DNA from: Archaeoglobus neptunius
GTDB taxonomy: Archaea; Halobacteriota; Archaeoglobi; Archaeoglobales; Archaeoglobaceae
NCBI RefSeq assembly: GCF_016757965.1
Contig: NZ_JAEKIW010000011.1
Coordinates: 1-64,000, forward strand
Length of the DNA: 64,000 nucleotides
Direction of reading: 5' to 3'
Positions 1-64,000 of this stretch are shown one piece after another. Within the stretch, counting starts at the first letter, position 1. Every line of letters starts with the position of its first letter. A program made the translations under genes and the position numbers. A model generated the notes under the pieces. It worked only from the letters and a program-made list of their open reading frames with translations, did no database searches and had not been told where the DNA came from.

Positions 1-230
1 TTAAGGATGAGCATGCGATGGTGGGAACATCGAAGGCTCTGGAGGAGATAAGGAGGCAGAGGGGGTGGAGTGTGAGGGAGCTGAATGAGGAGCTGGACAG
101 GAGGAAGAGGGTGCTGGAGTTTATGCTGTCCAATGGAATAAGAATGTTCAGGGACGTTTCCAATGTAATCCACGCATATCAGGTCAATCCCGAAAGAGCC
201 ATGAAATACCTCGGTGTGGATGAAATCTGA
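1..230 (+). CDS. C-terminal end of a GspE/VirB11-type secretion ATPase (5' partial)
   Basis: The frame is open from the left edge (first full codon at base 3) to the stop at 228-230, so this is the tail of a gene that begins outside the window. The roughly 75 visible residues form a charged helical segment (ALEEIRRQRGWSVRELNEEL, then RRKRVLEFML and a final NPERAMKYLGV). This resembles the C-terminal helical tail of archaeal type II/IV secretion and pilus assembly ATPases, which drive assembly of surface filaments from the cytoplasmic side. No ATPase motif is visible because that part lies upstream. The family call rests on resemblance of the tail only. Confidence 0.55.
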   Translation, partial: KDEHAMVGTSKALEEIRRQRGWSVRELNEELDRRKRVLEFMLSNGIRMFRDVSNVIHAYQVNPERAMKYLGVDEI

Positions 231-477
231 AGAACCTCGGCTTGGTTATTCTCTTTTATACCATAGACAACCGATTATATACTACAAAAATGGTAAAAGA
301 GTGACTTATTTAGATTTTTGACTGATATATTCTCTGAGTGGAGATCAAAGGTTTAGAAGTTTTTTGCCACCACCATCATCAAACCCAATTTTATCCTTTC
401 CTCGATTCCCCTGCAGATAGATTCTTTTAATGCCGTAAACATAATTTCGGTCAGTAAAAAGTGTATTCCATGAAAAA
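231..477. other. Intergenic region before the histone gene, no gene seen
   Basis: About 250 bases of AT-rich sequence between the ATPase tail and the histone promoter. I see no credible open frame with a ribosome-binding site. TATA-like stretches occur near 250-256 and 272-280 but lead to no coding start. Confidence 0.5.
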
Positions 478-534
478 ATTTATATAAGATTTTGACACCT
501 TAATTATTGAAAGAATTGAACTTGGATGGAGGTG
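478..534 (+). promoter_or_regulatory. Histone gene promoter and ribosome-binding site
   Basis: A TATA box (ATTTATATAAG, 478-488) lies about 50 bases before the histone start. A strong ribosome-binding site, GGAGGTG, sits at 528-534, four bases before the ATG at 538. The site would fall inside the coding region if the upstream ATG at 526 were used, so it decides the start. Confidence 0.7.
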
Positions 535-537
535 TGT

Positions 538-744
538 ATGGTGGAGCTTCCACTTGCTCCTGTAGAAAGGTTGCTGAGAAAGGCTGGAGCAACAAGAGTC
601 AGCGAGGACGCCAAGGTTGAGCTGGCGAAGGCAATTGAAGAATACGCTTTGCAGATCGGAAAGAAAGCTTCTGAGCTGGCAAAACATGCTGGAAGAAAAA
701 CAGTTAAAGTGGAGGATATCAAGGTGGCACTGAGAGAGCTTTAA
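538..744 (+). CDS. hpyA: Archaeal histone
   Basis: A 68-residue histone-fold protein that dimerises and wraps DNA into archaeal nucleosome-like particles. The typical start ([16 protein letters not shown]), the central helix ([16 protein letters not shown]) and the last helix ([16 protein letters not shown]) cover the complete fold with no tail, the usual archaeal length. The start at 538 is preferred over the in-frame ATG at 526 because the ribosome-binding site lies between them. The last four bases overlap the stop end of priL, which is transcribed towards it. Histone, primase, clamp and polymerase genes are close neighbours here, a replication and chromatin neighbourhood. Confidence 0.97.
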
Positions 745-1856
745 ACTTTTCCCTTTTTTGATTTACATTTTTTATAATAGATCAATGGATGCGTGACTCT
801 GCAGTTCGATATGCAGTTCTGATACGTCCGCATCGTGTCGCATGAAGGTGATATATACTCGGAACCCTTTCCCCTCTCACCTGCAATGTGCTCTACCTGG
901 TACCTTGTTTTCTCCTCATCGAAATCGGGGGCAGACTTGAAAAGGGCGATTACTCCATCAACATCCATCCCGATGTTCAGCAGAAAGGAGGTGATGGCAA
1001 ATCTGGCGGTGTGGGGAATGTTCATACCTCTTTTAAGCTCAGACAGTATTTCCTTCATGCAGGGTGGCAGACATTTCAGATCCACGTCACCAAGATCAAA
1101 ATCAAACTTTTTTGCCTCTTTTGAAGCTTTTTTAGTCAGGTCCTCCACTGCAGAACGGACTTGCGGAACTACCGGAACCTTCTCGAAAAGCTTTGCCCTT
1201 AAAAGCTCTTCAATGATCCTCACAACTTCAAACTTTGAGGTTTCAACAAACCCGTGTCTCAGTCTCCTGTTCAGCAGCCTCCATCTGTCGTCCCTTATCC
1301 TGGATGATGCCCTAACGTAATCGGAAATGTGTACATTCCAGCCGTCAAGTTTGACCCCCATATCGATGGCAACGAGCCTCAAAACCAGCTCGTTTTTCTC
1401 CGCATCTTTCTTCAGCCATTCGGAGTAATAACTCGCCTCATTCACGGCATATCTCATTCTGACCCAATCATCCATTGCAGACACGATCATTCTCGATGCA
1501 ATGTATGTCAGAAGAGACATTTTTGCCCTTGCCTGAAACCTCCTTACCGTTTCTTCTGGATAATCCAGTGTGCAGCTTTCGAAGCACCTCATGCAGAGGT
1601 CGCATTTCTCCATCCTGCCAATCTCAGTGCAATCATAGCAGTTTTCATCGCAACCCGCACAGAAGAACTCTGCCTCCTCCACAAACCTGTCTCTGTAAAC
1701 TTTCCCATCAATAGAGTGGCCAACTATTTTTTTTGCCGCTTCAAGAGCATCGGGATGGTTTACGAGTTCTCCTTCAACATCGAAGGTGAAAACGTGTGAT
1801 GAAATTTTCAAAAAGGGATATCTTGAAAGAATAGGTAAAAGAGGAAGATATTTCAT
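741..1856 (-). CDS. priL: DNA primase large subunit PriL
   Basis: The large subunit works with the catalytic subunit PriS to make primers at the replication fork. The C-terminal iron-sulfur domain is recognisable: [11 protein letters not shown] near residue 260, [16 protein letters not shown] after it, then SPSC (C339) and TYQNC (C348), giving the cluster cysteines. At 371 residues the length is normal for the family. Unusually, residues 66-95 hold eight cysteines, including a CxxCxxCxxxC pattern (C85, C88, C91, C95) preceded by C66, C69, C73 and C76, which suggests a second metal centre. pcn lies seven bases upstream on the same strand, so the two are probably co-transcribed. Confidence 0.93.
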
Positions 1857-1863
1857 CTGCTTG

Positions 1864-2601
1864 CTATTCTGCCTCTATTCTTGGTGCCAGAATATACTCT
1901 ACCTTTACTCTTCCGCTAACGAGCTCGAATACCAGCCTAACCGGATAGTTAGTGCCAAGATGCACTGTCAGGAGATCGCCACTTCCGGCAACCTTGCAGA
2001 ACTCCTTGAGATAGTCCACACTGAACATGCTCCTGGCCTCCCCACCATTGAACTCAATCAACTCGGTTTCCGTCATCTGGAAAACTATGCTGTCCACATC
2101 GCCTTTTGCTTCTATCCTGAATCCATCACGATCAGATCTGAAGACTACGTGATCACTGATTTTTTCTGCGGCAGCAATTGCCTTCTTGAATTCGCCTGCA
2201 TCAAGCACAATTTTTGCCGGAAGCTCGAGCTCAGGAATCTTAGGTTCCTTCCTTATTGCAGAGGGATCGATCAATGCAACCTTGTACTCCACACTGCCGA
2301 ATTTTATTTTCAGAGTGCTTTCATCTTCGACGTTAAGCTCAACAAGGTCCTTTGCGGATATAGATTTGCCTATATCGAAAACTCTGTCCATATCCACCCC
2401 GATAGTCTTTTCGTTTTCAATTTTGTAAACCTCAAAGCTGTCCTTCGGAACGTCCACAATGACCATGGCAACGTTCGCTGGGTCCACTGCACGAGAGTGA
2501 AAGCCCTTTTCGAGAAAATGGATTCTTGCTTCGCTGACAAGAGCCACAACAGCCCTCGTTATTGTCTTCAACATATCTCCGGTCATTATAACGTCTATCA
2601 T
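1864..2601 (-). CDS. pcn: DNA polymerase sliding clamp PCNA
   Basis: A 245-residue PCNA, the ring-shaped clamp that tethers PolB and other replication enzymes to DNA. The start MIDVIMTGDMLK, the motif FHSRAVDPANVAMV, the two-domain repeat and the C-terminal APRIEAE tail are typical of euryarchaeal clamps, and the length matches the family. It is the first gene of a pcn-priL pair read leftwards. The partner polymerase PolB (5475-7829) carries a PCNA-binding tail. A large open frame on the opposite strand (1786-2616) is a shadow. Confidence 0.97.
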   Translation of the reverse strand: MIDVIMTGDMLKTITRAVVALVSEARIHFLEKGFHSRAVDPANVAMVIVDVPKDSFEVYKIENEKTIGVDMDRVFDIGKSISAKDLVELNVEDESTLKIKFGSVEYKVALIDPSAIRKEPKIPELELPAKIVLDAGEFKKAIAAAEKISDHVVFRSDRDGFRIEAKGDVDSIVFQMTETELIEFNGGEARSMFSVDYLKEFCKVAGSGDLLTVHLGTNYPVRLVFELVSGRVKVEYILAPRIEAE

Positions 2602-2720
2602 CTCATCTTTTTTTAGGTGCGTTAATATTTAATTTTTTCTGCTCTCGTCTATTGTACCCCTCACACCCACCACGCATTTTGCAACTCCGGAGACACGAAG
2701 TATACTCAAATCGGATTAGA

Positions 2721-2730
2721 TTTTTATAAA
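2721..2730 (+). promoter_or_regulatory. TATA box of the leaderless site-2 protease gene
   Basis: TTTTTATAAA lies 20-29 bases before the ATG at 2750 and no ribosome-binding site is present, so transcription should begin at or very near the start codon. Confidence 0.6.
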
Positions 2731-2749
2731 CAGTGTGACAACCTAAAAT

Positions 2750-3829
2750 ATGCGGACATCATTCAGAATTTTCAGGATATCGGGGATAGACATCAATATA
2801 CACATAAGTCTGGTCATTTTGCTCGCCTTGCTGGTCTACGCCTTTTATATCAGTCCCCCACCCTACGGTTTTGCCGATTTTGGCGAAATGAAGAGAATTC
2901 TTCTGTCTTTTTTCGCTGCAATAGCCCTTTTTGTGGCAATACTGATTCATGAGTTTGCCCACTCCATTTTCGCCCGGAAATTCGGAGTTAAAGTCAGGGC
3001 AATAATGCTGTTCATTTTCGGTGGAGTATCAATGATGGAAAGTATGCCCAAGAAACCACGAGAAGAGTTTATTGTGTCCATTGCAGGACCCGCCGCAAGC
3101 CTTTTAATCGCACTCATTTCATTTATCCTGTCCTTTATTCCGCTCAGGGAACTTTCAGCCTTCTTTACGCTGTTTACGTACTTCAATGTGATTCTCGCTG
3201 CATTCAACCTCATCCCAGCATTTCCCATGGACGGCGGAAGAGTTTTGAGGAGCTTTCTTGCAGACAGAAAGAGTTATGCCGAAGCTACAAGAATTGCCGC
3301 TGAAATAGGAAGAGCTCTTGCAGTTTTCATGGCCATATTTGGAATATTCTACAATCCGTGGCTAATCCTTATAGCTCTCTTTATCTACATCGGTGCAAGC
3401 GAGGAGGAAAGGATCGTTCTTCTCGAAAACGTACTGGGAAAGGTCAAGGTGAAAGACATAATGACCGAAAACGTTGTTTCTTTAACACCGGAGATGCGGG
3501 TTTCGGAAGTGATGACGCTGCTGCTCAAAAGCAAGCATTTGGGATACCCGGTAATAGATGATGATAAACTCGTGGGAATCGTCACCCTGCACGACATTAT
3601 TAACGCCGATCCCAATACCAGGGTTGGAGAAGTTATGACAAAGGAAGTCATAACCGTCGAACCCAACAGGTCTGCCTTTGAAGCATTCAAAATAATGAGC
3701 GAGAGAAAAATAGGAAGACTGCCGGTTACTGAGAACGGAAAGATTGTGGGGATTGTTTCGAGAAGTGATCTGATGAGGGTGAAAGAAATTCTTGAGGCCC
3801 TGGAGGTGATGGGTTGGAAAAGAAGCTGA
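2750..3829 (+). CDS. Site-2 protease family (M50) membrane metalloprotease with CBS domains
   Basis: An intramembrane zinc protease. HEFAH at residues 67-71 supplies two histidines and the catalytic glutamate, and FPMDGGR (D161) supplies the third ligand, both within hydrophobic segments. From about residue 231 two CBS domains follow (VKDIMTENVVSLTPEMRV and VGEVMTKEVITVEPNRS), which in this family bind adenine nucleotides and probably gate activity. M50 proteases cut membrane-anchored regulators, but the substrate is not evident here. The gene overlaps the following traB gene by 16 bases, indicating an operon. Confidence 0.93.
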   Translation: MRTSFRIFRISGIDINIHISLVILLALLVYAFYISPPPYGFADFGEMKRILLSFFAAIALFVAILIHEFAHSIFARKFGVKVRAIMLFIFGGVSMMESMPKKPREEFIVSIAGPAASLLIALISFILSFIPLRELSAFFTLFTYFNVILAAFNLIPAFPMDGGRVLRSFLADRKSYAEATRIAAEIGRALAVFMAIFGIFYNPWLILIALFIYIGASEEERIVLLENVLGKVKVKDIMTENVVSLTPEMRVSEVMTLLLKSKHLGYPVIDDDKLVGIVTLHDIINADPNTRVGEVMTKEVITVEPNRSAFEAFKIMSERKIGRLPVTENGKIVGIVSRSDLMRVKEILEALEVMGWKRS

Positions 3830-4983
3830 TAATTGTGGGGACGGCCCACGTTTCAAAGAAGAGCGTTGAAGAAGTGGAGAGCATTATCGAAAATGAAAGG
3901 CCTGATGCGGTGGCCGTCGAACTCTGTCCGAGAAGGTACAGGGCTCTCGTTCACGGTGTGAAAGAGGAGATCCCCATTGCTGACGTGATAAGAAAAGGAA
4001 ACGTTTTTTTGCTCCTTTTTCAGCTCGTTCTTTCCTACTTTCAGCGAAAGGTGGGAGAGGAATATGGTGTAAAACCCGGAGCAGAAATGCTTGCCGCAAT
4101 TGAGAAGGCAGGGAGTATAGGTGCAGACGTCCTGCTTATTGATAGGGATATAGGCATAACCTTCAATCGATTCTGGCAGAATCTCACCCTTATTGAGAAA
4201 ATAAAGCTTCTCTGGCATCTTCTGAAAAGCATGTTTGTTGGTGAAGATATCGATGTCGATGAAATGCTCGAGGAAGACGTGCTTGATGTTATGGTCAGGG
4301 AGTTTCGGAACATATCTCCCAGTGCGGCGAAGGTGCTCATAGACGAGAGAGACATGTACATGGCTGCAAACCTCCTCAACGCATTTTCAAAATACGACAA
4401 GGTCGTGGCAGTTGTTGGTGCGGGTCACAAAAAGGGAATAGAGAGGGCCTTGCAGACGCTTAAGGAAAAACCTGTCAATATCAGAGAGCTTGAGGAGGTC
4501 AAAAAAGGGAGAAATTTGTTAAAATATATTTCCGTATCCATTGCCGGACTGATAATGGGCACTTTCGTCCTTATAGCTCTGTCCCTCAACACAGAAGTGC
4601 TCGTTAAGGCCTTCATTTTCTGGTTCCTCATAAATGGAATCCTTGCTGCTGCTGGAGCTGCTCTGGCCAGAGCGCATCCTTTGTCAATAGCTGCAGCATT
4701 CCTCTCAGCCTGGCTCACATCGCTGAATCCACTGATTGCTGCTGGATGGGTTTCCGGAGCTGTGGAGGCATGGATAAGGAAACCAACAACGGAGGATTTT
4801 TCAAAACTTGTAGAGGCAGAATCATTCAGAGACATGATGAATAACAGATTTTTCAGAGTACTGATGGTCACGGCCCTGACAAACGTTGGTAGCATGATTG
4901 GTACGATCTATGGAGGGTGGTACATCCTTTCAACTTTTGGAATTGATGTTGCGAAGGTGATTGGAGAAAGGCTGTGGATATGA
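3814..4983 (+). CDS. TraB/PrgY family membrane protein
   Basis: The N-terminal half carries the TraB signature (IIVGTAHVSKKSVEEVE and a VVAVVGAGHKKGIE motif near residue 205). The C-terminal third has several hydrophobic segments (for example YISVSIAGLIMGTFVLIALS), so the protein is probably membrane anchored. The start is TTG at 3814, preceded by GGAGGTGAT at 3802-3810. The family includes bacterial pheromone-shutdown proteins, but the molecular activity in archaea is unsettled. It is translationally coupled to the protease before it and to archaemetzincin after it, so three predicted peptide-acting proteins share one transcript. Confidence 0.85.
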   Translation: MEKKLIIVGTAHVSKKSVEEVESIIENERPDAVAVELCPRRYRALVHGVKEEIPIADVIRKGNVFLLLFQLVLSYFQRKVGEEYGVKPGAEMLAAIEKAGSIGADVLLIDRDIGITFNRFWQNLTLIEKIKLLWHLLKSMFVGEDIDVDEMLEEDVLDVMVREFRNISPSAAKVLIDERDMYMAANLLNAFSKYDKVVAVVGAGHKKGIERALQTLKEKPVNIRELEEVKKGRNLLKYISVSIAGLIMGTFVLIALSLNTEVLVKAFIFWFLINGILAAAGAALARAHPLSIAAAFLSAWLTSLNPLIAAGWVSGAVEAWIRKPTTEDFSKLVEAESFRDMMNNRFFRVLMVTALTNVGSMIGTIYGGWYILSTFGIDVAKVIGERLWI

Positions 4984-5486
4984 GGATTTCAATTCAGCCA
5001 CTTGGCGATGTGGACAAAAGACTGATTTTCTCACTTGAAAAGGAGTTGAAGAGGAGATTCAGAGCAGAGGTTCATGTTCTCAATCCCACAGCACCGGCAA
5101 GAGAGTGTCTGAATTCTTTGAGGGGTCAGTTCAACTCCACCTGCCTTCTAAAAAGGCTTACCCCGTCAAGAATAACCCTTGGAGTTGTGGACTTAGACAT
5201 TTACGCCGAAGGACTCAACTTTGTTTTCGGTGAGGCGGAGCTGTTCGGCAAAAGAGCTGTTGTATCGGTCTACAGACTGAAGAGCAATGATTCCAGGCTG
5301 ACTGCAGAGAGGCTTGTTAAGGAGGCGGTGCATGAGATTGGACATGTGCTCGGTCTTCGCCACTGCAAAAACAGAAACTGTGTTATGAGCTTCTCCAACA
5401 ATATATTTGACGTTGACAGAAAGGGCTCGGAGTTCTGCCGAAACTGTGCTATGCAGATAAAAAACTACCTGAAATCAGAAAAATGA
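4980..5486 (+). CDS. amzA: Archaemetzincin zinc metallopeptidase
   Basis: A small soluble metzincin. The zinc motif HEIGHVLGLRHC, about residues 118-129, is followed by the family-specific cysteines (NCVM, then FCRNC) that hold a structural zinc. The start ATG at 4980 overlaps the stop of traB as ATGA; a GTG at 4974 would add two residues. The length (168 residues) fits archaeal archaemetzincins. Cellular substrates are unknown. The 3' end overlaps that of polB by 12 bases. Confidence 0.93.
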   Translation: MRISIQPLGDVDKRLIFSLEKELKRRFRAEVHVLNPTAPARECLNSLRGQFNSTCLLKRLTPSRITLGVVDLDIYAEGLNFVFGEAELFGKRAVVSVYRLKSNDSRLTAERLVKEAVHEIGHVLGLRHCKNRNCVMSFSNNIFDVDRKGSEFCRNCAMQIKNYLKSEK

Positions 5487-7829
5487 GTCGAGACTCGTCT
5501 GCGATACCCCCTTCACATTAGCTTCGTTATAACCAAATCTTTCAAGAATCCGGAGCACCGAAGGTATGATCTGGTTGTCTATGTAATAGTCCTTATCGAG
5601 TCTCTTTACAATAATACCGCCTTTCGTCTTTATTTTCAGCTCCTCACCATCAAACTCCTCTATCAGGTCTACTGGATACGCTCTGTCCCCTACATTCCCG
5701 GAGCCTTTAACAATAACGTATCCTACCTTCGACGAAACGGGATATACTATCCCCATCTCCTTCGCCTTAAGTGCAGCCTTGACGTGGGCCTGCATGGACT
5801 CATATTTCGAAGGCTTCTTTGTCAGCCCTTTGTATATCACAACATCCTCGAGTTTTACGTTTCCGGACCTTATATCTGAGATTACATTCCTCACGTACGA
5901 AACGGCCTTGTCAGGATCTTTTTCTTTCAGTATAACCTCAATAACACGTCTCTGAACCTTCTTTGCCAGTTCGCACCAGTCTCCTCTTCTCACCTCAAGT
6001 CCCTTTACCACAATTCTGCCATCAGCGGTAAGTCCGGCATACCTCTTCTTTTCAACAAAGAAAACGGCTGAATAGTATTCGTCAACTTCAATCTGTATCG
6101 GAAGTTCATCGGAGAGTTTTTCAATCAGTTTTTCAACATCTGCCTTCATCGCTTCAGGATCAGCATTTTTTGTGACAAAAATACTGTCAGTATCACCATA
6201 AAGCACCCTGAATCCCATGCTTTCCGCTATTTTTGCCGACTTCTTTATGAAAAACCTTCCCCATGCAGTTGTTGCCTCTGCACACGGATGGCAGTACCAC
6301 CTGGCCATGTTCCATCCCATGTAACCGTAAAATGAGTTCGTCAGAACCTTCAGCGTCTGCTGCTTGATGTCCAGCAGTCTGTAATCCGGGCTGTTGAAAC
6401 TGAGCTTTTTCATCTCAGCCTTAATCTCTCTCCTTTTTTCTATGAGTGTCTTCAGTATTTTTTTGAAAAATCCATCAGGCGACTTTCTGAACCTGTGGCC
6501 TACCTCTGGTGCCGTATAGCAGTCTCCTCCGCACCCATATGTGTCTGGGCTTATATTGAACGCAATCATTATTGATGGATACATGCTTGCAAAATCCAGG
6601 CTGACCACATTTTCATGCAAACCCCTCTCAGGTTCCAGAACAAAGGCTCCTTCGTAGCTCTCAGCATGCTCTGGTGGGTTGGGTGCAATTTCACCGATCT
6701 TTTTTGCCTCACTCAGGAGAAGCCAGTCCACCTGTTTTCCCCTGCCCATTCTGGTTATATCGTCAACTGGCAATCTTATCATCTTTGAAAGCTCGTAGTG
6801 CATCGGCAGCAGCTCCTTTGCTATGAGGTACGTGTTTATGACGTCCTGCCTTGCATAGGTGATCACCTTATCCCTCTCACCCCTTGTCCAGTAGCGGTAG
6901 ATATCCTTTGCTTCAATTTCGGCTATCTCAATTTTTGTTCCAAGGAAATCGGCAACATTCTCCAGTTTTTTGATTTTTATATCTGATATCCTAACAGCGA
7001 TGTCATAGAGATCGACGTTCAATCTTCCCGTGATTTTCGGTCTTCCTCCTCTGAAAACAATTTTTGATCCATCCCTTCCCACGTTCAGATCAATCTTTAG
7101 CAAATCGGCCCTTTTCCGCAGATAAGGCCAGTCGAAGCCATCCTGATTGTAGCCCACTATGATGTCCGGATCCTCATCGCGAATCAGTTTTATGAAATTT
7201 CTCAGAATAGCTCTCTCATCCCCGGTCAAAATCGTTTCTCCATCCTCAGCCGTTTTCACCGATATGACAATGACCGGATCTTTTTCGGGCTCAGGCATTC
7301 CGAATGAGGAAAGCATCTCACAGTCAAAAACCAGAATTTTTAGGTCCGGAAATTCAACTTTCCTCCTCCTTCTCACATCCTCGACTTCATAGCTCCTTAT
7401 TTTACTGTCGCTCAGCTCCTTCCCCTCCACGACAATACCATCCATGCAGGCCAGATCCATGTCTATCAGATACCTATAGGCAAACGGAATGTCTGCCTCT
7501 CTAACATCTCCAAACTGAGAGAAATACTCTCTGAGCTTTGGGACATGCTGGGGATGAGCTGCATAGATTACATAGCCGTCATACTCCTTACCAAGGCACT
7601 TTACTCGGGTTTTTTCATATGATTCGGGCCTGATAACTTCTTTCTTCGTCGTCACAACAGCATTTTCAACAACACTCTCATCAATACCGATAACATAAAA
7701 ATACGGCCTGAAATTCTGATCATAAGCCACAAAAACGCCCTCATCATCCTTACACCAGAGTCTCACCACTGCCCTATCGTTTCTGGTAACATAATCTGCA
7801 TCGATCAGCCAGCCTTCTCTGGATTCCAT
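5475..7829 (-). CDS. polB: Family B DNA polymerase
   Basis: A replicative and repair polymerase of 784 residues with 3'-5' exonuclease. Exonuclease motifs are visible: LVFDCE (D169, E171; Cys replaces the usual Ile or Thr between them), YNQDGFDWP and YARQD. Polymerase motifs follow: LDFASMYPS (motif A), KVLTNSFYG (motif B) and YGDTDS (motif C). The last residues QTSLDSFF form a PCNA-interacting box, matching the clamp encoded 3 kb away. All catalytic residues are present. The gene stands alone, with the rpl7ae promoter diverging upstream. Confidence 0.97.
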   Translation of the reverse strand: MESREGWLIDADYVTRNDRAVVRLWCKDDEGVFVAYDQNFRPYFYVIGIDESVVENAVVTTKKEVIRPESYEKTRVKCLGKEYDGYVIYAAHPQHVPKLREYFSQFGDVREADIPFAYRYLIDMDLACMDGIVVEGKELSDSKIRSYEVEDVRRRRKVEFPDLKILVFDCEMLSSFGMPEPEKDPVIVISVKTAEDGETILTGDERAILRNFIKLIRDEDPDIIVGYNQDGFDWPYLRKRADLLKIDLNVGRDGSKIVFRGGRPKITGRLNVDLYDIAVRISDIKIKKLENVADFLGTKIEIAEIEAKDIYRYWTRGERDKVITYARQDVINTYLIAKELLPMHYELSKMIRLPVDDITRMGRGKQVDWLLLSEAKKIGEIAPNPPEHAESYEGAFVLEPERGLHENVVSLDFASMYPSIMIAFNISPDTYGCGGDCYTAPEVGHRFRKSPDGFFKKILKTLIEKRREIKAEMKKLSFNSPDYRLLDIKQQTLKVLTNSFYGYMGWNMARWYCHPCAEATTAWGRFFIKKSAKIAESMGFRVLYGDTDSIFVTKNADPEAMKADVEKLIEKLSDELPIQIEVDEYYSAVFFVEKKRYAGLTADGRIVVKGLEVRRGDWCELAKKVQRRVIEVILKEKDPDKAVSYVRNVISDIRSGNVKLEDVVIYKGLTKKPSKYESMQAHVKAALKAKEMGIVYPVSSKVGYVIVKGSGNVGDRAYPVDLIEEFDGEELKIKTKGGIIVKRLDKDYYIDNQIIPSVLRILERFGYNEANVKGVSQTSLDSFF

Positions 7830-7895
7830 CGTTACTTCTTAGATTTCAAAGGATTTAAAGTTTGACTTATGGATGCACCTCCCTGAGTGACCAAA

Positions 7896-7962
7896 ACTTT
7901 TAAAACTGCACGGGGATGTAGTAAAGAGCCGATGAATGATGATTTAAAGAAGGAGGTGATGA
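7896..7962 (+). promoter_or_regulatory. Promoter and leader of the L7Ae operon with box C-like motifs
   Basis: A TATA-like element (ACTTTTAAAAC, 7896-7906) precedes an expected leader of about 40 bases. The leader holds two RTGATGA motifs, ATGATGA at 7936-7942 and GTGATGA at 7956-7962; the second overlaps the ribosome-binding site GGAGGTGAT and ends one base before the ATG. L7Ae recognises kink-turns built from such motifs, and archaeal L7Ae is known to bind its own leader. I infer autoregulation; the exact fold is not proven here. Confidence 0.5.
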
Positions 7963-7963
7963 C

Positions 7964-8323
7964 ATGTACGTGAGGTTTGAAGTTCCTGAAGACATGCAGA
8001 CGGAAGCTCTGAATCTTCTCGAAAAAGTCAGGGAAACTGGAAAAGTTAAAAAAGGGACTAATGAAACCACCAAAGCTGTGGAGAGAGGACTGGCCAAACT
8101 TGTGTATATTGCCACGGATGTAGACCCACCTGAAATCGTGGCCCATCTGCCGCTTCTCTGTGAGGAGAAAAACGTGCCATATGTCTACGTCAAGAGCAAA
8201 GACGAGCTGGGAAGAGCCGTAGGAATAGAAGTGCCCTGTGCATCAGCAGCCATATTGAACGAAGGGGAAATGAAAAAGGAGCTTTCAGGACTTGTTGAGA
8301 AAATAAAAGGTCTCCAGAAGTGA
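7964..8323 (+). CDS. rpl7ae: Ribosomal protein L7Ae
   Basis: A 119-residue L7Ae/L30e/S12e/Gadd45 family protein, part of the 50S subunit and also a core protein of box C/D and H/ACA RNPs and RNase P. The kink-turn binding core is seen in [14 protein letters not shown] (residues about 28-41) and the following [12 protein letters not shown], with VPCASAAIL near the end. It heads the operon rpl7ae-rps28e-rpl24e-ndk-infB, a conserved archaeal order. The leader carries possible L7Ae-binding motifs. Confidence 0.97.
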
Positions 8324-8345
8324 GGCGTAAATATAAGGTGATATT

Positions 8346-8561
8346 ATGGCCGATGAAGAAGATATTCAGCCTGCCGAGGTTATAGAACTCGTGGGAAGGA
8401 CAGGAATGCATGGAGAGGTGACTCAGGTAAAGGTAAGGGTTCTGGCAGGCGAGAACAAAGGCAGGGTGATAACGAGGAACATCTTCGGGCCTGTGAAGGT
8501 TGGAGACATCATAATGATTAAGGAAACGGCAAGAGAGGCCAGAAAACTTGCAGTGAGGTGA
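8346..8561 (+). CDS. rps28e: Ribosomal protein S28e
   Basis: A 71-residue 30S protein with an OB-like fold, found in archaea and eukaryotes. The central [13 protein letters not shown] and the terminal [12 protein letters not shown] are diagnostic. It follows rpl7ae after 22 bases and precedes rpl24e by four bases, in the conserved translation operon. Confidence 0.97.
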
Positions 8562-8565
8562 ATGG

Positions 8566-8742
8566 ATGGAGAAAAAGGTATGTTCATTTTGCGGTTATGA
8601 TATTGAGCCGGGTACGGGTAAACTCTACGTCAGGAGAGATGGCAGGGTTTACTACTTCTGCTCCGGCAAATGTGAGAAGAACATGCTCAAACTGAAGAGA
8701 AAGGCACGAAAACTGAAGTGGACCAAGCACTACAGCAGGTGA
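8566..8742 (+). CDS. rpl24e: Ribosomal protein L24e
   Basis: A 58-residue zinc-ribbon protein of the 50S subunit, too short for many gene finders. The sequence begins [16 protein letters not shown] and continues with [10 protein letters not shown], giving the paired cysteines C6, C9, C32 and C36 of the zinc site, and ends in a basic tail (KWTKHYSR). The start ATG at 8566 lies in the overlapping repeat ATGGATGG; the ATG at 8562 is in another frame. It sits between rps28e and ndk, its usual archaeal position. Confidence 0.95.
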
Positions 8743-8746
8743 TCTC

Positions 8747-9202
8747 ATGGAGAGAACTTTCGTGATGGTGAAACCTGATGGAGTACAGAGGGGTCTCGTT
8801 GGTGAGGTTGTCAGCAGACTTGAGAGAAAGGGGCTGAAGCTGGTCGGAATGAAGATGCTCTGGATAAAGAAGGAGCTTGCAGAGAACCATTATGCAGAGC
8901 ACAAAGAGAAGCCGTTCTTCTCCGCACTTGTGGACTATATAACCAGCGGTCCCGTGGTGGCAATGGTTGTGGAGGGTCGAAACGCCATAAAGGTCGTGAG
9001 AAATCTTGTGGGCGCAACAAACCCTGCTGAGGCAGCAGTTGGAACGATAAGAGGAGATTTCGGCCTGGATGTCGGGAGAAATATCGTACACGCCTCAGAC
9101 TCACCGGAATCTGCAGAAAGAGAGATTTCTCTGTTTTTCCGGGATGATGAGATTCTGGATTACGAGAGAGCTGATGAACCCTGGATTTACGAAGAGAAAT
9201 GA
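8747..9202 (+). CDS. ndk: Nucleoside diphosphate kinase
   Basis: Transfers the gamma phosphate of ATP to nucleoside diphosphates through a phosphohistidine. The start [19 protein letters not shown], the motif [17 protein letters not shown] and the active-site histidine in NIVHASDS are all present at the normal length of 151 residues. The stop overlaps the infB start (ATGA at 9199), so the two are translationally coupled. Confidence 0.97.
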
Positions 9203-10986
9203 CAGAGAAGAAAGGAGTGGACAGACCCCTCAGGACACCCATAGTTGCTGTTTTGGGACATGTTGATCACGGTAAAACAACACTACTGGACAGAATCAGA
9301 AGATCGAGAGTTGTTGCGAAGGAGGCTGGTGGAATAACCCAGCACATCGGGGCAACGGAAGTCCCAATTGACGTCATCAAAAAAATATGCCGGGATATCT
9401 GGAAAGTTGATGTTAAAATTCCCGGCCTTCTTTTCATAGATACTCCCGGTCACAAGGCCTTCACGAACCTGAGGAGGAGGGGTGGGGCTCTAGCAGACCT
9501 CGCAGTCCTGATAGTCGACATAAACGAGGGGTTTAAGCCCCAGACTGAAGAGGCCCTGTCAATACTGAGAACGTTTAAAACCCCCTTTGTTGTTGCCGCA
9601 AACAAGATAGATAGGATTCCAGGATGGCAGAGCAACGAAGACATGCCATTCATGAAAAGCTACGCCATGCAGGAGGATTTTGCAAAACAGAATCTGGAAA
9701 ACAGGATTTACAACCTTGTGGCCGAGCTCTACAAGTTCGGTTTCTCGGCAGACAGATTTGACAGAATATCTGACTTTACGAGGACGGTGGCCGTTGTACC
9801 AATTTCAGCCCTGAAAGGCGAGGGCATTCCCGAACTCCTTTTAATCCTTGTAGGTCTTGCCCAGAGATATCTGGAAAAGAATCTCCGCCTGCACATTGAA
9901 GGTAAGGCGAGAGGGACTGTTCTGGAGGTAAAGGAGGAAAGGGGGCTCGGCACCACCTGTGATGCGATACTCTACGACGGAACGTTGAAAGTCGGGGACA
10001 GAATAGCTATCGCCGGTAAAGACGAAGTTATCGTAACAAACATCAAGGCCATCCTCAAACCGCCACCCGTAAGAGAGATGAGAGTTGAGAGCAGGTTCCA
10101 GAACGTGAAAAGTGTCACGGCTGCAGCAGGTATAAAAATAGTCGCTCCAAACCTGGAAAATGTCCTCGCAGGAAGTGAGTTCGAGGTTGTTGAGAGCGAG
10201 GACGACATCAAAGCATTCGAGGAAAGGATAAAGAGAGAGTATGAAGAGATAGCGATAAGAACTGACGATGAGGGAATTGTGCTTAAAACAGACACACTCG
10301 GTTCTCTTGAGGCTCTTATAAACGAGCTGAGACTGGAGAACGTCCCAATCAAGAAGGCCGAAGTTGGAGATGTGGACAAAAGAGATGTCGTGGATGCATC
10401 CGCCAACAGAGACGAGCTGAACAAAGTTATTCTTGCTTTCAACGTAAAACTTCTGCCCGGGGTGGAGGAGGAGGCAAAGAAGTACACCGTGAGAATATTT
10501 TCAGACCAGATCATTTACTCACTTATTGAAAGATTCGTAAAGTGGAGAGAGGAGGAGAGGCTTGCAAGAGAAAGACAGAAGGTTGAGGCATTAATCAAGC
10601 CGGGGAAGATCAAGCTCATGAAAGAGTTTATTTTCAGGAGAAGCAAGCCTGCGATTGTTGGAGTTAAGGTACTGGCCGGAGAGCTGAAGAGGGGAGCCAA
10701 TCTCATAAAACCCGACGGAACGAAGGTGGGTGCAGTGAGAACGATGCAGAAAGAGGGGAAGAACATAGCAATTGCCAGCGCAGGAGATGAAATAGCAATT
10801 GCGATTGAAGACGTGACCATCGGCAGGCAGCTTGAAGGGGACGAGGTTCTTTATGTTGACGTTCCGGAGAGGCATGCAAAGGTTATTGAGAGAGACCTTC
10901 TCGACTCTCTTGATGAAGAGACAAGAAAGACTTTTCTTGAATTTCTGGAAATTAAGAGAAAAAACAATCCGTTCTGGGGAAAGTAG
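9199..10986 (+). CDS. infB: Translation initiation factor aIF5B (IF-2)
   Basis: The GTPase that helps subunit joining and positions initiator tRNA. G-domain motifs appear as [12 protein letters not shown] (residues about 15-26), DTPGH and ANKID. Domain II, the IF2 domain 3 region and a C-terminal domain with the long helix follow, total 595 residues, the archaeal length, without the long N-terminal extension of eukaryotic eIF5B and without an intein. Switch residues look intact. The gene is coupled to ndk and followed after three bases by a thioredoxin-like gene. Confidence 0.97.
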
Positions 10987-10989
10987 CCC

Positions 10990-11274
10990 ATGAAAGCAAT
11001 TATTTTCACAAGCAGATACTGTCCTTACTGCAGATACTTTGAGAGAAACGTTGAGAAGCTCAGAGAAGAGATCGGAATTGCATTTGAGGTCGTGGATGTT
11101 GACAGAAATCCCGAACTTGCTGAAAGATACGACGTGACAATTCTGCCAACGCTCGTAATCGTGGAAAACGGAGAGGTTGTGGGCGGATTGATGGGCTATG
11201 CTGACTACCAAACTGCTCTTGAAGCGATAAAGGAGCAGATTTCAGCATTTTTTCAATCTAATCACGAAAACTGA
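10990..11274 (+). CDS. Thioredoxin/glutaredoxin-like protein
   Basis: A 94-residue dithiol redox protein. The active site is RYCPYCRYF near residues 10-18, and the cis-proline lies in TILPTLVIVENG. CPYC is the glutaredoxin-type dipeptide, but the overall layout is that of small archaeal thioredoxins, so the reductant is uncertain. It is the last gene of the L7Ae operon. Its final 33 bases overlap the 3' end of the convergent histidine kinase gene. Confidence 0.9.
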   Translation: MKAIIFTSRYCPYCRYFERNVEKLREEIGIAFEVVDVDRNPELAERYDVTILPTLVIVENGEVVGGLMGYADYQTALEAIKEQISAFFQSNHEN

Positions 11275-13188
11275 ACCCTTCGGTTTATTGTCCTCCACCC
11301 AGATTTTGCCCCCGTACCTTTCGATGATTTTTCTGACTATGAACAGCCCAAGCCCCGTCTGAGCGGTTTCACCGTATTTAAACCCTTCTTCAAATACCCT
11401 GTCTTTTATTTCGTCCGGTATTCCTCTTCCATAGTCGGCCACTCTTATCTCGCAGTAGTCGTCATACTCATTTACCGTTATATCGATTCTATCAGTTCCG
11501 CTGTGAATTTTTGCATTCTGTACAATATTCTCCACGACCGATCTCAATCCCTCGTCAGCCAGTGCCATACATCTTCCGTTTACCTTCACAGGAACATCAA
11601 AATCCCTGACCACATCCTCAATAATTTCATCCACACTTATGCACTTCAGCTCCCCCTTTTTTACCGCACTCTCAAAAGCTCTCATATTTCTTACTATATC
11701 AACAGCCCTTTCCACACTCTCGAGAGATTTTTCGGCGTATTCGAGCTGTCCTGTCTCTATCGCAGTTTCAAGATACCCAAGTGAAGACGTTAAAGCGTTT
11801 AGCACATCATGACGAAGAGTTCTGTTGATCAGCTCAAGCATCTCTGTGAGCTCTTCAAGCTTCTTTCTCTCTGCCTCAAGCTCTGTTATATCCACGTCAA
11901 AACTTAGCACGGCCTTTTTGCCTTTATACTCGATGGGGACAACCGTTCCATACAACCACCTGACATCTCCACCCTTGCTTAAGGCTCTGAAACGATACGG
12001 CCTGTCCGTCTCTCCCCTCAGCATTTTGATCGCATGTTCTCTCACTCCCTCTCTGTCATCACGGTGGACGATTTCAGATATGCTCTTCCCCACAATTTCC
12101 TCAATATCGTACCCCAGAACGCTTTCAAACGCACGATTGACCAGTGTGAATTTTTCATCCACGGTAATAAACTGGATTATGGGGGATGAGTTAAAAATCG
12201 TCCTGAACAATCTCTCACTCTCTCTGACCTGTTCCTCCAGTTTTTTTCTCTCGGTGATATCGAGAACTATTGCGATAATGGACTTCCTGCCCTTCCACAG
12301 CATTGCACTACCACTGACGAGGACACACCTCTCTTTACCATCCTTTCTGACTATCCTCAACTCATAAACAGGTCTTTCACCCCTCAGCCTCCTTTGCTGC
12401 ATCTGTTCTGCCATCTCATGATAATCCGGATGTATCAGATCCCACACGGACTTACCGATAAGCTCCTCTCTACTGTAACCTGTGAGTCTTTCAGCCTCAT
12501 CATTGGCGAATACTATCTTTCCGCCCTGGTGAACGATAATTCCAACCGGAGATACTTCGGCAAGTGTTCTGAATCGCCTTTCCCTTTCCTCAAGCTCTTT
12601 TTCCAGCTTAATCCTCTCAGTAATATCCCTCCCAACAACCACCTTTCCGGTTAACAGCCTGTAGCTCAGTAAGCTGTATACTCTCCCGTCAGCCTCACAT
12701 ACATCATCACTGCAGAGTTCTTCAAAGTTCTCTCCCAAAACCTCTCCAAAAATTTTCTTGGCAGTCTCATTCATCTCAACAACCCGCCCGTTATCGTCCA
12801 GAAATACGATAATGTCCGGTGACAGCTTCAGCAGATCCTCCCTCTCCATTGTGAGTACGATGTATCCAATTGTGTAATCCAGCTTCTCAAAAACTGGCTG
12901 AAAGATTTTCTGATATCTCCTGAGAATTTCATCATCTCTGCCAAGCCAGATTTTAACAGCTTTTCCTGAAAACACCAGCCTTTCAGTCGATTCGCCGTTT
13001 TCTGGAATTCTAATCTTCAGTTTCAGTGCAGGAACCTCTGCCCTAAATTGTTCAAAACCCATTCTTTTCAGGATTTCCCTACCCAGCTCAATCAGCAAGT
13101 TTTTCGGGTCTCTGGGGAATATCAGTGTCGAAATTTCGTAAAGAGCAGAAACCAGCTCATTCCTCTTTTCGTTCACCAACAATACCAC
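11242..13188 (-). CDS. PAS-domain sensor histidine kinase
   Basis: A soluble kinase with no membrane segment. After an N-terminal region of about 130 residues come three PAS-type domains (LSPDIIVFLDDNGRVVEMNE, VGIIVHQGGKIVFANDEAER and IIQFITVDEKFTLVNRAFES), then a phosphoacceptor helix (NRTLRHDVLNALTSSLGYLE) and an ATPase domain with VENIVQNAKIHS (N box), VADYGRGIPDE (G1) and GLGLFIVRKI (G2). All catalytic boxes are intact. The longest start is GTG at 13188; a GTG at 13176 fits better behind the AAGGTGG at about 13184-13190. No response regulator is adjacent; the nearest in the window is at 49698-50042. Confidence 0.93.
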   Translation of the reverse strand: MVLLVNEKRNELVSALYEISTLIFPRDPKNLLIELGREILKRMGFEQFRAEVPALKLKIRIPENGESTERLVFSGKAVKIWLGRDDEILRRYQKIFQPVFEKLDYTIGYIVLTMEREDLLKLSPDIIVFLDDNGRVVEMNETAKKIFGEVLGENFEELCSDDVCEADGRVYSLLSYRLLTGKVVVGRDITERIKLEKELEERERRFRTLAEVSPVGIIVHQGGKIVFANDEAERLTGYSREELIGKSVWDLIHPDYHEMAEQMQQRRLRGERPVYELRIVRKDGKERCVLVSGSAMLWKGRKSIIAIVLDITERKKLEEQVRESERLFRTIFNSSPIIQFITVDEKFTLVNRAFESVLGYDIEEIVGKSISEIVHRDDREGVREHAIKMLRGETDRPYRFRALSKGGDVRWLYGTVVPIEYKGKKAVLSFDVDITELEAERKKLEELTEMLELINRTLRHDVLNALTSSLGYLETAIETGQLEYAEKSLESVERAVDIVRNMRAFESAVKKGELKCISVDEIIEDVVRDFDVPVKVNGRCMALADEGLRSVVENIVQNAKIHSGTDRIDITVNEYDDYCEIRVADYGRGIPDEIKDRVFEEGFKYGETAQTGLGLFIVRKIIERYGGKIWVEDNKPKGSVFVIRLKKC

Positions 13189-13353
13189 CTTCTGTTATAT
13201 AGGCTCATTTCATTTTCTATTTATCTATACACAATATATTACATTTTTGCTTAGTATATATAAACCAGATGCGATTGAATTAAATGCCGGGAGATCGTCA
13301 TTCTATTTCCAGATACCGGGGTTGTGATCGTCTTTTTCCTCTGGAACATGTTG

Positions 13354-13400
13354 ATGATTGTAATAATTACCTTTAGTATAATAATTATTATTACAATCAT
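13354..13400. repeat. Inverted repeat upstream of a mini-ORF
   Basis: ATGATTGTAATAAT at 13354-13367 is matched exactly by its reverse complement at 13387-13400, separated by 19 AT-rich bases. It lies just upstream of a TATA box (about 13418-13427) that serves the 24-residue ORF at 13455 and probably the UbiA gene, so a regulator-binding site is the natural reading. Confidence 0.5.
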
Positions 13401-13454
13401 GAATATATTTTTAGAAAAATTTAAATATCAAATAGTGTAGGAATTTATGAGGTG

Positions 13455-13529
13455 ATGGAAATGGAAAGGAAGGATGAGAGGAAAGAAGCGGAGAAAGTGT
13501 TTAAGAGTGTTAAGCTGTTTGGCAGCTAA
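13455..13529 (+). CDS. Possible 24-residue leader peptide ORF
   Basis: A very short frame starting ATGGAAATGG behind a good ribosome-binding site (GAGGTGAT, 13450-13457, overlapping its first ATG; the ATG at 13461 is well spaced) and a TATA box about 30 bases upstream. It encodes a highly charged peptide (MEMERKDERKEAEKVFKS, then VKLFGS). It ends 17 bases before the UbiA-family gene. It could be a real small protein or a leader. No family is recognised. Confidence 0.35.
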   Translation: MEMERKDERKEAEKVFKSVKLFGS

Positions 13530-13546
13530 CGAAATAATTTTGCCCT

Positions 13547-14419
13547 ATGTTTATCTTTTTGAAATATGGTAGTAAGCCAATAAATGTGGCGTACCCTCTT
13601 CCGCTTGTATCGTTTCTCGCCTTTTCGCTGAATCGAATGGACTGGTTCTCCTTTCTGGTATCGTACCTGTTCTCCTTTTCGTTCTTCACAGCAGCCAACC
13701 TGTGGAACCACATCAACGACGCTGAGGATGACGTGAAAGGTGGAGACGTGGACGCGAAATTTTTGATCGAGAACAGAAAAGAAGGAACAATTACGGCATT
13801 CCTTTTTTATCTGATCTCGTTTCTGCTGGTGCTGCTCTACTCCAGAGAACCCATCTCAATTCCATTTACACTAATCCTTATTTTTCTCACGTGGGTGTAC
13901 TCCGACAGAGTATTTTTTGGAAGGCACATAAGGAGGCTGAAAGAGGACTACAGAACAGAGGTTCTCACATACCTCGTTGTATCCCCTCTATTTCCTGCTG
14001 TTATATGGGGCTTTTTCTCCCCTTTTTCAGAGGTGACCATAGCTTTCGTGGCGGTAACCTCGATGATCTACCTGTCAGCCGCCATACTGAAAGATATCAA
14101 AGACATCTCAGCAGATTCCATGGCAGGGTACAGGACGCTGGCCGTCGTTTTTCAACCCTCAACGTTGTTTAAGGTTTCGGCTGTTCTAAATATCATCGCA
14201 ATTTCTTCTGTTGTTATATTCTCCATCGAAAGGATATTGCCAAAATCAACATGCCTTACTGGAGCTATGCTGGTACCCGTTTTATTTTCGGTGTTAAGAA
14301 TCAGATCGTCAGGATGGAGATTTACACAAGACACACTTCCATTTCTAAAGATTTACACTCTCACATATCCGACATCTCTCGCACTACTGAGCTTTATCTC
14401 TATTCTTGTGATGAGCTGA
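13547..14419 (+). CDS. UbiA-family membrane prenyltransferase
   Basis: A polytopic membrane protein of 290 residues. The first aspartate-rich motif (NHINDAEDDVKGGD, about residues 53-66) and the second (LKDIKDISADSMAGYRTL, about 183-200) are those that bind prenyl diphosphate through magnesium in the UbiA superfamily, and eight or so hydrophobic segments are visible. Substrates could be a quinone precursor or an archaeal lipid intermediate; the sequence does not decide. It follows a short ORF with a palindromic upstream site and ends two bases from the convergent gene at 14422. Confidence 0.85.
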   Translation: MFIFLKYGSKPINVAYPLPLVSFLAFSLNRMDWFSFLVSYLFSFSFFTAANLWNHINDAEDDVKGGDVDAKFLIENRKEGTITAFLFYLISFLLVLLYSREPISIPFTLILIFLTWVYSDRVFFGRHIRRLKEDYRTEVLTYLVVSPLFPAVIWGFFSPFSEVTIAFVAVTSMIYLSAAILKDIKDISADSMAGYRTLAVVFQPSTLFKVSAVLNIIAISSVVIFSIERILPKSTCLTGAMLVPVLFSVLRIRSSGWRFTQDTLPFLKIYTLTYPTSLALLSFISILVMS

Positions 14420-14421
14420 TT

Positions 14422-15633
14422 TCAAAAGTTTAAACTTAAAGTGGACAGAGTTGCATTAGTGAATATCCCATCCTCAACTTCGCTCATGCAGTTTTTCTTT
14501 AGTAGGCCAGTATATGAAGGATGTGAACTAATCACTCCAAAACTTTGAGTTTTGTCTACCACTTTAACAATTTGATCCTCAAACATCAGCATAATATTCT
14601 GATCAAGAACAACAAAACTGGTGCTCTCCAGCTCATTAATAACCCTACTTATTCCACCCTTCAATACCTCACCAACAAACACTGCCTCTGAGAAAAAAAC
14701 ATCGAGATCAAAAAGCGATGGATAAAACTTCACATCGTAGTCCATCAAACCCAGATATGACGAACCGAAATTCTGTCTGCTTATAAACAGAATTCCGTAA
14801 GGAGTTGCTCCAAAAAACCTACCTTTTTCAATATCCCTTTCCAGATTTTCTTTCATCATGATGTTGTACTTCCTCAAAAAGTCCTTCACCTTCATCCCAT
14901 TTATGCTCGAGATTGCAATTCCCTTTTTTTCCACAAAAACTTCATCAATATACTGAAATTCCTGCTTCAAAATTTCTTTCGTCTCCTCAAGACTTCCGCC
15001 CCTCTCAGGCAAAAAGTCCGTATAACGAACCTTAAAGTCCCTGTTGAAAGACAGGTTGACAATTCCTCTGCCAAGTTTTCGTCCATTAACGGCTATCTGT
15101 GGTTTTCCAATCCCTATGTTAAGAGGAAAAATGTTCAAAGCCACAGCCTTGCTGCCATCATCTCTGAAAGGTCTGAGAATGGTATTCATTGGATATATTA
15201 TCTCCTCATAAATTCTGGACGCCTTATCAATATCTGTTGTTAATTTAAGCCTCAGTGCGCCGGATATAAAAGAGAACATACTCTCTACATAAAAGATGGG
15301 ATAAATCAACATGTTAAACTTTCCCTTTCTTGTCGATCTGAGTTTTTCTACGACTTCGCTGGCCTTTCCCCTGAATACACCTATGCTGCATTCAATATCG
15401 GTGAACATGCAGAGACAGCCTCTCGTCCAGACGCCATCAGGCGTGATAAAACCCTCCACCGGAACGCTGACCGTGTCAAAATTAAACTTAAATTTATCGT
15501 ATCTTTTTTGTAAGCTTTCGGTCAGAAAGAGTATCGCAAGAGTTGGTTCAATTCCTGCAGACCTCATTTTTTGTTCTATTTCCTCAAAGGCCTTTCTGGG
15601 ATCGTTTTTGAGAGTATAAGCAAATTCTATCAT
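14422..15633 (-). CDS. Unknown protein, possibly FIST-like sensory protein
   Basis: A soluble 403-residue protein, last in a three-gene set with a KaiC-like ATPase and a roadblock protein. The N-terminal part (IEFAYTLKNDPRKAFEEIEQ, then TLAILFLTES and VSVPVEGFITPDGVWTRG) resembles the FIST_N pattern, a small-ligand sensory domain, and the C-terminal half (GATPYGILFISRQNFGSSYL) could be FIST_C. I do not see catalytic motifs. The start overlaps the stop of the roadblock gene (ATGA), so the two are co-translated. The FIST assignment is an inference from layout and weak resemblance. Confidence 0.45.
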   Translation of the reverse strand: MIEFAYTLKNDPRKAFEEIEQKMRSAGIEPTLAILFLTESLQKRYDKFKFNFDTVSVPVEGFITPDGVWTRGCLCMFTDIECSIGVFRGKASEVVEKLRSTRKGKFNMLIYPIFYVESMFSFISGALRLKLTTDIDKASRIYEEIIYPMNTILRPFRDDGSKAVALNIFPLNIGIGKPQIAVNGRKLGRGIVNLSFNRDFKVRYTDFLPERGGSLEETKEILKQEFQYIDEVFVEKKGIAISSINGMKVKDFLRKYNIMMKENLERDIEKGRFFGATPYGILFISRQNFGSSYLGLMDYDVKFYPSLFDLDVFFSEAVFVGEVLKGGISRVINELESTSFVVLDQNIMLMFEDQIVKVVDKTQSFGVISSHPSYTGLLKKNCMSEVEDGIFTNATLSTLSLNF

Positions 15634-15962
15634 ACCATTCTCCTCAAAGTTTCCGTGTCAACCCTCAGTTTATAAAGCGAGGTCTCGTCAGAGGTGCCCA
15701 CAACAAGAATAAGCCCTCCCGAGAGAGGACGAAACAGAATCCCCTCACCCCCGAGTCTGAATTCGACGCTATCAAGCCTGTCCTCCATGATCTGCCTTGA
15801 TACCACGTCTATTTGCCTTTCCATCCACTCGACAACCGGTATATACTTCCTGTCCTTGATGTGAGTTACGAGGGGTGTGCCGTCTATTGTATAAATCGCA
15901 GCAAACATTATCGACTCGTCCGATTCGAAAGGTTCGATTATGCGTCTCAACCTTTCGACCAT
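15630..15962 (-). CDS. Roadblock/LC7-like small protein
   Basis: A protein of about 110 residues with the alternating strand-helix pattern of roadblock/LC7 (Mgl B-like) domains: MFAAIYTIDGTPLVTHI, then IDVVSRQIME, EFRLGGEGILFRPL and GLILVVGTSDE. Such proteins regulate small GTPases or bind partners as homodimers. The start at 15962 is preferred because GGAGAG lies six bases upstream; a longer frame to 16019 would run far into the ATPase gene. It overlaps the ATPase gene by 16 bases and the downstream gene by four. Confidence 0.6.
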   Translation of the reverse strand: MVERLRRIIEPFESDESIMFAAIYTIDGTPLVTHIKDRKYIPVVEWMERQIDVVSRQIMEDRLDSVEFRLGGEGILFRPLSGGLILVVGTSDETSLYKLRVDTETLRRMV

Positions 15963-16717
15963 GCAACTCTCCGCTTTATTTTTTCCACATCCTCTCTTGT
16001 GAGTGCTCCCCTTCTGCAAAGATCTCTGATTTTTTCCATAGCAATTTCCGGTAAGTCCAGTTCTTCAACTTCAAATCCCTCCCCTCTACGTTCATCCACT
16101 ACAATCCCCACCCCATTTATGATGTAAAACGGATAAACGCCTTCACCATGCCACGACATCCTGTGCTTTAGAACCCTGAGGGTTCTGCTGTAGGGCCCAC
16201 CGTAGCCCGTATACTTTAAATTGATGATGCTATCCGCAAGAAAAACAACAATTTCCTCCGACCTGTACACAGGCTCCTCAACGGTTATCAGAGCTGTTCC
16301 ATTTGCCTTCAAATTTTTAAGGAACCAGTTCAAATTTTTCCTCTCTTTGCTGTCCATATCCACTACAATGGGGGAGATTGAATCAACAACTATTCTATCA
16401 TACCTGAGAACGTTTTTCAGCAAATTCGGGACATCTTCCTGGGAAAGCATCTCCACCTCAAGCTGTCCGTTTTCCAGATAACCGGACAGATCCCAGTACA
16501 TTGAAGCCGCAAGTCTCAGAAAATCATCCGCATCGAGATCGGGGGAGGCATACAGGCATCTATTCCCGTTTTCAAGTCCTTCGAGGATGAAGTTCATGCA
16601 AAATATCGTTTTACCGCTACCCGGTCCCCCCAATACAGCGTTTACTGTATTTTCGATGAATCCCCCTCCAAGGATTTTGTCGAGTCCGTAGATGCCACTC
16701 ATAATCCTTCGATTCAT
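15947..16717 (-). CDS. KaiC/RadA-like single-domain ATPase
   Basis: A 256-residue RecA-superfamily ATPase of the archaeal KaiC-like group. The opening MSGIYGLDKILGGGF is the standard family start, Walker A is GGPGSGKT (residues 30-37) and Walker B is DRIVVDSISPIVV. The C-terminal tail (LTREDVEKIKRRV) is helical and could contact partners. Related archaeal proteins act in signalling and DNA repair control. It heads an overlapping cassette with a roadblock protein and a possible FIST protein, which argues for a signalling role here. Confidence 0.85.
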   Translation of the reverse strand: MNRRIMSGIYGLDKILGGGFIENTVNAVLGGPGSGKTIFCMNFILEGLENGNRCLYASPDLDADDFLRLAASMYWDLSGYLENGQLEVEMLSQEDVPNLLKNVLRYDRIVVDSISPIVVDMDSKERKNLNWFLKNLKANGTALITVEEPVYRSEEIVVFLADSIINLKYTGYGGPYSRTLRVLKHRMSWHGEGVYPFYIINGVGIVVDERRGEGFEVEELDLPEIAMEKIRDLCRRGALTREDVEKIKRRVAWSKG

Positions 16718-16998
16718 TATAATAATTAGCTCGAAACCAGTATAAATAAATTTTTCAGAAAAACACTGTTACAGAAAAGGAGAGGCCAATTTCTATTCCA
16801 TATACTAGCAATTCTCTCACTTCCTCTCTGGATTTTGTCCGTTTTTCCAAATTTTTGAGACTACAGAGACTTTGTAAATTTAAATATAAGCTCTAAAATA
16901 CTACTTGCTAATACGGACTTCCTGCTCTGGCTTTTATGAAAAATACATGCCAAAAGCAGTCAAGATAGTATTATAAACACTATCACAAGCTATGTGTC
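16718..16998. promoter_or_regulatory. Divergent promoter region with palindromic TATA element
   Basis: A 281-base gap between the leftward KaiC-like cassette and the rightward binding-protein gene. At 16964-16984, GATAGT and ACTATC form an inverted repeat that brackets a TATA box (ATTATAAAC); the ATG follows at 16999, so a bound protein would block the promoter. No gene is seen in the gap. Confidence 0.45.
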
Positions 16999-18552
16999 AT
17001 GAAGAAGCTATTTGTTGTTTTCGCCCTGGTGGTGGCAATATCACTGCTGGGCTGTGCACAGCAGGCCGAAAAGAAACCGGTAGAGGAAAAAGCGATAACG
17101 ATTGGTGTTACAGACAAAATTACCGACCTCGACCCAGCAAATGCTTACGATTTCTACACCTGGGAGGTTCTGAACAACGTAATGGGCGGTCTGATGCGGT
17201 ACAAACCCGGAACAACCGAGCTTGAGCCGTATCTCGCCGAAAGCTATGAAGTGAGTGACAACGGGCTGGTTTACACATTCCACCTGAGGAAGGACCTGAA
17301 ATTTGCAGATGGTACCCCGTGCAAGGCACAGGATGTCGTGAGAAGTATAAAGAGAGTCATGGAAATACAGGGTGACCCATCGTGGCTCGTTACCGACTTT
17401 GTGAAGAACGTGGAGGCTGTTGACGACTACACTGTAAAGTTCACCCTCAAGAAGCCAGCATCATACTTCCTGGCATTGCTGGCCACACCACCGTACTTCC
17501 CGGTTCATCCGGCATACAAGGAAAAAGAGATCGACACAGACCAGACCGCAGGAGGCGTCGGGCCGTACAAGATAGTGGAGTGGAAGAGAGACCAGGAACT
17601 CATCCTCGAGGCCAATCCGTACTTCTTTGGTGACAAGCCCAAAACTGAAAGAATCATTGTGAGGTTCTACAAAGATGCAACCACGCTGAGACTTGCGATT
17701 GAAAAGGGAGAAATAGACATAGCATGGAGAACCCTTACGCCCATTGACATAGAATCTCTGAAGGCAAATCCGAACCTCAAGGTCATAGAGGCTCCTGGTG
17801 GTTTTATAAGATATCTGGTTCTCAACGGCAATAACAATACCGACTATCCAACAAAGGATGTCAGAGTTAGGAAGGCAATCGCTGCAGCTATCGACAGACC
17901 GGACATTGTCCAGAGAGTGTACAGAGGAACGGTTGAGCCACTCTACTCACTGGTACCAATCGGAATGTGGAGCCACATTGACGTCTTCAAGGACATGTAT
18001 GGAGACGGAAATATCGATCTGGCAAAGCAGTATCTGAAAGAGGCGGGATACAGCGAGGACAACAAGCTGAAGCTCGAACTCTGGTGGACCCCAACGCACT
18101 ACGGAGATACCGAGAAGGACCTCGCTCAGGTGCTCAAGGAGCAGCTTGAAAAGACGGGAATGATTGAGGTCGATCTCAAGAGTGCTGAATGGTCAACCTA
18201 CGTCGATTATGCCAGAAAGGGTGCAATGATGGCTTCGCTCTTCGGCTGGTATCCAGACTACCTCGACCCCGATGACTACACAGCGCCATTCCTGAAGAGC
18301 ACGGCAAACAACTGGCTTGGCTACCCGTACAGCGACGAGAAGATGGATCAACTGATTGAGAAGGCTTCGGTTGCAACATCCCATGACGAGAGAGTACAGC
18401 TTTACAAGCAGATTCAGCAGAAACTCGGAGAGGATGCCCCCATAATCCCGCTGATCCAGGGTAAGCTGACCATCGTTGCCAAGAAGAACATAGAGGGTAT
18501 AACGCTGGATCCAACAATGATATTCAGATACTACCTCATATACGAGGTTTAA
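16999..18552 (+). CDS. Peptide/nickel-type ABC transporter substrate-binding lipoprotein (orphan)
   Basis: A family 5 extracellular solute-binding protein of 517 residues. The N-terminus MKKLFVVFALVVAISLLGC is a lipoprotein signal with C19 as anchor. Family markers include SYEVSDNGLVYTFHLRKDLK, a GGVGPYKIVEWKRDQEL region and DVRVRKAIAAAIDR. It delivers oligopeptides, nickel or sugars to an ABC permease, but no permease or ATPase gene is adjacent; the nearest complete set is at 55-60 kb with its own binding protein. It has a separate promoter and a T-rich terminator, so it is a single-gene unit. Confidence 0.9.
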   Translation: MKKLFVVFALVVAISLLGCAQQAEKKPVEEKAITIGVTDKITDLDPANAYDFYTWEVLNNVMGGLMRYKPGTTELEPYLAESYEVSDNGLVYTFHLRKDLKFADGTPCKAQDVVRSIKRVMEIQGDPSWLVTDFVKNVEAVDDYTVKFTLKKPASYFLALLATPPYFPVHPAYKEKEIDTDQTAGGVGPYKIVEWKRDQELILEANPYFFGDKPKTERIIVRFYKDATTLRLAIEKGEIDIAWRTLTPIDIESLKANPNLKVIEAPGGFIRYLVLNGNNNTDYPTKDVRVRKAIAAAIDRPDIVQRVYRGTVEPLYSLVPIGMWSHIDVFKDMYGDGNIDLAKQYLKEAGYSEDNKLKLELWWTPTHYGDTEKDLAQVLKEQLEKTGMIEVDLKSAEWSTYVDYARKGAMMASLFGWYPDYLDPDDYTAPFLKSTANNWLGYPYSDEKMDQLIEKASVATSHDERVQLYKQIQQKLGEDAPIIPLIQGKLTIVAKKNIEGITLDPTMIFRYYLIYEV

Positions 18553-18573
18553 ATTTTTTATTTTTTGTTGTAA
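18549..18573 (+). terminator. T-rich terminator after the binding-protein gene
   Basis: The stop codon is followed at once by two runs of T (AAATTTTTTATTTTTTG), the usual form of an archaeal intrinsic terminator without need of a hairpin. Confidence 0.55.
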
Positions 18574-18639
18574 TTATAATCTGCAAACTACCGTCCAATA
18601 TCCCGTAAAAATTATATGCTTCAAAAAACGGAAGTCTTC

Positions 18640-19704
18640 ATGGAGGAAAATCTCTTTGTTTCCGCCGGTCTCTTTATCATCCTCGCTCTGGTTCTGATAC
18701 TGCCATTCAGGGTAAAAAAAGTTGAAGAGAATCTCGAACCATTTTTCCTTATTATGGGTATTGCGGCGGTAACAGTGAGCGGCCTCTGGAGCTACAAACT
18801 CGTTATCGAGGCCCTTGAAACCCCTCTAAAAATTTCCGAGTTTGCCGGTATCCCCATCGGCATATTTCAGGTTGTCCTGATTGTTGGTCTGCTGATTCAT
18901 TTTTTTAACAGGCAGGTATACTCCTTTCTTGTGGCCGTTCTCAGAAGGCTCGGGATCAAGGTTTTTGCCTTTCTCGTTATCGTCATTTTCGGTCTGCTTT
19001 CAAGCATAATGTCTGTGATAGTTTCAGCCGTGATTCTGGCGGAGATTGCCCTTGTCGTTCCTCTCGAAAGGCACAAAAAAATTGAGTTCGTCGTGATTGC
19101 CTGTTTTGCTGTGGGACTTGGCGCTGCGCTAACTCCCGTAGGTGAGCCGCTTTCAACAATCGTCGTCAAAAAGCTGAATGAGGAGTTCTTCTATCTTGTG
19201 GACCTTGTTGGTAAGTACATAATCCCTTCAGTAGTTGTTCTTGGTATCTACGGTGCTTTTAGAACTGGAAGCGCTTCTGTGGAAAACATAGAGGTTCCAG
19301 AATACGTTGAATCAATAAGAACAGTCATAATAAGAGCCATAAGGGTTTACGTATTCATAGCTGCACTCGTTCTGCTTGGTGAAGGGTTCACGCCAATTAT
19401 TGACTGGTACATCTCAAAAATACCTCCTGAGATAATATACTGGGTGAACATGGTCTCAGCAATTCTCGATAACGCAACGCTTGCAGCAGCCGAAATAGGT
19501 CCTCAACTCACTGAACTTCAAATAAAAGGCGCACTGATGGGATTGATCATCTCAGGAGGTATGCTCATACCCGGGAATATACCGAATATTGTTGCTGCTG
19601 GCAGATTGAGAATATCGATGGGAGAATGGGCAAGAATCGGCGTTCCCCTGGGTTTGCTGCTCATGGCAGTGTTCTTCGGGATCATCTACATAATCCAGAT
19701 CTAA
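18640..19704 (+). CDS. DUF1646 membrane transporter-like protein
   Basis: A polytopic membrane protein of about 354 residues with ten or so hydrophobic segments and an ion-transporter-like motif (ALTPVGEPLSTIVVKKL near the middle, then AILDNATLAAAEIGP and GMLIPGNIPNIVAAGRL). These match the archaeal DUF1646 family, which resembles anion and cation antiporters. The substrate is unknown. A TATA-like AAAATTATATG (18607-18617) lies about 25 bases before the ATG at 18640, supporting a leaderless start there rather than at 18616. Confidence 0.75.
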   Translation: MEENLFVSAGLFIILALVLILPFRVKKVEENLEPFFLIMGIAAVTVSGLWSYKLVIEALETPLKISEFAGIPIGIFQVVLIVGLLIHFFNRQVYSFLVAVLRRLGIKVFAFLVIVIFGLLSSIMSVIVSAVILAEIALVVPLERHKKIEFVVIACFAVGLGAALTPVGEPLSTIVVKKLNEEFFYLVDLVGKYIIPSVVVLGIYGAFRTGSASVENIEVPEYVESIRTVIIRAIRVYVFIAALVLLGEGFTPIIDWYISKIPPEIIYWVNMVSAILDNATLAAAEIGPQLTELQIKGALMGLIISGGMLIPGNIPNIVAAGRLRISMGEWARIGVPLGLLLMAVFFGIIYIIQI

Positions 19705-19712
19705 CAGCACAA

Positions 19713-19722
19713 AATTTAAATT
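19713..19722 (+). promoter_or_regulatory. TATA box of the zinc-ribbon gene
   Basis: AATTTAAATT lies 24-33 bases before the ATG at 19746, which has no ribosome-binding site, so the messenger is probably leaderless. Confidence 0.5.
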
Positions 19723-19745
19723 TGAGTTTAAACAACTTCCCCAAT

Positions 19746-19994
19746 ATGGCGGTCAAGATAATTAGATGCCCTTCATGTGGGGAAGAAATCGAAATTACCG
19801 ACTTATATGAGGGTGTGGAGATCCAATGCAGTCTCTGCAACTCGATAATGGTCTACCAAGAGGGGCGACTTCTCCTGCTGGATACCAACGAGGAATATGA
19901 ACTGGACGACCTAGAAAGCTACGAGGAGGATATGTTCGATGAATACTCTGAATTCGAAGATGAAGATGATTATTACTACGAAGACGAGTACTGA
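19746..19994 (+). CDS. Small zinc-ribbon protein with acidic tail (LysW-like)
   Basis: An 82-residue protein in two parts. Residues 1-45 form a zinc ribbon (CPSCGEEIEI, then CSLCNSIMVYQEG). The rest is strongly acidic (EEYELDDLESYEEDMF, then EDEDDYYYEDEY). This layout recalls LysW/ArgW carrier proteins, whose acidic tail ends in a glutamate that carries amino acid intermediates, but here the tail ends in tyrosine and no lysine or arginine genes are adjacent. It could equally be a transcription-related ribbon. Its last 19 bases overlap the 3' end of kptA. Confidence 0.65.
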   Translation: MAVKIIRCPSCGEEIEITDLYEGVEIQCSLCNSIMVYQEGRLLLLDTNEEYELDDLESYEEDMFDEYSEFEDEDDYYYEDEY

Positions 19995-20626
19995 TTAAAT
20001 ATTATCTGCTTCCTTATATATTTAGCTGGGATTTCTCTGGCGAGCGCTATCAACTCATTCGCTTTTATTATTCTAATACCCTCTTCTCTTGCTTTTTTTG
20101 CATCAACCTCAAGAACTATGGGCGTGTCTGTTCTGAGACTTGCTACTTCCCTGCTCTTCTCAATTGTTGTGGAGAGATGGACAAATTTCTGATTCACGGG
20201 TTTTATTCCAATTTCCATCATTCTCTGAGCCTCTTCCTCGCTGGTTCCATAGTAAAGCAAATCCTCATCAGCTTCAGGCATATCATTCAGCTCCACATCC
20301 ACACTGTGACCGTATCTCGCCCTGATTTTATCATCCCTCAGCTCGTATCTTTGCTTTTCGTCACTGTAGACAAGTGCCTTGATTATCCAGATGTTGGCCC
20401 ACCGGTATCTTCTCCTCACAACTCTGGCAAGCGATTCAAGATTTACCCACCCGTTTTCATCCATATTCAATCCGAACTTATCGGGAAAGTGCCTCAGAAG
20501 GCCTGAAACGAATCTACCAAGCTTCTCGACTCTTTCTTTACTGAGAATCAGCTCTCCTCTTTCTCCACACCCACACTTCTCACCTCTGTAAAATCCATGC
20601 TCGGGACAGAATCTTATTTCCTCCAT
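19976..20626 (-). CDS. kptA: RNA 2'-phosphotransferase (Tpt1/KptA)
   Basis: Transfers a 2'-phosphate from RNA to NAD. The core shows LSKERVEKLGRFVSGLLRH, DENGWVNLESL, RYGHSVDV, YYGTSEE and FVHLST, matching the conserved Arg/His/Arg set of the family. An N-terminal zinc ribbon (CPEHG, then KCGCGERGE) is typical of the archaeal form, total 216 residues. The gene is last in a leftward operon after a DUF531 gene and an unknown gene. Confidence 0.92.
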   Translation of the reverse strand: MEEIRFCPEHGFYRGEKCGCGERGELILSKERVEKLGRFVSGLLRHFPDKFGLNMDENGWVNLESLARVVRRRYRWANIWIIKALVYSDEKQRYELRDDKIRARYGHSVDVELNDMPEADEDLLYYGTSEEEAQRMMEIGIKPVNQKFVHLSTTIEKSREVASLRTDTPIVLEVDAKKAREEGIRIIKANELIALAREIPAKYIRKQIIFNQYSSS

Positions 20627-21123
20627 CTTTTCACCACCCTGAGTGCGAGCAGCATTGCAATCGCCCCTATGGCCGTGCAGGTTTCAAGGCTGACTCCTTG
20701 CTGAGTTATATCAAGGTGATACCTTGCAGATTTTAAGATGTTCGATGGCAATCCTTTCCTGCCAAGACCTATTAAAAATGTTGCTGAATTGAGACTTTTT
20801 AAAAGTTCGAGATCCATATTCTTTTTTGGGTCGGGTTTTGACGTTGTTGCAATGCTGACTCCAAAATGGGCCGGAATTTTTTCAACAAGATGAAGTTTAC
20901 CTTCTTCAGCCAAACCTAGCAGGTATTTCCCCCCATTTCCGATGGTAGTATATTCGGCAACCTCCTCCGCAACCTCTTCGGGTTTTTTCCAGAATGGGAA
21001 GTCGAGAAGGGCAAGATGCATGTTGAACGCATAACAAAGGGGGGCCGCCCTGGCTATGCTCCTCAGGTGAATTTCGTGTTTTTTAAGCTTATCATATGTA
21101 TTAACAAGACATATGACTATCAT
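20614..21123 (-). CDS. DUF531 family protein
   Basis: A 169-residue archaeal protein of unknown function, recognised from its family pattern: IVICLVNTYDKLKKHEIHLR, HLALLDFPFW, ATFLIGLGRKGLPSNILKSA and LDITQQGVSLETCTAIGAIA. The last motif, with a helix after a knotted loop pattern, is reminiscent of SPOUT RNA methyltransferases, so an RNA-modification role is plausible and would suit its neighbour kptA. It overlaps kptA by 13 bases and the upstream gene by four. Confidence 0.7.
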   Translation of the reverse strand: MIVICLVNTYDKLKKHEIHLRSIARAAPLCYAFNMHLALLDFPFWKKPEEVAEEVAEYTTIGNGGKYLLGLAEEGKLHLVEKIPAHFGVSIATTSKPDPKKNMDLELLKSLNSATFLIGLGRKGLPSNILKSARYHLDITQQGVSLETCTAIGAIAMLLALRVVKRWRK

Positions 21124-21935
21124 CTTCTGAATTTGACCTTTTTACCGGAGATTCTAATCACTCCAGCCTTTTCAAGAGATCTGAGCATTATTTCAAAAAC
21201 CTCCTCTGCATCAACGTAAACGTCGGCATCAAATTCCTTCGAGTCCTCAATAACACCCACGGCATAGTTTTTCAGCTCTTCAATGTCGTTTGTTTCATCG
21301 ATACCCGCAATGAGGTTCATCAATACCCTTGATGCCGCATCTACAACAGCTCCCTCCATCCCATGTATCTCAGCCCCGCCCCTTATGGCACTTAACACAT
21401 CCACACTGATTTCGTATGAGGGTACAAAGTCGAGGTAGTAAACCTTTTCGCAGCCCTCCGCCCAATCATCAAGCTCAATGATTATTTCAGGGTCTTCAGG
21501 AAGATTGCCTTGGATATATTCACCCACCTCTATTCCGTTTGCCTTGAGGAAGCCATATACGGACGAAAGCAGCAGTGAAAGTTTCATCATAGCATCAACT
21601 GCATCAACAAGCTCATCATCGGTAATTTCGTCACTTCTGGCCTTTTCAACAATTTCAAACTCCTCTGGCATCGCTCTTTTTAAAAATTCTCTCTCGAACG
21701 CCTCAACCTCCATTCCATTCCTAATTAGCTCTCTGATTATATCCGCATATCTCTTCCACTCCTGCGCTTCCTCATATTCTTCAAGCTCACCAAGTTTGCC
21801 TTTAAGCAGATATTTCTCCGTTAAATCCCATTCCACATACTCCTTTACCTCAACCCTAACTCCTGCATTTCTCAGCTTTGATGCCATCTCCATTGCAAGT
21901 TCCCTGTCAGGATAACTGCCAACTCTGAGCCACAT
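21120..21935 (-). CDS. Conserved hypothetical protein, acidic
   Basis: A 271-residue soluble acidic protein I do not recognise. The first 35 residues (WLRVGSYPDRELAMEMASKL then RNAGVRVEVKEY) look like a small strand-helix-strand domain of the SPOR/DUF2007 kind, followed by helical acidic stretches and a C-terminal winged-helix-like end (MLRSLEKAGVIRISGKKVKF). It is first in the operon with DUF531 and kptA (four-base overlap), so a tie to RNA processing is possible but unproven. Confidence 0.6.
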   Translation of the reverse strand: MWLRVGSYPDRELAMEMASKLRNAGVRVEVKEYVEWDLTEKYLLKGKLGELEEYEEAQEWKRYADIIRELIRNGMEVEAFEREFLKRAMPEEFEIVEKARSDEITDDELVDAVDAMMKLSLLLSSVYGFLKANGIEVGEYIQGNLPEDPEIIIELDDWAEGCEKVYYLDFVPSYEISVDVLSAIRGGAEIHGMEGAVVDAASRVLMNLIAGIDETNDIEELKNYAVGVIEDSKEFDADVYVDAEEVFEIMLRSLEKAGVIRISGKKVKFRR

Positions 21936-22009
21936 ACTTCGCTAAATCTCTCTCGCAGTATTTACATTATTCGGAAAAAGTGATATATCATTTCCAGCCC
22001 ATTCAAATT

Positions 22010-23167
22010 ATGTTCGATCTGTCGGAGAGGATGGAAAAAATTCCTCCCTATCTTTTCGCCGAAATCGATGCAATGAAGAAAAAAAAGATCCAGGAAGGTG
22101 TAAAGGTAATAGATCTGGGCGTTGGGGATCCTGATCTTCCAACTCCGCAACACATAGTGGAGGCGATGAAGGCGGCAGTGGAGAAGGTAGAAAGACAGAA
22201 GTACCCGAGCTACGAAGGGATGCTGAGCTTCAGAGAGAGTGCTGCCAGTTTTTACAAGAGGAGAAAAGGCGTAAAGCTCGATCCGGAAAAGGAGATTGTA
22301 GCGCTTATAGGCTCAAAGGAAGGAATAGCGCATCTGCCCCTTGCCTTCGTAAATGATGGAGACTACGTTCTCGTTCCGGAACCTGGGTACCCTGTCTACT
22401 ATTCCTCCACACTTCTTGCAGACGGTATCCCCTATGAAATGCCGCTGAAGGAGGAAAACGGTTTTCTTCCAGATCTGCAGTCAATTCCCGATGATGTCGC
22501 AAGAAAGGCGAAAATAATGTTTCTGAACTACCCGAACAACCCGACTGCAGCGGTTGCAACAAAAGAGTTTATCAGGGAGGCAATAGACTACTGCATCGAT
22601 AACAGAATAATACTGGCCCATGACGCTGCTTACAGCGAAATTACGTTTGATGGTTACACAGCACCTAGTTTTCTGGAGTTTGACAACGCATTCGAAGTAA
22701 CAGTTGAATTTAACTCCCTGTCCAAAACATACAACATGACGGGATGGAGAATTGGCTTTGCATGTGGAAATGATGAAATTCTCTCGGGTCTTCTCAAGGT
22801 TAAAACCAATGTTGACAGCGGTGTTTTTGAGGCCGTACAGGAGGCTGCCATCGCTGCTATGGACGGGCCGGATAGTGTTATCGACAGAAATTGCGAAATT
22901 TACAGGAAAAGGAGGGACTTGCTCATTGACGGTTTGAGGAGCATTGGTATCAAAGCGAAAAAGCCCCTTGCCACCTTCTATGTCTGGGCAAGGGTAAATG
23001 GTAAAAGTGTGGACTTCGTCAAGAATCTCATTGATAAAGCAGGAATTGTGGCAACGCCCGGTATCGGCTTTGGGAAATCCGGGGAGGGCTATGTTAGATT
23101 TGCCCTTACACGAGACGAGAGCACAATAAAAGAGGCTGTTGAGAGATTAAATAAATTTATTACATAA
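22010..23167 (+). CDS. dapL: Class I aminotransferase, likely LL-diaminopimelate aminotransferase
   Basis: A fold-type I pyridoxal phosphate enzyme. The start MFDLSERMEKIPPYLFAEID, the motif LGVGDPDLPTP, NYPNNPTAA and the lysine motif SLSKTYNMTGWRIGF are close to archaeal DapL proteins, which make LL-diaminopimelate for lysine. The catalytic lysine and PLP-binding residues are intact at 385 residues. The TATA-like GATATAT (21980-21986) lies about 25 bases before 22010, which supports that start over the ATG at 21980. Other class I aminotransferase specificities cannot be excluded. Confidence 0.8.
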   Translation: MFDLSERMEKIPPYLFAEIDAMKKKKIQEGVKVIDLGVGDPDLPTPQHIVEAMKAAVEKVERQKYPSYEGMLSFRESAASFYKRRKGVKLDPEKEIVALIGSKEGIAHLPLAFVNDGDYVLVPEPGYPVYYSSTLLADGIPYEMPLKEENGFLPDLQSIPDDVARKAKIMFLNYPNNPTAAVATKEFIREAIDYCIDNRIILAHDAAYSEITFDGYTAPSFLEFDNAFEVTVEFNSLSKTYNMTGWRIGFACGNDEILSGLLKVKTNVDSGVFEAVQEAAIAAMDGPDSVIDRNCEIYRKRRDLLIDGLRSIGIKAKKPLATFYVWARVNGKSVDFVKNLIDKAGIVATPGIGFGKSGEGYVRFALTRDESTIKEAVERLNKFIT

Positions 23168-23226
23168 ATAATCTTATCTTTTCTAAATGAAAAACTTTAA
23201 ATTTCCCGAGCTAGCTCAAAGCACAA

Positions 23227-25848
23227 ATGCTGAAAGTTGCAGATGCCGTCTTAGAACTGGACAGGAAAGGGAAAATCCTCAGAATCGATTCCGAGTTTGC
23301 CAGAAAACTTGGCTACAGAGAGGATGAACTTAAAAAAGCAAGCATTTTTGCCCTTATAACTGAAGGGCTGAAACCATTTGTATTAAAAGCACTTGAAAAA
23401 GGTGGAGAGTTCCCGATTATCGGAAAGGACGGGAAACTGCAAACGGTAAATGCAGTCATCAGCGAAGACAGGGTTAGCATCTACGACGTTTCGACAATTC
23501 CTGAAACGATCAAAACAATATATCGTGGTGTCTGGGATTTCTACTACGGTCTGATGTTCGTGGACGAGAAAAAGAGGATTATAGTCGCCAATGATACTTT
23601 CTACAAAAAAACAGGACTCAGCAAATCAATTGAGGGGAAAAAACTGGATGAAGTTTTTGGAGAGTATGGCGATGGCTTCGATCTTCTGGTTGAGAGGGGT
23701 AGCGGAGAGTTCAGGGTCGAGGTTAACGGAAAGGTATTCGAGATAAGGGCAAAGATTAGAGAAATCAACATCTGCGGAAAGAGAATCTTTGAGATTTTAA
23801 TGCGCACTTTAGATGAAGAAAGGCTGCGAAATCTTGAGAAAACTTTTGAGGGAGTAGAGCATCCGGTTATAGCGAAAATTGCAGACCGGATCAGATGTCT
23901 CAATTCCGCTGCAAGGGAAGTTTTTGTGGACTGCAGAGAGGTCTTTGAGCTTGTTAGTGGAAGAATCACAGGCAGTATAAAGATCAGCACCACGGATGGG
24001 GAAAAAGAGTACACGTTTTTGAAAATACCGGCCTCTGAAGAGATATACGTTTTTATTGATGTCACTATGAGGAATGAGTTAATCAAAAAGCTTGAGGAAG
24101 AGCTGAAAAACTACAGAATAACCTTCGAAAACTCCCTCGACGCAATACTCATCGTGGACGTTTCAGGAAAGGTTCTCATGGCCAACTCTGCGGTAAGCCT
24201 GCACGGTTACAAACCTGAAGAGGTTACAGGCAGGAACATTTTTGATTTCATTCCGGGAGAGTATGTCGAATTCGTTCGAAAAAACATTGAAGAGGGTCGA
24301 AAAGACGGCAAGCACAGAAGACTGGAAATACAGATTAAGAATAAATTTGGGGATAGGAAGTGGGTTGAGGTTGTAGGTTCAGCCATAAAAAATAGCGAAG
24401 GAGAGGTAGTTGGGGCTGTGCTCATTTTAAGAGACATAACAGCGAGAAGGGAACTGGAGGCAAAGTTGAAGGAAAGTGAGGAGCTTTACAGGACTCTGGC
24501 GGAGAACTCGCATACCGGGATATACGTGGTTCAGGACGGTGAAGTTGTGTACATGAATAAGGCCGCAAAGGAGTACTCCGGATACACGCTTGAGGAGCTG
24601 AGGGGAGACAGATACCTGAGAGTGTTTGAAGAAAAGTACAGGGAAGACGTGAAGAAAACAATAGAGAGAGTACTGAAAGGTAACACCGAATCGGTTTTCA
24701 CGAAATACATCACAAAGAACGGGGAAAAGAGATATGCAAGACTTCTGCTAACCCCCATTGTATACAAAGGGAGGCCTGCCGTTCTCGGCAACTTTATCGA
24801 TATGACCGCAGTGGTTCAGGCGGAAAAAGAACTCATGGAGAGGGAGGAGCTTTACAGGACTCTGGCGGAGAACTCGCATACCGGGATATACATCATACAG
24901 AACGACAGGATAGTCTACGCCAATAACAGGATGAAGGAAATTATAGGCTACACGGTTGAAGAACTCAATTCACTCGAACATCCCTACAAAATTCTGCATC
25001 CCGACTACTACGAACTGGCCATTAACAGGTACAGAGCGAGAGAAGAAGGTAAGAAAGTTCCTGAAAGCTATGAGGTCAAAGTTATAAGCAAGAGCGGCGA
25101 GGAAAAGTGGATCAAGGTTCTGGCAAGCAGGATCAAATACAAGGGTAAACCGGCCGTTATGGTGAATATAGCAGATATAACAGATATAAAGGAGAATGAA
25201 GAAATGTTGAAAAGGGTAAACAATTTGCTGAAGATCGCCGGTGAGATAAGCAGATCTATTTCTCAGGAGAAGTCCGAATTCAGAATACTGGCAGCATTGA
25301 AATCACTGGAAAATGCAGGCCTGAAGGTTGCTGTTTATTACAACGAGGGAGGAATGATTCCGATTTTGGTGCCAAAAGCTGAATTTGACTGGGATGGACT
25401 TGTAAGGCTTCATCAAAACGCAAAGGCTAACGTCAGAATCATGGAGGACGGTAAGGACATCCTTGTGCTCCCGCTTAGTAACGGAGACCGAAGCTATGGA
25501 CTTATAATCCTGATGTCAGAAGAGGGTTTCTCAGATGAAGAAGTTGGTATTCTCTCATCCTTGGCCAGAGATGTGGTATTCTCCATCAGATCGCTGAAGA
25601 TTGAGAAAGAAAAGGAGGCTGCGTTCAAGGTTATAATGGACAACCTCAACCAGTTTGAATATCTTGCAGACAAACTCAGAAATCCGCTGGCAATCATTAA
25701 AGGCTATATTGAGGTCAGAGATGAATTTGAATTCGACGAGTTTGCCAGAAAAGTTGAGGAGCAAGCGGACAGAATCGAAGAGATACTGGACGAACTCCGG
25801 GCTAGGGAAATTGCAACTTACGAGATGAAAAAGATCCTTGAAAGTTAA
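23227..25848 (+). CDS. Multi-PAS/GAF sensor protein lacking a kinase domain
   Basis: A soluble 873-residue sensor. At least five PAS-like domains can be seen (starting near residues 1, 110, 300, 420 and 540), followed by a GAF-like region (ILAALKSLENAGLKVAVYYN to DRSYGLIILMSEEGF). The end (LADKLRNPLAIIKGYIEV) looks like a histidine-kinase dimerisation helix, but the usual histidine before the L-R-N motif is absent and there is no ATPase domain. It must act as a partner protein rather than a kinase. Two PAS domains share a perfect 48-base repeat. TTTAAATTT at 23196-23204 suggests a leaderless start. Confidence 0.85.
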   Translation: MLKVADAVLELDRKGKILRIDSEFARKLGYREDELKKASIFALITEGLKPFVLKALEKGGEFPIIGKDGKLQTVNAVISEDRVSIYDVSTIPETIKTIYRGVWDFYYGLMFVDEKKRIIVANDTFYKKTGLSKSIEGKKLDEVFGEYGDGFDLLVERGSGEFRVEVNGKVFEIRAKIREINICGKRIFEILMRTLDEERLRNLEKTFEGVEHPVIAKIADRIRCLNSAAREVFVDCREVFELVSGRITGSIKISTTDGEKEYTFLKIPASEEIYVFIDVTMRNELIKKLEEELKNYRITFENSLDAILIVDVSGKVLMANSAVSLHGYKPEEVTGRNIFDFIPGEYVEFVRKNIEEGRKDGKHRRLEIQIKNKFGDRKWVEVVGSAIKNSEGEVVGAVLILRDITARRELEAKLKESEELYRTLAENSHTGIYVVQDGEVVYMNKAAKEYSGYTLEELRGDRYLRVFEEKYREDVKKTIERVLKGNTESVFTKYITKNGEKRYARLLLTPIVYKGRPAVLGNFIDMTAVVQAEKELMEREELYRTLAENSHTGIYIIQNDRIVYANNRMKEIIGYTVEELNSLEHPYKILHPDYYELAINRYRAREEGKKVPESYEVKVISKSGEEKWIKVLASRIKYKGKPAVMVNIADITDIKENEEMLKRVNNLLKIAGEISRSISQEKSEFRILAALKSLENAGLKVAVYYNEGGMIPILVPKAEFDWDGLVRLHQNAKANVRIMEDGKDILVLPLSNGDRSYGLIILMSEEGFSDEEVGILSSLARDVVFSIRSLKIEKEKEAAFKVIMDNLNQFEYLADKLRNPLAIIKGYIEVRDEFEFDEFARKVEEQADRIEEILDELRAREIATYEMKKILES
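24478..24525 (+). repeat. 48-base direct repeat, copy 1
   Basis: Identical base for base to 24844-24891. It encodes the PAS-domain opening ELYRTLAENSHTGIY. Flanking sequences of the two PAS domains are much more divergent. Confidence 0.85.
24844..24891 (+). repeat. 48-base direct repeat, copy 2
   Basis: Second exact copy of 24478-24525, 366 bases downstream and in the same reading frame, opening the next PAS domain of the sensor gene. Confidence 0.85.
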
Positions 25849-25882
25849 CAATTTTTTTAATCTCAGCGAAGTTTGTCTTTCC

Positions 25883-27280
25883 ATGGAGATATACAACACA
25901 CTCACCCGAAAACTGGAAAGCATTGAGAGGAAGGATGAGATCAGGATGTATGTGTGCGGAATTACCGCTTACGATTATTCTCATATAGGACATGCCAGAA
26001 GTGCGGTTTTTTTCGACACGTTTCGAAGATTTCTTGAATTTCTCGGATATCGGGTTATCTACGTTCAGAATTTTACAGATGTCGATGACAAAATAATAAA
26101 GAGGGCCGTTAAGGAGGGCAAAACCCAGAAGGAAATTGCGGAAAAATACATAGCCGAGTACATGAAGGACGTTCAGGAGCTCAACGTGAGGAGAGCAACA
26201 TATCACCCAAAAGTCACCGATCACATCCCGGACATAATTGATTTCGTTGGCAGGCTGCTTGAAATGGGGCATGCATACGAAGTTGATGGTGATATCTACT
26301 TCCATGTTCCCTCATTCAGTCATTATGGCGAGCTTTCAAAACAATCTCTCGAAGAGCTTAACAGGCACAGAATTGAGCCCGACGAAAGGAAGAAAGATGT
26401 GAAGGACTTTGCACTCTGGAAAGCCGCAAAGGACGAGGACATTCTGGCCAAAGCTGTTTTCGACTCGCCGTGGGGCAAGGGCAGACCCGGTTGGCACATT
26501 GAATGCTCCGTGATGGCGGCAAAGTACCTTGGCGTTCCGTTCGACATCCACGGAGGGGGAAAGGACCTGATATTTCCACATCACGAAAACGAGAGGGCGC
26601 AGAGCTACGCACTGTACGGAGTTGAACCTGTAAGAATTTGGGTGCACAATGATTTTGTGATGATCAGGGGGGAGAAAATGAGCAAGAGTCTGGGAAACAT
26701 AGTAAAAATCAGAGATATTCTCAAAAGATACAGCGGAGAAGTTTTGAGGTACTTTCTGCTGACCGCCCACTACCGCAGCCCTCTCGATTACAGTGAAGAG
26801 GCAATAGAGAGAGCAAAAAAGGCGTACGAGTACCTCCGCACGGCCCTGCTGAACGTTGATATGGAGATTGCATACCTCAAAACATTTGGGGACAGAGAAT
26901 CAAAAGTTGAAGTTGCCGAGGTTGAGAAGTACATGAAGGATTTTGTGGATGCTATGGAACACGACCTCAACACCCCCAGGGCAATTGCAATACTCCACAC
27001 CACGGCCAATTTCGCAAATAAGGTTGTCTACACCGCATCACTTTCGCAGCTTGAGGAGATATTCAGCACCTTCAAAACCATGTCCGGCATTCTTGGCATA
27101 TTCGAAAAATGGAAAAGGGTACCGGAGCTGGGCAATGAAGATAAAAACAGGATCATTGAGAGAGAAAAGGCGAGAACGAAGAGAAACTTTGATCTGGCAG
27201 ACAGAATCAGAGACGAATTCACGGAGAAAGGTATCATTCTTATTGATACGCCCAAAGGAACGAGGTGGAGGTGGAAATGA
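25883..27280 (+). CDS. cysS: Cysteinyl-tRNA synthetase
   Basis: Charges tRNA-Cys with cysteine. The class I motifs are present as [13 protein letters not shown] (HIGH) and [10 protein letters not shown] (KMSKS), and the zinc ligands appear in the CGIT near the start, ECSVM, and HHENE. The length of 465 residues is normal. The start [12 protein letters not shown] at 25883 fits the family; an in-frame ATG at 25838 would add residues with no family likeness and overlap the preceding gene. The stop overlaps the next start (ATGA). Confidence 0.96.
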
Positions 27281-27711
27281 ACAGGCCCGGACACATTGGG
27301 GCTACACTCCTTCTCCTGTCCCCGTTTATCCCCAGAATTGGAACCGAATTTGTGGTGCTGGCCGCAGCCTTCTCCCTCCTGCCAGACATAGACATACTGC
27401 TGAGGGTTAAACACAGAGAGTACACCCACAACATCACATTCGGTGTGATAATGACGCTCACAGCCTTTTTCGCCTTCAAACACACGAAAATTCCTCCATT
27501 ACTATCCCTCGCAATTTTTACTGCTGTGATCATACACATTCTGGTCGATGCGTTAACAATGCAAAAATTCCCGCCATTCTATCCTTTTTCAAAGAAACGA
27601 GTGGCTTTTAGAGTATTCAGGAGTGATAATCCGGCTGTAAACGGAGCGTCATTTGTCCTCGGTTCACTTGCGTTCGTATACTTTGCGGGTGGTGGTTATG
27701 GCTGGTGGTGA
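27277..27711 (+). CDS. DUF457/YdjM-type membrane-bound putative metal-dependent hydrolase
   Basis: A 144-residue membrane protein with four hydrophobic segments and conserved polar positions (FSLLPDIDILLRVKHREYTH, then HILVDALTM), the D, H and D residues characteristic of the LexA-binding/YdjM (DUF457) group, thought to be metal-dependent hydrolases. The ATG at 27277 follows GGAGGTGGAA and overlaps the cysS stop. It overlaps the following gene by 14 bases. Confidence 0.8.
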   Translation: MNRPGHIGATLLLLSPFIPRIGTEFVVLAAAFSLLPDIDILLRVKHREYTHNITFGVIMTLTAFFAFKHTKIPPLLSLAIFTAVIIHILVDALTMQKFPPFYPFSKKRVAFRVFRSDNPAVNGASFVLGSLAFVYFAGGGYGWW

Positions 27712-28711
27712 AGGTGTTTTTACCCTTGATGTCGGATCGGGAACGCAGGATTTCATGTTCTTTGTAGAGGAGAACATCAGAAACTGCCCGAAGGCAATCC
27801 TTCCCTCGCCAACAAAAATGATTGCAAGAAGAATTGACGGAACTGAAGGGGATGTCTTTCTTCACGGTTACACGATGGGAGGTGGAGCGATAACCTTTGC
27901 AGTCAAGAGGCACCTTCAGAGATTCAGAGTTTACGCAACTGAAAGATCCGCCCTTACCTTCTCTGACGATCTCGATGAGGTGAGGAAAATGGGCGTGATC
28001 ATAGGGGAACCCGAAGGCGAGGTCGAGAAAATAGAGACGAAGGATGTGGATATGCCCTTCTTCTCCGAGTTCATATCAAAGATGGGATATGAGATGCCGG
28101 ATAAGTACGTAATAGCCGTCCAGGATCACGGATTTTCCCCCCGCATCAGCAACAGGATTTTCAGGTTCAGAATGTTCGAAACACTCCTGAAAAAAGATCC
28201 TGCAATGGAAAGCTTTCTCTTCGAGGCTTCGGAGGTGCCGAAGGAATTTAACAGGATGAGTGATGCTGTCAGGAGTGTGCTTGACTTCGTGGAGGGTGAA
28301 GTGTACGCTGTTGACACTGTCTTTGCAGCAATTGCAGGATGTGCATTATCTGTTAAAAAGTTTCCCGCCCTGATAGTAAATTTCGGAAACTCCCATACGA
28401 CGGCGGCAGTGGTGGACAGGAACTTCGAGATAAAGGCTCTGCTTGAACACCACACCTTCGTGCTTAAGAAAAAGGGTGCTGAATACATCCAGGATCTTCT
28501 GGAAAAATTTGTAAAAGGAGAAGTTGACAACGAATATATCCTGAGTGACAACGGACATGGCTGCTATATCAGTCAGGTCGTGGATATTGCCGATTATGTG
28601 TGTACAGGACCAAACGCGCATCTTTCCCCTTTCAGAGAGGTCGAGGGGGATCCGATGGTCGTCGGAAATTTGGGTATGATGCATCTGCTTAAAAGAAAAA
28701 TCAGCCACTGA
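27698..28711 (+). CDS. DUF1786 family protein (actin-like ATPase fold)
   Basis: A 337-residue archaeal protein. FTLDVGSGTQDFMFF near the start and ALIVNFGNSHTTAAVVD near residue 225 look like the phosphate-binding strands of the actin/Hsp70/sugar kinase fold. The family is sometimes labelled pyruvate formate-lyase activating enzyme-like, but it lacks a radical SAM CxxxCxxC motif, so I do not accept that label. The ATG at 27698 follows GGGTGGTGG; the longer frame to 27653 has no support. It overlaps the membrane protein gene before it. Confidence 0.7.
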   Translation: MAGGEGVFTLDVGSGTQDFMFFVEENIRNCPKAILPSPTKMIARRIDGTEGDVFLHGYTMGGGAITFAVKRHLQRFRVYATERSALTFSDDLDEVRKMGVIIGEPEGEVEKIETKDVDMPFFSEFISKMGYEMPDKYVIAVQDHGFSPRISNRIFRFRMFETLLKKDPAMESFLFEASEVPKEFNRMSDAVRSVLDFVEGEVYAVDTVFAAIAGCALSVKKFPALIVNFGNSHTTAAVVDRNFEIKALLEHHTFVLKKKGAEYIQDLLEKFVKGEVDNEYILSDNGHGCYISQVVDIADYVCTGPNAHLSPFREVEGDPMVVGNLGMMHLLKRKISH

Positions 28712-29096
28712 GCACTTTTTCACCTGAAGGCAGGGTGTACTCCTTTAACGCCCTACTCGTTAACCTGAATTTTACTCTTGATGCTGACTCGGCAAATCTG
28801 GAGAGTTTCTCTGCATCGAGGGTAACGACAATATCGTTTTCCCCTGCATCTTCTATCAGGAAATTCAGCTCAACTTCGATCTCAGAGAGCTCAAAGGTTG
28901 GTACAGAAAAGTGTTTCAACAGTTCATCCTTCTCGTACTCCTTCTTTATACTCGCAGCCTCAATATCGATTATCCTTTTTGCATTCAATGCCGCAAGAGC
29001 TATTCCCGAAGTCAGCGTCTTGAGTGTGAGTTTTGGTGGACCCTTCAGCTCCGGTTCCTTAACACTCCTTATACCCTTTCTGGGAGTTTTTCTCAT
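28701..29096 (-). CDS. Unknown protein, third member of the DUF2589-type cassette
   Basis: About 131 residues, not assigned to a named family. A basic opening (MRKTPRKGIRSVKEPELKG) leads to a helix (ALAALNAKRIIDIEAASIKK) and a strand segment (VPTFELSEIEVELNFLIEDA) that echo the helix and the PIPYI/strand segment of the two upstream proteins. The start at 29096 is chosen because GGAGGA lies ten bases upstream. It is the last gene of a three-gene leftward transcript and overlaps the convergent DUF1786 gene by 11 bases. Confidence 0.55.
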   Translation of the reverse strand: MRKTPRKGIRSVKEPELKGPPKLTLKTLTSGIALAALNAKRIIDIEAASIKKEYEKDELLKHFSVPTFELSEIEVELNFLIEDAGENDIVVTLDAEKLSRFAESASRVKFRLTSRALKEYTLPSGEKVLSG

Positions 29097-29101
29097 GGTT
29101 A

Positions 29102-29611
29102 TCACTCCTCCGCACTGATATTCTGGGAGTTCGCCAGCACCGTAATCATTCTTGCGATGCCCTCCGGTATGTCTGATCTTCTGGCTTTTATCTTTAAATG
29201 CAGTTCTCCACTCACATCCACTCTCGAAGTCAGCCTGCCTGCATATACTGCATAAATCGGAACAGCTCCTTTCTCAGCAGATGGTCCTGCTGCCACAACC
29301 TTTGCATCAAACTCGATTTCCGCCTCATCAACACTGATATATGGTATGGGGACAAGGGTAACTAACGGAACGCCGATTCTCTGCTCAACCTGCTTCACTT
29401 TTCCGGAATCAGGGTCAAGAAATGCCTGCTGATAGGCCACTACCACAGACTTCGGTACGACCTTTTCTCCGTCCTCTTCCATCAGGCTGAAAAGAAAATT
29501 TACTGTGGCTTTTGCCGACTCACTCTGAGCATCAACCACTGCCTTCAATGGTGACGCTATTATCTGCTCCAGCAGCAGGGCAAAGTTGGCGGACAACAAA
29601 GTCCTCACCAA
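29102..29611 (-). CDS. DUF2589-like protein, second member of the cassette
   Basis: A 169-residue protein paralogous to its upstream neighbour. Shared parts in order are an alanine-rich helix (SPLKAVVDAQSESAKATVNF), a hairpin (FLDPDSGK), the segment PLVTLVPIPYISVDEAEIEF, and a closing strand-helix (DIPEGIARMITVL). These match the DUF2589 pattern, a family of unknown function. The start is TTG at 29611 or GTG at 29608. It lies ten bases after the upstream gene. Confidence 0.65.
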   Translation of the reverse strand: MVRTLLSANFALLLEQIIASPLKAVVDAQSESAKATVNFLFSLMEEDGEKVVPKSVVVAYQQAFLDPDSGKVKQVEQRIGVPLVTLVPIPYISVDEAEIEFDAKVVAAGPSAEKGAVPIYAVYAGRLTSRVDVSGELHLKIKARRSDIPEGIARMITVLANSQNISAEE

Positions 29612-29621
29612 AGCAGCTATC

Positions 29622-30191
29622 TTAGCCTGAACCTGAAGCAGATGAGGCTGGTGCTATACTTTCCTTCAACAAACTGAGAAGCGTTCTCAACCCCTCCGGC
29701 ATTTCATCCTGGACAGCATTTACTGTGATATCAAGTTCAGAACTTCTGTCCACCTGAGATCTGGATTCTTTCTTAAACCCGTAGGAGGCTGTTAGCTTTA
29801 CACTTCCCCATCCCCACCCAGCTTTAGCTGTTAGCTGGCTTGAGAAGTCGTGTGATGTTTTATCCTGCGCTGCCGTTTTTATCGTAAAGTTGAAATGAAT
29901 TGTCATGTCCTTGATTCTGATGAATGGGACTGGTAGAATTGCAAGTAGTGGCGCCTCAACCGTGGTGTCCGTTTCAACGATGTCTCCCGTATCCGGATCA
30001 AGTTCCTTTCTTTTGAACTTGAAGGTTACAGACCTAACGTTTCCGTCTTCATCAAGGCCTACTTCCTGCACAAACCTTGCCGTGGTCATAGCGGCATAGG
30101 CCTGAGCCTTTACCGCTGCCTCCAGTGGTTTGCCAATCAAACTCTCAATTGGCAGAGCTGCGAGCTCTGCAGGTATATTTGCACCCACCAT
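29622..30191 (-). CDS. DUF2589 family protein, first member of the cassette
   Basis: A 189-residue soluble protein. The helix SLIGKPLEAAVKAQAYAAMT, the hairpin ELDPDTGDIVE, the conserved segment PLLAILPVPFIRIKDMTIHF and the closing EMPEGLRTLLSLL match DUF2589, for which no function is known. No signal peptide, membrane segment or catalytic motif is seen; the alternating strands suggest a structural or self-assembling protein, which is inference. AAAGGTGG lies before the ATG and a TATA-like ATTTAAATATA around 30234-30247. Confidence 0.75.
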   Translation of the reverse strand: MVGANIPAELAALPIESLIGKPLEAAVKAQAYAAMTTARFVQEVGLDEDGNVRSVTFKFKRKELDPDTGDIVETDTTVEAPLLAILPVPFIRIKDMTIHFNFTIKTAAQDKTSHDFSSQLTAKAGWGWGSVKLTASYGFKKESRSQVDRSSELDITVNAVQDEMPEGLRTLLSLLKESIAPASSASGSG

Positions 30192-30258
30192 TTAAACCAC
30201 CTTTTTGAATTAGATTGCAAATTGCTGTCAACTAGTCTATATTTAAATTTTTCTAATT

Positions 30259-30798
30259 TTACTCGAAACTTTTCAAAATTCTCCGCCTGATTATCTCAAA
30301 ATTTTTACGGTTTATCTCAAATTTATACCTTCTTATCAAATTTTTTTCAAGTTTTATTCCAAATTTTTTCAGATATACAGTGAACTGGGTAAGGTTGGAA
30401 GGTCTTTTCTTCAATCTGGCTCTCTCAAAATCGATGAAGTACACGCCCCCATCCACAATTATGTGCTTACCTGGGTGGTTCATTTCCTGTTTCTCAATTC
30501 CGAGCACGTCCAGAATAAAGCAGCACTCAAGGCATCGATCCACCACTTTTCGTCCGATACACTCTCCTATTCTCCTCCCCCCAAGACGCTGCATTGTTAC
30601 TTTCAGGCCGTCAAAGTCCACGAAATAGAGCTCGGGAACAAAGCCAAAAGGTTGCAGGAGCGTCAAAAATTTGACCTCTTTAAGAAAATTGTACCGGTAT
30701 TTCTCCTCAAAAACCTTAACGGCATAGGTGTCAAAAAGATAAACCACGGAGTGTTTACCCTTTCGCAATTCTGACAATTTTGGACACCCTGTCCGCAT
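30259..30798 (-). CDS. Small RIO/Bud32-like protein kinase
   Basis: An atypical kinase of about 179 residues. KGKHSVVYLF gives a glycine-poor P-loop, TYAVKVFEEKYR the ATP-binding lysine, NHPGKHIIVDGGVYFIDFER combines the catalytic loop (asparagine and histidine variant) and the DFE metal motif. The C-terminal basic stretch is helical. Target is unknown. The ATG at 30798 follows GGGAGAG; the frame extends further to 30813. It overlaps btpA by 44 bases, in a leftward operon with btpA, a DUF504 gene and an ArsR-like regulator. Confidence 0.75.
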   Translation of the reverse strand: MRTGCPKLSELRKGKHSVVYLFDTYAVKVFEEKYRYNFLKEVKFLTLLQPFGFVPELYFVDFDGLKVTMQRLGGRRIGECIGRKVVDRCLECCFILDVLGIEKQEMNHPGKHIIVDGGVYFIDFERARLKKRPSNLTQFTVYLKKFGIKLEKNLIRRYKFEINRKNFEIIRRRILKSFE

Positions 30799-31495
30799 CG
30801 ACTCTCCCGCCATTCTTGATATAGCTCCCGACTATCACCCCATCACAAAACCTGAGGATCCTGCTGGCGTTTTCTGCATTCACCCCACTGCCAGCAAGAA
30901 CAGGCATTTTGACAGATTCCTTAACCAGTTTCAGATCGTTCAGATCTATTTCCCTTCCAGTTGCCTTTCCAGTGACGATCAGGGCATCTGCAAGACTCCT
31001 CTCGGCATTGATGCAGTAGTCCTCAAGAGGGACCGTGTGGACAGCATGTTTCACGGCAACATCTGCAAAAATCATTGCTCTGCAGTCTATCATCCTTTTA
31101 TACCTCATAATTCCGCCACAATCACCTTCAAGAATGCCTTCAGGGGAAATCGATGAGAAGAATAACTGGTTCACCCTGACAAAGTCTGCATTTACAGCCT
31201 TTGCTACCGCAAGAGCAGCAACTGCATCATTTCTCAAAACATTGATCCCGAGACCTATCGACACATCCTTTTTGACCTCACAGGCTATTGCACTCATCGC
31301 CGCCACAACTTCCTTTCCAACCTCTTTAACGAACGGTTTATCTCCGTAATTTTCAAGAATGAGCGCATCTGCTCCCCCCTCCTCAACAGCCCGGGCATCG
31401 ATCAAAGCCTTTTCGATAACCTCTTCCAGATCGGTGAACTCCGGAGATCCGGGAAGGGGGAGAAGGTGAACAACACCGATTACCGCCTTTTCCAT
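30755..31495 (-). CDS. btpA: BtpA family protein
   Basis: A 246-residue TIM-barrel protein. GVVHLLPLPGSPEF at the start, ALILENYGDKPF, GLGINVLRNDAVAAL and VLAGSGVNAENASRIL are the family landmarks. In cyanobacteria BtpA affects photosystem I, but archaeal members have another, unproven role, probably a phosphate-sugar or nucleoside enzyme judging from the fold. It overlaps the DUF504 gene upstream by 16 bases. Confidence 0.85.
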   Translation of the reverse strand: MEKAVIGVVHLLPLPGSPEFTDLEEVIEKALIDARAVEEGGADALILENYGDKPFVKEVGKEVVAAMSAIACEVKKDVSIGLGINVLRNDAVAALAVAKAVNADFVRVNQLFFSSISPEGILEGDCGGIMRYKRMIDCRAMIFADVAVKHAVHTVPLEDYCINAERSLADALIVTGKATGREIDLNDLKLVKESVKMPVLAGSGVNAENASRILRFCDGVIVGSYIKNGGRVDADRVSKIVRIAKG

Positions 31496-31716
31496 ACGAC
31501 CTCATCCCCATACCTGATTTCAACTATTCTGTGATGGGGGATGGCAGCTCCAGAACTGAGATACAGAAACATGTGACCGATCTTCTGAATGTCATCACCC
31601 CGGATCTCTGAGAAACCCCTGGGACGATCTATATAAATTATCCTCACTTTTGAAAAATCCAGTTCGGGATGCCATTTGAACCTGTTCAGAACGTCTCTGG
31701 TATTACAATTCCTCAT
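31480..31716 (-). CDS. DUF504 family protein
   Basis: A 78-residue protein matching the archaeal and eukaryotic DUF504 family: RDVLNRFKWHPELDFSKVRI, IYIDRPRGFSEI and the closing IPHHRIVEIRYGDEVVW. The family is linked to RNA ligase and RNA-processing proteins in other genomes, but no direct function is known. It overlaps its neighbours on both sides by 14-16 bases. Confidence 0.8.
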   Translation of the reverse strand: MRNCNTRDVLNRFKWHPELDFSKVRIIYIDRPRGFSEIRGDDIQKIGHMFLYLSSGAAIPHHRIVEIRYGDEVVWKRR

Positions 31717-32218
31717 TTTTCGCTATCTCAATTAACTGGCCTTTCAAATTAAGTCTGAGAGATCGTTTGGCTATCGCCCTGAGAAACAGCGGGTCTAGAT
31801 TCAGGTTTTTGGTTATATAAGGAATGGACGTTCTTCCCGCCATTATCTCACTCTCTATTTTTCTTACGTATTCCTCAACCTCACCGTCGGTCATAAAAAC
31901 AACTTCAAGAACTTTGTTCAGATCCTTCAGGGAGATATAGAAATTTGCACTCACATGCGTGTAGCTAACGTGGTATTCTTTCTCCGGTTTCCCACCGGGG
32001 TCTGATGGCATTCGCCACTTGGCCTCGAGCATCCCTGCATTTTTCAGTATCTTCAACGCATCCTCATAACCCTCCCCAAACATATCATTAAGCTCTTCCG
32101 CCGTGTGCCAACCCTCAAGAAGAGCAGAATAAACTTTCCTGTAAGTTTCTGTCGACAGCAGATGAAATATCGGTATCAGCTCCACAACATCGTTGACGAG
32201 TTTGGCCCTTTTAACCAT
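31703..32218 (-). CDS. ArsR-like winged-helix transcriptional regulator
   Basis: A 171-residue DNA-binding protein. The N-terminal 80 residues form a winged helix (STETYRKVYSALLEGWHTAE, then LNDMFGEGYEDALKILKNAG), followed by a beta wing region (PEKEYHVSYTHVSANFYISL) and a helical C-terminus. No metal-binding cysteine pair is present, so a metal sensor role is unlikely. It heads the operon with DUF504, btpA and the kinase and may control it. ATG at 32218 has a promoter-like AATTATATTTTT in the 60 bases upstream. Confidence 0.7.
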   Translation of the reverse strand: MVKRAKLVNDVVELIPIFHLLSTETYRKVYSALLEGWHTAEELNDMFGEGYEDALKILKNAGMLEAKWRMPSDPGGKPEKEYHVSYTHVSANFYISLKDLNKVLEVVFMTDGEVEEYVRKIESEIMAGRTSIPYITKNLNLDPLFLRAIAKRSLRLNLKGQLIEIAKNEEL

Positions 32219-32275
32219 CGAGTTCCTCTTTACCCCACGTCAATTATATTTTTCTATCTCTGAATTTATCTAAAT

Positions 32276-32995
32276 TTAAAAATCGTGAAATTTTTTTGAA
32301 AGTCCCACAACACCTCCAACAACGATGAGGGCGGGGCTCATGAAGTCGTTTTCACGTCCTGCCAGATCTTTTACCGTCGAGAAGGTAATCCTCTGATCTT
32401 CGAAACTCCCCCTCTCAATGACTGCAACATCCGTTTCAGGACCCACTCCGGACCTCATTAAATTCAGGGCAACCTCCCTTGCCGTACATCCACCCATCAG
32501 TATTACAAGGGTGCCTTCTTTCCACAGATCCTTTATCCTCCCCGAATCCCTGCCGCTTACAACCAAAAACCCGAAACTCTTTTCAGGATGTGTGAGCGAA
32601 ATGTTCGAGCATGCAGGAGCGCCATTGACCGAACTCACACCGGGAACAACCTCAAATGGTATGCTGTGCCGATGCAGAAATTCCATCTCCTCCATCAATC
32701 TTCCAAAAACACCCGGGTCGCCACCTTTCAACCTGACAATGGTCTTGCCCTCATCGGCATACCTTTTCATCAATCTGTTGATTTCCTGTTGTCTCTTTTC
32801 CCCTCTCTCTCCCCTCTCCTTACCCACATATACAATCTCTTTACCCTTCAAACTGCGAAGGAAGTCCTCAATTTCTTCCCCAACCAGACGGTCATAAAGG
32901 ATGACGTCAGCTTCCCTGATTAGCCTGTACGCCTTGATCGTCAAAAGCTCAAAATTACCCGGGCCAGCACCGACTATGTAAACTTTCCCTACCAC
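32276..32995 (-). CDS. cobA: Uroporphyrinogen-III C-methyltransferase
   Basis: Adds two methyl groups to uroporphyrinogen III to give precorrin-2, the precursor of siroheme and cobalamin. Motifs include VYIVGAGPGNFELLTIKAYR, ADVILYDRLV, RLKGGDPGVFGR and VPGVSSVNGAPA, all of the SUMT family, at 239 residues with no fused domain. It is divergent from dsrA with 155 bases between them, and siroheme is the cofactor of DsrAB, so the pairing is functionally sensible. Confidence 0.93.
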   Translation of the reverse strand: MVGKVYIVGAGPGNFELLTIKAYRLIREADVILYDRLVGEEIEDFLRSLKGKEIVYVGKERGERGEKRQQEINRLMKRYADEGKTIVRLKGGDPGVFGRLMEEMEFLHRHSIPFEVVPGVSSVNGAPACSNISLTHPEKSFGFLVVSGRDSGRIKDLWKEGTLVILMGGCTAREVALNLMRSGVGPETDVAVIERGSFEDQRITFSTVKDLAGRENDFMSPALIVVGGVVGLSKKFHDF

Positions 32996-33100
32996 GTGGT
33001 TAAATTCGCAAAAGAATTAAAAAACTTCTTGGTTAATGAAAAAATACATAATTGTTTTAGGCCGTCCTCAAAAGCCACAGAGACGGTAAAATTCGAAATT

Positions 33101-33146
33101 CTTATATATTGTTTCAAAAGACTGCTGTTTGGATTATAGGAGGTGA
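33101..33146 (+). promoter_or_regulatory. dsrA promoter and ribosome-binding site
   Basis: A TATA box (CTTATATATT, 33101-33110) lies about 40 bases before the dsrA start, and GGAGGTGA at 33139-33146 is correctly spaced for ATG 33151. An in-frame ATG at 33109 falls in the TATA box itself and is rejected. Confidence 0.7.
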
Positions 33147-33150
33147 AGTA

Positions 33151-34407
33151 ATGTCAGAAACTCCTTTGCTTGATGAGTTGGAAAAAGGGCCTTGGCCAAG
33201 TTTTGTAAAGGAAATAAAGAAGACGGCAGAGATGATAGAAAAAGCTGCTGCTGAGGGCAAGGATGTAAAGATGCCAAAAGGAGCAAGCGGGCTGCTCAAA
33301 CAGCTTGAAATCTCATACAAGGACAAGAAGACCCACTGGAAACATGGAGGTATCGTATCAGTTGTGGGTTACGGTGGTGGAGTCATCGGAAGGTATTCCG
33401 ACCTCGGCGAACAGATACCTGAGGTCGAGCACTTCCACACAATGCGTATAAATCAGCCATCCGGATGGTTCTACTCAACCAAAGCTCTCAGAGGCCTGTG
33501 TGACGTATGGGAGAAGTGGGGAAGCGGTGTCACGAATTTCCATGGATCGACTGGAGACATAATCTTCCTCGGAACCAGGAGTGAATACCTGCAGCCCTGC
33601 TTTGAAGACCTCGGTAAACTTGAGATTCCATTCGACATTGGAGGCAGTGGATCAGACCTCAGAACCCCATCAGCCTGCATGGGTCCTGCTCTCTGTGAAT
33701 TTGCATGCTACGACACTCTGGAACTCTGCTATGACCTCACAATGGCATATCAGGACGAGCTCCACAGGCCAATGTGGCCGTATAAATTCAAGATAAAGTG
33801 CTCAGGCTGTCCGAACGATTGTGTAGCTGCAAAGGCAAGATCAGACTTTGCGATTATCGGAACATGGAAAGATGAAATTAAGATCGATCAGGAGGCTGTG
33901 AAAGAGTACGCCCAGTGGATGGACATTGAAAACGAGATCGTAAAGCTCTGTCCCACGGGAGCGATCAAGTGGGATGGCAAGGAGCTTACAATCGACAACA
34001 AGAACTGTGTCAGATGTATGCACTGTATAAACAAGATGCCCAAAGCTCTCAAACCAGGAGACGAGAGGGGAGCCACAGTCCTCATAGGCGGTAAAGCACC
34101 GTTCGTTGAAGGAGCCGTTATAGGATGGGTGGCAATTCCATTCATTGAGGTTAAAAAACCATACGACGAAATAAAAGAGATTCTTGAGGCAATCTGGGAC
34201 TGGTGGGACGAAGAGGGCAAGTTCAGAGAGAGAGTTGGAGAGATGATATGGAGAAAGGGAATGAAGGAGTTCCTCAAGGTAATCGGCAAGGATGCAGATG
34301 TCAGGATGGTCAAGGCACCCAGAAACAACCCGTTCATGTTCTTCGAGCAGGAGGAATTGAAGCATTCAGCGTATATTGAAGAGTTGAAAAAGAGGGGGTT
34401 GTTCTAA
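33151..34407 (+). CDS. dsrA: Dissimilatory sulfite reductase alpha subunit
   Basis: Catalytic partner of DsrB in the reduction of sulfite to sulfide during sulfate respiration, a cytoplasmic siroheme and iron-sulfur enzyme. The 418-residue protein ([20 protein letters not shown] onwards) is nearly identical to the A. fulgidus subunit as I recall it. The siroheme-coupled cluster cysteines lie in [13 protein letters not shown] and KCSGCPNDC, and an inserted ferredoxin domain has CVRCMHC with an upstream LCPTGAI. dsrB starts at the next base after the stop. Confidence 0.98.
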
Positions 34408-35508
34408 ATGGTAGTTGAAGGTGTTAAAACGGATTTTGGTCCACCATACTACAAGGACCTGCTCCACCCGGTTATTGCCAAAAACTACGGTAAGTGGAAG
34501 TATCACGAGGTTGTGAAGCCAGGAGTCATCAAGAGAGTTGCCGAAAGCGGAGATACGATATATGTTGTAAGATTTGGAACCCCCAGATTGCTCAGCATCT
34601 ACACCGTCAGAGAGCTTTGTGATATCGCCGACAAATACTCAGACGGCTACCTCAGATGGACAAGCAGAAACAACGTGGAGTTTTTCGTTACAGACGAGAG
34701 CAAGATTGACGACCTGATAAACGAAGTTCAGGAAAAGGTCGGATTCCCATGCGGCGGTACCTGGGACGCTTCAAAGGGAGAATACGGACTTACAAACATC
34801 GTCCACACCCAGGGCTGGATACACTGCCACACTCCGGCTATTGACGCTTCCGGTATCGTCAAAGCCGTGATGGACGAGCTGTACGAGTACTTCACAGAAC
34901 ACAAGCTCCCCGCACTCTGCAGAATCAGCCTTGCATGCTGCGCAAACATGTGTGGAGCCGTCCATGCCTCAGATATCGCTATCGTCGGAATCCACAGAAC
35001 CCCGCCCATGCCTGACGACGATGCCATCAGGAGAACGTGTGAGATTCCCTCCACAGTTGCAGCATGCCCAACAGGAGCTCTCAAGCCAGATATGAAGAAC
35101 AAGACAATCAAGGTTGACGTTGAGAAGTGCATGTACTGCGGTAACTGCTACACAATGTGTCCTGGAATGCCGCTGTTCGACCCAGAAAACGATGGTGCCG
35201 CAATAATGGTCGGTGGAAAGCTCTCTGATGCAAGGAGGGCACCTGAGCTGTCCAAGGTCGTTGTGCCATGGGTTCCAAATGAACCGCCAAGATGGCCAAC
35301 CCTCGTCAAGTACGTCAAGCAGATCTTAGAAGCATGGGCAGCAAATGCTAACAAGCACGAGAGGCTCATTGAGTGGGTGGACAGAATTGGCTGGGAGAGA
35401 TTCTTTGAGATCACCGGACTTGAGTTCACGCAGCACCTGATCGACGACTACAGAATTACACCGTACTTCTACAGCGAGTTCAGAGCATCGACACAGTTCA
35501 GATGGTAG
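34408..35508 (+). CDS. dsrB: Dissimilatory sulfite reductase beta subunit
   Basis: Forms the alpha2beta2 sulfite reductase with DsrA. Cluster ligands appear in [10 protein letters not shown] near residue 170, and a ferredoxin domain in [18 protein letters not shown] near residue 235. The 366-residue length is typical. The start codon abuts the dsrA stop with a ribosome-binding site inside dsrA (AAAGAGGGGG), so the subunits are made together. A T-run at 35531-35537 may end part of the transcript before dsrD. Confidence 0.98.
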
Positions 35509-35510
35509 AG

Positions 35511-35537
35511 TTTATAAACACAGTTCCCAATTTTTTT
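35511..35537 (+). promoter_or_regulatory. Possible internal promoter and T-run between dsrB and dsrD
   Basis: TTTATAAAC at 35511-35519 lies 32 bases before the dsrD ATG, and a run of seven T follows at 35531-35537. This could give dsrD a transcript of its own and at the same time terminate part of the dsrAB messenger. Confidence 0.4.
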
Positions 35538-35550
35538 ACGGTGACCTAAA

Positions 35551-35784
35551 ATGGCCGATTACACAGAAGAAGATAGAAAGAAGGTTTTGGAGCAGCTCGG
35601 TAAGAAAACCTGGAAAATCCCGGAGCTTGCCAAGATACTCAAAATGGACAAAAAGGTAGTGAAGAAAATAGTGCAGGATTTGATTAACGAGGGAGTCGCT
35701 GCTTACTGGTCTTCCGGCTCAACAACGTACGTCTCAACCAAAGAACATATAGATGAGCTTGAAAAGAGAAGGGCTGAAGGTTAA
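35551..35784 (+). CDS. dsrD: DsrD winged-helix protein
   Basis: A 77-residue protein that in sulfate reducers stimulates or regulates sulfite reductase. The winged-helix core (EEDRKKVLEQLGKKTWKIPE, then LAKILKMDKKVVKKIVQDLI and AAYWSSGSTTYV) is complete. DsrD proteins occur with reductive-type dsrAB, which supports sulfite reduction rather than sulfur oxidation here. It may have its own promoter. Confidence 0.93.
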   Translation: MADYTEEDRKKVLEQLGKKTWKIPELAKILKMDKKVVKKIVQDLINEGVAAYWSSGSTTYVSTKEHIDELEKRRAEG

Positions 35785-35801
35785 CTCCTTTTTATTATTT
35801 T

Positions 35802-36785
35802 ATGGGTAAATCCAGAAAAGATATCTTCAGGCAATATTTCTGGCTTAATCCGGTTTTCTTTCTCGAACTTTCAAGAATTGAGTGTGGGCTAGCCAGATGT
35901 GTTATCCCACAGCAGGTTTTTCAGGTTAACCCAGTAACGCTTGAAGAGTTGAATTTTACCTACAGATGTTTTTTAAATGAAGAAATTGATGTTTCGGAGC
36001 TGTTTCACCGTTCTGAGGTGCTCGAAAAAAGATTGGCAGAGGAAATAGCTGAGGACAACATCGCCAGCGTGGCGAAAGAAATGGGTTTTAAAATACAGCC
36101 CACGATTATCTTTGTGAACAGAATTCTGAGTCATCCTGTCCTATCCCCTGACGTGCAGTTCTACGTGGCAAAGGAGTTCGACAAACAGAGAATAAAAAAT
36201 GTCGAGAAGAAAATTTTGAGCGGAAAAATGGAAAGGGAAAAGGGCAGGGAAAGACTGATCGTGCTGGAGGGCAGAATGCTCGGATACCCAGATTGCTGCA
36301 TTAGTGGCTACCTTGAGGGCAAAAAAGGGTTACCTGCAGAAAGCAGAATTATCACAGAGTGTGTGGAATGCGGGACATTCCGATTGCTTTTAGACAGCAT
36401 TGTCAGGTCAGAAATCATTTCCTTTCCGCAGTTCTTCACCTCAAACTTCTACCCGTGCAGCATAGAATGTGAACAGGCAATCGAAGTGGGGAGGAGCATC
36501 GAGAGCTGGCTTGAGTCAAAGGAGTATATAGACGCTTTCAGGATAAGGACTATGGCAAATGCCCTCTACCTGCTTGTCACAGCCCACAAAGCCTCGAAAA
36601 CTGAGGGTGGTTTTGGAAAAAGGTTACAGGAGTATTTCTCTTCCCTGTCAGCGCAGGAGGTTGAAATCGTTAAGGCTGCTGAAAATGTCATTATAAATAT
36701 TACACCATTCACAAATATTTTAATCTCAAGAATTGTTGGCGGTCTTTCAGAAAAAGAAAAATCCGCAGAAAATCAAAAAAATTAA
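35802..36785 (+). CDS. DUF483 family protein in the dsr locus
   Basis: A 327-residue soluble protein with conserved cysteines: GYPDCCISGYLEG near residue 165, ECVECGTF near 190 and FYPCSIECEQAIEVG near 222. These match the archaeal DUF483 pattern, function unknown; the cysteines suggest metal or cluster binding. The upstream 17 bases are T-rich (CCTTTTTATTATTTT) and lack a ribosome-binding site, so it may be a leaderless gene with its promoter inside dsrD. Placement between dsrD and a ferredoxin hints at a role in sulfite reduction. Confidence 0.6.
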   Translation: MGKSRKDIFRQYFWLNPVFFLELSRIECGLARCVIPQQVFQVNPVTLEELNFTYRCFLNEEIDVSELFHRSEVLEKRLAEEIAEDNIASVAKEMGFKIQPTIIFVNRILSHPVLSPDVQFYVAKEFDKQRIKNVEKKILSGKMEREKGRERLIVLEGRMLGYPDCCISGYLEGKKGLPAESRIITECVECGTFRLLLDSIVRSEIISFPQFFTSNFYPCSIECEQAIEVGRSIESWLESKEYIDAFRIRTMANALYLLVTAHKASKTEGGFGKRLQEYFSSLSAQEVEIVKAAENVIINITPFTNILISRIVGGLSEKEKSAENQKN

Positions 36786-36830
36786 ATACTTCACTTTAAC
36801 CCTACAAATGGATTCTGGAGGTGATGCTAA

Positions 36831-37022
36831 ATGGCTGAAATAAATGTTGACCAGGACAAATGCAGTGGATGTGGAGAATGCATTTCCGTTTGCCCCGGAG
36901 GAGTTTTTGAGTTCAACGACGACGGAAAGAGCTACCCTGCAAACCCTGATGAGTGTCAGGAGTGCTGCTCCTGCGTAGAGGTCTGCCCTGAGGGAGCAAT
37001 TACAGTGGACGTCTGCGAGTAA
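36831..37022 (+). CDS. Ferredoxin with two [4Fe-4S] motifs
   Basis: A 63-residue electron carrier. The two cluster motifs are CSGCGECISVCPGG and CQECCSCVEVCPEG, with an extra cysteine inside the second. GGAGGTGATG lies before the ATG. Genes of this kind follow dsrABD in related archaea and may supply electrons to the reductase. Its last 67 bases overlap the 3' end of the convergent GTPase gene. Confidence 0.93.
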   Translation: MAEINVDQDKCSGCGECISVCPGGVFEFNDDGKSYPANPDECQECCSCVEVCPEGAITVDVCE

Positions 37023-37945
37023 ACTTCCTCCAACTTTTTTTCTATTTCTTTCACGACCCGCTCCACGCCCTCTCCGGAAATTGCAGAATAAGAAATCCTG
37101 TCTCCAAGACTGTGCATGTCCGCCTTGCTGTAAACCTCTATTGTTGGACGCTTGAAATAAGTCCTGATTTCCCCAAGAAGAGAGAGCTGCTTTTCCAGTG
37201 CATATCCACATGTTTCCGTGGGGTCGATAACGAATAGTATCACATCTGCAAGATGCTTGAGGGCCAAAACTGCCCTCCTCTCTATTCTGTTTCTTTTGCT
37301 TAAAGGTCTGTCAAGCAAACCGGGAGTGTCAATAATCTGAACCCTTCTTCCCCCAAAATCGGAGAATCCAACGTTTATTTTCTTTGTGGTGAAGGGGTAG
37401 CTCGCAACTTCTGGTTTGACAGTGGAAATAATGGAAACAAGACTGGATTTGCCGACATTGGGATATCCGGCCACCACAACTGTTGGAATATCGAGCAGCA
37501 GAGGAATTTCCCTCATTCTGTTTTTTGCATCATTCAGAAACCTGAGCTCATCATCGATCTGCTCTATAATGGAAGCAACTCTTCCATAAGTTGCCCTGAC
37601 GACCACTGAAGGGTTTTTACCCCCCTTAATCTCTCTCACGCCTTTGCTGATTACTCTCTGTATCATCCCATCCGCCCATTTTAGAGCCGCCAAGGCCTTT
37701 TTCAGATTTCGTATACCAACGACTACATCAACCATCTCTCTGTAAAACTCGGGAAGATTCTCATAACTGGGGTGAGACGTTATGATTTTTTTAAAATAGT
37801 CCCTTGAAACGTTTGAAATCGTCGAAAGCTTGTTTAATGCCTTCTCCTTGGGAGTTCTGCCCTCTGCTCTTGCTGCCCTTCTGAATACCTTATCTACCAG
37901 TTCATCCGCCGTTAGAACTGTTGGAAGCTTTTTGAAATCCTGCAT
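36956..37945 (-). CDS. Nog1-like GTPase
   Basis: A ribosome-biogenesis type GTPase of 329 residues. A helical N-terminal domain (KLPTVLTADELVDKVFRRAA) precedes the G domain with GYPNVGKSSLVS, DTPGLLDRPLSKRN, a VIDPTETCGY segment and YSKADM in place of NKxD. This matches archaeal Nog1/Obg-family proteins. The last 20 residues (SQTSTVIAPSGQTSTQEQHS) are low in complexity and are encoded antisense to the ferredoxin cysteine motif, so they look like an extension gained by loss of a stop codon. Confidence 0.88.
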   Translation of the reverse strand: MQDFKKLPTVLTADELVDKVFRRAARAEGRTPKEKALNKLSTISNVSRDYFKKIITSHPSYENLPEFYREMVDVVVGIRNLKKALAALKWADGMIQRVISKGVREIKGGKNPSVVVRATYGRVASIIEQIDDELRFLNDAKNRMREIPLLLDIPTVVVAGYPNVGKSSLVSIISTVKPEVASYPFTTKKINVGFSDFGGRRVQIIDTPGLLDRPLSKRNRIERRAVLALKHLADVILFVIDPTETCGYALEKQLSLLGEIRTYFKRPTIEVYSKADMHSLGDRISYSAISGEGVERVVKEIEKKLEEVYSQTSTVIAPSGQTSTQEQHS

Positions 37946-37971
37946 CTGATTTTATACAGCCCTGCTGTTAT

Positions 37972-38985
37972 TTACTTTTTCCTTGCGATTATCATGCTAG
38001 CCTCCCCGAACTCATGGACATCTAGAACATCAAAACCCCTTCTGCTCAGTTCTCTCAGATACATCTCAAGGTGGAGGTCTTTGCTGAACGTGTACTTCTT
38101 CTCAGCTTTTTCTATTTCACCAAAAGTCCATAAATTCCACTCCAGATCCATCAGATCTATTTTTTCATTCCTGTTCTTAAAATACTGCTTGTTTACGTAC
38201 AGTCCTCCTGAATTCATTGCATCCCTTATCTTATCGATCATCCAGACATTTTTGCCACTCGGATTGTATGATGAGAACACGATATCGTACCCCTCTCCGA
38301 TGTCATCAACAAAGAAGTCTCCGGCAATAAATTTCACTCTCTCTCCACCATATTTTCTAACATACTCTCTTGCCCTTTCCACCACCTCAGGAAGATCGAA
38401 AACGACTGCTGTAAGTCTGGCGTTGAGCTTTGTGAACGCTATCGAATACAGACCATGTCCCCCGCCAAGATCGAGCAATCGCCTTGCACGTCTGAACTCT
38501 TCATACTCCGCCACAATTCTAACAGTCCTCTGCAGCTCTCCAAGGAGTGCATTTTCTGCCATTGAGTGGATAACCAGATCTGAGAAGAATTTGCTCCTCT
38601 CCACCCTAACCGGCCCATCTCTAATAATTTCGGCAAGTTTTGTCCACTGTTCAAGATCTGAAAACTGCTTTCCTAGAAATCTAAGCTGAGAGTAAGGCGA
38701 GTCAGACGTCAGGAACGGTTTGAATGTTTCTGAAAGTTCGTACATACCATCCTTGCTCTCCACCAGTCCCAGATTCGCAAGGCAGTCAAGTACAAGCTTT
38801 ACAAGTTTTTCATGACCTATCTTCGATGCTACCTCTTCCGCAGTTTTTGGGCTGCTCAGCATATCAAAAATGCCCAGCTCAATTGCCGCCCTCAGCAACT
38901 GGATCTTCCTGAACCCATCACTCCACTCGTTAATTGTTTTTTCAAAATACTCTGCATGTTCGGGAATCTCGAACATAAAAGTCAC
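37972..38985 (-). CDS. SAM-dependent methyltransferase with N-terminal dimerisation domain
   Basis: A 337-residue protein of the O-methyltransferase type. An N-terminal helical winged domain (LLRAAIELGIFDMLSSPKTA) is followed by a Rossmann methyltransferase domain with RLLDLGGGHGLYSIAF (motif I), VVFDLPEVVERA, and VKFIAGDFF. It is the last gene of the CooC-transporter operon and overlaps the ABC ATPase stop as GTGA at 38985; ATG 38976 is an alternative start. A role in making or altering the imported ligand is possible. Confidence 0.8.
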   Translation of the reverse strand: MTFMFEIPEHAEYFEKTINEWSDGFRKIQLLRAAIELGIFDMLSSPKTAEEVASKIGHEKLVKLVLDCLANLGLVESKDGMYELSETFKPFLTSDSPYSQLRFLGKQFSDLEQWTKLAEIIRDGPVRVERSKFFSDLVIHSMAENALLGELQRTVRIVAEYEEFRRARRLLDLGGGHGLYSIAFTKLNARLTAVVFDLPEVVERAREYVRKYGGERVKFIAGDFFVDDIGEGYDIVFSSYNPSGKNVWMIDKIRDAMNSGGLYVNKQYFKNRNEKIDLMDLEWNLWTFGEIEKAEKKYTFSKDLHLEMYLRELSRRGFDVLDVHEFGEASMIIARKK

Positions 38986-39722
38986 CCCGGAATTATCAGC
39001 GTTTTCCCATTCACCCTCACAACCTCGGCCTCTATACCATAAACGGCCTCTATGTTATCTCTTGTGAGAATCTCTGTACCACCTTCAGCGTAGATCCTGC
39101 CGTCTTTCATCATAAGAATTCTGTCAGCGTAGAGGGATGCAAGGTTGAGATCATGCATCGTTGCTATCACCGAGATTTTACTTTCCCGGGCAATTTTTCT
39201 AACGAGTTTCAGAATTTCTATCTGGTTTTTGACGTCGAGATTATTTGTTGGCTCATCAAGAAGCAAAATTTTTGGTTTCTGTGCCAGAGCCCTTGCTATC
39301 ATAACTTTCTGCAGCTCTCCTCCACTCAGCTCATTTATCCTCCTAAATGCAAGTTTTTCGAGTTCCAGTAATGATATTATCTCCTCCACAATTCTGTAAT
39401 CCTTCTCGCTGGGACCGAATCCCATGTGGGGCTTTCTTCCAAGAAGTATCACATCAAAAACCGTCAAAAAGGCAGTATCACTTCTCTGAGATACATAAGC
39501 AAGTTTTTTTGCCAGCTCCCTTCCGGAAAGACCTTCCATACCATCAATCAGGATTGAACCCTCTGCTTTCAAAATTCCCGCTATACATCTCAGAAGGGTT
39601 GTCTTACCACTACCATTAGGCCCCACAATAAAAACAACTTCACCTCCATCAACCTGAAAGCTCAGACCCCTCAGAACAGATTCCGTGTTGTATGAGAAGC
39701 TAATATTCCTGACAGCTATCAT
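38982..39722 (-). CDS. FecCD-type ABC importer ATPase subunit
   Basis: The cytoplasmic ATPase of a siderophore, cobalamin or metal-chelate importer. Walker A is GPNGSGKTTL, the Q-loop YVSQRSD, the signature LSGGELQKV and Walker B ILLLDEPTNNLD, all intact, with the switch histidine in TMHDLNLA. It is 246 residues. It follows the permease after four bases and is coupled to the methyltransferase. Confidence 0.93.
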   Translation of the reverse strand: MIAVRNISFSYNTESVLRGLSFQVDGGEVVFIVGPNGSGKTTLLRCIAGILKAEGSILIDGMEGLSGRELAKKLAYVSQRSDTAFLTVFDVILLGRKPHMGFGPSEKDYRIVEEIISLLELEKLAFRRINELSGGELQKVMIARALAQKPKILLLDEPTNNLDVKNQIEILKLVRKIARESKISVIATMHDLNLASLYADRILMMKDGRIYAEGGTEILTRDNIEAVYGIEAEVVRVNGKTLIIPG

Positions 39723-39726
39723 CTCT

Positions 39727-40743
39727 TCACCTCCACCCTCTCAAAAGAAGATAGATAAATGCCGGGGCGCCTATAAAAGCCGTCACAATCCCTACAGGTA
39801 TCATTACCGGCAGTAAAATCGATCTACCGAAGGTATCAGCTATTAGCAGGAACGTTGCACCAAAAGCCGTGCTGAGCGGGATGAGACGCCTGTAATCTCC
39901 AGTAATTGAAATCCTTATTGAGTGGGGAGCAACAAGACCAACAAAACCAACAATTCCGGTAAACGAAACACAGACTGCAGTCAGGAAGGAGGCAAGAAGG
40001 AGACTTTCGAGTCTGACTCTCTGACAGTTGACGCCAAGAGATGTGGCGGTTTCGTCACTTAGAGTGAGAGCATTGTAGTCCATGCGTCTCAGCATGAAGT
40101 AAAACATACATACAGAAGTGGCGGAAAAGATCAAAAATATCTCATTCCAGTTTGTTCTCCCCATATCTCCAAATGTCCAGAAAACGACAGATGCGACTTT
40201 CACATCATCTGTGAAGTACTGCATGAGCATTGTTGAGGCCTGAAACAGCGAGGCCATTGCAACTCCTGCCAGAATCATCGCTTCAGGACTCATATCTCTC
40301 AGCCTGGCCAGCAGGAGAATTACAAATACACTTATCAGCGATCCGAGGAACGCAAAAAGGGGAACAAGATACGGATTCAGTATAGTTATGCTTTCACCAG
40401 TCCTGTGCAGCATCCCTGCCCCGAGGTAGATTATTGCGAATGCGGCACCGAAAGCCGCACCCTGTGATATACCGAGCGTAAACGGAGAAGCAAGAGGATT
40501 CCTCAGGATACACTGCATCACCGCACCGCTGACAGCGAGGCTTGCCCCAACCAGCAGAGCTGTTATCACTCTAGGCAGCCTTATGTTCCATATAACGGTT
40601 GAGGTTCCCGTCAAAAGAGACTCCAGAACCTCCGCAGGAGACAGTCTGTAAGGTCCTATACAAAGCGATGCCAGAGTTGAAAAAATAAGCAATGCTGCTA
40701 TGATGATTTCCGCATTTCCCGGCCTTTTACTGTACTCAATCAT
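39727..40743 (-). CDS. FecCD-family ABC importer permease
   Basis: A 338-residue permease with about ten hydrophobic segments. Family marks are [20 protein letters not shown] near residue 54, [19 protein letters not shown], a [12 protein letters not shown] segment and [13 protein letters not shown]-type end. Permeases of this kind import iron siderophores, vitamin B12 or heme. It overlaps the binding-protein gene by four bases. Confidence 0.93.
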
Positions 40744-41837
40744 ACGAACTTGCCGGATATATTCACGAATCCGCCGTAGTATTTTTCCATCTCAGCATAG
40801 AGTTTCTTGCCTACAAAGAACTCGAAGATTTCATCGGCCTTCTTTGCAGGATCCAGGTCTGCAAAGCGGTCTGGATACAGAACCTTGCCAATGTAGTATG
40901 CATCGGCTATTGCAGTTTCTATATTCGTGGTGTAGTAGTTGAAAGGCAGGATTCCGTAGATCTTCCCATTTTTGAATGCCTTGAGAGACCTGTACACATC
41001 AGCATTCTTCTTGTAGTCCGTTATGACCAGATGAAGATTGCTCTCGTCAATGAAAATAATGTCAGGATTCCACTCAAGGAGTTGTTCTTTGTCAATAAAG
41101 AAAGCCCCGCTTCTCTTCGCCTCACATGCCACATTTCTGGCTTTTACAGCCATGAATGGCGGAAAGTTGCACTGCGTTGACTCGATCCCATGTCCCCCCT
41201 TAAATCCTAATGCTCCGATAAAAACCGTGGGTTTTTCATTATCCGGTATGCCTTCAACCCTTCTGGTCAGATCGCTGTATGCTGATTCCACGAAATTTAT
41301 TATCTCCTCGGCCCTTTTCTCCTTCCCGAGAATCTTACCGGCCAGTCTCAGTGAGTCGTATATTTCTTTGGCCCTAAAGTTTCCAAGCTCCCCGTAGCTC
41401 AAAACCACAACCGGAATTCCTGTCTGTTCCTGCAGAGAGTTTGCAGCACTCGCATCCATGTAGCATGCAAAGATTACATCCGGTTTAACCGCAACTATCG
41501 CTTCCGGGTTGGGTGTTGGACTCGGCCCACCCTTGCCCACGACTGGCAGTTCAGCAAATTCCGGATGCGCCATTCTGTACGGTCTTCCCATGGGAGACCA
41601 CATGGTTTCCGAATCCTCCACACCCACAACCATATCGGAGGCGTTGAGGTAGACTATCAGCCTCAATGCACCAGGACCTAACGCAACCACCCTCTCAACT
41701 TTCTTTGGTACCTCCACCTCTCTCCCTAACAGATCCACCACTTTAACCGTTTCAGCTTTTGTTTCGGACTTTTGAGCGCATCCCGCTACCAGAGATGCAA
41801 GAACGAGAAGAACGAGAAGAAATGCAATTTTCCTCAT
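40740..41837 (-). CDS. Metal-chelate/corrinoid-type substrate-binding lipoprotein
   Basis: A cluster A-2 (TroA-like/FepB) binding protein of 365 residues. [20 protein letters not shown] is a lipoprotein signal with the anchor cysteine at position 20. The [20 protein letters not shown] motif starts the binding domain, and [18 protein letters not shown] and [15 protein letters not shown] belong to the two lobes. The motif [15 protein letters not shown] is characteristic of a subgroup found in anaerobic archaea. Substrate is not decided by sequence. The gene overlaps cooC and the permease gene by four bases each. Confidence 0.88.
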
Positions 41838-42571
41838 TCTCTCACCCCCAGAATCATGTCAACGAGACCCTTCGCATCACCCACAAGCGGGATCTCCTCT
41901 CCAAAAAGGCAGGCTCTGTAAATCTCGTCACTCTGACGAATGTAGACATCAGCCTCAATCAGCCCACAGGTGTTGTCATCAACCTTGTTTGCAACCTTTA
42001 TTACCCTCTTGCCCAGCCTGTTTCCCATCTCTGCTATTTTCTCCGCAAGTTTTACCGCCTCATAACTGGGCTCAATTACAACCACTATGGTATCGCAGCC
42101 AGCCTCAACACTTCTGCCAAAGTGTTCTATCCCAGCATCTGTATCAACCACAACGAACTCGTTTTCCCCAAGCTTTAGAGACTCAAGGAACTCCCTTGCA
42201 ACAGCACCCATTGGACAGGCACATCCTTCACCAAAATCGTGAATTTTTCCAATTGCCATAACAGCAATCCCATTCCTCTTCTCCACGAACTCCTCCGGCA
42301 GGTTGTCAAGGGACACTTCTCCCAAGATTCGGTAATCCCAGTCTCCGGACTGAATGGACTTAAACAGAGTTTCCCTTACCTTTTCCTTTCCTCCAAGCCA
42401 GTCCATAAAGTCTCTAGGCTGTTTAACTCCAAGATTCCTATGAATACCAAAATTTGACTCGTCAGCATCGATAACAAGTACCTTTCCACCCCTCGATGCC
42501 AGTTCCTTTGCCAGAAGAGCGGAGACCACACTCTTCCCGCACCCACCTTTACCGCATACGAGTATCTTCAT
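41834..42571 (-). CDS. cooC: CooC-type nickel-insertion ATPase
   Basis: A 245-residue MinD/ArsA-superfamily ATPase. The deviant Walker A is GKGGCGKS (residues 7-14), and a CxC pair ([10 protein letters not shown]117 and C119) matches the metal-binding cysteines that in CooC hold nickel at the dimer interface. CooC matures the nickel site of CO dehydrogenase, present in Archaeoglobus as CODH/ACS. Here it heads an operon with an ABC importer, which points to nickel or a metal-cofactor as the cargo. A palindromic AGTTTTAAAACT (42592-42603) lies 20 bases upstream and could include the TATA box. Confidence 0.87.
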
Positions 42572-42591
42572 TCAGTAAAGGTTTCACATTA

Positions 42592-42603
42592 AGTTTTAAA
42601 ACT
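42592..42603 (-). promoter_or_regulatory. Palindrome/TATA element upstream of cooC operon
   Basis: AGTTTTAAAACT is a perfect 12-base palindrome 21-32 bases upstream of the cooC ATG, the distance expected for the TATA box of a leaderless transcript. The dyad symmetry may be incidental. Confidence 0.35.
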
Positions 42604-42681
42604 TTTTCAATTTATGTTACTAAGAATTTAAAACAAATAAATTTAGTATTAAAAAGTTAAAAATTACATACAACTTTCACG

Positions 42682-43599
42682 CTATTTTCTCAGCCCAAGT
42701 CTCCTCAAAACCTGTGTCGCTCTTTCCTGCCCATAGAATTCGTAAACCCCACCTTTACTACCCGGTTTTACTGCAGGATCCCCAAGATAACCCGCATCAA
42801 CAAGCTGTACAAGGAGCTTGGGTGGTGCCCATTTCGGATCTTTGGTTGCGTCAAACATGGCTTCATAAATCCTCAATCTTGTATCCAGTCCGACAAGATC
42901 ACCGGTCTCAATGGGGCCCATTGAATAACCATAACCCAGCATCATGCCGATATCTATGTCCTGAGGAGTTGCCACACCTTCCTGCAGCATCATCATTGCC
43001 TCCTTGCCCAGCAACAGTCCGAGACGTGAGGTTGCAAAACCGGGCGAATCATTAACGACTATGGGAACCTTTCCCAGCCCGATAAACCACTCCTTTATCT
43101 CCACAACCAGTTTTTCATCACTCAAAAGTCCTTTGACAAGTTCAACCAACTTCTGGACCTGGACAGGATTGAAAAAGTGGATACCCAGAAACTTTCCTGG
43201 ATTTGTGACTGCTGAAGAGAGTTTCGTAATGCTTATGGATGATGTGTTCGAACCTATAACTGCATCTCCCGCAATAGCATCAATCTCCTTCAGAACTTTC
43301 AGCTTGAGGTCTGCATTCTCAAAAACAGCCTCAATTACCAGATCACAGTCTGCCAGCACAGAATAGTCGGTCGATGTGGCTATTCGCCCCAGAACTGCAT
43401 TCATCTCATCCTCTTTCATCTTCCCTCGTTCAACCAGCCTTTGCAGACCAAACCTCCCAGACTTTATTACCTCCATCCCTTCCTTCAGCGTTTTCTCGCT
43501 CACATCAACCGCAACAACTTCCAGGTTCTGCTGGGCGAAAAACTGTGCGATCTGGGTCCCCATCACACCAAAGCCAACAACTCCTATCTTCTTAAACAT
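42682..43599 (-). CDS. hbd: 3-hydroxyacyl-CoA dehydrogenase
   Basis: Oxidises 3-hydroxyacyl-CoA with NAD in fatty-acid beta-oxidation. The NAD-binding start IGVVGFGVMGTQIAQFFAQQ, the catalytic histidine in LGIHFFNPVQVQKLVELV, SNTSSISI and PIVVNDSPGFATSRLG are all intact, at 305 residues. It is the last gene of the leftward thiolase-DUF35-dehydrogenase-hydratase-hbd operon. Confidence 0.95.
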   Translation of the reverse strand: MFKKIGVVGFGVMGTQIAQFFAQQNLEVVAVDVSEKTLKEGMEVIKSGRFGLQRLVERGKMKEDEMNAVLGRIATSTDYSVLADCDLVIEAVFENADLKLKVLKEIDAIAGDAVIGSNTSSISITKLSSAVTNPGKFLGIHFFNPVQVQKLVELVKGLLSDEKLVVEIKEWFIGLGKVPIVVNDSPGFATSRLGLLLGKEAMMMLQEGVATPQDIDIGMMLGYGYSMGPIETGDLVGLDTRLRIYEAMFDATKDPKWAPPKLLVQLVDAGYLGDPAVKPGSKGGVYEFYGQERATQVLRRLGLRK

Positions 43600-43600
43600 T

Positions 43601-44377
43601 CTACCACCCCCTAAACTCGGGTTTTCTCTTTTCCAGGAAAGCCCTCATCCCCTCCTTTGCATCTTCACTTGAGAACAGGAGTGAGAACAGGCTCGCTTCG
43701 TACCTAATCCCGTCTCTGAGCGGCATGTTCATGGATGCGTTTAGAGCCTTTTTGGCAATCTTAACAGCCAGCGGCGATTTCTCCAGTATTCTGCCTGCAA
43801 TCTCTCTGGCCTTCTCCATCAGCCTATCGTGCTCCACCACCTCATCGACAAGACCGATCCTCAATGCTGTGCGAGCATCAATGATCTCTCCTGTCAGCAC
43901 CAGCCTCTTCGCCATTCCCAATCCAACAAGCCTGGGCAACCTCTGCGTACCCCCCGCTCCGGGAATTATGGCAAGATTGATTTCCGGTTGACCGAACTTC
44001 GCCTTTTCACTGGCAATTCTAATATCACATGCCATTGCCAGCTCACACCCTCCACCAAGAGCGTATCCATTAATGGCAGCAATCACAGGTATCTCAAGAT
44101 CCTCCAGACGATTGAAAAGTTCCGTACCAAGTTTTGTTGCTTCTAAAGCCTTAACGGGGTCTCTTTGAAGCAACTCGTTTATATCTGCCCCAGCAGCAAA
44201 CGCCCTGCCACTTCCAGTAATGATCAGAACCCTAACGCTCTTTTCTGCCTGCTCCAGAACCTCTTTAAGCTCAATTCTAGTTTTCACATCCAGTGCGTTG
44301 AGCTTCTCTGGTCTGCTAAGGACTGCAATTCCCAAACCCCCATCAACCTCAAACTTAATCCTCTCTCCCATTTTCAA
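43601..44377 (-). CDS. Enoyl-CoA hydratase
   Basis: A crotonase-fold hydratase of 258 residues. The oxyanion hole residues lie in RAFAAGADINEL and INGYALGGGCELAMACDIRI, and catalytic glutamates in KFGQPEINLAIIPGAGGTQR, all conserved. It hydrates the enoyl-CoA product of the neighbouring acyl-CoA dehydrogenase. It overlaps that gene by four bases and is followed by hbd after one base. Confidence 0.95.
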   Translation of the reverse strand: MKMGERIKFEVDGGLGIAVLSRPEKLNALDVKTRIELKEVLEQAEKSVRVLIITGSGRAFAAGADINELLQRDPVKALEATKLGTELFNRLEDLEIPVIAAINGYALGGGCELAMACDIRIASEKAKFGQPEINLAIIPGAGGTQRLPRLVGLGMAKRLVLTGEIIDARTALRIGLVDEVVEHDRLMEKAREIAGRILEKSPLAVKIAKKALNASMNMPLRDGIRYEASLFSLLFSSEDAKEGMRAFLEKRKPEFRGW

Positions 44378-45525
44378 AACCTCCCAATCAGTCTTCTCGC
44401 TATAACCGACTTCTGAATCTCCTTCGTCCCCTCGTAAATCTCCATCACCTTTGCATCCCTGTAAAAACGCTCAGCCGGATACTCACCGATATAACCATAA
44501 CCTCCATGAAGCTGTACGCACCAGTTTGCAACGTAAACGGCCGTTTCGCCTGAGTAGTACTTTGCCATCGAGGACAATTCTGGCCTTGGGTCGCCTTTGC
44601 TGCAGTGCCATGCTGCCTGATACGTCAGCAATCTCGCTGCCTGAATTCTGGTAGCCATCTCAGCAATTTTAAACTGAGTGTGCTGAAAGGACGCAATTGG
44701 CTGCTCAAATTGCTTTCTCTGCCCGACATAGTTTAAAGCCAGCTCAAATGAGCCCTGAGCTATTCCAACGGCCTGTGCTGCAACTCTCGGTCTTGTATGG
44801 TTGAAGAACTCCATGAGATAGTAGAAACCTCTTCCCGGTTCGCCTAGAATATTCTCATCAGAAACCCTGACGTCATCCAAAACGATTTCTGCCGTATCGC
44901 TTGCTCTCAGACCCATTTTGTTCTTGATTTTTCTCGCCCTGAAGCCTTTGCTTCCACTCTCAACTATGGCAAATGTCAGGCCATGATGTCTTTTCTCACC
45001 ATCATACGTTCTACCGAAAACCAGAACAAAATCACACATGCTGCCATTTGTGATGAACTGCTTTGTTCCGTTTATAACCCACTCATCTCCCTCCTTCACA
45101 ATCTTCGTTCTCACTCCGGCAACATCACTTCCTGCATCGGGCTCTGTACTGGCCATTGCAGAAATTCCGTTTTTCTCTGTCACCCACGTCAGATATCTCT
45201 CCTTCTGTTCCTCACTGCCAAAGAGAACGAGCAGTTCTGTTCCAAATGCTGAACTTAAGCATGCATTCCCAATACCAGGACTCACTCTGTAAAACTCCTC
45301 CGTTACAAGAACCTCCTCAAAAAGTGTAAGTCCCATCCCGCCATACTCCTCGGGTATTTTGACAGTGGAGAATCCAAGTTTTCTTGCTTTCTTAACAATA
45401 TCTAGTGGATACTTCTCCTCCCTATCACATTCATCCATCACCTCGGGTTTGAACTCCCTCTCAGCAAACTCTCTGGCAGCCCTCTTTATATCCTCCTGCT
45501 CGGATGTGAGCTTAAAATCCATCAA
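44374..45525 (-). CDS. Acyl-CoA dehydrogenase
   Basis: A FAD enzyme of 383 residues catalysing the first step of beta-oxidation. Motifs MASTEPDAGSDVAGVRTKIV, FITNGSMCDFVLVFG, the region RPRVAAQAVGIAQGSFELAL, and GGYGYIGEYPAERFYRDAKV followed by EIYEGT (catalytic glutamate) are intact. The electron acceptor is not encoded here. The gene overlaps its neighbours on both sides by four bases. Confidence 0.95.
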   Translation of the reverse strand: MMDFKLTSEQEDIKRAAREFAEREFKPEVMDECDREEKYPLDIVKKARKLGFSTVKIPEEYGGMGLTLFEEVLVTEEFYRVSPGIGNACLSSAFGTELLVLFGSEEQKERYLTWVTEKNGISAMASTEPDAGSDVAGVRTKIVKEGDEWVINGTKQFITNGSMCDFVLVFGRTYDGEKRHHGLTFAIVESGSKGFRARKIKNKMGLRASDTAEIVLDDVRVSDENILGEPGRGFYYLMEFFNHTRPRVAAQAVGIAQGSFELALNYVGQRKQFEQPIASFQHTQFKIAEMATRIQAARLLTYQAAWHCSKGDPRPELSSMAKYYSGETAVYVANWCVQLHGGYGYIGEYPAERFYRDAKVMEIYEGTKEIQKSVIARRLIGRF

Positions 45526-45914
45526 ACCACCTCGAAGTAGACTTTCCAGACCCCATTTTCGTCCTGACCTGTTCTGATCGTAACCTCGTCTCCAACCGAC
45601 ACATCATCAGCCCATCCCATTACTCTGACCTTCCCGAACCTAGCAATAGCAATTGTGTATGGCCTGCTCCGTTCAAACCCGCTCGGAATAGTATAAACAG
45701 TGGTAAACGCCTCAACCACTCCTCTACCATCAATCTCCACCCACTCCACTTCCCCACCACAAAAACAATCCGCTTTTGGTGGATAGTATTCTCTCCCACA
45801 CTCTCTGCAAGCTGTCTTGTAAACCTTCCCCCTCTCAAGTCCTTTCCAGAACTTTGCTGTCTTGGAGACGGGTATTCTGTGCCTCATCACCAACTCTCTG
45901 CTCTCAATAAACAT
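45522..45914 (-). CDS. DUF35 zinc-ribbon/OB-fold acyl-CoA protein
   Basis: A 130-residue partner of archaeal thiolases. A zinc ribbon (CRECGREYYPPKADCFCGG) precedes an OB-fold (VVEAFTTVYTIPSGFERSRP, then YTIAIARFGKVRVMGWADDV). In archaeal thiolase/HMG-CoA synthase complexes this protein bridges CoA substrates between enzymes. It follows the thiolase after four bases, which fits that role. Confidence 0.92.
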   Translation of the reverse strand: MFIESRELVMRHRIPVSKTAKFWKGLERGKVYKTACRECGREYYPPKADCFCGGEVEWVEIDGRGVVEAFTTVYTIPSGFERSRPYTIAIARFGKVRVMGWADDVSVGDEVTIRTGQDENGVWKVYFEVV

Positions 45915-45918
45915 ATCC

Positions 45919-47082
45919 TCACCTCCTGAATATCATAACAAACGCAAAATGTCCTGTTCCCCCTATATTGTGAATAAGAGCTCTGTTACTCCTTAGATCA
46001 ACCTGCAATCGCCCAGCCTCTTCCCTCAACTGCTTCACAACCTCATAAACCATAGCAACACCGGTAGCACCAAGAGGATGTCCTTTCGCCTTCAGGCCTC
46101 CGAATGTATTTACCGGCAGTTTTCCGCCAATCTCAGTATCCCCATTCTCAACCAGTCTGCCGCCCTCGCCTTTCCTGCAAAATCTGAGGTCTTCATAAGC
46201 CATAATCTCCGCAATTGTGAAACAGTCATGAACTGCTGCGAGATCAATCTCTTTTACAGGATTATCGATCCCAGCCTTCCTGTAGGCCATATCAGCAGCC
46301 ATAACGGCAGCCTTCAATCCCACAAAACTCTCCCTGTTGGTCATGTTCGATGTATCGGAAGCATATCCGGCAGATTCTATCCATACAACATTATCAATCC
46401 CTAGCTCCCTTATCCTCTCTTCACTCGCCAGAATTGCTGCTGCCGAGCCGTCGCTGATGGGAGAGCAATCGTAGAGTTTCAGAGGATATGCAATGTACCT
46501 GGAGTTCAGCACATCCTCAACCGTAATCTCCTTCTGAAAATGCGCTTTCGGATTTTTGACTGCATTTCCATGTGCTTTAACGGCTACCTTTGCAAGCTGT
46601 TCCTCGGTTGTTCCGTATCTCGCCATGTGGGCTGTGGCATGCATAGCGTAATAGCCCGGAAAGGTCGTGCCGTATTGATGAAACTCCCAGAGGTAGTTTC
46701 CTGCTCTCCCCCCAATGGCAAGGGAAACTGCAGTCTCAATCTCAGTCATTTTCTCAACACCGATAGCTATGGCCACATCTGCCATTCCGGATGCAATAGA
46801 GGTGCAGGCAGCATAAATCGCAGCCGTTCCGGTTGCACATGCCGCCTCAACCCGAAACGGCCCCCTGTCCTCAAATCCACAGTACTCATTAACCGGTACG
46901 GCCGGCATGAGTTCGTATCCTCTGGTGTTAACGCTACCAACAACGCTCAGATCGATATCGTCCTGAGCTATTCCAGCATCTTCAAGAGCCTCTTTTACCG
47001 CCTCGTATGACAGTTCCTGAATTGTAACATCATCCCTTCTGCCGAATTTCGAGCAGCCAACTCCGATAACCCCTACTCTCAT
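45919..47082 (-). CDS. Thiolase (acetyl-CoA acetyltransferase type)
   Basis: A 387-residue archaeal thiolase. The nucleophilic cysteine lies in VEAACATGTAAIYAACTSIA, and the remaining catalytic histidines in AAVHDCFTIAEI and LKAKGHPLGATGVAMVYEV. Archaeal thiolases of this type need the DUF35 partner encoded next. It opens the beta-oxidation operon, with an Lrp-type regulator gene upstream on the same strand. Confidence 0.93.
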   Translation of the reverse strand: MRVGVIGVGCSKFGRRDDVTIQELSYEAVKEALEDAGIAQDDIDLSVVGSVNTRGYELMPAVPVNEYCGFEDRGPFRVEAACATGTAAIYAACTSIASGMADVAIAIGVEKMTEIETAVSLAIGGRAGNYLWEFHQYGTTFPGYYAMHATAHMARYGTTEEQLAKVAVKAHGNAVKNPKAHFQKEITVEDVLNSRYIAYPLKLYDCSPISDGSAAAILASEERIRELGIDNVVWIESAGYASDTSNMTNRESFVGLKAAVMAADMAYRKAGIDNPVKEIDLAAVHDCFTIAEIMAYEDLRFCRKGEGGRLVENGDTEIGGKLPVNTFGGLKAKGHPLGATGVAMVYEVVKQLREEAGRLQVDLRSNRALIHNIGGTGHFAFVMIFRR

Positions 47083-47175
47083 TAGATCCAGTTCTCTGCT
47101 TCATATATAATTCTTTCTTGTAATATGAACTGATCTAAAAATAGTTTACACAAAATAAGAATCTAAAATAATAAA

Positions 47176-47664
47176 TCAATCCAGTATTGTCCGCCTGTGA
47201 TCCTTATGGGATTTCGAGGATATGTACGTCGTGAGGTGATTTATTCTGATTCCATTCTTCACAAACCACTCCATAAACTTTCTTCTCTGCTCGTTAAATT
47301 CTGAAATATCTTTATACCGCACGATGAGACAGAGATCATATGCGGAACCAACCAGCTCCAGGATGTTCTCGACAAAATCGAGTTTTTTGAAATGCTCTAT
47401 TACCTCATCAATTCTGGGTTTTGATTCTATATCCAGATCGATGAAGGTGACAGTAAGGGTGCTCAATCCAAGTTTCTGATAATTGGCCTTCCAGTAGCCC
47501 TCCTTTATTTTTATCAGGTATTCGCTCTCTTCAAGCGTTCTGACTCTGTTCTGAACGGTTCTTAAGGTTATCCCGAGCATGTCAGCAATTTCACTCTGAG
47601 TCTTGCCCCTCAGAATGTTTTCAATTATGGCCTTATCTATATCATCAAGCTGTCCTTTTCGCAT
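47176..47664 (-). CDS. Lrp/AsnC family transcriptional regulator
   Basis: A 162-residue protein with an N-terminal helix-turn-helix (QLDDIDKAIIENILRGKTQS, then EIADMLGITLRTVQNRVRTL) and a C-terminal RAM-like ligand domain (YDLCLIVRYKDISEF). It lies directly upstream of the thiolase operon on the same strand and is a candidate regulator of it. GTATACTA near 47671-47678 and a TATA-like TATTTTT precede the gene, possibly a self-binding site. Confidence 0.88.
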   Translation of the reverse strand: MRKGQLDDIDKAIIENILRGKTQSEIADMLGITLRTVQNRVRTLEESEYLIKIKEGYWKANYQKLGLSTLTVTFIDLDIESKPRIDEVIEHFKKLDFVENILELVGSAYDLCLIVRYKDISEFNEQRRKFMEWFVKNGIRINHLTTYISSKSHKDHRRTILD

Positions 47665-47747
47665 AATATGAAGTATACTAAAAATATAAAAATTTTATGT
47701 TTGCCATTCAATGGCAATTTATAGGGAAAGTGGTGAATAATAATATT

Positions 47748-48095
47748 CTACGCTCTGATTTCTGCCCATTTGTCCTCATTTTCCGAAACTCTAACTCTAA
47801 TAACTTTCAAGCCCTTTTCCCGAAGTTTCTCGAAAATATAGATACAGATATTCTCGGAAGTTGGAATTTCTATTATCTCATTGATAAACCTATGGTCGAA
47901 TTCCGAAATTACGGCATTAACTTCCTTTTTAAGATCAAAAAAGTCCATAACCATTCCGTTTCCTTTGATCTCTCCGGCTATCTCCACTTCTACCCTGAAA
48001 TTATGTCCGTGGATTCGCCCGCACCTTTGATGGCCCGGAATGCTGTGGGCCGCACTGAATGATGTCAGGACGCCAATTATCATCTCCGCCATCAT
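47748..48095 (-). CDS. queD: 6-carboxytetrahydropterin synthase QueD
   Basis: Second step of 7-cyano-7-deazaguanine synthesis for archaeosine in tRNA. Zinc histidines lie in SAAHSIPGHQRCGRIHGHNF (with the catalytic cysteine), and a YxPTSEN-like motif appears as EIPTSENICIYIF, in 115 residues. It overlaps queE by four bases, in the order queC-queE-queD. Confidence 0.93.
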   Translation of the reverse strand: MMAEMIIGVLTSFSAAHSIPGHQRCGRIHGHNFRVEVEIAGEIKGNGMVMDFFDLKKEVNAVISEFDHRFINEIIEIPTSENICIYIFEKLREKGLKVIRVRVSENEDKWAEIRA

Positions 48096-48769
48096 CTCAC
48101 CCCCAAATATTTATGAACCTGAGGGATAACCCTCGTATCGGCGAATTCCATCATCTTATCCTGCAGCTTAAGTATTTTTTCCACCCCGCTACCAAAAACA
48201 GGCTGGAGAACGAAGCCAAATACATAGTTCTTGATTTCCAACGCTGAGTTTATTATCTCTTCCTCATCAAAATCATCCGGAAGAACTATCTTGCAGAAGG
48301 TTTTTCTATTTCTTGTGTTTTTCAGAATTTTAAAGCACTCTACGGTTTTTTCCAGCACCTCGTCATATCCTTCCACCCTCGACTCCCTGACCTTCAGGTC
48401 ACCGGCTACATAATCCACAAATCTAAGCTTTCTGGCCTTTTCCGGCAGAGTCATGTTCGATTCGAGGTAAAACGGTTTTGTCCTGTTGAGGTTGGAAATA
48501 AACTCTGCATGCAGCATCGGTTCTCCTCCTGTGAGGCAGACAGAGTGGACCCTCGAAGTGTCGATTAAGTTCTGTACGTACGTTGCAGAGACGGGATTAA
48601 GAATCTGTCTGCCTCTGATACGATCATGGCACTTCTCCGAGGTTTTAGGAGTATCACAGTAGTAGCAGTTCAAATTACAGCCAGAAAATCGAATGAAGAG
48701 CTGCTTAACTCCAACGTAGAAGCCTTCTCCCTGAACTGACCTGAAAATCTCAATCAGATTTGCTCTCAT
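48092..48769 (-). CDS. queE: 7-carboxy-7-deazaguanine synthase QueE
   Basis: Radical SAM enzyme of the same pathway. The cluster motif is FSGCNLNCYYCDTP (C-x3-C-x2-C), and LTGGEPMLHAEF is the SAM-binding GGE segment. Length is 225 residues. EIFRSVQGEGFYVGVKQLFI is the family start. It overlaps queC by 20 bases. Confidence 0.95.
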   Translation of the reverse strand: MRANLIEIFRSVQGEGFYVGVKQLFIRFSGCNLNCYYCDTPKTSEKCHDRIRGRQILNPVSATYVQNLIDTSRVHSVCLTGGEPMLHAEFISNLNRTKPFYLESNMTLPEKARKLRFVDYVAGDLKVRESRVEGYDEVLEKTVECFKILKNTRNRKTFCKIVLPDDFDEEEIINSALEIKNYVFGFVLQPVFGSGVEKILKLQDKMMEFADTRVIPQVHKYLGVR

Positions 48770-49478
48770 CCTCCTTCATCTCTTCATAGGTTTTTACTGC
48801 AATTTCCCACTCTTCATCACTCAGAAGCGGATCCCTGGTTTTATTGATAATAAATGCCTCCGTCCTTTCCAGACATGTGCCACAGCTCAGGCATGGCCTG
48901 TCATTTCCCTCATAGCAGCTCCAGGTAAGTTCGTATGGAACTCCGAGCTGCAGTCCCAGTTTTACTATATCGGCCTTGGTCATCTCGACAAACGGAGCCT
49001 TTACCTCTACAGGAGTCCACAGATTGCCGAGATACACAGCCGTGTCTAGAGCCTTTACAAATTCCTTCCTGCAGTCAGGGTAAATGCTGTAATCACTCAG
49101 GTGTGCAGCGTAGTATACCTCCCCAGCTCCAATTTTAACAGCGTATCCTGCAGCAATTGACAGCAGTATCATGTTTCTGTTCGGTACTATTGTTCTTTTC
49201 TGGCTTTCCTCTGTGTAAAATGCCTTTGGTACCTCATCCTCCCCTGTCAACGCCCCATGAGATATCAGATCATGAATCGTTGATATGTCAACCTGCAGGT
49301 AATGTACCTTGCCTCTCTTCCCCGCCTCCTCTGCAACCCTCTCTGCACTCACCATCTCCTTCGAATGCTTTTGCCCATAGTAAAAGCTGATGGCGTGAAC
49401 CTCATATCCTTTATCCAGGAGGTAGTAGAGCAGGGTTGACGAATCGACACCACCGCTCAGCAGCATTACAGCTTTCAT
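48750..49478 (-). CDS. queC: 7-cyano-7-deazaguanine synthase QueC
   Basis: ATP-dependent enzyme that turns 7-carboxy-7-deazaguanine into preQ0, which archaea insert into tRNA and convert to archaeosine. The PP-loop LLSGGVDSSTLLYYL is at the N-terminus and the zinc cysteines lie in WSCYEGNDRPCLSCGTC. The start MKAVMLLSGG at 49478 is preferred to the in-frame ATG at 49502. It begins the queCED operon. Confidence 0.95.
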   Translation of the reverse strand: MKAVMLLSGGVDSSTLLYYLLDKGYEVHAISFYYGQKHSKEMVSAERVAEEAGKRGKVHYLQVDISTIHDLISHGALTGEDEVPKAFYTEESQKRTIVPNRNMILLSIAAGYAVKIGAGEVYYAAHLSDYSIYPDCRKEFVKALDTAVYLGNLWTPVEVKAPFVEMTKADIVKLGLQLGVPYELTWSCYEGNDRPCLSCGTCLERTEAFIINKTRDPLLSDEEWEIAVKTYEEMKEDESKSD

Positions 49479-49560
49479 GAAAAAACTCTGTAAGATTTGC
49501 ATAAGAATGCATCGGGCTTACCACAATATTCATAAATCCACAGCTGGAGTGTTACTCTAA

Positions 49561-49643
49561 GCGGGGGTTGCCGAGCGGACAAAGGCGCAGGATTGAGGGT
49601 CCTGTCCCGTAGGGGTTCGAGGGTTCGAATCCCTCCCCCCGCA
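49561..49643 (+). tRNA. tRNA-Leu (GAG anticodon)
   Basis: The seven-base acceptor stem GCGGGGG pairs with CCCCCGC (49636-49642), with discriminator A at 49643. The anticodon stem CAGGA/TCCTG encloses TTGAGGG, giving anticodon GAG. A long variable arm marks a type II tRNA, and the T arm is GGGTTCGAATCCC. CCA is not encoded and no intron is present. A TATA-like TTCATAAAT lies about 30 bases upstream. Confidence 0.95.
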
Positions 49644-49697
49644 CTTCAGGACTACTGGATCTGAATATAAGCCGCCAGAAACAAAATGGTTCTAAAC

Positions 49698-50042
49698 TCA
49701 ACCTCTGACCACGGTGTCAATTATCTGTATAAGCTCCCGTTTTGTAAAGGGCTTTTCAATGACTTCCTTAACACCGACGCTTTTCAGAACGTCCTCCCTT
49801 TTCGCAAAGGCTGTAACGGCTATAATTTTTGCCCTAGGATCCATGGAAAGAATCTCTTTGCTTGCATATATTCCATCCATAACTGGCATAAATATATCCA
49901 TCAGAACAATGTCCGGTTTAAGCTTTCTGTACATCTCCACAGCTTCTTTACCATTTCTAGCGTGGTATACCTCAAATTCCTGCAGAATAATCTTAAAAAT
50001 CTCGTAAACATCCTCATTGTCATCTACCACCAAGGCACGCAT
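49698..50042 (-). CDS. Stand-alone response regulator receiver
   Basis: A 114-residue receiver domain with no output domain. ALVVDDNED supplies the acidic pair, VLMDIFMPVMDG the phosphoacceptor aspartate, AVTAFAK the conserved threonine, and IEKPFTKREL the lysine. Such regulators act through protein contacts. It may serve one of the two PAS sensors of the window, but those are over 20 kb away. The start at 50042 gives the canonical length; the frame extends to 50105 without support. Confidence 0.9.
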   Translation of the reverse strand: MRALVVDDNEDVYEIFKIILQEFEVYHARNGKEAVEMYRKLKPDIVLMDIFMPVMDGIYASKEILSMDPRAKIIAVTAFAKREDVLKSVGVKEVIEKPFTKRELIQIIDTVVRG

Positions 50043-50514
50043 TCGTCTTACTTTTGCTGGTAGGCAGCTAAAAATCTTTCGGTGTCCGTGGGACACAAAA
50101 TACAACTAGGCTTATCAGCCTTTTTTCGAAATCGGTTCTGTGGGGTCTTGAGGAACAGTCTCAGGAGTCCATTAGACAGGTGCTATTCTGTCTTTCCATC
50201 CGCAACAGTCAGCAGATATGTATCAATTTCAAGCATCCTGCATCCTGATTATTATGCTCGATGCGAGGAGTAGAAACTTCATCCAGGATCCTGCAGAGGA
50301 GACAATAAGCATATGAAGAGCTGTACAGAAGTTTTCGAGTCAATTTAACCCAATTCTCGCAGACTGCGAGGAGGTATCAAAGCTCTCCAGAATACGATTT
50401 AGACCCGGATAGCATCTCATAGTCAAAGAGAGAATTAAAGGTCTGAAAAAGAGGAAGGAACGATCACAGAAGTTCTGCCAGTGGTTCTGGATTTTCCCTC
50501 CGGCTAATTTCTGG
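50043..50514. other. Long intergenic region with two hairpins, no gene seen
   Basis: About 470 bases without a credible gene. A perfect hairpin GTGTCC-GTG-GGACAC lies at 50082-50096, upstream of the response regulator. A terminator-like hairpin on the + strand, AGGCT-TATC-AGCCT followed by a T-run, lies at 50108-50126. Open frames here (for example 50340-50591 on the minus strand) have no family likeness and no start signals. Confidence 0.5.
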
Positions 50515-51582
50515 CTAGTTTTTGGAATAACATCCCAGAGGTTTTCCCTCAAAAATTGCGGTGAGGCAGAGATTGCAGGATTTGCAGTCACTCCTGTCCG
50601 CTTCCCCTGCCATCATTTTCCTTGGCAAAAACGGGTCTCTGATCAGGGGTCTTGACATTGAGACGAACTCAACCTTCTCAAGCAGAGATTCCGCAACATC
50701 AAGACTCCTCACACCACCAACCACCATCACCGGAATATTCACAGCTTCCTTTATCCTGAAAGCGTAATCTCTGAAATAAGCCTCCCCGCTTTTACCTACC
50801 TTCTGACTCACAACATTATAGCGCTGATGGTAAATGGACTCGTACATACCTCCACTGACCTCGATGGCTTCAAAGCCGATATCATCAAGCAGTTTCGCTA
50901 TTCTCACTGCCTCACCCACCTCAAGACCTCCCGGCACGAAATCACAGGCGTTCATCTTGATCATCACCGGAATCCTGCTCTTCCCCCTGATCCCTTCAAA
51001 GATGTCCAGAAGGATCTTTGCCCTTTCCCTACCGTACTCATCCTTTCTGCGGTTCGTATGTGGAGAGATAAACTCACTGAGCAAATATCCATGTGCAGCG
51101 TGTAGCTGAACGGCGTCAAATCCTGCCTTTTCAGCTCTCAGGGCAGCATTCACGAAATCATCAATTACCCTCTCTATATCCTCCCCAGTCATCTCCCTTG
51201 GCTCAATTCCCGTGAATGGATCCTTTACTGCGGATGGGGCTACGGGACTTATGAAGGTCTGTCTTCCGGCGTGGGCAAGCTGAGCAACGAAAACCACACT
51301 CCTATCAGCTTTTTTCACCGTCGAGACGAGTTTTTTTAAACCATCAACATGCCTGTCCTCGCTTATTCCCGTCATCTTGTAGGATGCTCTGCCCTCTTCA
51401 CTGACAAACATGTACCCGGTGATTACAGTTCCCGCCCCACCTTCTGCAAGCTTTTTGTAGAGTTCGACCATCTCATCTGTAACAAAACCCTCTTTTGTCG
51501 CCATTGACTCTGCCGTGGCCGACCTCACTAGTCTGTTTTTCATCCTCAGGTTTTCCGTTTCAACCGGTGTGAAAAGGAGCAT
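50515..51582 (-). CDS. NADH:flavin oxidoreductase (old yellow enzyme family)
   Basis: A 355-residue FMN ene-reductase. The start LFTPVETENLRMKNRLVRSA, the substrate motif QLHAAHGYLLSEFISPHTNR and RKDEYG are typical. A cysteine group at the end (CKSCNLCLTAIF then LGCYS) matches the start of the iron-sulfur binding motif of the larger dienoyl-CoA reductases, but the C-terminal FAD/NAD domains are missing. A role with the nearby fatty-acid genes is possible. It is one base from the nitroreductase gene upstream. Confidence 0.9.
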   Translation of the reverse strand: MLLFTPVETENLRMKNRLVRSATAESMATKEGFVTDEMVELYKKLAEGGAGTVITGYMFVSEEGRASYKMTGISEDRHVDGLKKLVSTVKKADRSVVFVAQLAHAGRQTFISPVAPSAVKDPFTGIEPREMTGEDIERVIDDFVNAALRAEKAGFDAVQLHAAHGYLLSEFISPHTNRRKDEYGRERAKILLDIFEGIRGKSRIPVMIKMNACDFVPGGLEVGEAVRIAKLLDDIGFEAIEVSGGMYESIYHQRYNVVSQKVGKSGEAYFRDYAFRIKEAVNIPVMVVGGVRSLDVAESLLEKVEFVSMSRPLIRDPFLPRKMMAGEADRSDCKSCNLCLTAIFEGKPLGCYSKN

Positions 51583-52167
51583 CTAATTCACCATCCACAC
51601 CACTTTTTTATCGACATCCCTTCTTGGCGGTACGGGTGGCTCTTTGGCAGGATATCCAACAGTTACCACTGCAACAAGCTTTTTACCCTCTATTCCCAGA
51701 GCCTTATTTATCTCATCCTCCACATGTACGGGCCCCGTCATCCAGCAAGTGCCAAGTCCAAGAGAGTGGGCGGCAAGGAGCATGTTTTGAATTGCAGCCG
51801 CAACACTCTGCACATCGCTGTAATCATCGCCAGTAGGAGTGTAGTAGGCAAAAACCGCTGCCGGTGCATTACCAAGATTCCTGAAAAATCTTTTGGTCTG
51901 CTCTATAACTTTCGGCCTGTCTGCAAAGAACCTCTGCAGCCTTGGGAGAATGTGGTCGTAACCTTTCTGAACTATGCTTATCAGATTTTTAAGCCTCTCA
52001 CCGGAAACCACCACAAAAAACCATTGCTGCCTGTTCATCGCCGATGGTGCCCACATGGCAAGTTCAATAATTTTTTCCAGTTTCTCTCTTTCCACCGCTC
52101 TATCCTGATACATCCTGTGGCTCCTTCTTGTCTTTATTGCTCTCTCCACACATTCAAAAAACTCCAT
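51583..52167 (-). CDS. Nitroreductase family protein
   Basis: A FMN-dependent reductase of about 194 residues. RRSHRMYQDRAVEREKLEKI, then WAPSAMNRQQWFFVVV and GLGTCWMTGP mark FMN-binding residues of the family. The natural electron acceptor is not evident. The frame opens at 52179, but MEFFECVERAIKTRRS at 52167 is the family-like start. It precedes an old yellow enzyme gene in a two-gene flavoenzyme operon. Confidence 0.9.
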   Translation of the reverse strand: MEFFECVERAIKTRRSHRMYQDRAVEREKLEKIIELAMWAPSAMNRQQWFFVVVSGERLKNLISIVQKGYDHILPRLQRFFADRPKVIEQTKRFFRNLGNAPAAVFAYYTPTGDDYSDVQSVAAAIQNMLLAAHSLGLGTCWMTGPVHVEDEINKALGIEGKKLVAVVTVGYPAKEPPVPPRRDVDKKVVWMVN

Positions 52168-52239
52168 AAGAATTAACAATTTAATACAGATAAAAACGTT
52201 TTGAAAAGACCTTTATATTCTCACGGTAATTTGTTTTAG

Positions 52240-53319
52240 ATGGTTACAGGCATTGTATTTCACGAGGAATATTTGAAACATGAACAGAGTCCAACACATC
52301 CCGAGCGAAGAGAAAGACTGGCGTACACGATGGACCAGCTAAGAGAGGAAGGAATTTTTGATTCAGAAAATATAGTCATCCTGGAGCCGTTTAGGGCTAG
52401 CAGGAAAGACGTTCTGGAGGTACACACCAGGGAATACGTAGAGTTTCTGGAGAGGGAGAGCAAAACGGGGGGTATGATTGACTTCGATACCAACATACCT
52501 GTAGGCGTTTTTGAAAGGGCTCTTCTTGCCGTTGGTGGTGCGATAAGGGCTGCAGAGGCTGTTGTTGATGGAGAGTGCAAAAATGCATTTGCAATGATTC
52601 GACCACCGGGACACCATGCAAAGCCGTATATCGGTGCTGGTTTTTGCTATTTCAACAATATGGCCATAATGGTAAAGTGGATTCTTAAAAACGGGTTTGA
52701 CAGAGTGGCAATTCTTGACTGGGATGCTCACCACGGAGATGGCACGCAGGAAATATTTTACGATGATGACAGGGTTCTCTTCATCTCAACACATCAGATG
52801 CCGCTCTACCCCGGAACGGGCTATCCCGAGGAATGTGGGACCGGAAAAGGAGAGGGTTACACGGTGAATATACCACTCCCTCCCGGAACGGGAGACGAAG
52901 GCTACATGATGGTCATAGATGAAATTATCGAGCCTGTAATAAACGAATTCAAACCCGAATTTATAGCGATCTCCGCTGGCCAGGACAATCACTTTACAGA
53001 CCCGATAACAAGTCTAGCCTTGACATCCAGAGGGTACGCTGAGATTATGAGAAGGGCGGTTGAAATGTCGGAAAGACTCTGTGAGGGCAGACTTGTAGCC
53101 GTTCTTGAGGGAGGGTACAGTGTTGAGGGTGCATTGCCATACACGAATCTTGGAATTATCGCCGCCATGGCAGGGATGGATATTTCATCCATCCGGGAGC
53201 CCGAAAACTACCTTGCAGAGCTTATGTGGAGAAAAAGGGATTCGGCTTTGGCCAAGCTGAAGGCAAATATAGAGGATGTGAAAAAAGTTCACTCAAAATA
53301 CTGGGACTGTTTTGGATGA
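52240..53319 (+). CDS. Histone deacetylase/AcuC family protein
   Basis: A zinc-dependent deacetylase of 359 residues. The catalytic histidine pair and metal ligands appear in MIRPPGHHAKPYIGAGFCYF and ILDWDAHHGDGTQEIFY, with the second metal aspartate and the transition-state tyrosine in the later LEGGYSVEGAL region. In archaea the target may be acetylated proteins such as Alba or histones, or acetylpolyamines. The stop overlaps the next start (ATGA at 53316). A TATA-like TTTATATTCTC lies 29 bases upstream. Confidence 0.93.
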   Translation: MVTGIVFHEEYLKHEQSPTHPERRERLAYTMDQLREEGIFDSENIVILEPFRASRKDVLEVHTREYVEFLERESKTGGMIDFDTNIPVGVFERALLAVGGAIRAAEAVVDGECKNAFAMIRPPGHHAKPYIGAGFCYFNNMAIMVKWILKNGFDRVAILDWDAHHGDGTQEIFYDDDRVLFISTHQMPLYPGTGYPEECGTGKGEGYTVNIPLPPGTGDEGYMMVIDEIIEPVINEFKPEFIAISAGQDNHFTDPITSLALTSRGYAEIMRRAVEMSERLCEGRLVAVLEGGYSVEGALPYTNLGIIAAMAGMDISSIREPENYLAELMWRKRDSALAKLKANIEDVKKVHSKYWDCFG

Positions 53320-53966
53320 ACCTCGAAAAACTCAGAAAAATCCAGGAGGATATCGCAAAAAGGGTCGAACTGTCAGACATGTACCCCATAGAAGAGGTGG
53401 AGTACGTTATTGGCGTTGATCAGGCTTTTTTAAATGACGAGGTAATCTCCTGCGCTGTGAAGTACACATTTCCCGATTTAGAAAAGGTTGACGAGGTCGT
53501 AGAGGTAGAAAAAGTGAGATTTCCTTACATACCAACCTTTCTGATGTTCAGGGAGGGAAAACCAGCAATAAATGCTGTGAAAAAGATTGCCGACGGTAAT
53601 TCGGTAATCCTGGTGGACGGCAGCGGTATTGCCCATCCCAGAAGATGCGGACTTGCGACATACCTTGCAGTTTACTTAAAAAAGCCCTCAATTGGTATAA
53701 CAAAGAAAAAGCTGTTTGGAAATGCAGTAAAGATCGATGACTCTCTGTGGAAACTGATGGATGGAGACAGACTAATCGGATACAGTTTAAAGAGCTGCAA
53801 GAGATGCAATCCGATATACATCTCACCGGGAAGCTTCATCTCGCCTAAGACTTCTCTAAAAATCGTTAAAATGTGTCTCAGAGGATACAAACTACCCGAA
53901 CCTGTCAGGATGGCGGACAGACTTGCAAGAGAGTTCAAAAGAAGCTTAACCTCAAAGCTTAAATAA
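53316..53966 (+). CDS. nfi: Endonuclease V
   Basis: Cuts DNA near deaminated bases, mainly hypoxanthine. VIGVDQAFLND supplies the first catalytic aspartate, VRFPYIPTFLMFREG the substrate-binding tyrosine loop, and VILVDGSGIAHPRRCG the second acidic group; SIGITKKKLFG follows. Total 216 residues. The ATG at 53316 (overlapping the previous stop) is preferred; the frame to 53226 lies within the deacetylase gene. Tied by translation to the deacetylase. Confidence 0.93.
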   Translation: MNLEKLRKIQEDIAKRVELSDMYPIEEVEYVIGVDQAFLNDEVISCAVKYTFPDLEKVDEVVEVEKVRFPYIPTFLMFREGKPAINAVKKIADGNSVILVDGSGIAHPRRCGLATYLAVYLKKPSIGITKKKLFGNAVKIDDSLWKLMDGDRLIGYSLKSCKRCNPIYISPGSFISPKTSLKIVKMCLRGYKLPEPVRMADRLAREFKRSLTSKLK

Positions 53967-53989
53967 CAGTAACCCGAAAAATCTACTAG

Positions 53990-54064
53990 AGCGGGGTGGG
54001 GTAGTCAGGTAATCCCGGCGGGCTCATAACCCGCAGATCCGTGGTTCAAATCCACGCCCCGCTA
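53990..54064 (+). tRNA. Initiator tRNA-Met (CAT anticodon)
   Basis: The acceptor AGCGGGG pairs with CCCCGCT (54057-54063), with A at 54064. The A1-T72 pair and the three G-C pairs at the base of the anticodon stem (GCGGG CTCATAA CCCGC) are archaeal initiator marks. The T arm is GTGGTTCAAATCCAC. No intron and no encoded CCA. Confidence 0.93.
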
Positions 54065-54325
54065 TTTGCCAAGCTCCCACCTCCCCCGCTTTTTACAGTT
54101 TTTTCGCAAACTGGATGCCATGCAACCTCTTTAACTCCAGGATCCAAGATGGAGAGCCTGAAAATCAGGAACTGAATGGTGTGTGGAAGCGATTTCAGTT
54201 ATTCACTATTTTTTGGTAAAAACATCAAACCAGAAGACTTTCAAAACACTTATATAGTTAACACTTTTCTAAATTTTCATATTACAAATTGACACCAAAA
54301 TTAAGCTAAATAACAAGGTGGTACG
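54065..54325. promoter_or_regulatory. Intergenic region with promoter of the Dpp-type operon
   Basis: Of 261 non-coding bases, the end holds a TATA box (CTTATATAG, 54249-54257) about 70 bases before the methyltransferase start, and AAGGTGGT at 54316-54323 as ribosome-binding site. GTTAAC and other AT-rich short dyads occur between. I see no other gene. Confidence 0.5.
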
Positions 54326-55060
54326 ATGGTGAAGGACAGGATACGGGAATACTGGGACTCGAGATGCCACGAGTACGACTCCTCACCAGGACACACATCT
54401 CTCCCTGAGGTGTGGAGAGACATTCTGGGTAAAATTTTCCATAGAAAGATGAGAATTCTGGACGTCGGAACGGGAACGGGCTTTGTCGCCCTAAGACTCG
54501 CAGAACTGGGGCATGATGTAACGGGAATAGATCTATCCGAAGGTATGCTCAGCATTGCAAAGACCAAAGCTACAAAGGCGGGGCTGAATGTAACCTTCAT
54601 CGTCGGGGATGCTGAAAATCTTCCCTTCGATGATGAAAGCTTCGATGCGGTTGTGTGCAGACATCTTCTCTGGACGCTTCCAAATCCCGATAAAGCTGTG
54701 AAGGAGTGGGCAAGAGTTGTGAAACCGGGCGGAATGGTTGTTGCGATAGACGGAAAATGGACGACGTGTTCAATGGCAGCGAAACTCAGGAGTGCCATAG
54801 GCAGGATTGCAATTGCAGCCTATGAGCGAAGGTGGAAAAAAAGTCACTACAGTCGTGAGATAAACAAAGCGCTTCCATTCTACGGCGGAGCGAGTGGCGA
54901 TGTTATTTCAGACATTTTTAAAGGAACCGGACTGAAAAATGTTGAAGTCAGGGACCTGAGCTGGATAAGGGAAAGAATGCTCGAAAATCTGCCGTTTTTT
55001 TACCGCCTTGCCTGGAATGGTAGGGAATATTTCGCCGTTATCGGTGTTAAGGAGTCTTAG
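54326..55060 (+). CDS. Class I SAM-dependent methyltransferase, first gene of an ABC importer operon
   Basis: A 244-residue methyltransferase of the UbiE-like type. Motif I is ILDVGTGTGFVALRLAE (residues about 44-60), then TGIDLSEGML, GDAENLPFDDESFDAVVCRH and VVKPGGMVVAIDG. Its substrate is unknown. It precedes the binding protein by 12 bases, so it is co-transcribed with a complete Dpp/Nik importer. In metal-uptake systems methyltransferases can build metallophores, and that is a testable idea here. Confidence 0.85.
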   Translation: MVKDRIREYWDSRCHEYDSSPGHTSLPEVWRDILGKIFHRKMRILDVGTGTGFVALRLAELGHDVTGIDLSEGMLSIAKTKATKAGLNVTFIVGDAENLPFDDESFDAVVCRHLLWTLPNPDKAVKEWARVVKPGGMVVAIDGKWTTCSMAAKLRSAIGRIAIAAYERRWKKSHYSREINKALPFYGGASGDVISDIFKGTGLKNVEVRDLSWIRERMLENLPFFYRLAWNGREYFAVIGVKES

Positions 55061-55072
55061 GGAGGTGGTGAG

Positions 55073-56668
55073 ATGGAGTTATCGAGGAGGGATTTTATCC
55101 GGTATTCCGGGGCTGCAGCCGCAACGCTACTCGGCCTCAGCCTGCTTGGATGTTCTCAGAAGAAGACCGGAAAGGGGGAAATTGAGAAGACGTTTTACAA
55201 GGAAACGGTAGTGATGGGATACGGGAAGGATCACAACCTGAAGGGAGGAAAGTGGGGCATCGGCTTCTTCCCGAAGGTTAACACACTGGAGCATCTTGTG
55301 GAGTATGATCTGAAAGACGACAAATGTCTGCCCATGCTTGCAAAGAGCTGGGAAATAGAGAAAGAAGGCAAGGAAATAACCTTCGTGCTGAATAAGGGAA
55401 TTAAGTTCTCTGACGGGAGTGAGCTGAGAAGTGATGCAGTCAAATTCACAGTGCTGTGGCTTGCCAGCAATCATCCTCTTGGAAAAGAGACGTTTGAGGC
55501 AGCAGACGTCGTTGACGACTACACCGTCACAATTCGTTATCAGAATGCCGGGTTTTTCAACCTTGCCAAAATGGCTGAGTTCCACATGGCCATCATGTCA
55601 CCAAAGTCAGTGAAACCTGAGGGTGACGCTAACGGCAAGTGGGTGTTTCCGATAGGTACAGGTCCACTGAAGGCCGTGGATTACAGAGAGGGTGAATATG
55701 CGATTTATGAGCCAAATCCCTACTGGTACGGAAGATACGATCTGGAACCGAAATTCAAGAAGCTCGTCGTCAAGTTTGTGAAGGATGAGGACACCAGAGT
55801 AATGGCCCTGAGAAGCGGTGAGGTTGACTGCATCTCCGACTTCGTACACGGAGGAAGTGACTACACTCCACGGAACCAGCTCGCAATTCTGAGGCAAGAT
55901 GGATACAAGGTTTTCAAAAGAAATGAGCCACTAACGTGGATAATCGCCTTTAACTACAACAAGGAACCTTTCAGCGATGTCAAGCTGAGGAAGGCCGTAG
56001 ATCTTGCGATAGACAGGAGCGAGGTTACCAAGATTTTCAACGACGAGGTGCTTCCAGCATACACGCTGTTTCCCGAAAGTGCTCCGGGCGTAAAGGAGGC
56101 AAAGAAACAGGGTGTTGTGTACGAATGTAACGTTGATGAGGCGAAAAGGTTGGTTGAGGAGGCAGGCTTAAGCAGAGAGGTAAGGCTGATCGTCGACAAG
56201 TCGCAGGGAGATCAGATTCTCGTCAGCCAACTGATACAGAGGAGGTTGAAAAAGGTTGGATTCGATGTTGCCCTCGATGTGCTTGAGGGCGGTGCCTACA
56301 AGGAAAGGAGAGATAGCGGAGAATACGACATGAGACTCTACTACATCGGCGGAACTGACAGAAGATTCTACATGAGGCTTTACTGGAGATTCCACCCAGA
56401 TCAGAAGTGGAAAGCATACGTGAGTGAAAGAAGCGGGGATCTGTGCAAGAGAATACTGGGAGAATTCGATGAGGAAAGAAGGAAACGTCTGCTAACAGAG
56501 TTTTACAAGGTCATATACGAGGAGAGAGGTGTTGTTCCGCTCTACTTTGACATAATGACGATCGTTGCATCACCGAAGACTGAACTTAAGGAGGGAGAGG
56601 TATTCAGATGGCCAAACGGTTACGAGGTGGGTGAGCCGCTCTTTTACGGGGTGGGTGTAAGGGCCTAA
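55073..56668 (+). CDS. Peptide/nickel-type ABC substrate-binding lipoprotein with Tat signal
   Basis: A family 5 solute-binding protein of 531 residues. The signal contains twin arginines (SRRDFIRYSG) followed by a hydrophobic stretch and LLGC, so it is a Tat-exported lipoprotein, folded before export. Binding-domain motifs include FVLNKGIKFSDGSELRSDAV, PIGTGPLKAVDYREGEYAI and DVKLRKAVDLAIDRSE. Several segments recall NikA (PIGTGP, the VVPLYFD end). GGAGGTGGTG precedes the ATG. Cargo may be a nickel chelate or a peptide. Confidence 0.9.
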   Translation: MELSRRDFIRYSGAAAATLLGLSLLGCSQKKTGKGEIEKTFYKETVVMGYGKDHNLKGGKWGIGFFPKVNTLEHLVEYDLKDDKCLPMLAKSWEIEKEGKEITFVLNKGIKFSDGSELRSDAVKFTVLWLASNHPLGKETFEAADVVDDYTVTIRYQNAGFFNLAKMAEFHMAIMSPKSVKPEGDANGKWVFPIGTGPLKAVDYREGEYAIYEPNPYWYGRYDLEPKFKKLVVKFVKDEDTRVMALRSGEVDCISDFVHGGSDYTPRNQLAILRQDGYKVFKRNEPLTWIIAFNYNKEPFSDVKLRKAVDLAIDRSEVTKIFNDEVLPAYTLFPESAPGVKEAKKQGVVYECNVDEAKRLVEEAGLSREVRLIVDKSQGDQILVSQLIQRRLKKVGFDVALDVLEGGAYKERRDSGEYDMRLYYIGGTDRRFYMRLYWRFHPDQKWKAYVSERSGDLCKRILGEFDEERRKRLLTEFYKVIYEERGVVPLYFDIMTIVASPKTELKEGEVFRWPNGYEVGEPLFYGVGVRA

Positions 56669-57600
56669 TGCGATATCTGGTAAGAAGACTGATCCAGGCA
56701 GCACTGACAATCCTGGGAATCTCATTTATTTCCTTTTCCCTACTCTACATTTTCCCGGGCGATCCTGCTGAGTTCATCCTCAGCATAAGATACGGCTACG
56801 AACCGAGCTTACAGGACATTGCAAATTTCAGAAAAGTACTGGGTCTTGACAGACCGCTGATAGTGCAGTATCTTGACTGGTTATCGAGAGCTTTGAGAGG
56901 AGACTTTGGAAATTCTTGGGTGGAAAACAAGTCGGTTGCTGAGCTTATACTGGAAAGACTGCCAGTATCTCTCGAGCTTTTTGCAGCGACCTTCGTAATC
57001 TCACTCATCTTCGCCTTCATCCTCGGAGTGCTGGCGGCAATGTACAAGGATAAAGCTGTAGATCAGTTCAGCAGGATTTTCACGCTGCTCGGAATAAGCA
57101 TTCCAAGCTTCTGGCTCGGTCTAATCCTGATCTGGGTCTTTTCCGTCAATCTGCATATTCTGCCGGCTTTTGGTTATGGCAGTGTAAAACATCTCATACT
57201 ACCGGTAGCAACCTGGAGCTTCTCCTTCATGGCCATAAAGACAAGATTCATCAGAGCCGCAGTTCTGGAAGAGCTCTCGAAGGAATATGTGTTTACAGCG
57301 AGAACGAAAGGGCTGGCTGAGAAGATTGTGATTGTCAGGCATGCAATGCGAAATGCGATGATACCGATCATAACATACATCTCAATGTCGATCAGCCACC
57401 TCATCGTTGGAGCTGTCATGGTTGAGGTTGTGTTTTCGCTGAACGGTCTTGGATCGCTCCTCGTTAAGTCTGCATTCGAGAGAGACTTTCCGGTTGTGCA
57501 GGCCCTCGTTTTCATCTCGGGTGTGGTTATGGTGACGGTGAATCTGATTGTTGATCTCCTCTATCCCCTAATGGATCCCAGGATCAGATATGGCGACTGA
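56668..57600 (+). CDS. DppB/NikB-type ABC permease
   Basis: A 310-residue membrane permease. The opening RYLVRRLIQAALTILGISF, the TM core with EAA-type loop (LSKEYVFTARTKGLAEKIVI) and six hydrophobic segments place it in the DppB/OppB family. It pairs with the DppC-like protein. The start overlaps the stop of the binding protein by one base (TAATG). Confidence 0.94.
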   Translation: MRYLVRRLIQAALTILGISFISFSLLYIFPGDPAEFILSIRYGYEPSLQDIANFRKVLGLDRPLIVQYLDWLSRALRGDFGNSWVENKSVAELILERLPVSLELFAATFVISLIFAFILGVLAAMYKDKAVDQFSRIFTLLGISIPSFWLGLILIWVFSVNLHILPAFGYGSVKHLILPVATWSFSFMAIKTRFIRAAVLEELSKEYVFTARTKGLAEKIVIVRHAMRNAMIPIITYISMSISHLIVGAVMVEVVFSLNGLGSLLVKSAFERDFPVVQALVFISGVVMVTVNLIVDLLYPLMDPRIRYGD

Positions 57601-58438
57601 GTTTGCCCGATTCGAACCAAAATTTAATCTCACACTGCTGGTCGGACTTACTATAGTCCTCATCATCGCTCTCCTCAGCATCGTCGCCCCTCTCAGCGGA
57701 GATGCATACAGAGTAAACATGAATGAAAGGCTCTCACCACCGTCCATCCAGCATCCTTTCGGAACAGATCAGCTCGGTAGGGATATGTTTTCTCGAGTTC
57801 TGTATGGTGGTAGAGTCACACTACTGGTTGCAGTTACGATTTCTGCCATCTCTATGTCTGCAGGCTGCATGATCGGTGCTGCTGCTGGCTATTTTGGAAA
57901 AACGGTAGATGATGTTGCGAGCAGGATTATCGATGTTTTCATGTCGATTCCTGAAATCGTGCTCAACATCGCAATGGTCGGAGTTTTCTGCGTTGTCTAC
58001 GGAGCATCGACATGGATTGTAGTTTTCGCTGTCTCGTTCACAAACTGGGTCAGCTACGCAAGACTGATGAGAGGAATGGTCCTTTCACTGAAGGAGAGAG
58101 AGTTCGTGATCTGCACCAAAGCAATGGGGGCTGGCGAAGGATATATTCTTATCAGGCACATCATCCCGAACGCTCTCCCCCCCATACTCGTACTTGCTAC
58201 TCTCAATATCGGCGGGGTGATAACAACCATAGCCGGCCTTGGTTTTCTTGGACTCGGTATCCAGCCACCAACACCGGATTGGGGGCAGATGCTCAGCTCT
58301 GGCAAGAACTATATAACGACAGCCTGGTGGCTGACCTTTTTCCCCGGATTGTTCATAGCTCTTTCAGTTCTAGGTTTCAACCTTCTGGGAGAGGGGCTGA
58401 GGGATGTTCTCGGCTGTGATGGATATGCTCAGGGCTGA
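57590..58438 (+). CDS. DppC/NikC-type ABC permease
   Basis: A 282-residue permease with six membrane segments. HPFGTDQLGRDMFSRVLYGG is the family hallmark near residue 57, and FVICTKAMGAGEGYILIRHI is the EAA loop that docks the ATPase. It overlaps dppB-like by 11 bases and the next gene by 35. Confidence 0.94.
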   Translation: MATEFARFEPKFNLTLLVGLTIVLIIALLSIVAPLSGDAYRVNMNERLSPPSIQHPFGTDQLGRDMFSRVLYGGRVTLLVAVTISAISMSAGCMIGAAAGYFGKTVDDVASRIIDVFMSIPEIVLNIAMVGVFCVVYGASTWIVVFAVSFTNWVSYARLMRGMVLSLKEREFVICTKAMGAGEGYILIRHIIPNALPPILVLATLNIGGVITTIAGLGFLGLGIQPPTPDWGQMLSSGKNYITTAWWLTFFPGLFIALSVLGFNLLGEGLRDVLGCDGYAQG

Positions 58439-59342
58439 GGGGCTGAAAGTGTACTTCAAGACCGGGATGGGAATCGTGAGAGCGGTGGACAACGCAAGTT
58501 TTGAGGTTAAGGAGGGGGAAAGCTTCACCTTCGTGGGCGAGAGTGGAAGCGGAAAGACCGTGCTGGCCAGTGCGATTATAAGGCTCCTTCCAAGAAACGC
58601 AATTCTAAGCGGAAAGGTTTTCTTCAAAGGCAGAAATCTTATGGATCTTAACGAGGATGAAATGCGCCGTGTGAGAAGGGATGAGATAGCATACATTCCC
58701 CAGAGCCAGTCATCGCTGAACCCGCTGCTGAGGGTCGGATTTCAATGTGCAGAAGCTCTGATCGACAGAGGTGAGAAGAAATCAAAAGCACTGCACAGAG
58801 TCTCAAAGTTATTCGAGTTTCTGGGGATAGGGTGGAGGATGGACGACTATCCGCATGCGTTCAGCGGTGGGATGAAACAGAGAATACTGCTCGCAATGGG
58901 TCTGCTGAGAGATCCAGATCTGATCATCGCCGACGAACCCACAAAAGGGCTGGATGCGAACAGAAGAGATCAGGTGGTCGAGGCTTTCCGGAGGTTGAGC
59001 AGCAAAACGTTAATTACAATAACCCATGATCTGCTCTTCGCCGAAAAAATTGCCGAAAGAGTGGCGGTGATGTACTGCGGAGAGATTGTCGAGATCTCCA
59101 GGGCCAGAAAATTTTTTGCTGATCCGCTTCACCCCTATTCCAAGGGTCTTCTCGAAAGTCTACCACAAAGAGGACTGAAGCCAATAGACGGTTTCCAGCC
59201 GAGCCTGATAAACGCACCGCAAGGTTGCAGATTCAGGGAGAGGTGTGGTCTTTCCATGCAAAAATGCAAAATCGATCCTCCAATGGTTAAAGTTGGAAAC
59301 ACTTACGTGAGGTGCTGGATATATGCTGATAAGATGTTCTGA
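58404..59342 (+). CDS. DppD/NikD-type ABC ATPase
   Basis: A 312-residue ATPase. Walker A is GESGSGKTVL, signature FSGGMKQR, Walker B LIIADEPTKGLD. The C-terminal oligopeptide-transporter extension contains the cysteine set (GCRFRERCGLSMQKCKIDPP) found in DppD/OppD proteins that can bind an iron-sulfur cluster. A ribosome-binding site (GGGAGAGGGG, 58386-58395) supports ATG 58404, though MLRAEGLKVYF at 58425 is a more usual family start. Confidence 0.93.
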   Translation: MFSAVMDMLRAEGLKVYFKTGMGIVRAVDNASFEVKEGESFTFVGESGSGKTVLASAIIRLLPRNAILSGKVFFKGRNLMDLNEDEMRRVRRDEIAYIPQSQSSLNPLLRVGFQCAEALIDRGEKKSKALHRVSKLFEFLGIGWRMDDYPHAFSGGMKQRILLAMGLLRDPDLIIADEPTKGLDANRRDQVVEAFRRLSSKTLITITHDLLFAEKIAERVAVMYCGEIVEISRARKFFADPLHPYSKGLLESLPQRGLKPIDGFQPSLINAPQGCRFRERCGLSMQKCKIDPPMVKVGNTYVRCWIYADKMF

Positions 59343-60084
59343 AATCTTTAAATCATTCAACTCGGGCAGGAGGAAAATTGAAGTCCTGAGAGGCTGTTCT
59401 CTCAGCATAAACGAAGCTACAACAGTTGTGCTTTTCGGTGAGAGTGGTTGCGGTAAAACAACACTCGGGAGGATCCTTCTCGGACTCATCAAACCCGACA
59501 GAGGCAGGGTGTTTTTCAGAGATGTTGAGATTACCTCACAGAGTAAACTTCCGCAGGAAATGCGGAGAAAGCTTCAACTCATCCCGCAAAATCCCGCAGA
59601 AGCGCTGGATCCGAGATGGAAGATATACGACAGCATAGCCGAACCGCTGAGGATTCATGGACTTACTGAAAACAGGGAAGAAGAGATGAACGCCGTGATG
59701 GAAATCTGTGAAAGAGTCGGATTAAAGGATGAACAGATCAGCAGAAGACCTGCAGAGTTGAGCGGAGGGGAGTTGCAGAGGGTTGCCATCGCTAGGGCCA
59801 TGATCATGAGACCCGAGTTCGTCGTCTGCGATGAACCAACATCCATGCTCGACGTTTCAATTCAGGCTGCGGTTGTGAGGATGCTAACTGAAATGCAGAG
59901 GGAGTTTGGAGTCTCATATCTTTTCATAACACACGACATCGACCTTGCCAAAGTTATTGCGGATAAAATGTACATCATGCAGAATGGAAGGATAATCAGA
60001 GAACTGAAAGGAGAAGAGCTGCAAGAGCTATCACCAGGGAGTTCGATACTATGTGAACAATCAGCAACTTCAACCCATCTCTAA
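59323..60084 (+). CDS. DppF/NikE-type ABC ATPase
   Basis: A 253-residue second ATPase of the importer. Walker A GESGCGKTTLG, signature LSGGELQRVA, Walker B FVVCDEPTSMLD. It lacks the long C-terminal cysteine extension of the DppD partner. It overlaps dppD-like by 20 bases. The last 89 bases overlap the 3' end of the convergent membrane-protein gene, and its last 25 residues are of low likeness to the family. Confidence 0.92.
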   Translation: MLIRCSEIFKSFNSGRRKIEVLRGCSLSINEATTVVLFGESGCGKTTLGRILLGLIKPDRGRVFFRDVEITSQSKLPQEMRRKLQLIPQNPAEALDPRWKIYDSIAEPLRIHGLTENREEEMNAVMEICERVGLKDEQISRRPAELSGGELQRVAIARAMIMRPEFVVCDEPTSMLDVSIQAAVVRMLTEMQREFGVSYLFITHDIDLAKVIADKMYIMQNGRIIRELKGEELQELSPGSSILCEQSATSTHL

Positions 60085-60817
60085 ACCCGAAAAACGATGT
60101 GAAAAGAGGTAACGATAGCCTTGTGGCCTCTACGAACACATGCAGAATTCTGGAGACGTAAACGTCCATCAAAGCCCTTTTCCATTCCAGAACTCCAGCA
60201 TTTATTAGGGTTCCCGCAGCGCTTATTCCTGCCGTCGTGCTCATTGCCCCCGAAAATAGAATTATCAGATCGGCATTTTTCCCGGCATCGAACTGGAAGA
60301 TAAGGAAGGTCAGGTAAACGGATGCTGCCAGAATTGCGGTGGTTCTTGCGAAAACCCTGAAAATGTCAATGAAATCAAACTCGTAGTCGTTAGTCTCTGC
60401 TTTAACATCGGCTTCCGAACTCACCCCTTTAATTCCCGGTAGAACAAGCATTGCAGAGAAAATAAGCCTCGAGACTATATCGAGGGATACGAAATAAAGC
60501 CCTATTCTGATTCCAAGCGTAGAAACGGCAATCGGAGCGAGGAATAAGATTGCAGCTCTTAAGCCGCGAGGAAGTGTTGAAATTGCTACATATCGAGCAA
60601 CACCTTTCAGGCCTAAATCTCCAGATTTATACATCGCCGAAAGAGCGGAGACGCCAACCACCGGATGAATTAGAAATGATGTGACGGCAAATCCACCCCC
60701 AATAGTCTTTCTGAACCTGGAGAATAGAAAATTCGTTGCAATCAGGCTCGCAAACATTACCGGAAGTATCATTGAAAGTAAGTCCAGCGTCCGGATTAGG
60801 GCTTCTTCTGGCTCCAC
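59996..60817 (-). CDS. Nucleoside-recognition/gate-type polytopic membrane protein
   Basis: A 273-residue protein with about eight hydrophobic segments. The segments AVTSFLIHPVVGVSALSAMY and LFSGAMSTTAGISAAGTLIN resemble the Gate (nucleoside recognition) domain of transport proteins and archaeal relatives of SpmA/SpmB. The substrate is unknown. GTG start at 60817. Its end overlaps the DppF-like gene by 89 bases, the longest overlap in the window. Confidence 0.65.
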   Translation of the reverse strand: MEPEEALIRTLDLLSMILPVMFASLIATNFLFSRFRKTIGGGFAVTSFLIHPVVGVSALSAMYKSGDLGLKGVARYVAISTLPRGLRAAILFLAPIAVSTLGIRIGLYFVSLDIVSRLIFSAMLVLPGIKGVSSEADVKAETNDYEFDFIDIFRVFARTTAILAASVYLTFLIFQFDAGKNADLIILFSGAMSTTAGISAAGTLINAGVLEWKRALMDVYVSRILHVFVEATRLSLPLFTSFFGFRDGLKLLIVHIVSNSLVIALAALLLSVL

Positions 60818-60947
60818 ACTTCCGCTTCGGTCAAGGATTTTTTAAGAATTGCCAAATTCACAGTTGCATGACGGCTCAACCCATCCCAATCCGTGCACTC
60901 TGGACATAATTTACCGGTATCTGCAGTGCTCCAAGCCAGATTGAACA

Positions 60948-61046
60948 TGCGGGGGGCGGGATTCGAACCCGCGGACCCCTTCGGGACAGGGTCTCTTAGC
61001 CAAAGCTCTTAAGCCCTGCGCCTTTTCCTGGCTCGGCAACCCCCGC
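60948..61046 (-). tRNA. tRNA-Leu (TAA anticodon) with a 15-base intron
   Basis: On the minus strand GCGGGGG pairs with CCCCCGC, and the anticodon stem is CAGGG/CCCTG. Twenty-two bases lie between the stem strands where seven are needed, so 15 are intron. The loop CTTAAGA gives anticodon TAA. Type II variable arm, T arm GGGTTCGAATCCC. Spliced length is 84. The mature ends closely match the tRNA-Leu(GAG) at 49561. Confidence 0.93.
60993..61007 (-). other. 15-base tRNA intron at the canonical 37/38 position
   Basis: The sequence AGCTTTGGCTAAGAG interrupts the loop of tRNA-Leu(TAA) after position 37. It forms a small stem AGC/GCT around TTTG that could complete a minimal bulge-helix-bulge for the archaeal splicing endonuclease. 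From memory, A. fulgidus has tRNA introns of similar minimal size. Confidence 0.8.
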
Positions 61047-61110
61047 TTAGAGAAATTTTGTTCGCAGTGTTTTAATCTTTTGGTAGCGTTAAGCTTAATA
61101 ACCAAATCGT

Positions 61111-61488
61111 TTAATGCCATTCAGGGGCTCGTGGTCTAGCGGTTATGACGTCGCCCTTACAAGGCGGAGATCGCCGGTTCGAATCCGGCCGAGCCCATTT
61201 ATTTTTGAATACTAAGATTTCAAAGGGTTCTCCAGTCCTAAAAGAGTCCAATAGTTTATCGATAGTCTCTGAAAATCGATTTCTAAAATTCTCTTTTAAA
61301 AATATATAATTCTCTTGTGAAATTCTGATATGTAAATCAACTCTTCTCTGGCTGTTTTTCGCTGATTGATGTTTCCTTAATGTTGATTCAGAATATGTTC
61401 CAGATTGTTCCATGTGGAACATAAGGGCGGCGAAGGTTAATAATGTTTCGTGATGAAATCTTTTTACTGGTTTGAAGTGGGTTTTCAT
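61111..61488 (-). CDS. Ribbon-helix-helix-like protein whose end is antisense to tRNA-Val
   Basis: A 125-residue frame. Its start ATG at 61488 overlaps the upstream stop (ATGA), which argues that it is translated. The middle (RRVDLHIRISQENYIFLKEN, then FSETIDKLLDSF) resembles a ribbon-helix-helix domain. The last 26 or so residues (WARPDSNRRSPPCKGDV onwards) are the antisense of the tRNA, so the natural protein probably ended differently in the free form of an element. It could be a hybrid made by integration. Confidence 0.45.
   Translation of the reverse strand: MKTHFKPVKRFHHETLLTFAALMFHMEQSGTYSESTLRKHQSAKNSQRRVDLHIRISQENYIFLKENFRNRFSETIDKLLDSFRTGEPFEILVFKNKWARPDSNRRSPPCKGDVITARPRAPEWH
61125..61197 (+). 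tRNA. tRNA-Val (TAC anticodon), possible integration site
   Basis: The acceptor GGGCTCG pairs with CGAGCCC (61190-61196), with A at 61197. The anticodon loop CTTACAA gives TAC; the stem is TCGCC/GGCGG. The T arm is CCGGTTCGAATCCGG. No intron and no encoded CCA. Genes with mobile-element character begin immediately beyond its 3' end, and one of them reads back through it in antisense. Confidence 0.93.
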
Positions 61489-62405
61489 TTTTTCAAAAGC
61501 TCATTGACGGTTGACGCTAATAGTGCAGAAAGTACAATAGCCGAAGCAGTAACTGACATACTAAAAACTTGTTCTTTAGTAAGCCCAAGAGCATATATTC
61601 CAACTATATAAACGATAGAACCTACTACTAATGGTATAATTACAAAATATATAAAGATATCAATTATACTTCGATGTTTTAGAAAATAACCTTTAATCAA
61701 ATCAATATGTATTTTAGGTGTAGCCTCAAGTTTCTTGAAATCTAAGTTTATCTTCTCTAATTTTTCAGAAGTTGGTGAGTTAAAGTAATCAGCCATTTCC
61801 GTCAAAATATCGGTAAGTTCTATTAATTTATTTTCAGAACTGCTGTTTAAATTATTTATCGCTGGGATTAATTTATTTTTAATGTTATTTTTAAATTCTT
61901 CTAACAATTGCAGACTTCTCGTGCAATCAGGTATTAAACTTGACTCGTATGTCAAACTCGATTCACGAGGTAGTTTTTTAAGAGTTCTTTTCAGCACATT
62001 ATAAATTCTTGTTATATTTTCTAAAGCCTCCTCTAAAGCCTCCTTTTTGTAAAATTGAATATTCTCTTCCTTAAACCTCCTTAAGTTGTTAATGCTATCA
62101 ACTATGCGTAATAATAATAGTTCATTAAGTGGTGGAGGAGGTGCTAATCTTTCTCTTTTATTCATCCATAATATACCAATGAGCATTAAAAATAATCCTA
62201 ATAGAATTGGATAGCCAAAATTGTTAGTGATATCCTTAGGTAATCTGATATTTAGCATAACTGATCCAATTGTAATTATTACAGGACTCATAAATACCAC
62301 AAGACCAATAATCGTCACCACTCTTGGAAATTTAGTTGCTTTTTTATAAGCCTTATATCTTTCTCTTATGTTTGAAACATCGTAGTTACTACTCACGTCT
62401 ATCAC
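61485..62405 (-). CDS. Unknown membrane protein with central coiled coil
   Basis: A 306-residue protein with two hydrophobic segments near residues 30-95 (VVTIIGLVVFMSPVIITIGS, then YPILLGLFLMLIGILW) and two near 240-300 (IFIYFVIIPLVVGSIVYIVG, VSMSVTASAIVLSALL-like). Between them is a long helical region rich in Glu, Lys and Leu. The DNA is clearly more AT-rich than the chromosomal genes before tRNA-Val. No family recognised. It lies three bases from the upstream gene and overlaps the downstream gene. Confidence 0.6.
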   Translation of the reverse strand: MIDVSSNYDVSNIRERYKAYKKATKFPRVVTIIGLVVFMSPVIITIGSVMLNIRLPKDITNNFGYPILLGLFLMLIGILWMNKRERLAPPPPLNELLLLRIVDSINNLRRFKEENIQFYKKEALEEALENITRIYNVLKRTLKKLPRESSLTYESSLIPDCTRSLQLLEEFKNNIKNKLIPAINNLNSSSENKLIELTDILTEMADYFNSPTSEKLEKINLDFKKLEATPKIHIDLIKGYFLKHRSIIDIFIYFVIIPLVVGSIVYIVGIYALGLTKEQVFSMSVTASAIVLSALLASTVNELLKK

Positions 62406-62408
62406 CCA

Positions 62409-62726
62409 CTAACTAAACAAATACCACTCCGCATAATCCAGCAATCCTTTCGCATCCTGTTCATCCACTCCAAAGAAATCCATGAGCTTTTTCAGAACCT
62501 CCTTACGAGTCAGATCATACTTGTTGTAGAGCTCATCAACATACCTGACTGCAAGCCTCGCCATTTCCTCATTGCTGAGAATACCGCAAATCTCTATCCC
62601 ATCAATTTCCTCTTTCTCAAGAATTAACTTGGTTTCTCCGTTCTTGAAAATCTTTCTCTTCTTTCTGACTTTAACCCAGTATTCGAGCCAGTATATTTTA
62701 TCCTCGACCTCCACGGAGGCCATCAT
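62409..62726 (-). CDS. Unknown small protein of the candidate element
   Basis: A 105-residue soluble protein, not recognised. An N-terminal beta segment (VEDKIYWLEYWVKVRKKRKI) is followed by a helical C-terminal half (LSNEEMARLAVRYVDELYNK, then LKKLMDFFGVDEQDAKGL). GGAGGA lies six bases before ATG 62726. It sits between the ribbon-helix-helix regulator and the membrane protein in one leftward operon. Confidence 0.6.
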   Translation of the reverse strand: MMASVEVEDKIYWLEYWVKVRKKRKIFKNGETKLILEKEEIDGIEICGILSNEEMARLAVRYVDELYNKYDLTRKEVLKKLMDFFGVDEQDAKGLLDYAEWYLFS

Positions 62727-62737
62727 CTGGATTCCTC

Positions 62738-63010
62738 CTAAAATTTAATTTCGTTGGTTTCAATTTCAAAATCGGGCTTGATTTTGCCTTCCTTTGCTTT
62801 CCTGATGAACTCCTCCTCTTCGGGGGTTAGTTCTGACTTCTCAACTTTTTCAAAAAATAGCCTTAAAGCTGCTCTAACAACCTCCGCACGAGAAGTGTAT
62901 AACCCTCCACTCTCTTTTATGAACTCATCGATTTTTCTTGCGAGTTCATCAGGGATTGTAACCCTAATAAATCCATCTTGACTTTTGACCTTCACAGCTT
63001 TTCTCCCCAT
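62738..63010 (-). CDS. Ribbon-helix-helix (CopG-type) regulator
   Basis: A 90-residue DNA-binding protein. The ribbon strand (FIRVTIPDELARKIDEFIK) and the helices (YTSRAEVVRAALRLFFEKVE) are the CopG/NikR N-terminal pattern; the acidic tail lacks NikR metal ligands. It is divergent from another RHH gene with an inverted repeat between, and could bind it to control both operons. Confidence 0.85.
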   Translation of the reverse strand: MGRKAVKVKSQDGFIRVTIPDELARKIDEFIKESGGLYTSRAEVVRAALRLFFEKVEKSELTPEEEEFIRKAKEGKIKPDFEIETNEIKF

Positions 63011-63012
63011 CT

Positions 63013-63092
63013 ATGTTACAATGTTTTACCAATTATTTAACAATTTCTCTCAGTATTGTAACAAATAGTAAACTTTAAATATTTGTTACAAT
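63013..63092. promoter_or_regulatory. Palindromic operator between divergent RHH genes
   Basis: ATTGTAACAAATA (63055-63067) and TATTTGTTACAAT (63080-63092) form a perfect 13-base inverted repeat around a TATA box (CTTTAAAT). A third half-site, GTTACAAT at 63015-63022, lies next to the leftward start. RHH proteins bind such repeats as dimers. Confidence 0.65.
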
Positions 63093-63104
63093 TCAAGCAC
63101 AAAT

Positions 63105-63311
63105 ATGGCAAGAATTGTTGTAGAAGTGGGAGCTACTATCAAGGATAAGCTTAGGGAACTCATTGAGCACGGCTACTACAAAACGGAATCAGAGATCGTG
63201 AGGGAAGCATTGAGGAAGTTCTTGATGCAGGTGAATAAACGCAACGAAAACGGATCTTTCATAGATGCAGATGCCGATGCAGAGGTTTTCTCAGGGAGTG
63301 ATGCCGAATGA
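63105..63311 (+). CDS. Ribbon-helix-helix protein, ParD-like
   Basis: A 68-residue protein. The strand (ARIVVEVGATIKDKLRELIE) and helix pair (YKTESEIVREALRKFLMQVN) are those of short RHH regulators and ParD-type antitoxins, followed by an acidic tail (DADADAEVFSGSDAE). No toxin of RelE type follows; the next gene is another small DNA-binding-like protein. It overlaps that gene by four bases. Confidence 0.8.
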   Translation: MARIVVEVGATIKDKLRELIEHGYYKTESEIVREALRKFLMQVNKRNENGSFIDADADAEVFSGSDAE

Positions 63312-63550
63312 GCAGGGCAAAGATCTCCATTTATGTCGATGAGGTCGTTTGGCAGGAGTTCAAAGCTTACGTGATGGGGAAACACGGAAAGCTGCATGGA
63401 GTTCTTGGTGAGGAAGTAACGAAAGCTCTTGAAGATTGTTTAAGCAGAGTAGCAGCACCAAAATCCGCTGAAGCTCAGCTTTACAGGATTCTAAGGGCAA
63501 TCATCGAGCTGAACAAGGTTGTTGACGATATCTTGGAGGTCAGAGAATGA
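63308..63550 (+). CDS. Small RHH-like protein of the candidate element
   Basis: An 80-residue protein with a ribbon-like start (RAKISIYVDEVVWQEFKAYV) and two further helices (EEVTKALEDCLSR, YRILRAIIELNKVVDDILE). It resembles DNA-binding proteins of archaeal plasmids and viruses. The start overlaps the preceding stop (ATGA), and the stop overlaps the next start in the same way. Confidence 0.6.
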   Translation: MSRAKISIYVDEVVWQEFKAYVMGKHGKLHGVLGEEVTKALEDCLSRVAAPKSAEAQLYRILRAIIELNKVVDDILEVRE

Positions 63551-63654
63551 AAACTGCTCTTGCCTACTTCATAGCCTTCCTAATCCTGTTTTTCGGGCTT
63601 TTGTGGTTTTTTACAGAGTTGAGTAAGGGGATAAGCTTGATTGGGGGGTGGTAA
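63547..63654 (+). CDS. 35-residue single-span membrane peptide
   Basis: A frame below the usual length cut-off that starts at an ATGA overlap with the previous gene. It encodes one hydrophobic segment (ALAYFIAFLILFFGLLWFF) followed by TELSKGISLIGGW. Placement between coupled genes argues that it is real. Function unknown. Confidence 0.55.
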   Translation: MKTALAYFIAFLILFFGLLWFFTELSKGISLIGGW

Positions 63655-63655
63655 G

Positions 63656-63907
63656 GTGTTTGGCTGGCTGAAAAGGCTGTTTGGTGGTAAATCGGTTAAA
63701 TCCGTGCTGGATGAGGTGTTGGGGTTTTTCGATAAGGTTGAGGATGTGCTTGGCGTTTTCGAGGAGCTGATCCACGAAGGCAGGGAGATGCTGGAGAAAA
63801 TCGAGGGAGAAATTAGGGAACACGAAAGGCAGATCGAGGAGCTGAGCAGAACGAAAGATGAGGTTGCTGCAAAGATCGAGAGGATTAGGAAGGTTCTGGG
63901 GGAGTGA
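63656..63907 (+). CDS. Amphipathic coiled-coil protein
   Basis: An 83-residue protein. GTG start at 63656, five bases after GGGGGGTGG. A short basic amphipathic start (FGWLKRLFGGKSVKSVLDEV) is followed by a heptad-like helix (EEIRK-type repeats from EGREMLEKIEGEIREHERQI on). It may sit at the membrane with the 35-residue peptide. No family recognised. Confidence 0.55.
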   Translation: MFGWLKRLFGGKSVKSVLDEVLGFFDKVEDVLGVFEELIHEGREMLEKIEGEIREHERQIEELSRTKDEVAAKIERIRKVLGE

Positions 63908-63908
63908 A

Positions 63909-64000
63909 ATGAAGAAATATCATCAGATCTATGCCGAGGGTAGGAGTTTTGCAGAGTTCTTTAACCTTCAGGAGATTATAGGAAACCGTTACTGTCCTTT
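63909..64000 (+). CDS. Start of a further element gene (3' partial)
   Basis: An ATG one base after the previous stop opens a frame that runs off the window. The 30 visible residues (MKKYHQIYAEGRSFAEFFNL then QEIIGNRYCP) contain a cysteine near the edge and give no family clue. It is most likely the next gene of the same operon. Confidence 0.45.
   Translation, partial: MKKYHQIYAEGRSFAEFFNLQEIIGNRYCP

Follow-up and report, generated by a model that had tools for sequence, protein, structure and literature searches.

A three-gene locus encoding two DUF2589 proteins and a shortened relative

The window analyzed here, a stretch of 64,000 nt of Archaeoglobus neptunius DNA taken as a whole, carries three genes, designated A, B, and C, which are closely packed on the minus strand within positions 28701-30191 (Table 1). 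A preliminary description of this DNA had placed three same-strand genes at this position, with gaps of about 10 bases or less. The genes are indeed co-oriented at those coordinates, and B and C overlap by 4 nt. The A-B gap is 10 nt if B begins at its first possible start (TTG at 29611, giving a protein of 169 aa), but it is 25 nt, wider than described, if B begins at the TTG at 29596. We favor the latter as the probable start because of the starts of its relatives and a GGTGAGG ribosome site at 29603-29609. TATA-like and GGTGG/GGAGGTG elements precede A in most relatives. C and the convergent DUF1786 gene share 11 nt at their ends, and dsrAB lie at 33109-35508, about 3 kb from the trio.

Table 1. 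Features of the A-B-C locus and its borders in the window
Feature	Position	Strand	Description	Basis
Gene A	29622-30191	minus	Full-length DUF2589 protein, 189 aa	PF11655, E 1.3e-44
Gene B	29102-29596 (probable start)	minus	Second, shorter DUF2589 protein, 164 aa	PF11655, E 1.7e-21
Gene C	28701-29105	minus	Shortened relative, 134 aa	Profile match to A; no Pfam entry
Promoter/leader of A	30192-30258	minus	AT-rich, TATA-like TTTAAATA and GGTGG ribosome site	Read from sequence
DUF1786 gene	27653-28711	plus	Convergent flank, one edge of the insertion site	PF08735, E 9.6e-77
Kinase-like gene	30259-30813	minus	Other edge of the insertion site	Weak Bud32/APH similarity

Membership in DUF2589 was judged by the curated gathering score of PF11655 (23 bits), attained across the profile. 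Both A (152.7 bits, profile positions 1-154) and B (77.6 bits, positions 2-153) lie above it. The two proteins are 28% identical over 170 residues (E 3e-22), and their profiles match each other with a probability of 99.5%. Both combine a beta domain with a long Ala-rich helix and a closing helix, and the motifs said to be common to them (DPDTG/DPDSG, PVPFI/PIPYI, and MPEG/IPEG) were all found. The DPD hairpin is not family-wide, as it is missing from the invariant columns once bacterial sequences are included, and those columns show no enzyme-like residue pattern. A additionally has a C-terminal tail rich in Gly and Ser and a hairpin insert (GWGWG) that is missing in B.

C combines an Ala-rich helix and a P-x-F strand with a basic N-terminal extension. 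It matched no Pfam or NCBIfam entry, and the NCBIfam search of the trio as a whole gave no match either. A profile of C, built from 18 archaeal and bacterial sequences, aligned with that of A along the helix and P-x-F-I strand at a score of 33.3, compared with 17.6 for the best of 150 column shuffles and 12.7 for the reversed profile; against B alone there was no significant match. As the score exceeds that of every shuffled control, we count C as a relative of A: judged by its profile, it is a shortened, distant one that lies outside Pfam. The earlier view that C shares a shortened helix and strand segment is thus borne out with respect to A. Other archaea, as well as gut contigs, have homologues of C beside A.

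Recurrence and mobility of the trio in Archaeoglobaceae

DUF2589 is present in 13 of 55 Archaeoglobaceae genomes. Recurrence of the trio in other genomes had been set beforehand as a test of the proposal that the three paralogues are subunits of one assembly; the order A-B-C is kept in all 12 Archaeoglobaceae genomes in which the contig is long enough to hold a complete locus. In the 11 genomes measured, intergenic spacing ranges from a 14-nt overlap to 60 nt. A is the most conserved member (73 to 97% identity; mean, 80%), followed by B (mean, 59%) and C (mean, 51%). The interspecies distances of A, B, and C correlate across these 11 genomes (Mantel r of 0.80, 0.71, and 0.82, with at most 2 of 5,000 permutations as high as observed), although the shared ancestry of the genomes would by itself produce part of this correlation, with or without interaction. 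Recurrence as a unit, together with the correlated distances, fits the proposal.

The genes flanking the trio are common to only a few small groups of genomes, which indicates that it occupies several unrelated chromosomal sites. In the window, it is placed exactly between the kinase-like gene and the DUF1786 gene. In two congeners devoid of DUF2589, these two genes directly abut or overlap. Given this clean empty site and the several different chromosomal sites, the trio is a portable, discrete accessory cassette and not part of the dsr region. No conserved cargo gene adjoins the trio in the Archaeoglobaceae loci compared, and no virus genes surround it in the window.

In the twelfth genome with a complete locus, G005, which is probably A. 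fulgidus, A and C are intact and B is split over three reading frames (L036, 7517-7973); these frame breaks may reflect decay or old sequencing errors. Short DUF2589-related genes of A. fulgidus, AF0414-AF0417, have been reported to be upregulated with lactate, with no function given (PMC3949148). The interruption of B by frameshifts accounts for the annotation of four genes there.

Distribution in other archaea, bacteria, and tailed phages

Across the phylum, the DUF2589 family was found in 24 of 393 genomes. In haloarchaea, whose loci are of the A-B-C type, A is accompanied by a second DUF2589 protein, by a C-like protein containing helix-hairpin-helix domains, and by a fourth, small gene. 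When one such C protein was scanned (L067, 10546-11571), its C-terminal part was found to carry the helix-hairpin-helix domain PF14520, and the protein encoded at L068 10829-11716 resembles it. Domains of this type usually bind nucleic acids. In two other archaeal families, A is found with a longer C and, in some cases, with a helical 190-aa protein (E). Upstream of one such A-C-E cassette, genome G053 encodes a 2,395-aa protein with subtilase, NosD/beta-helix, and Kelch repeat regions (L045, 6-7193). In two archaeal genomes from other families, DUF2589 matches span only about 30 residues (L069 in G237; L070 9163-9489 in G370) and look like remnants or divergent single genes.

Bacterial loci were drawn from plasmid, phage, and viral collections. 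The order is A, C, B on a gut contig and a Bacteroidota-like contig, and it is B, A, and a conserved 90-aa protein on Vibrio plasmids, a deltaproteobacterial plasmid, and one contig of a viral collection. Just 3' of the latter cassette, Vibrio tubiashii has a gene for a Mor-type (Mu-like) transcription activator (L031, 9416-9835), a hint of a further phage link. A Streptomyces plasmid (L034, 7820-9753) carries A-like and B-like DUF2589 genes, the former apparently in pieces. E. coli genomes gave no match. Throughout, complete A genes are accompanied by B, C, or both, and A occurs partnerless only as fragments.

Burkholderia-like A genes were found on nine viral contigs. The A profile itself gave no match on viral contigs, and the phage copies were recovered by clade-specific queries only. 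Where the region is present, the gene order is a coiled-coil protein with a hydrophobic C-terminal segment (hydropathy, 2.13), A, B, an optional NlpC-like protein, and a 117-aa protein, followed by portal (PF04860), probable protease, and capsid (PF05065) genes. The NlpC-like neighbor was assigned by motif reading, has no Pfam match, and is dispensable among the phage relatives. A and/or B precede the portal gene in every phage relative with that region on its contig; C was not found in the phages seen. One 56-kb contig also encodes sheath, gp19 tube, tail, gp5-like, gp25, and baseplate J proteins and thus belongs to a contractile-tailed phage. In a phylogenetic tree, A and B separate for the most part, with moderate support for the split (84/65), into groups that include archaeal, bacterial, and phage sequences. 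Only the second haloarchaeal protein breaks this pattern, being placed within A. The A proteins of Burkholderia and of phages cluster together with a support of 100/100.

Peptidoglycan hydrolases near bacterial DUF2589 genes

Peptidoglycan hydrolases of three unrelated families (GH24, GH108, and PF11860) were found at four of eight bacterial or plasmid loci. A GH24 lysozyme gene overlaps B in Burkholderia stagnalis, a GH108 enzyme gene overlaps B on contig L074, and PF11860 muramidases are encoded near the DUF2589 genes of L033 and L035. None of the three families was detected in 20 archaeal DUF2589 loci (348 kb), which fits hosts lacking peptidoglycan. We regard the link between hydrolases and DUF2589 as suggestive, since two of the four loci come from viral or phage collections, in which lysozymes are common. 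The 19-residue hydropathy of A, B, and C peaks at 1.1 to 1.4, so that none has a membrane segment like those of holins or spanins.

Structural models and codon adaptation

AlphaFold modeled A from 12 A sequences with a pTM of 0.38 and B from a joint A and B alignment of 18 sequences with a pTM of 0.54 (pLDDT, 71.6). The B model predicts a helix at residues 13-41, about eight strands, and a closing helix at 149-160. A sequence search of solved structures returned nothing for A, B, or C. Foldseek gave no significant match in the PDB with these models, which are of low to medium confidence; names of OB-type single-strand-binding folds (E of at least 0.5) and of injection-system baseplates (E of at least 0.38) were set aside. 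In BFVD, there were two significant matches to predicted viral structures, both nameless. The codon adaptation of A, B, and C is average (ranks 29 to 38 of 63 in the window), and very high expression as a sign of structural proteins was rejected on this basis.

A possible role of the trio at the envelope

Paralogy, co-inheritance, portability, and the phage and hydrolase neighborhoods are the observations from which our model starts. Three paralogues that are inherited together, and rarely if ever alone, are most simply explained as one hetero-oligomer. The phage and hydrolase neighborhoods, in turn, suggest, less firmly, a virus-associated role. We therefore propose, with a probability of roughly 40%, that the trio forms a virus-associated hetero-oligomer of A, B, and C that acts at the envelope during release or exit. 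Co-assembly is the better supported part of this proposal; the envelope or exit role is the weaker. According to our model, A, B, and C would be subunits of one soluble, cytoplasmic complex, assembling through their N-terminal helices and beta domains. C, which lacks all but the helix and the first strand segment, could serve as a cap or adaptor. The work of the complex at the envelope would, in bacteria, involve a peptidoglycan hydrolase; in tailed phages, it would be encoded with the membrane-anchored coiled-coil protein and the head genes; and in archaea without peptidoglycan, the hydrolase would be absent. Several findings count against an envelope or exit role, namely, the lack of hydrolases at four of the eight bacterial loci, the dispensability of the NlpC-like neighbor in phages, the lack of a transmembrane segment in A, B, and C, the unexceptional amphipathicity of the A hairpin, and the lack of virus genes at the window locus. 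Moreover, the proximity of hydrolases may be incidental, as lysozymes are common in phage-derived DNA.

The strongest competitor, which we consider less probable, is that A and B are components of the virion or of head assembly in tailed phages (neck, scaffold, or head completion) that were later domesticated as an accessory cassette with an unrelated cellular use. If so, one would expect what is seen, namely, A and/or B directly 5' of the portal, protease, and capsid genes wherever a phage relative has that region, and a firm grouping of Burkholderia A with phage A. However, none of the cellular copies is located in a cluster of virion genes, C was not found in the phages seen, and no PHROG structural family matches A or B. 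Returning to the envelope model, its broadest form would make A, B, and C a previously unrecognized envelope or exit hetero-oligomer common to archaea, bacteria, and contractile-tailed phages. It would recruit unrelated peptidoglycan hydrolases in walled hosts and need none in archaea. In this breadth the model is unlikely.

Slightly less likely still is a large, storage-type assembly, be it a filament, a shell, or another form. The preliminary description had suggested that the three paralogues are subunits of one assembly, for example, a filament or shell. The general idea fits the co-inheritance and the restriction of partnerless A to fragments; nothing specific speaks for the example. Three co-inherited paralogues of unequal length encoded together, their alanine-rich helices, and the absence of an enzyme-like pattern among the invariant columns would suit such an assembly, but neither a related solved structure nor a fold match to filament or shell proteins was found with our low- to medium-confidence models, codon adaptation is ordinary, and no conserved cargo gene adjoins the trio.

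We find it more doubtful again that the trio is a defense or abortive-infection module in which A would insert a beta hairpin as a membrane-active pore, with B and C as regulators. The patchy distribution, precise insertion or loss, and varied sites are in keeping with such a module. So is the A-specific GWGWG hairpin, whose alternating pattern recurs in archaea, Vibrio, and phage and is suggestive when compared with shuffled sequences. Yet its amphipathicity is unexceptional, since 4 to 21% of same-length protein windows in the 64-kb proteome are as strong, and a membrane-pore hairpin was rejected on this ground. Furthermore, no PADLOC model matched the trio at E values up to 1, and phages themselves carry A-B. 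A role in sulfate or lactate energy metabolism, to which the lactate response of AF0414-AF0417 (PMC3949148) and the nearby dsrAB might point, is very improbable and is largely refuted by distribution: the trio lies elsewhere in other species, congeners with the same locus lack it, and homologues occur in haloarchaea, Vibrio, and phages.

Comparison with known systems

Phage lysis cassettes, which pair an endolysin with a membrane partner, may be compared with the bacterial DUF2589 loci, four of eight of which have a phage-type lysozyme or muramidase gene, in two cases overlapping B. They differ in that no member of the trio has a transmembrane segment or matches a holin or spanin family, and in that no hydrolase was detected with the archaeal DUF2589 copies. 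AF0414-AF0417 of A. fulgidus represent the same locus as the one studied here, as judged from gene number, DUF2589 content, and placement relative to dsrAB; B is frameshifted in the genome that is probably A. fulgidus, whereas all three genes are intact in the window. With respect to DUF2589 (PF11655), A and B are clear full-length members above the gathering score, whereas C, a shortened relative, falls outside Pfam. PMC3949148, the one paper found to name DUF2589, does not describe the three-gene organization, the spread, or the phage and hydrolase neighborhoods. Until now, DUF2589 has been a function-less label with almost no literature; a recurring, mobile A-B-C system near phage head genes and wall-cutting enzymes gives rise to testable ideas about assembly, presence in virions, and release.
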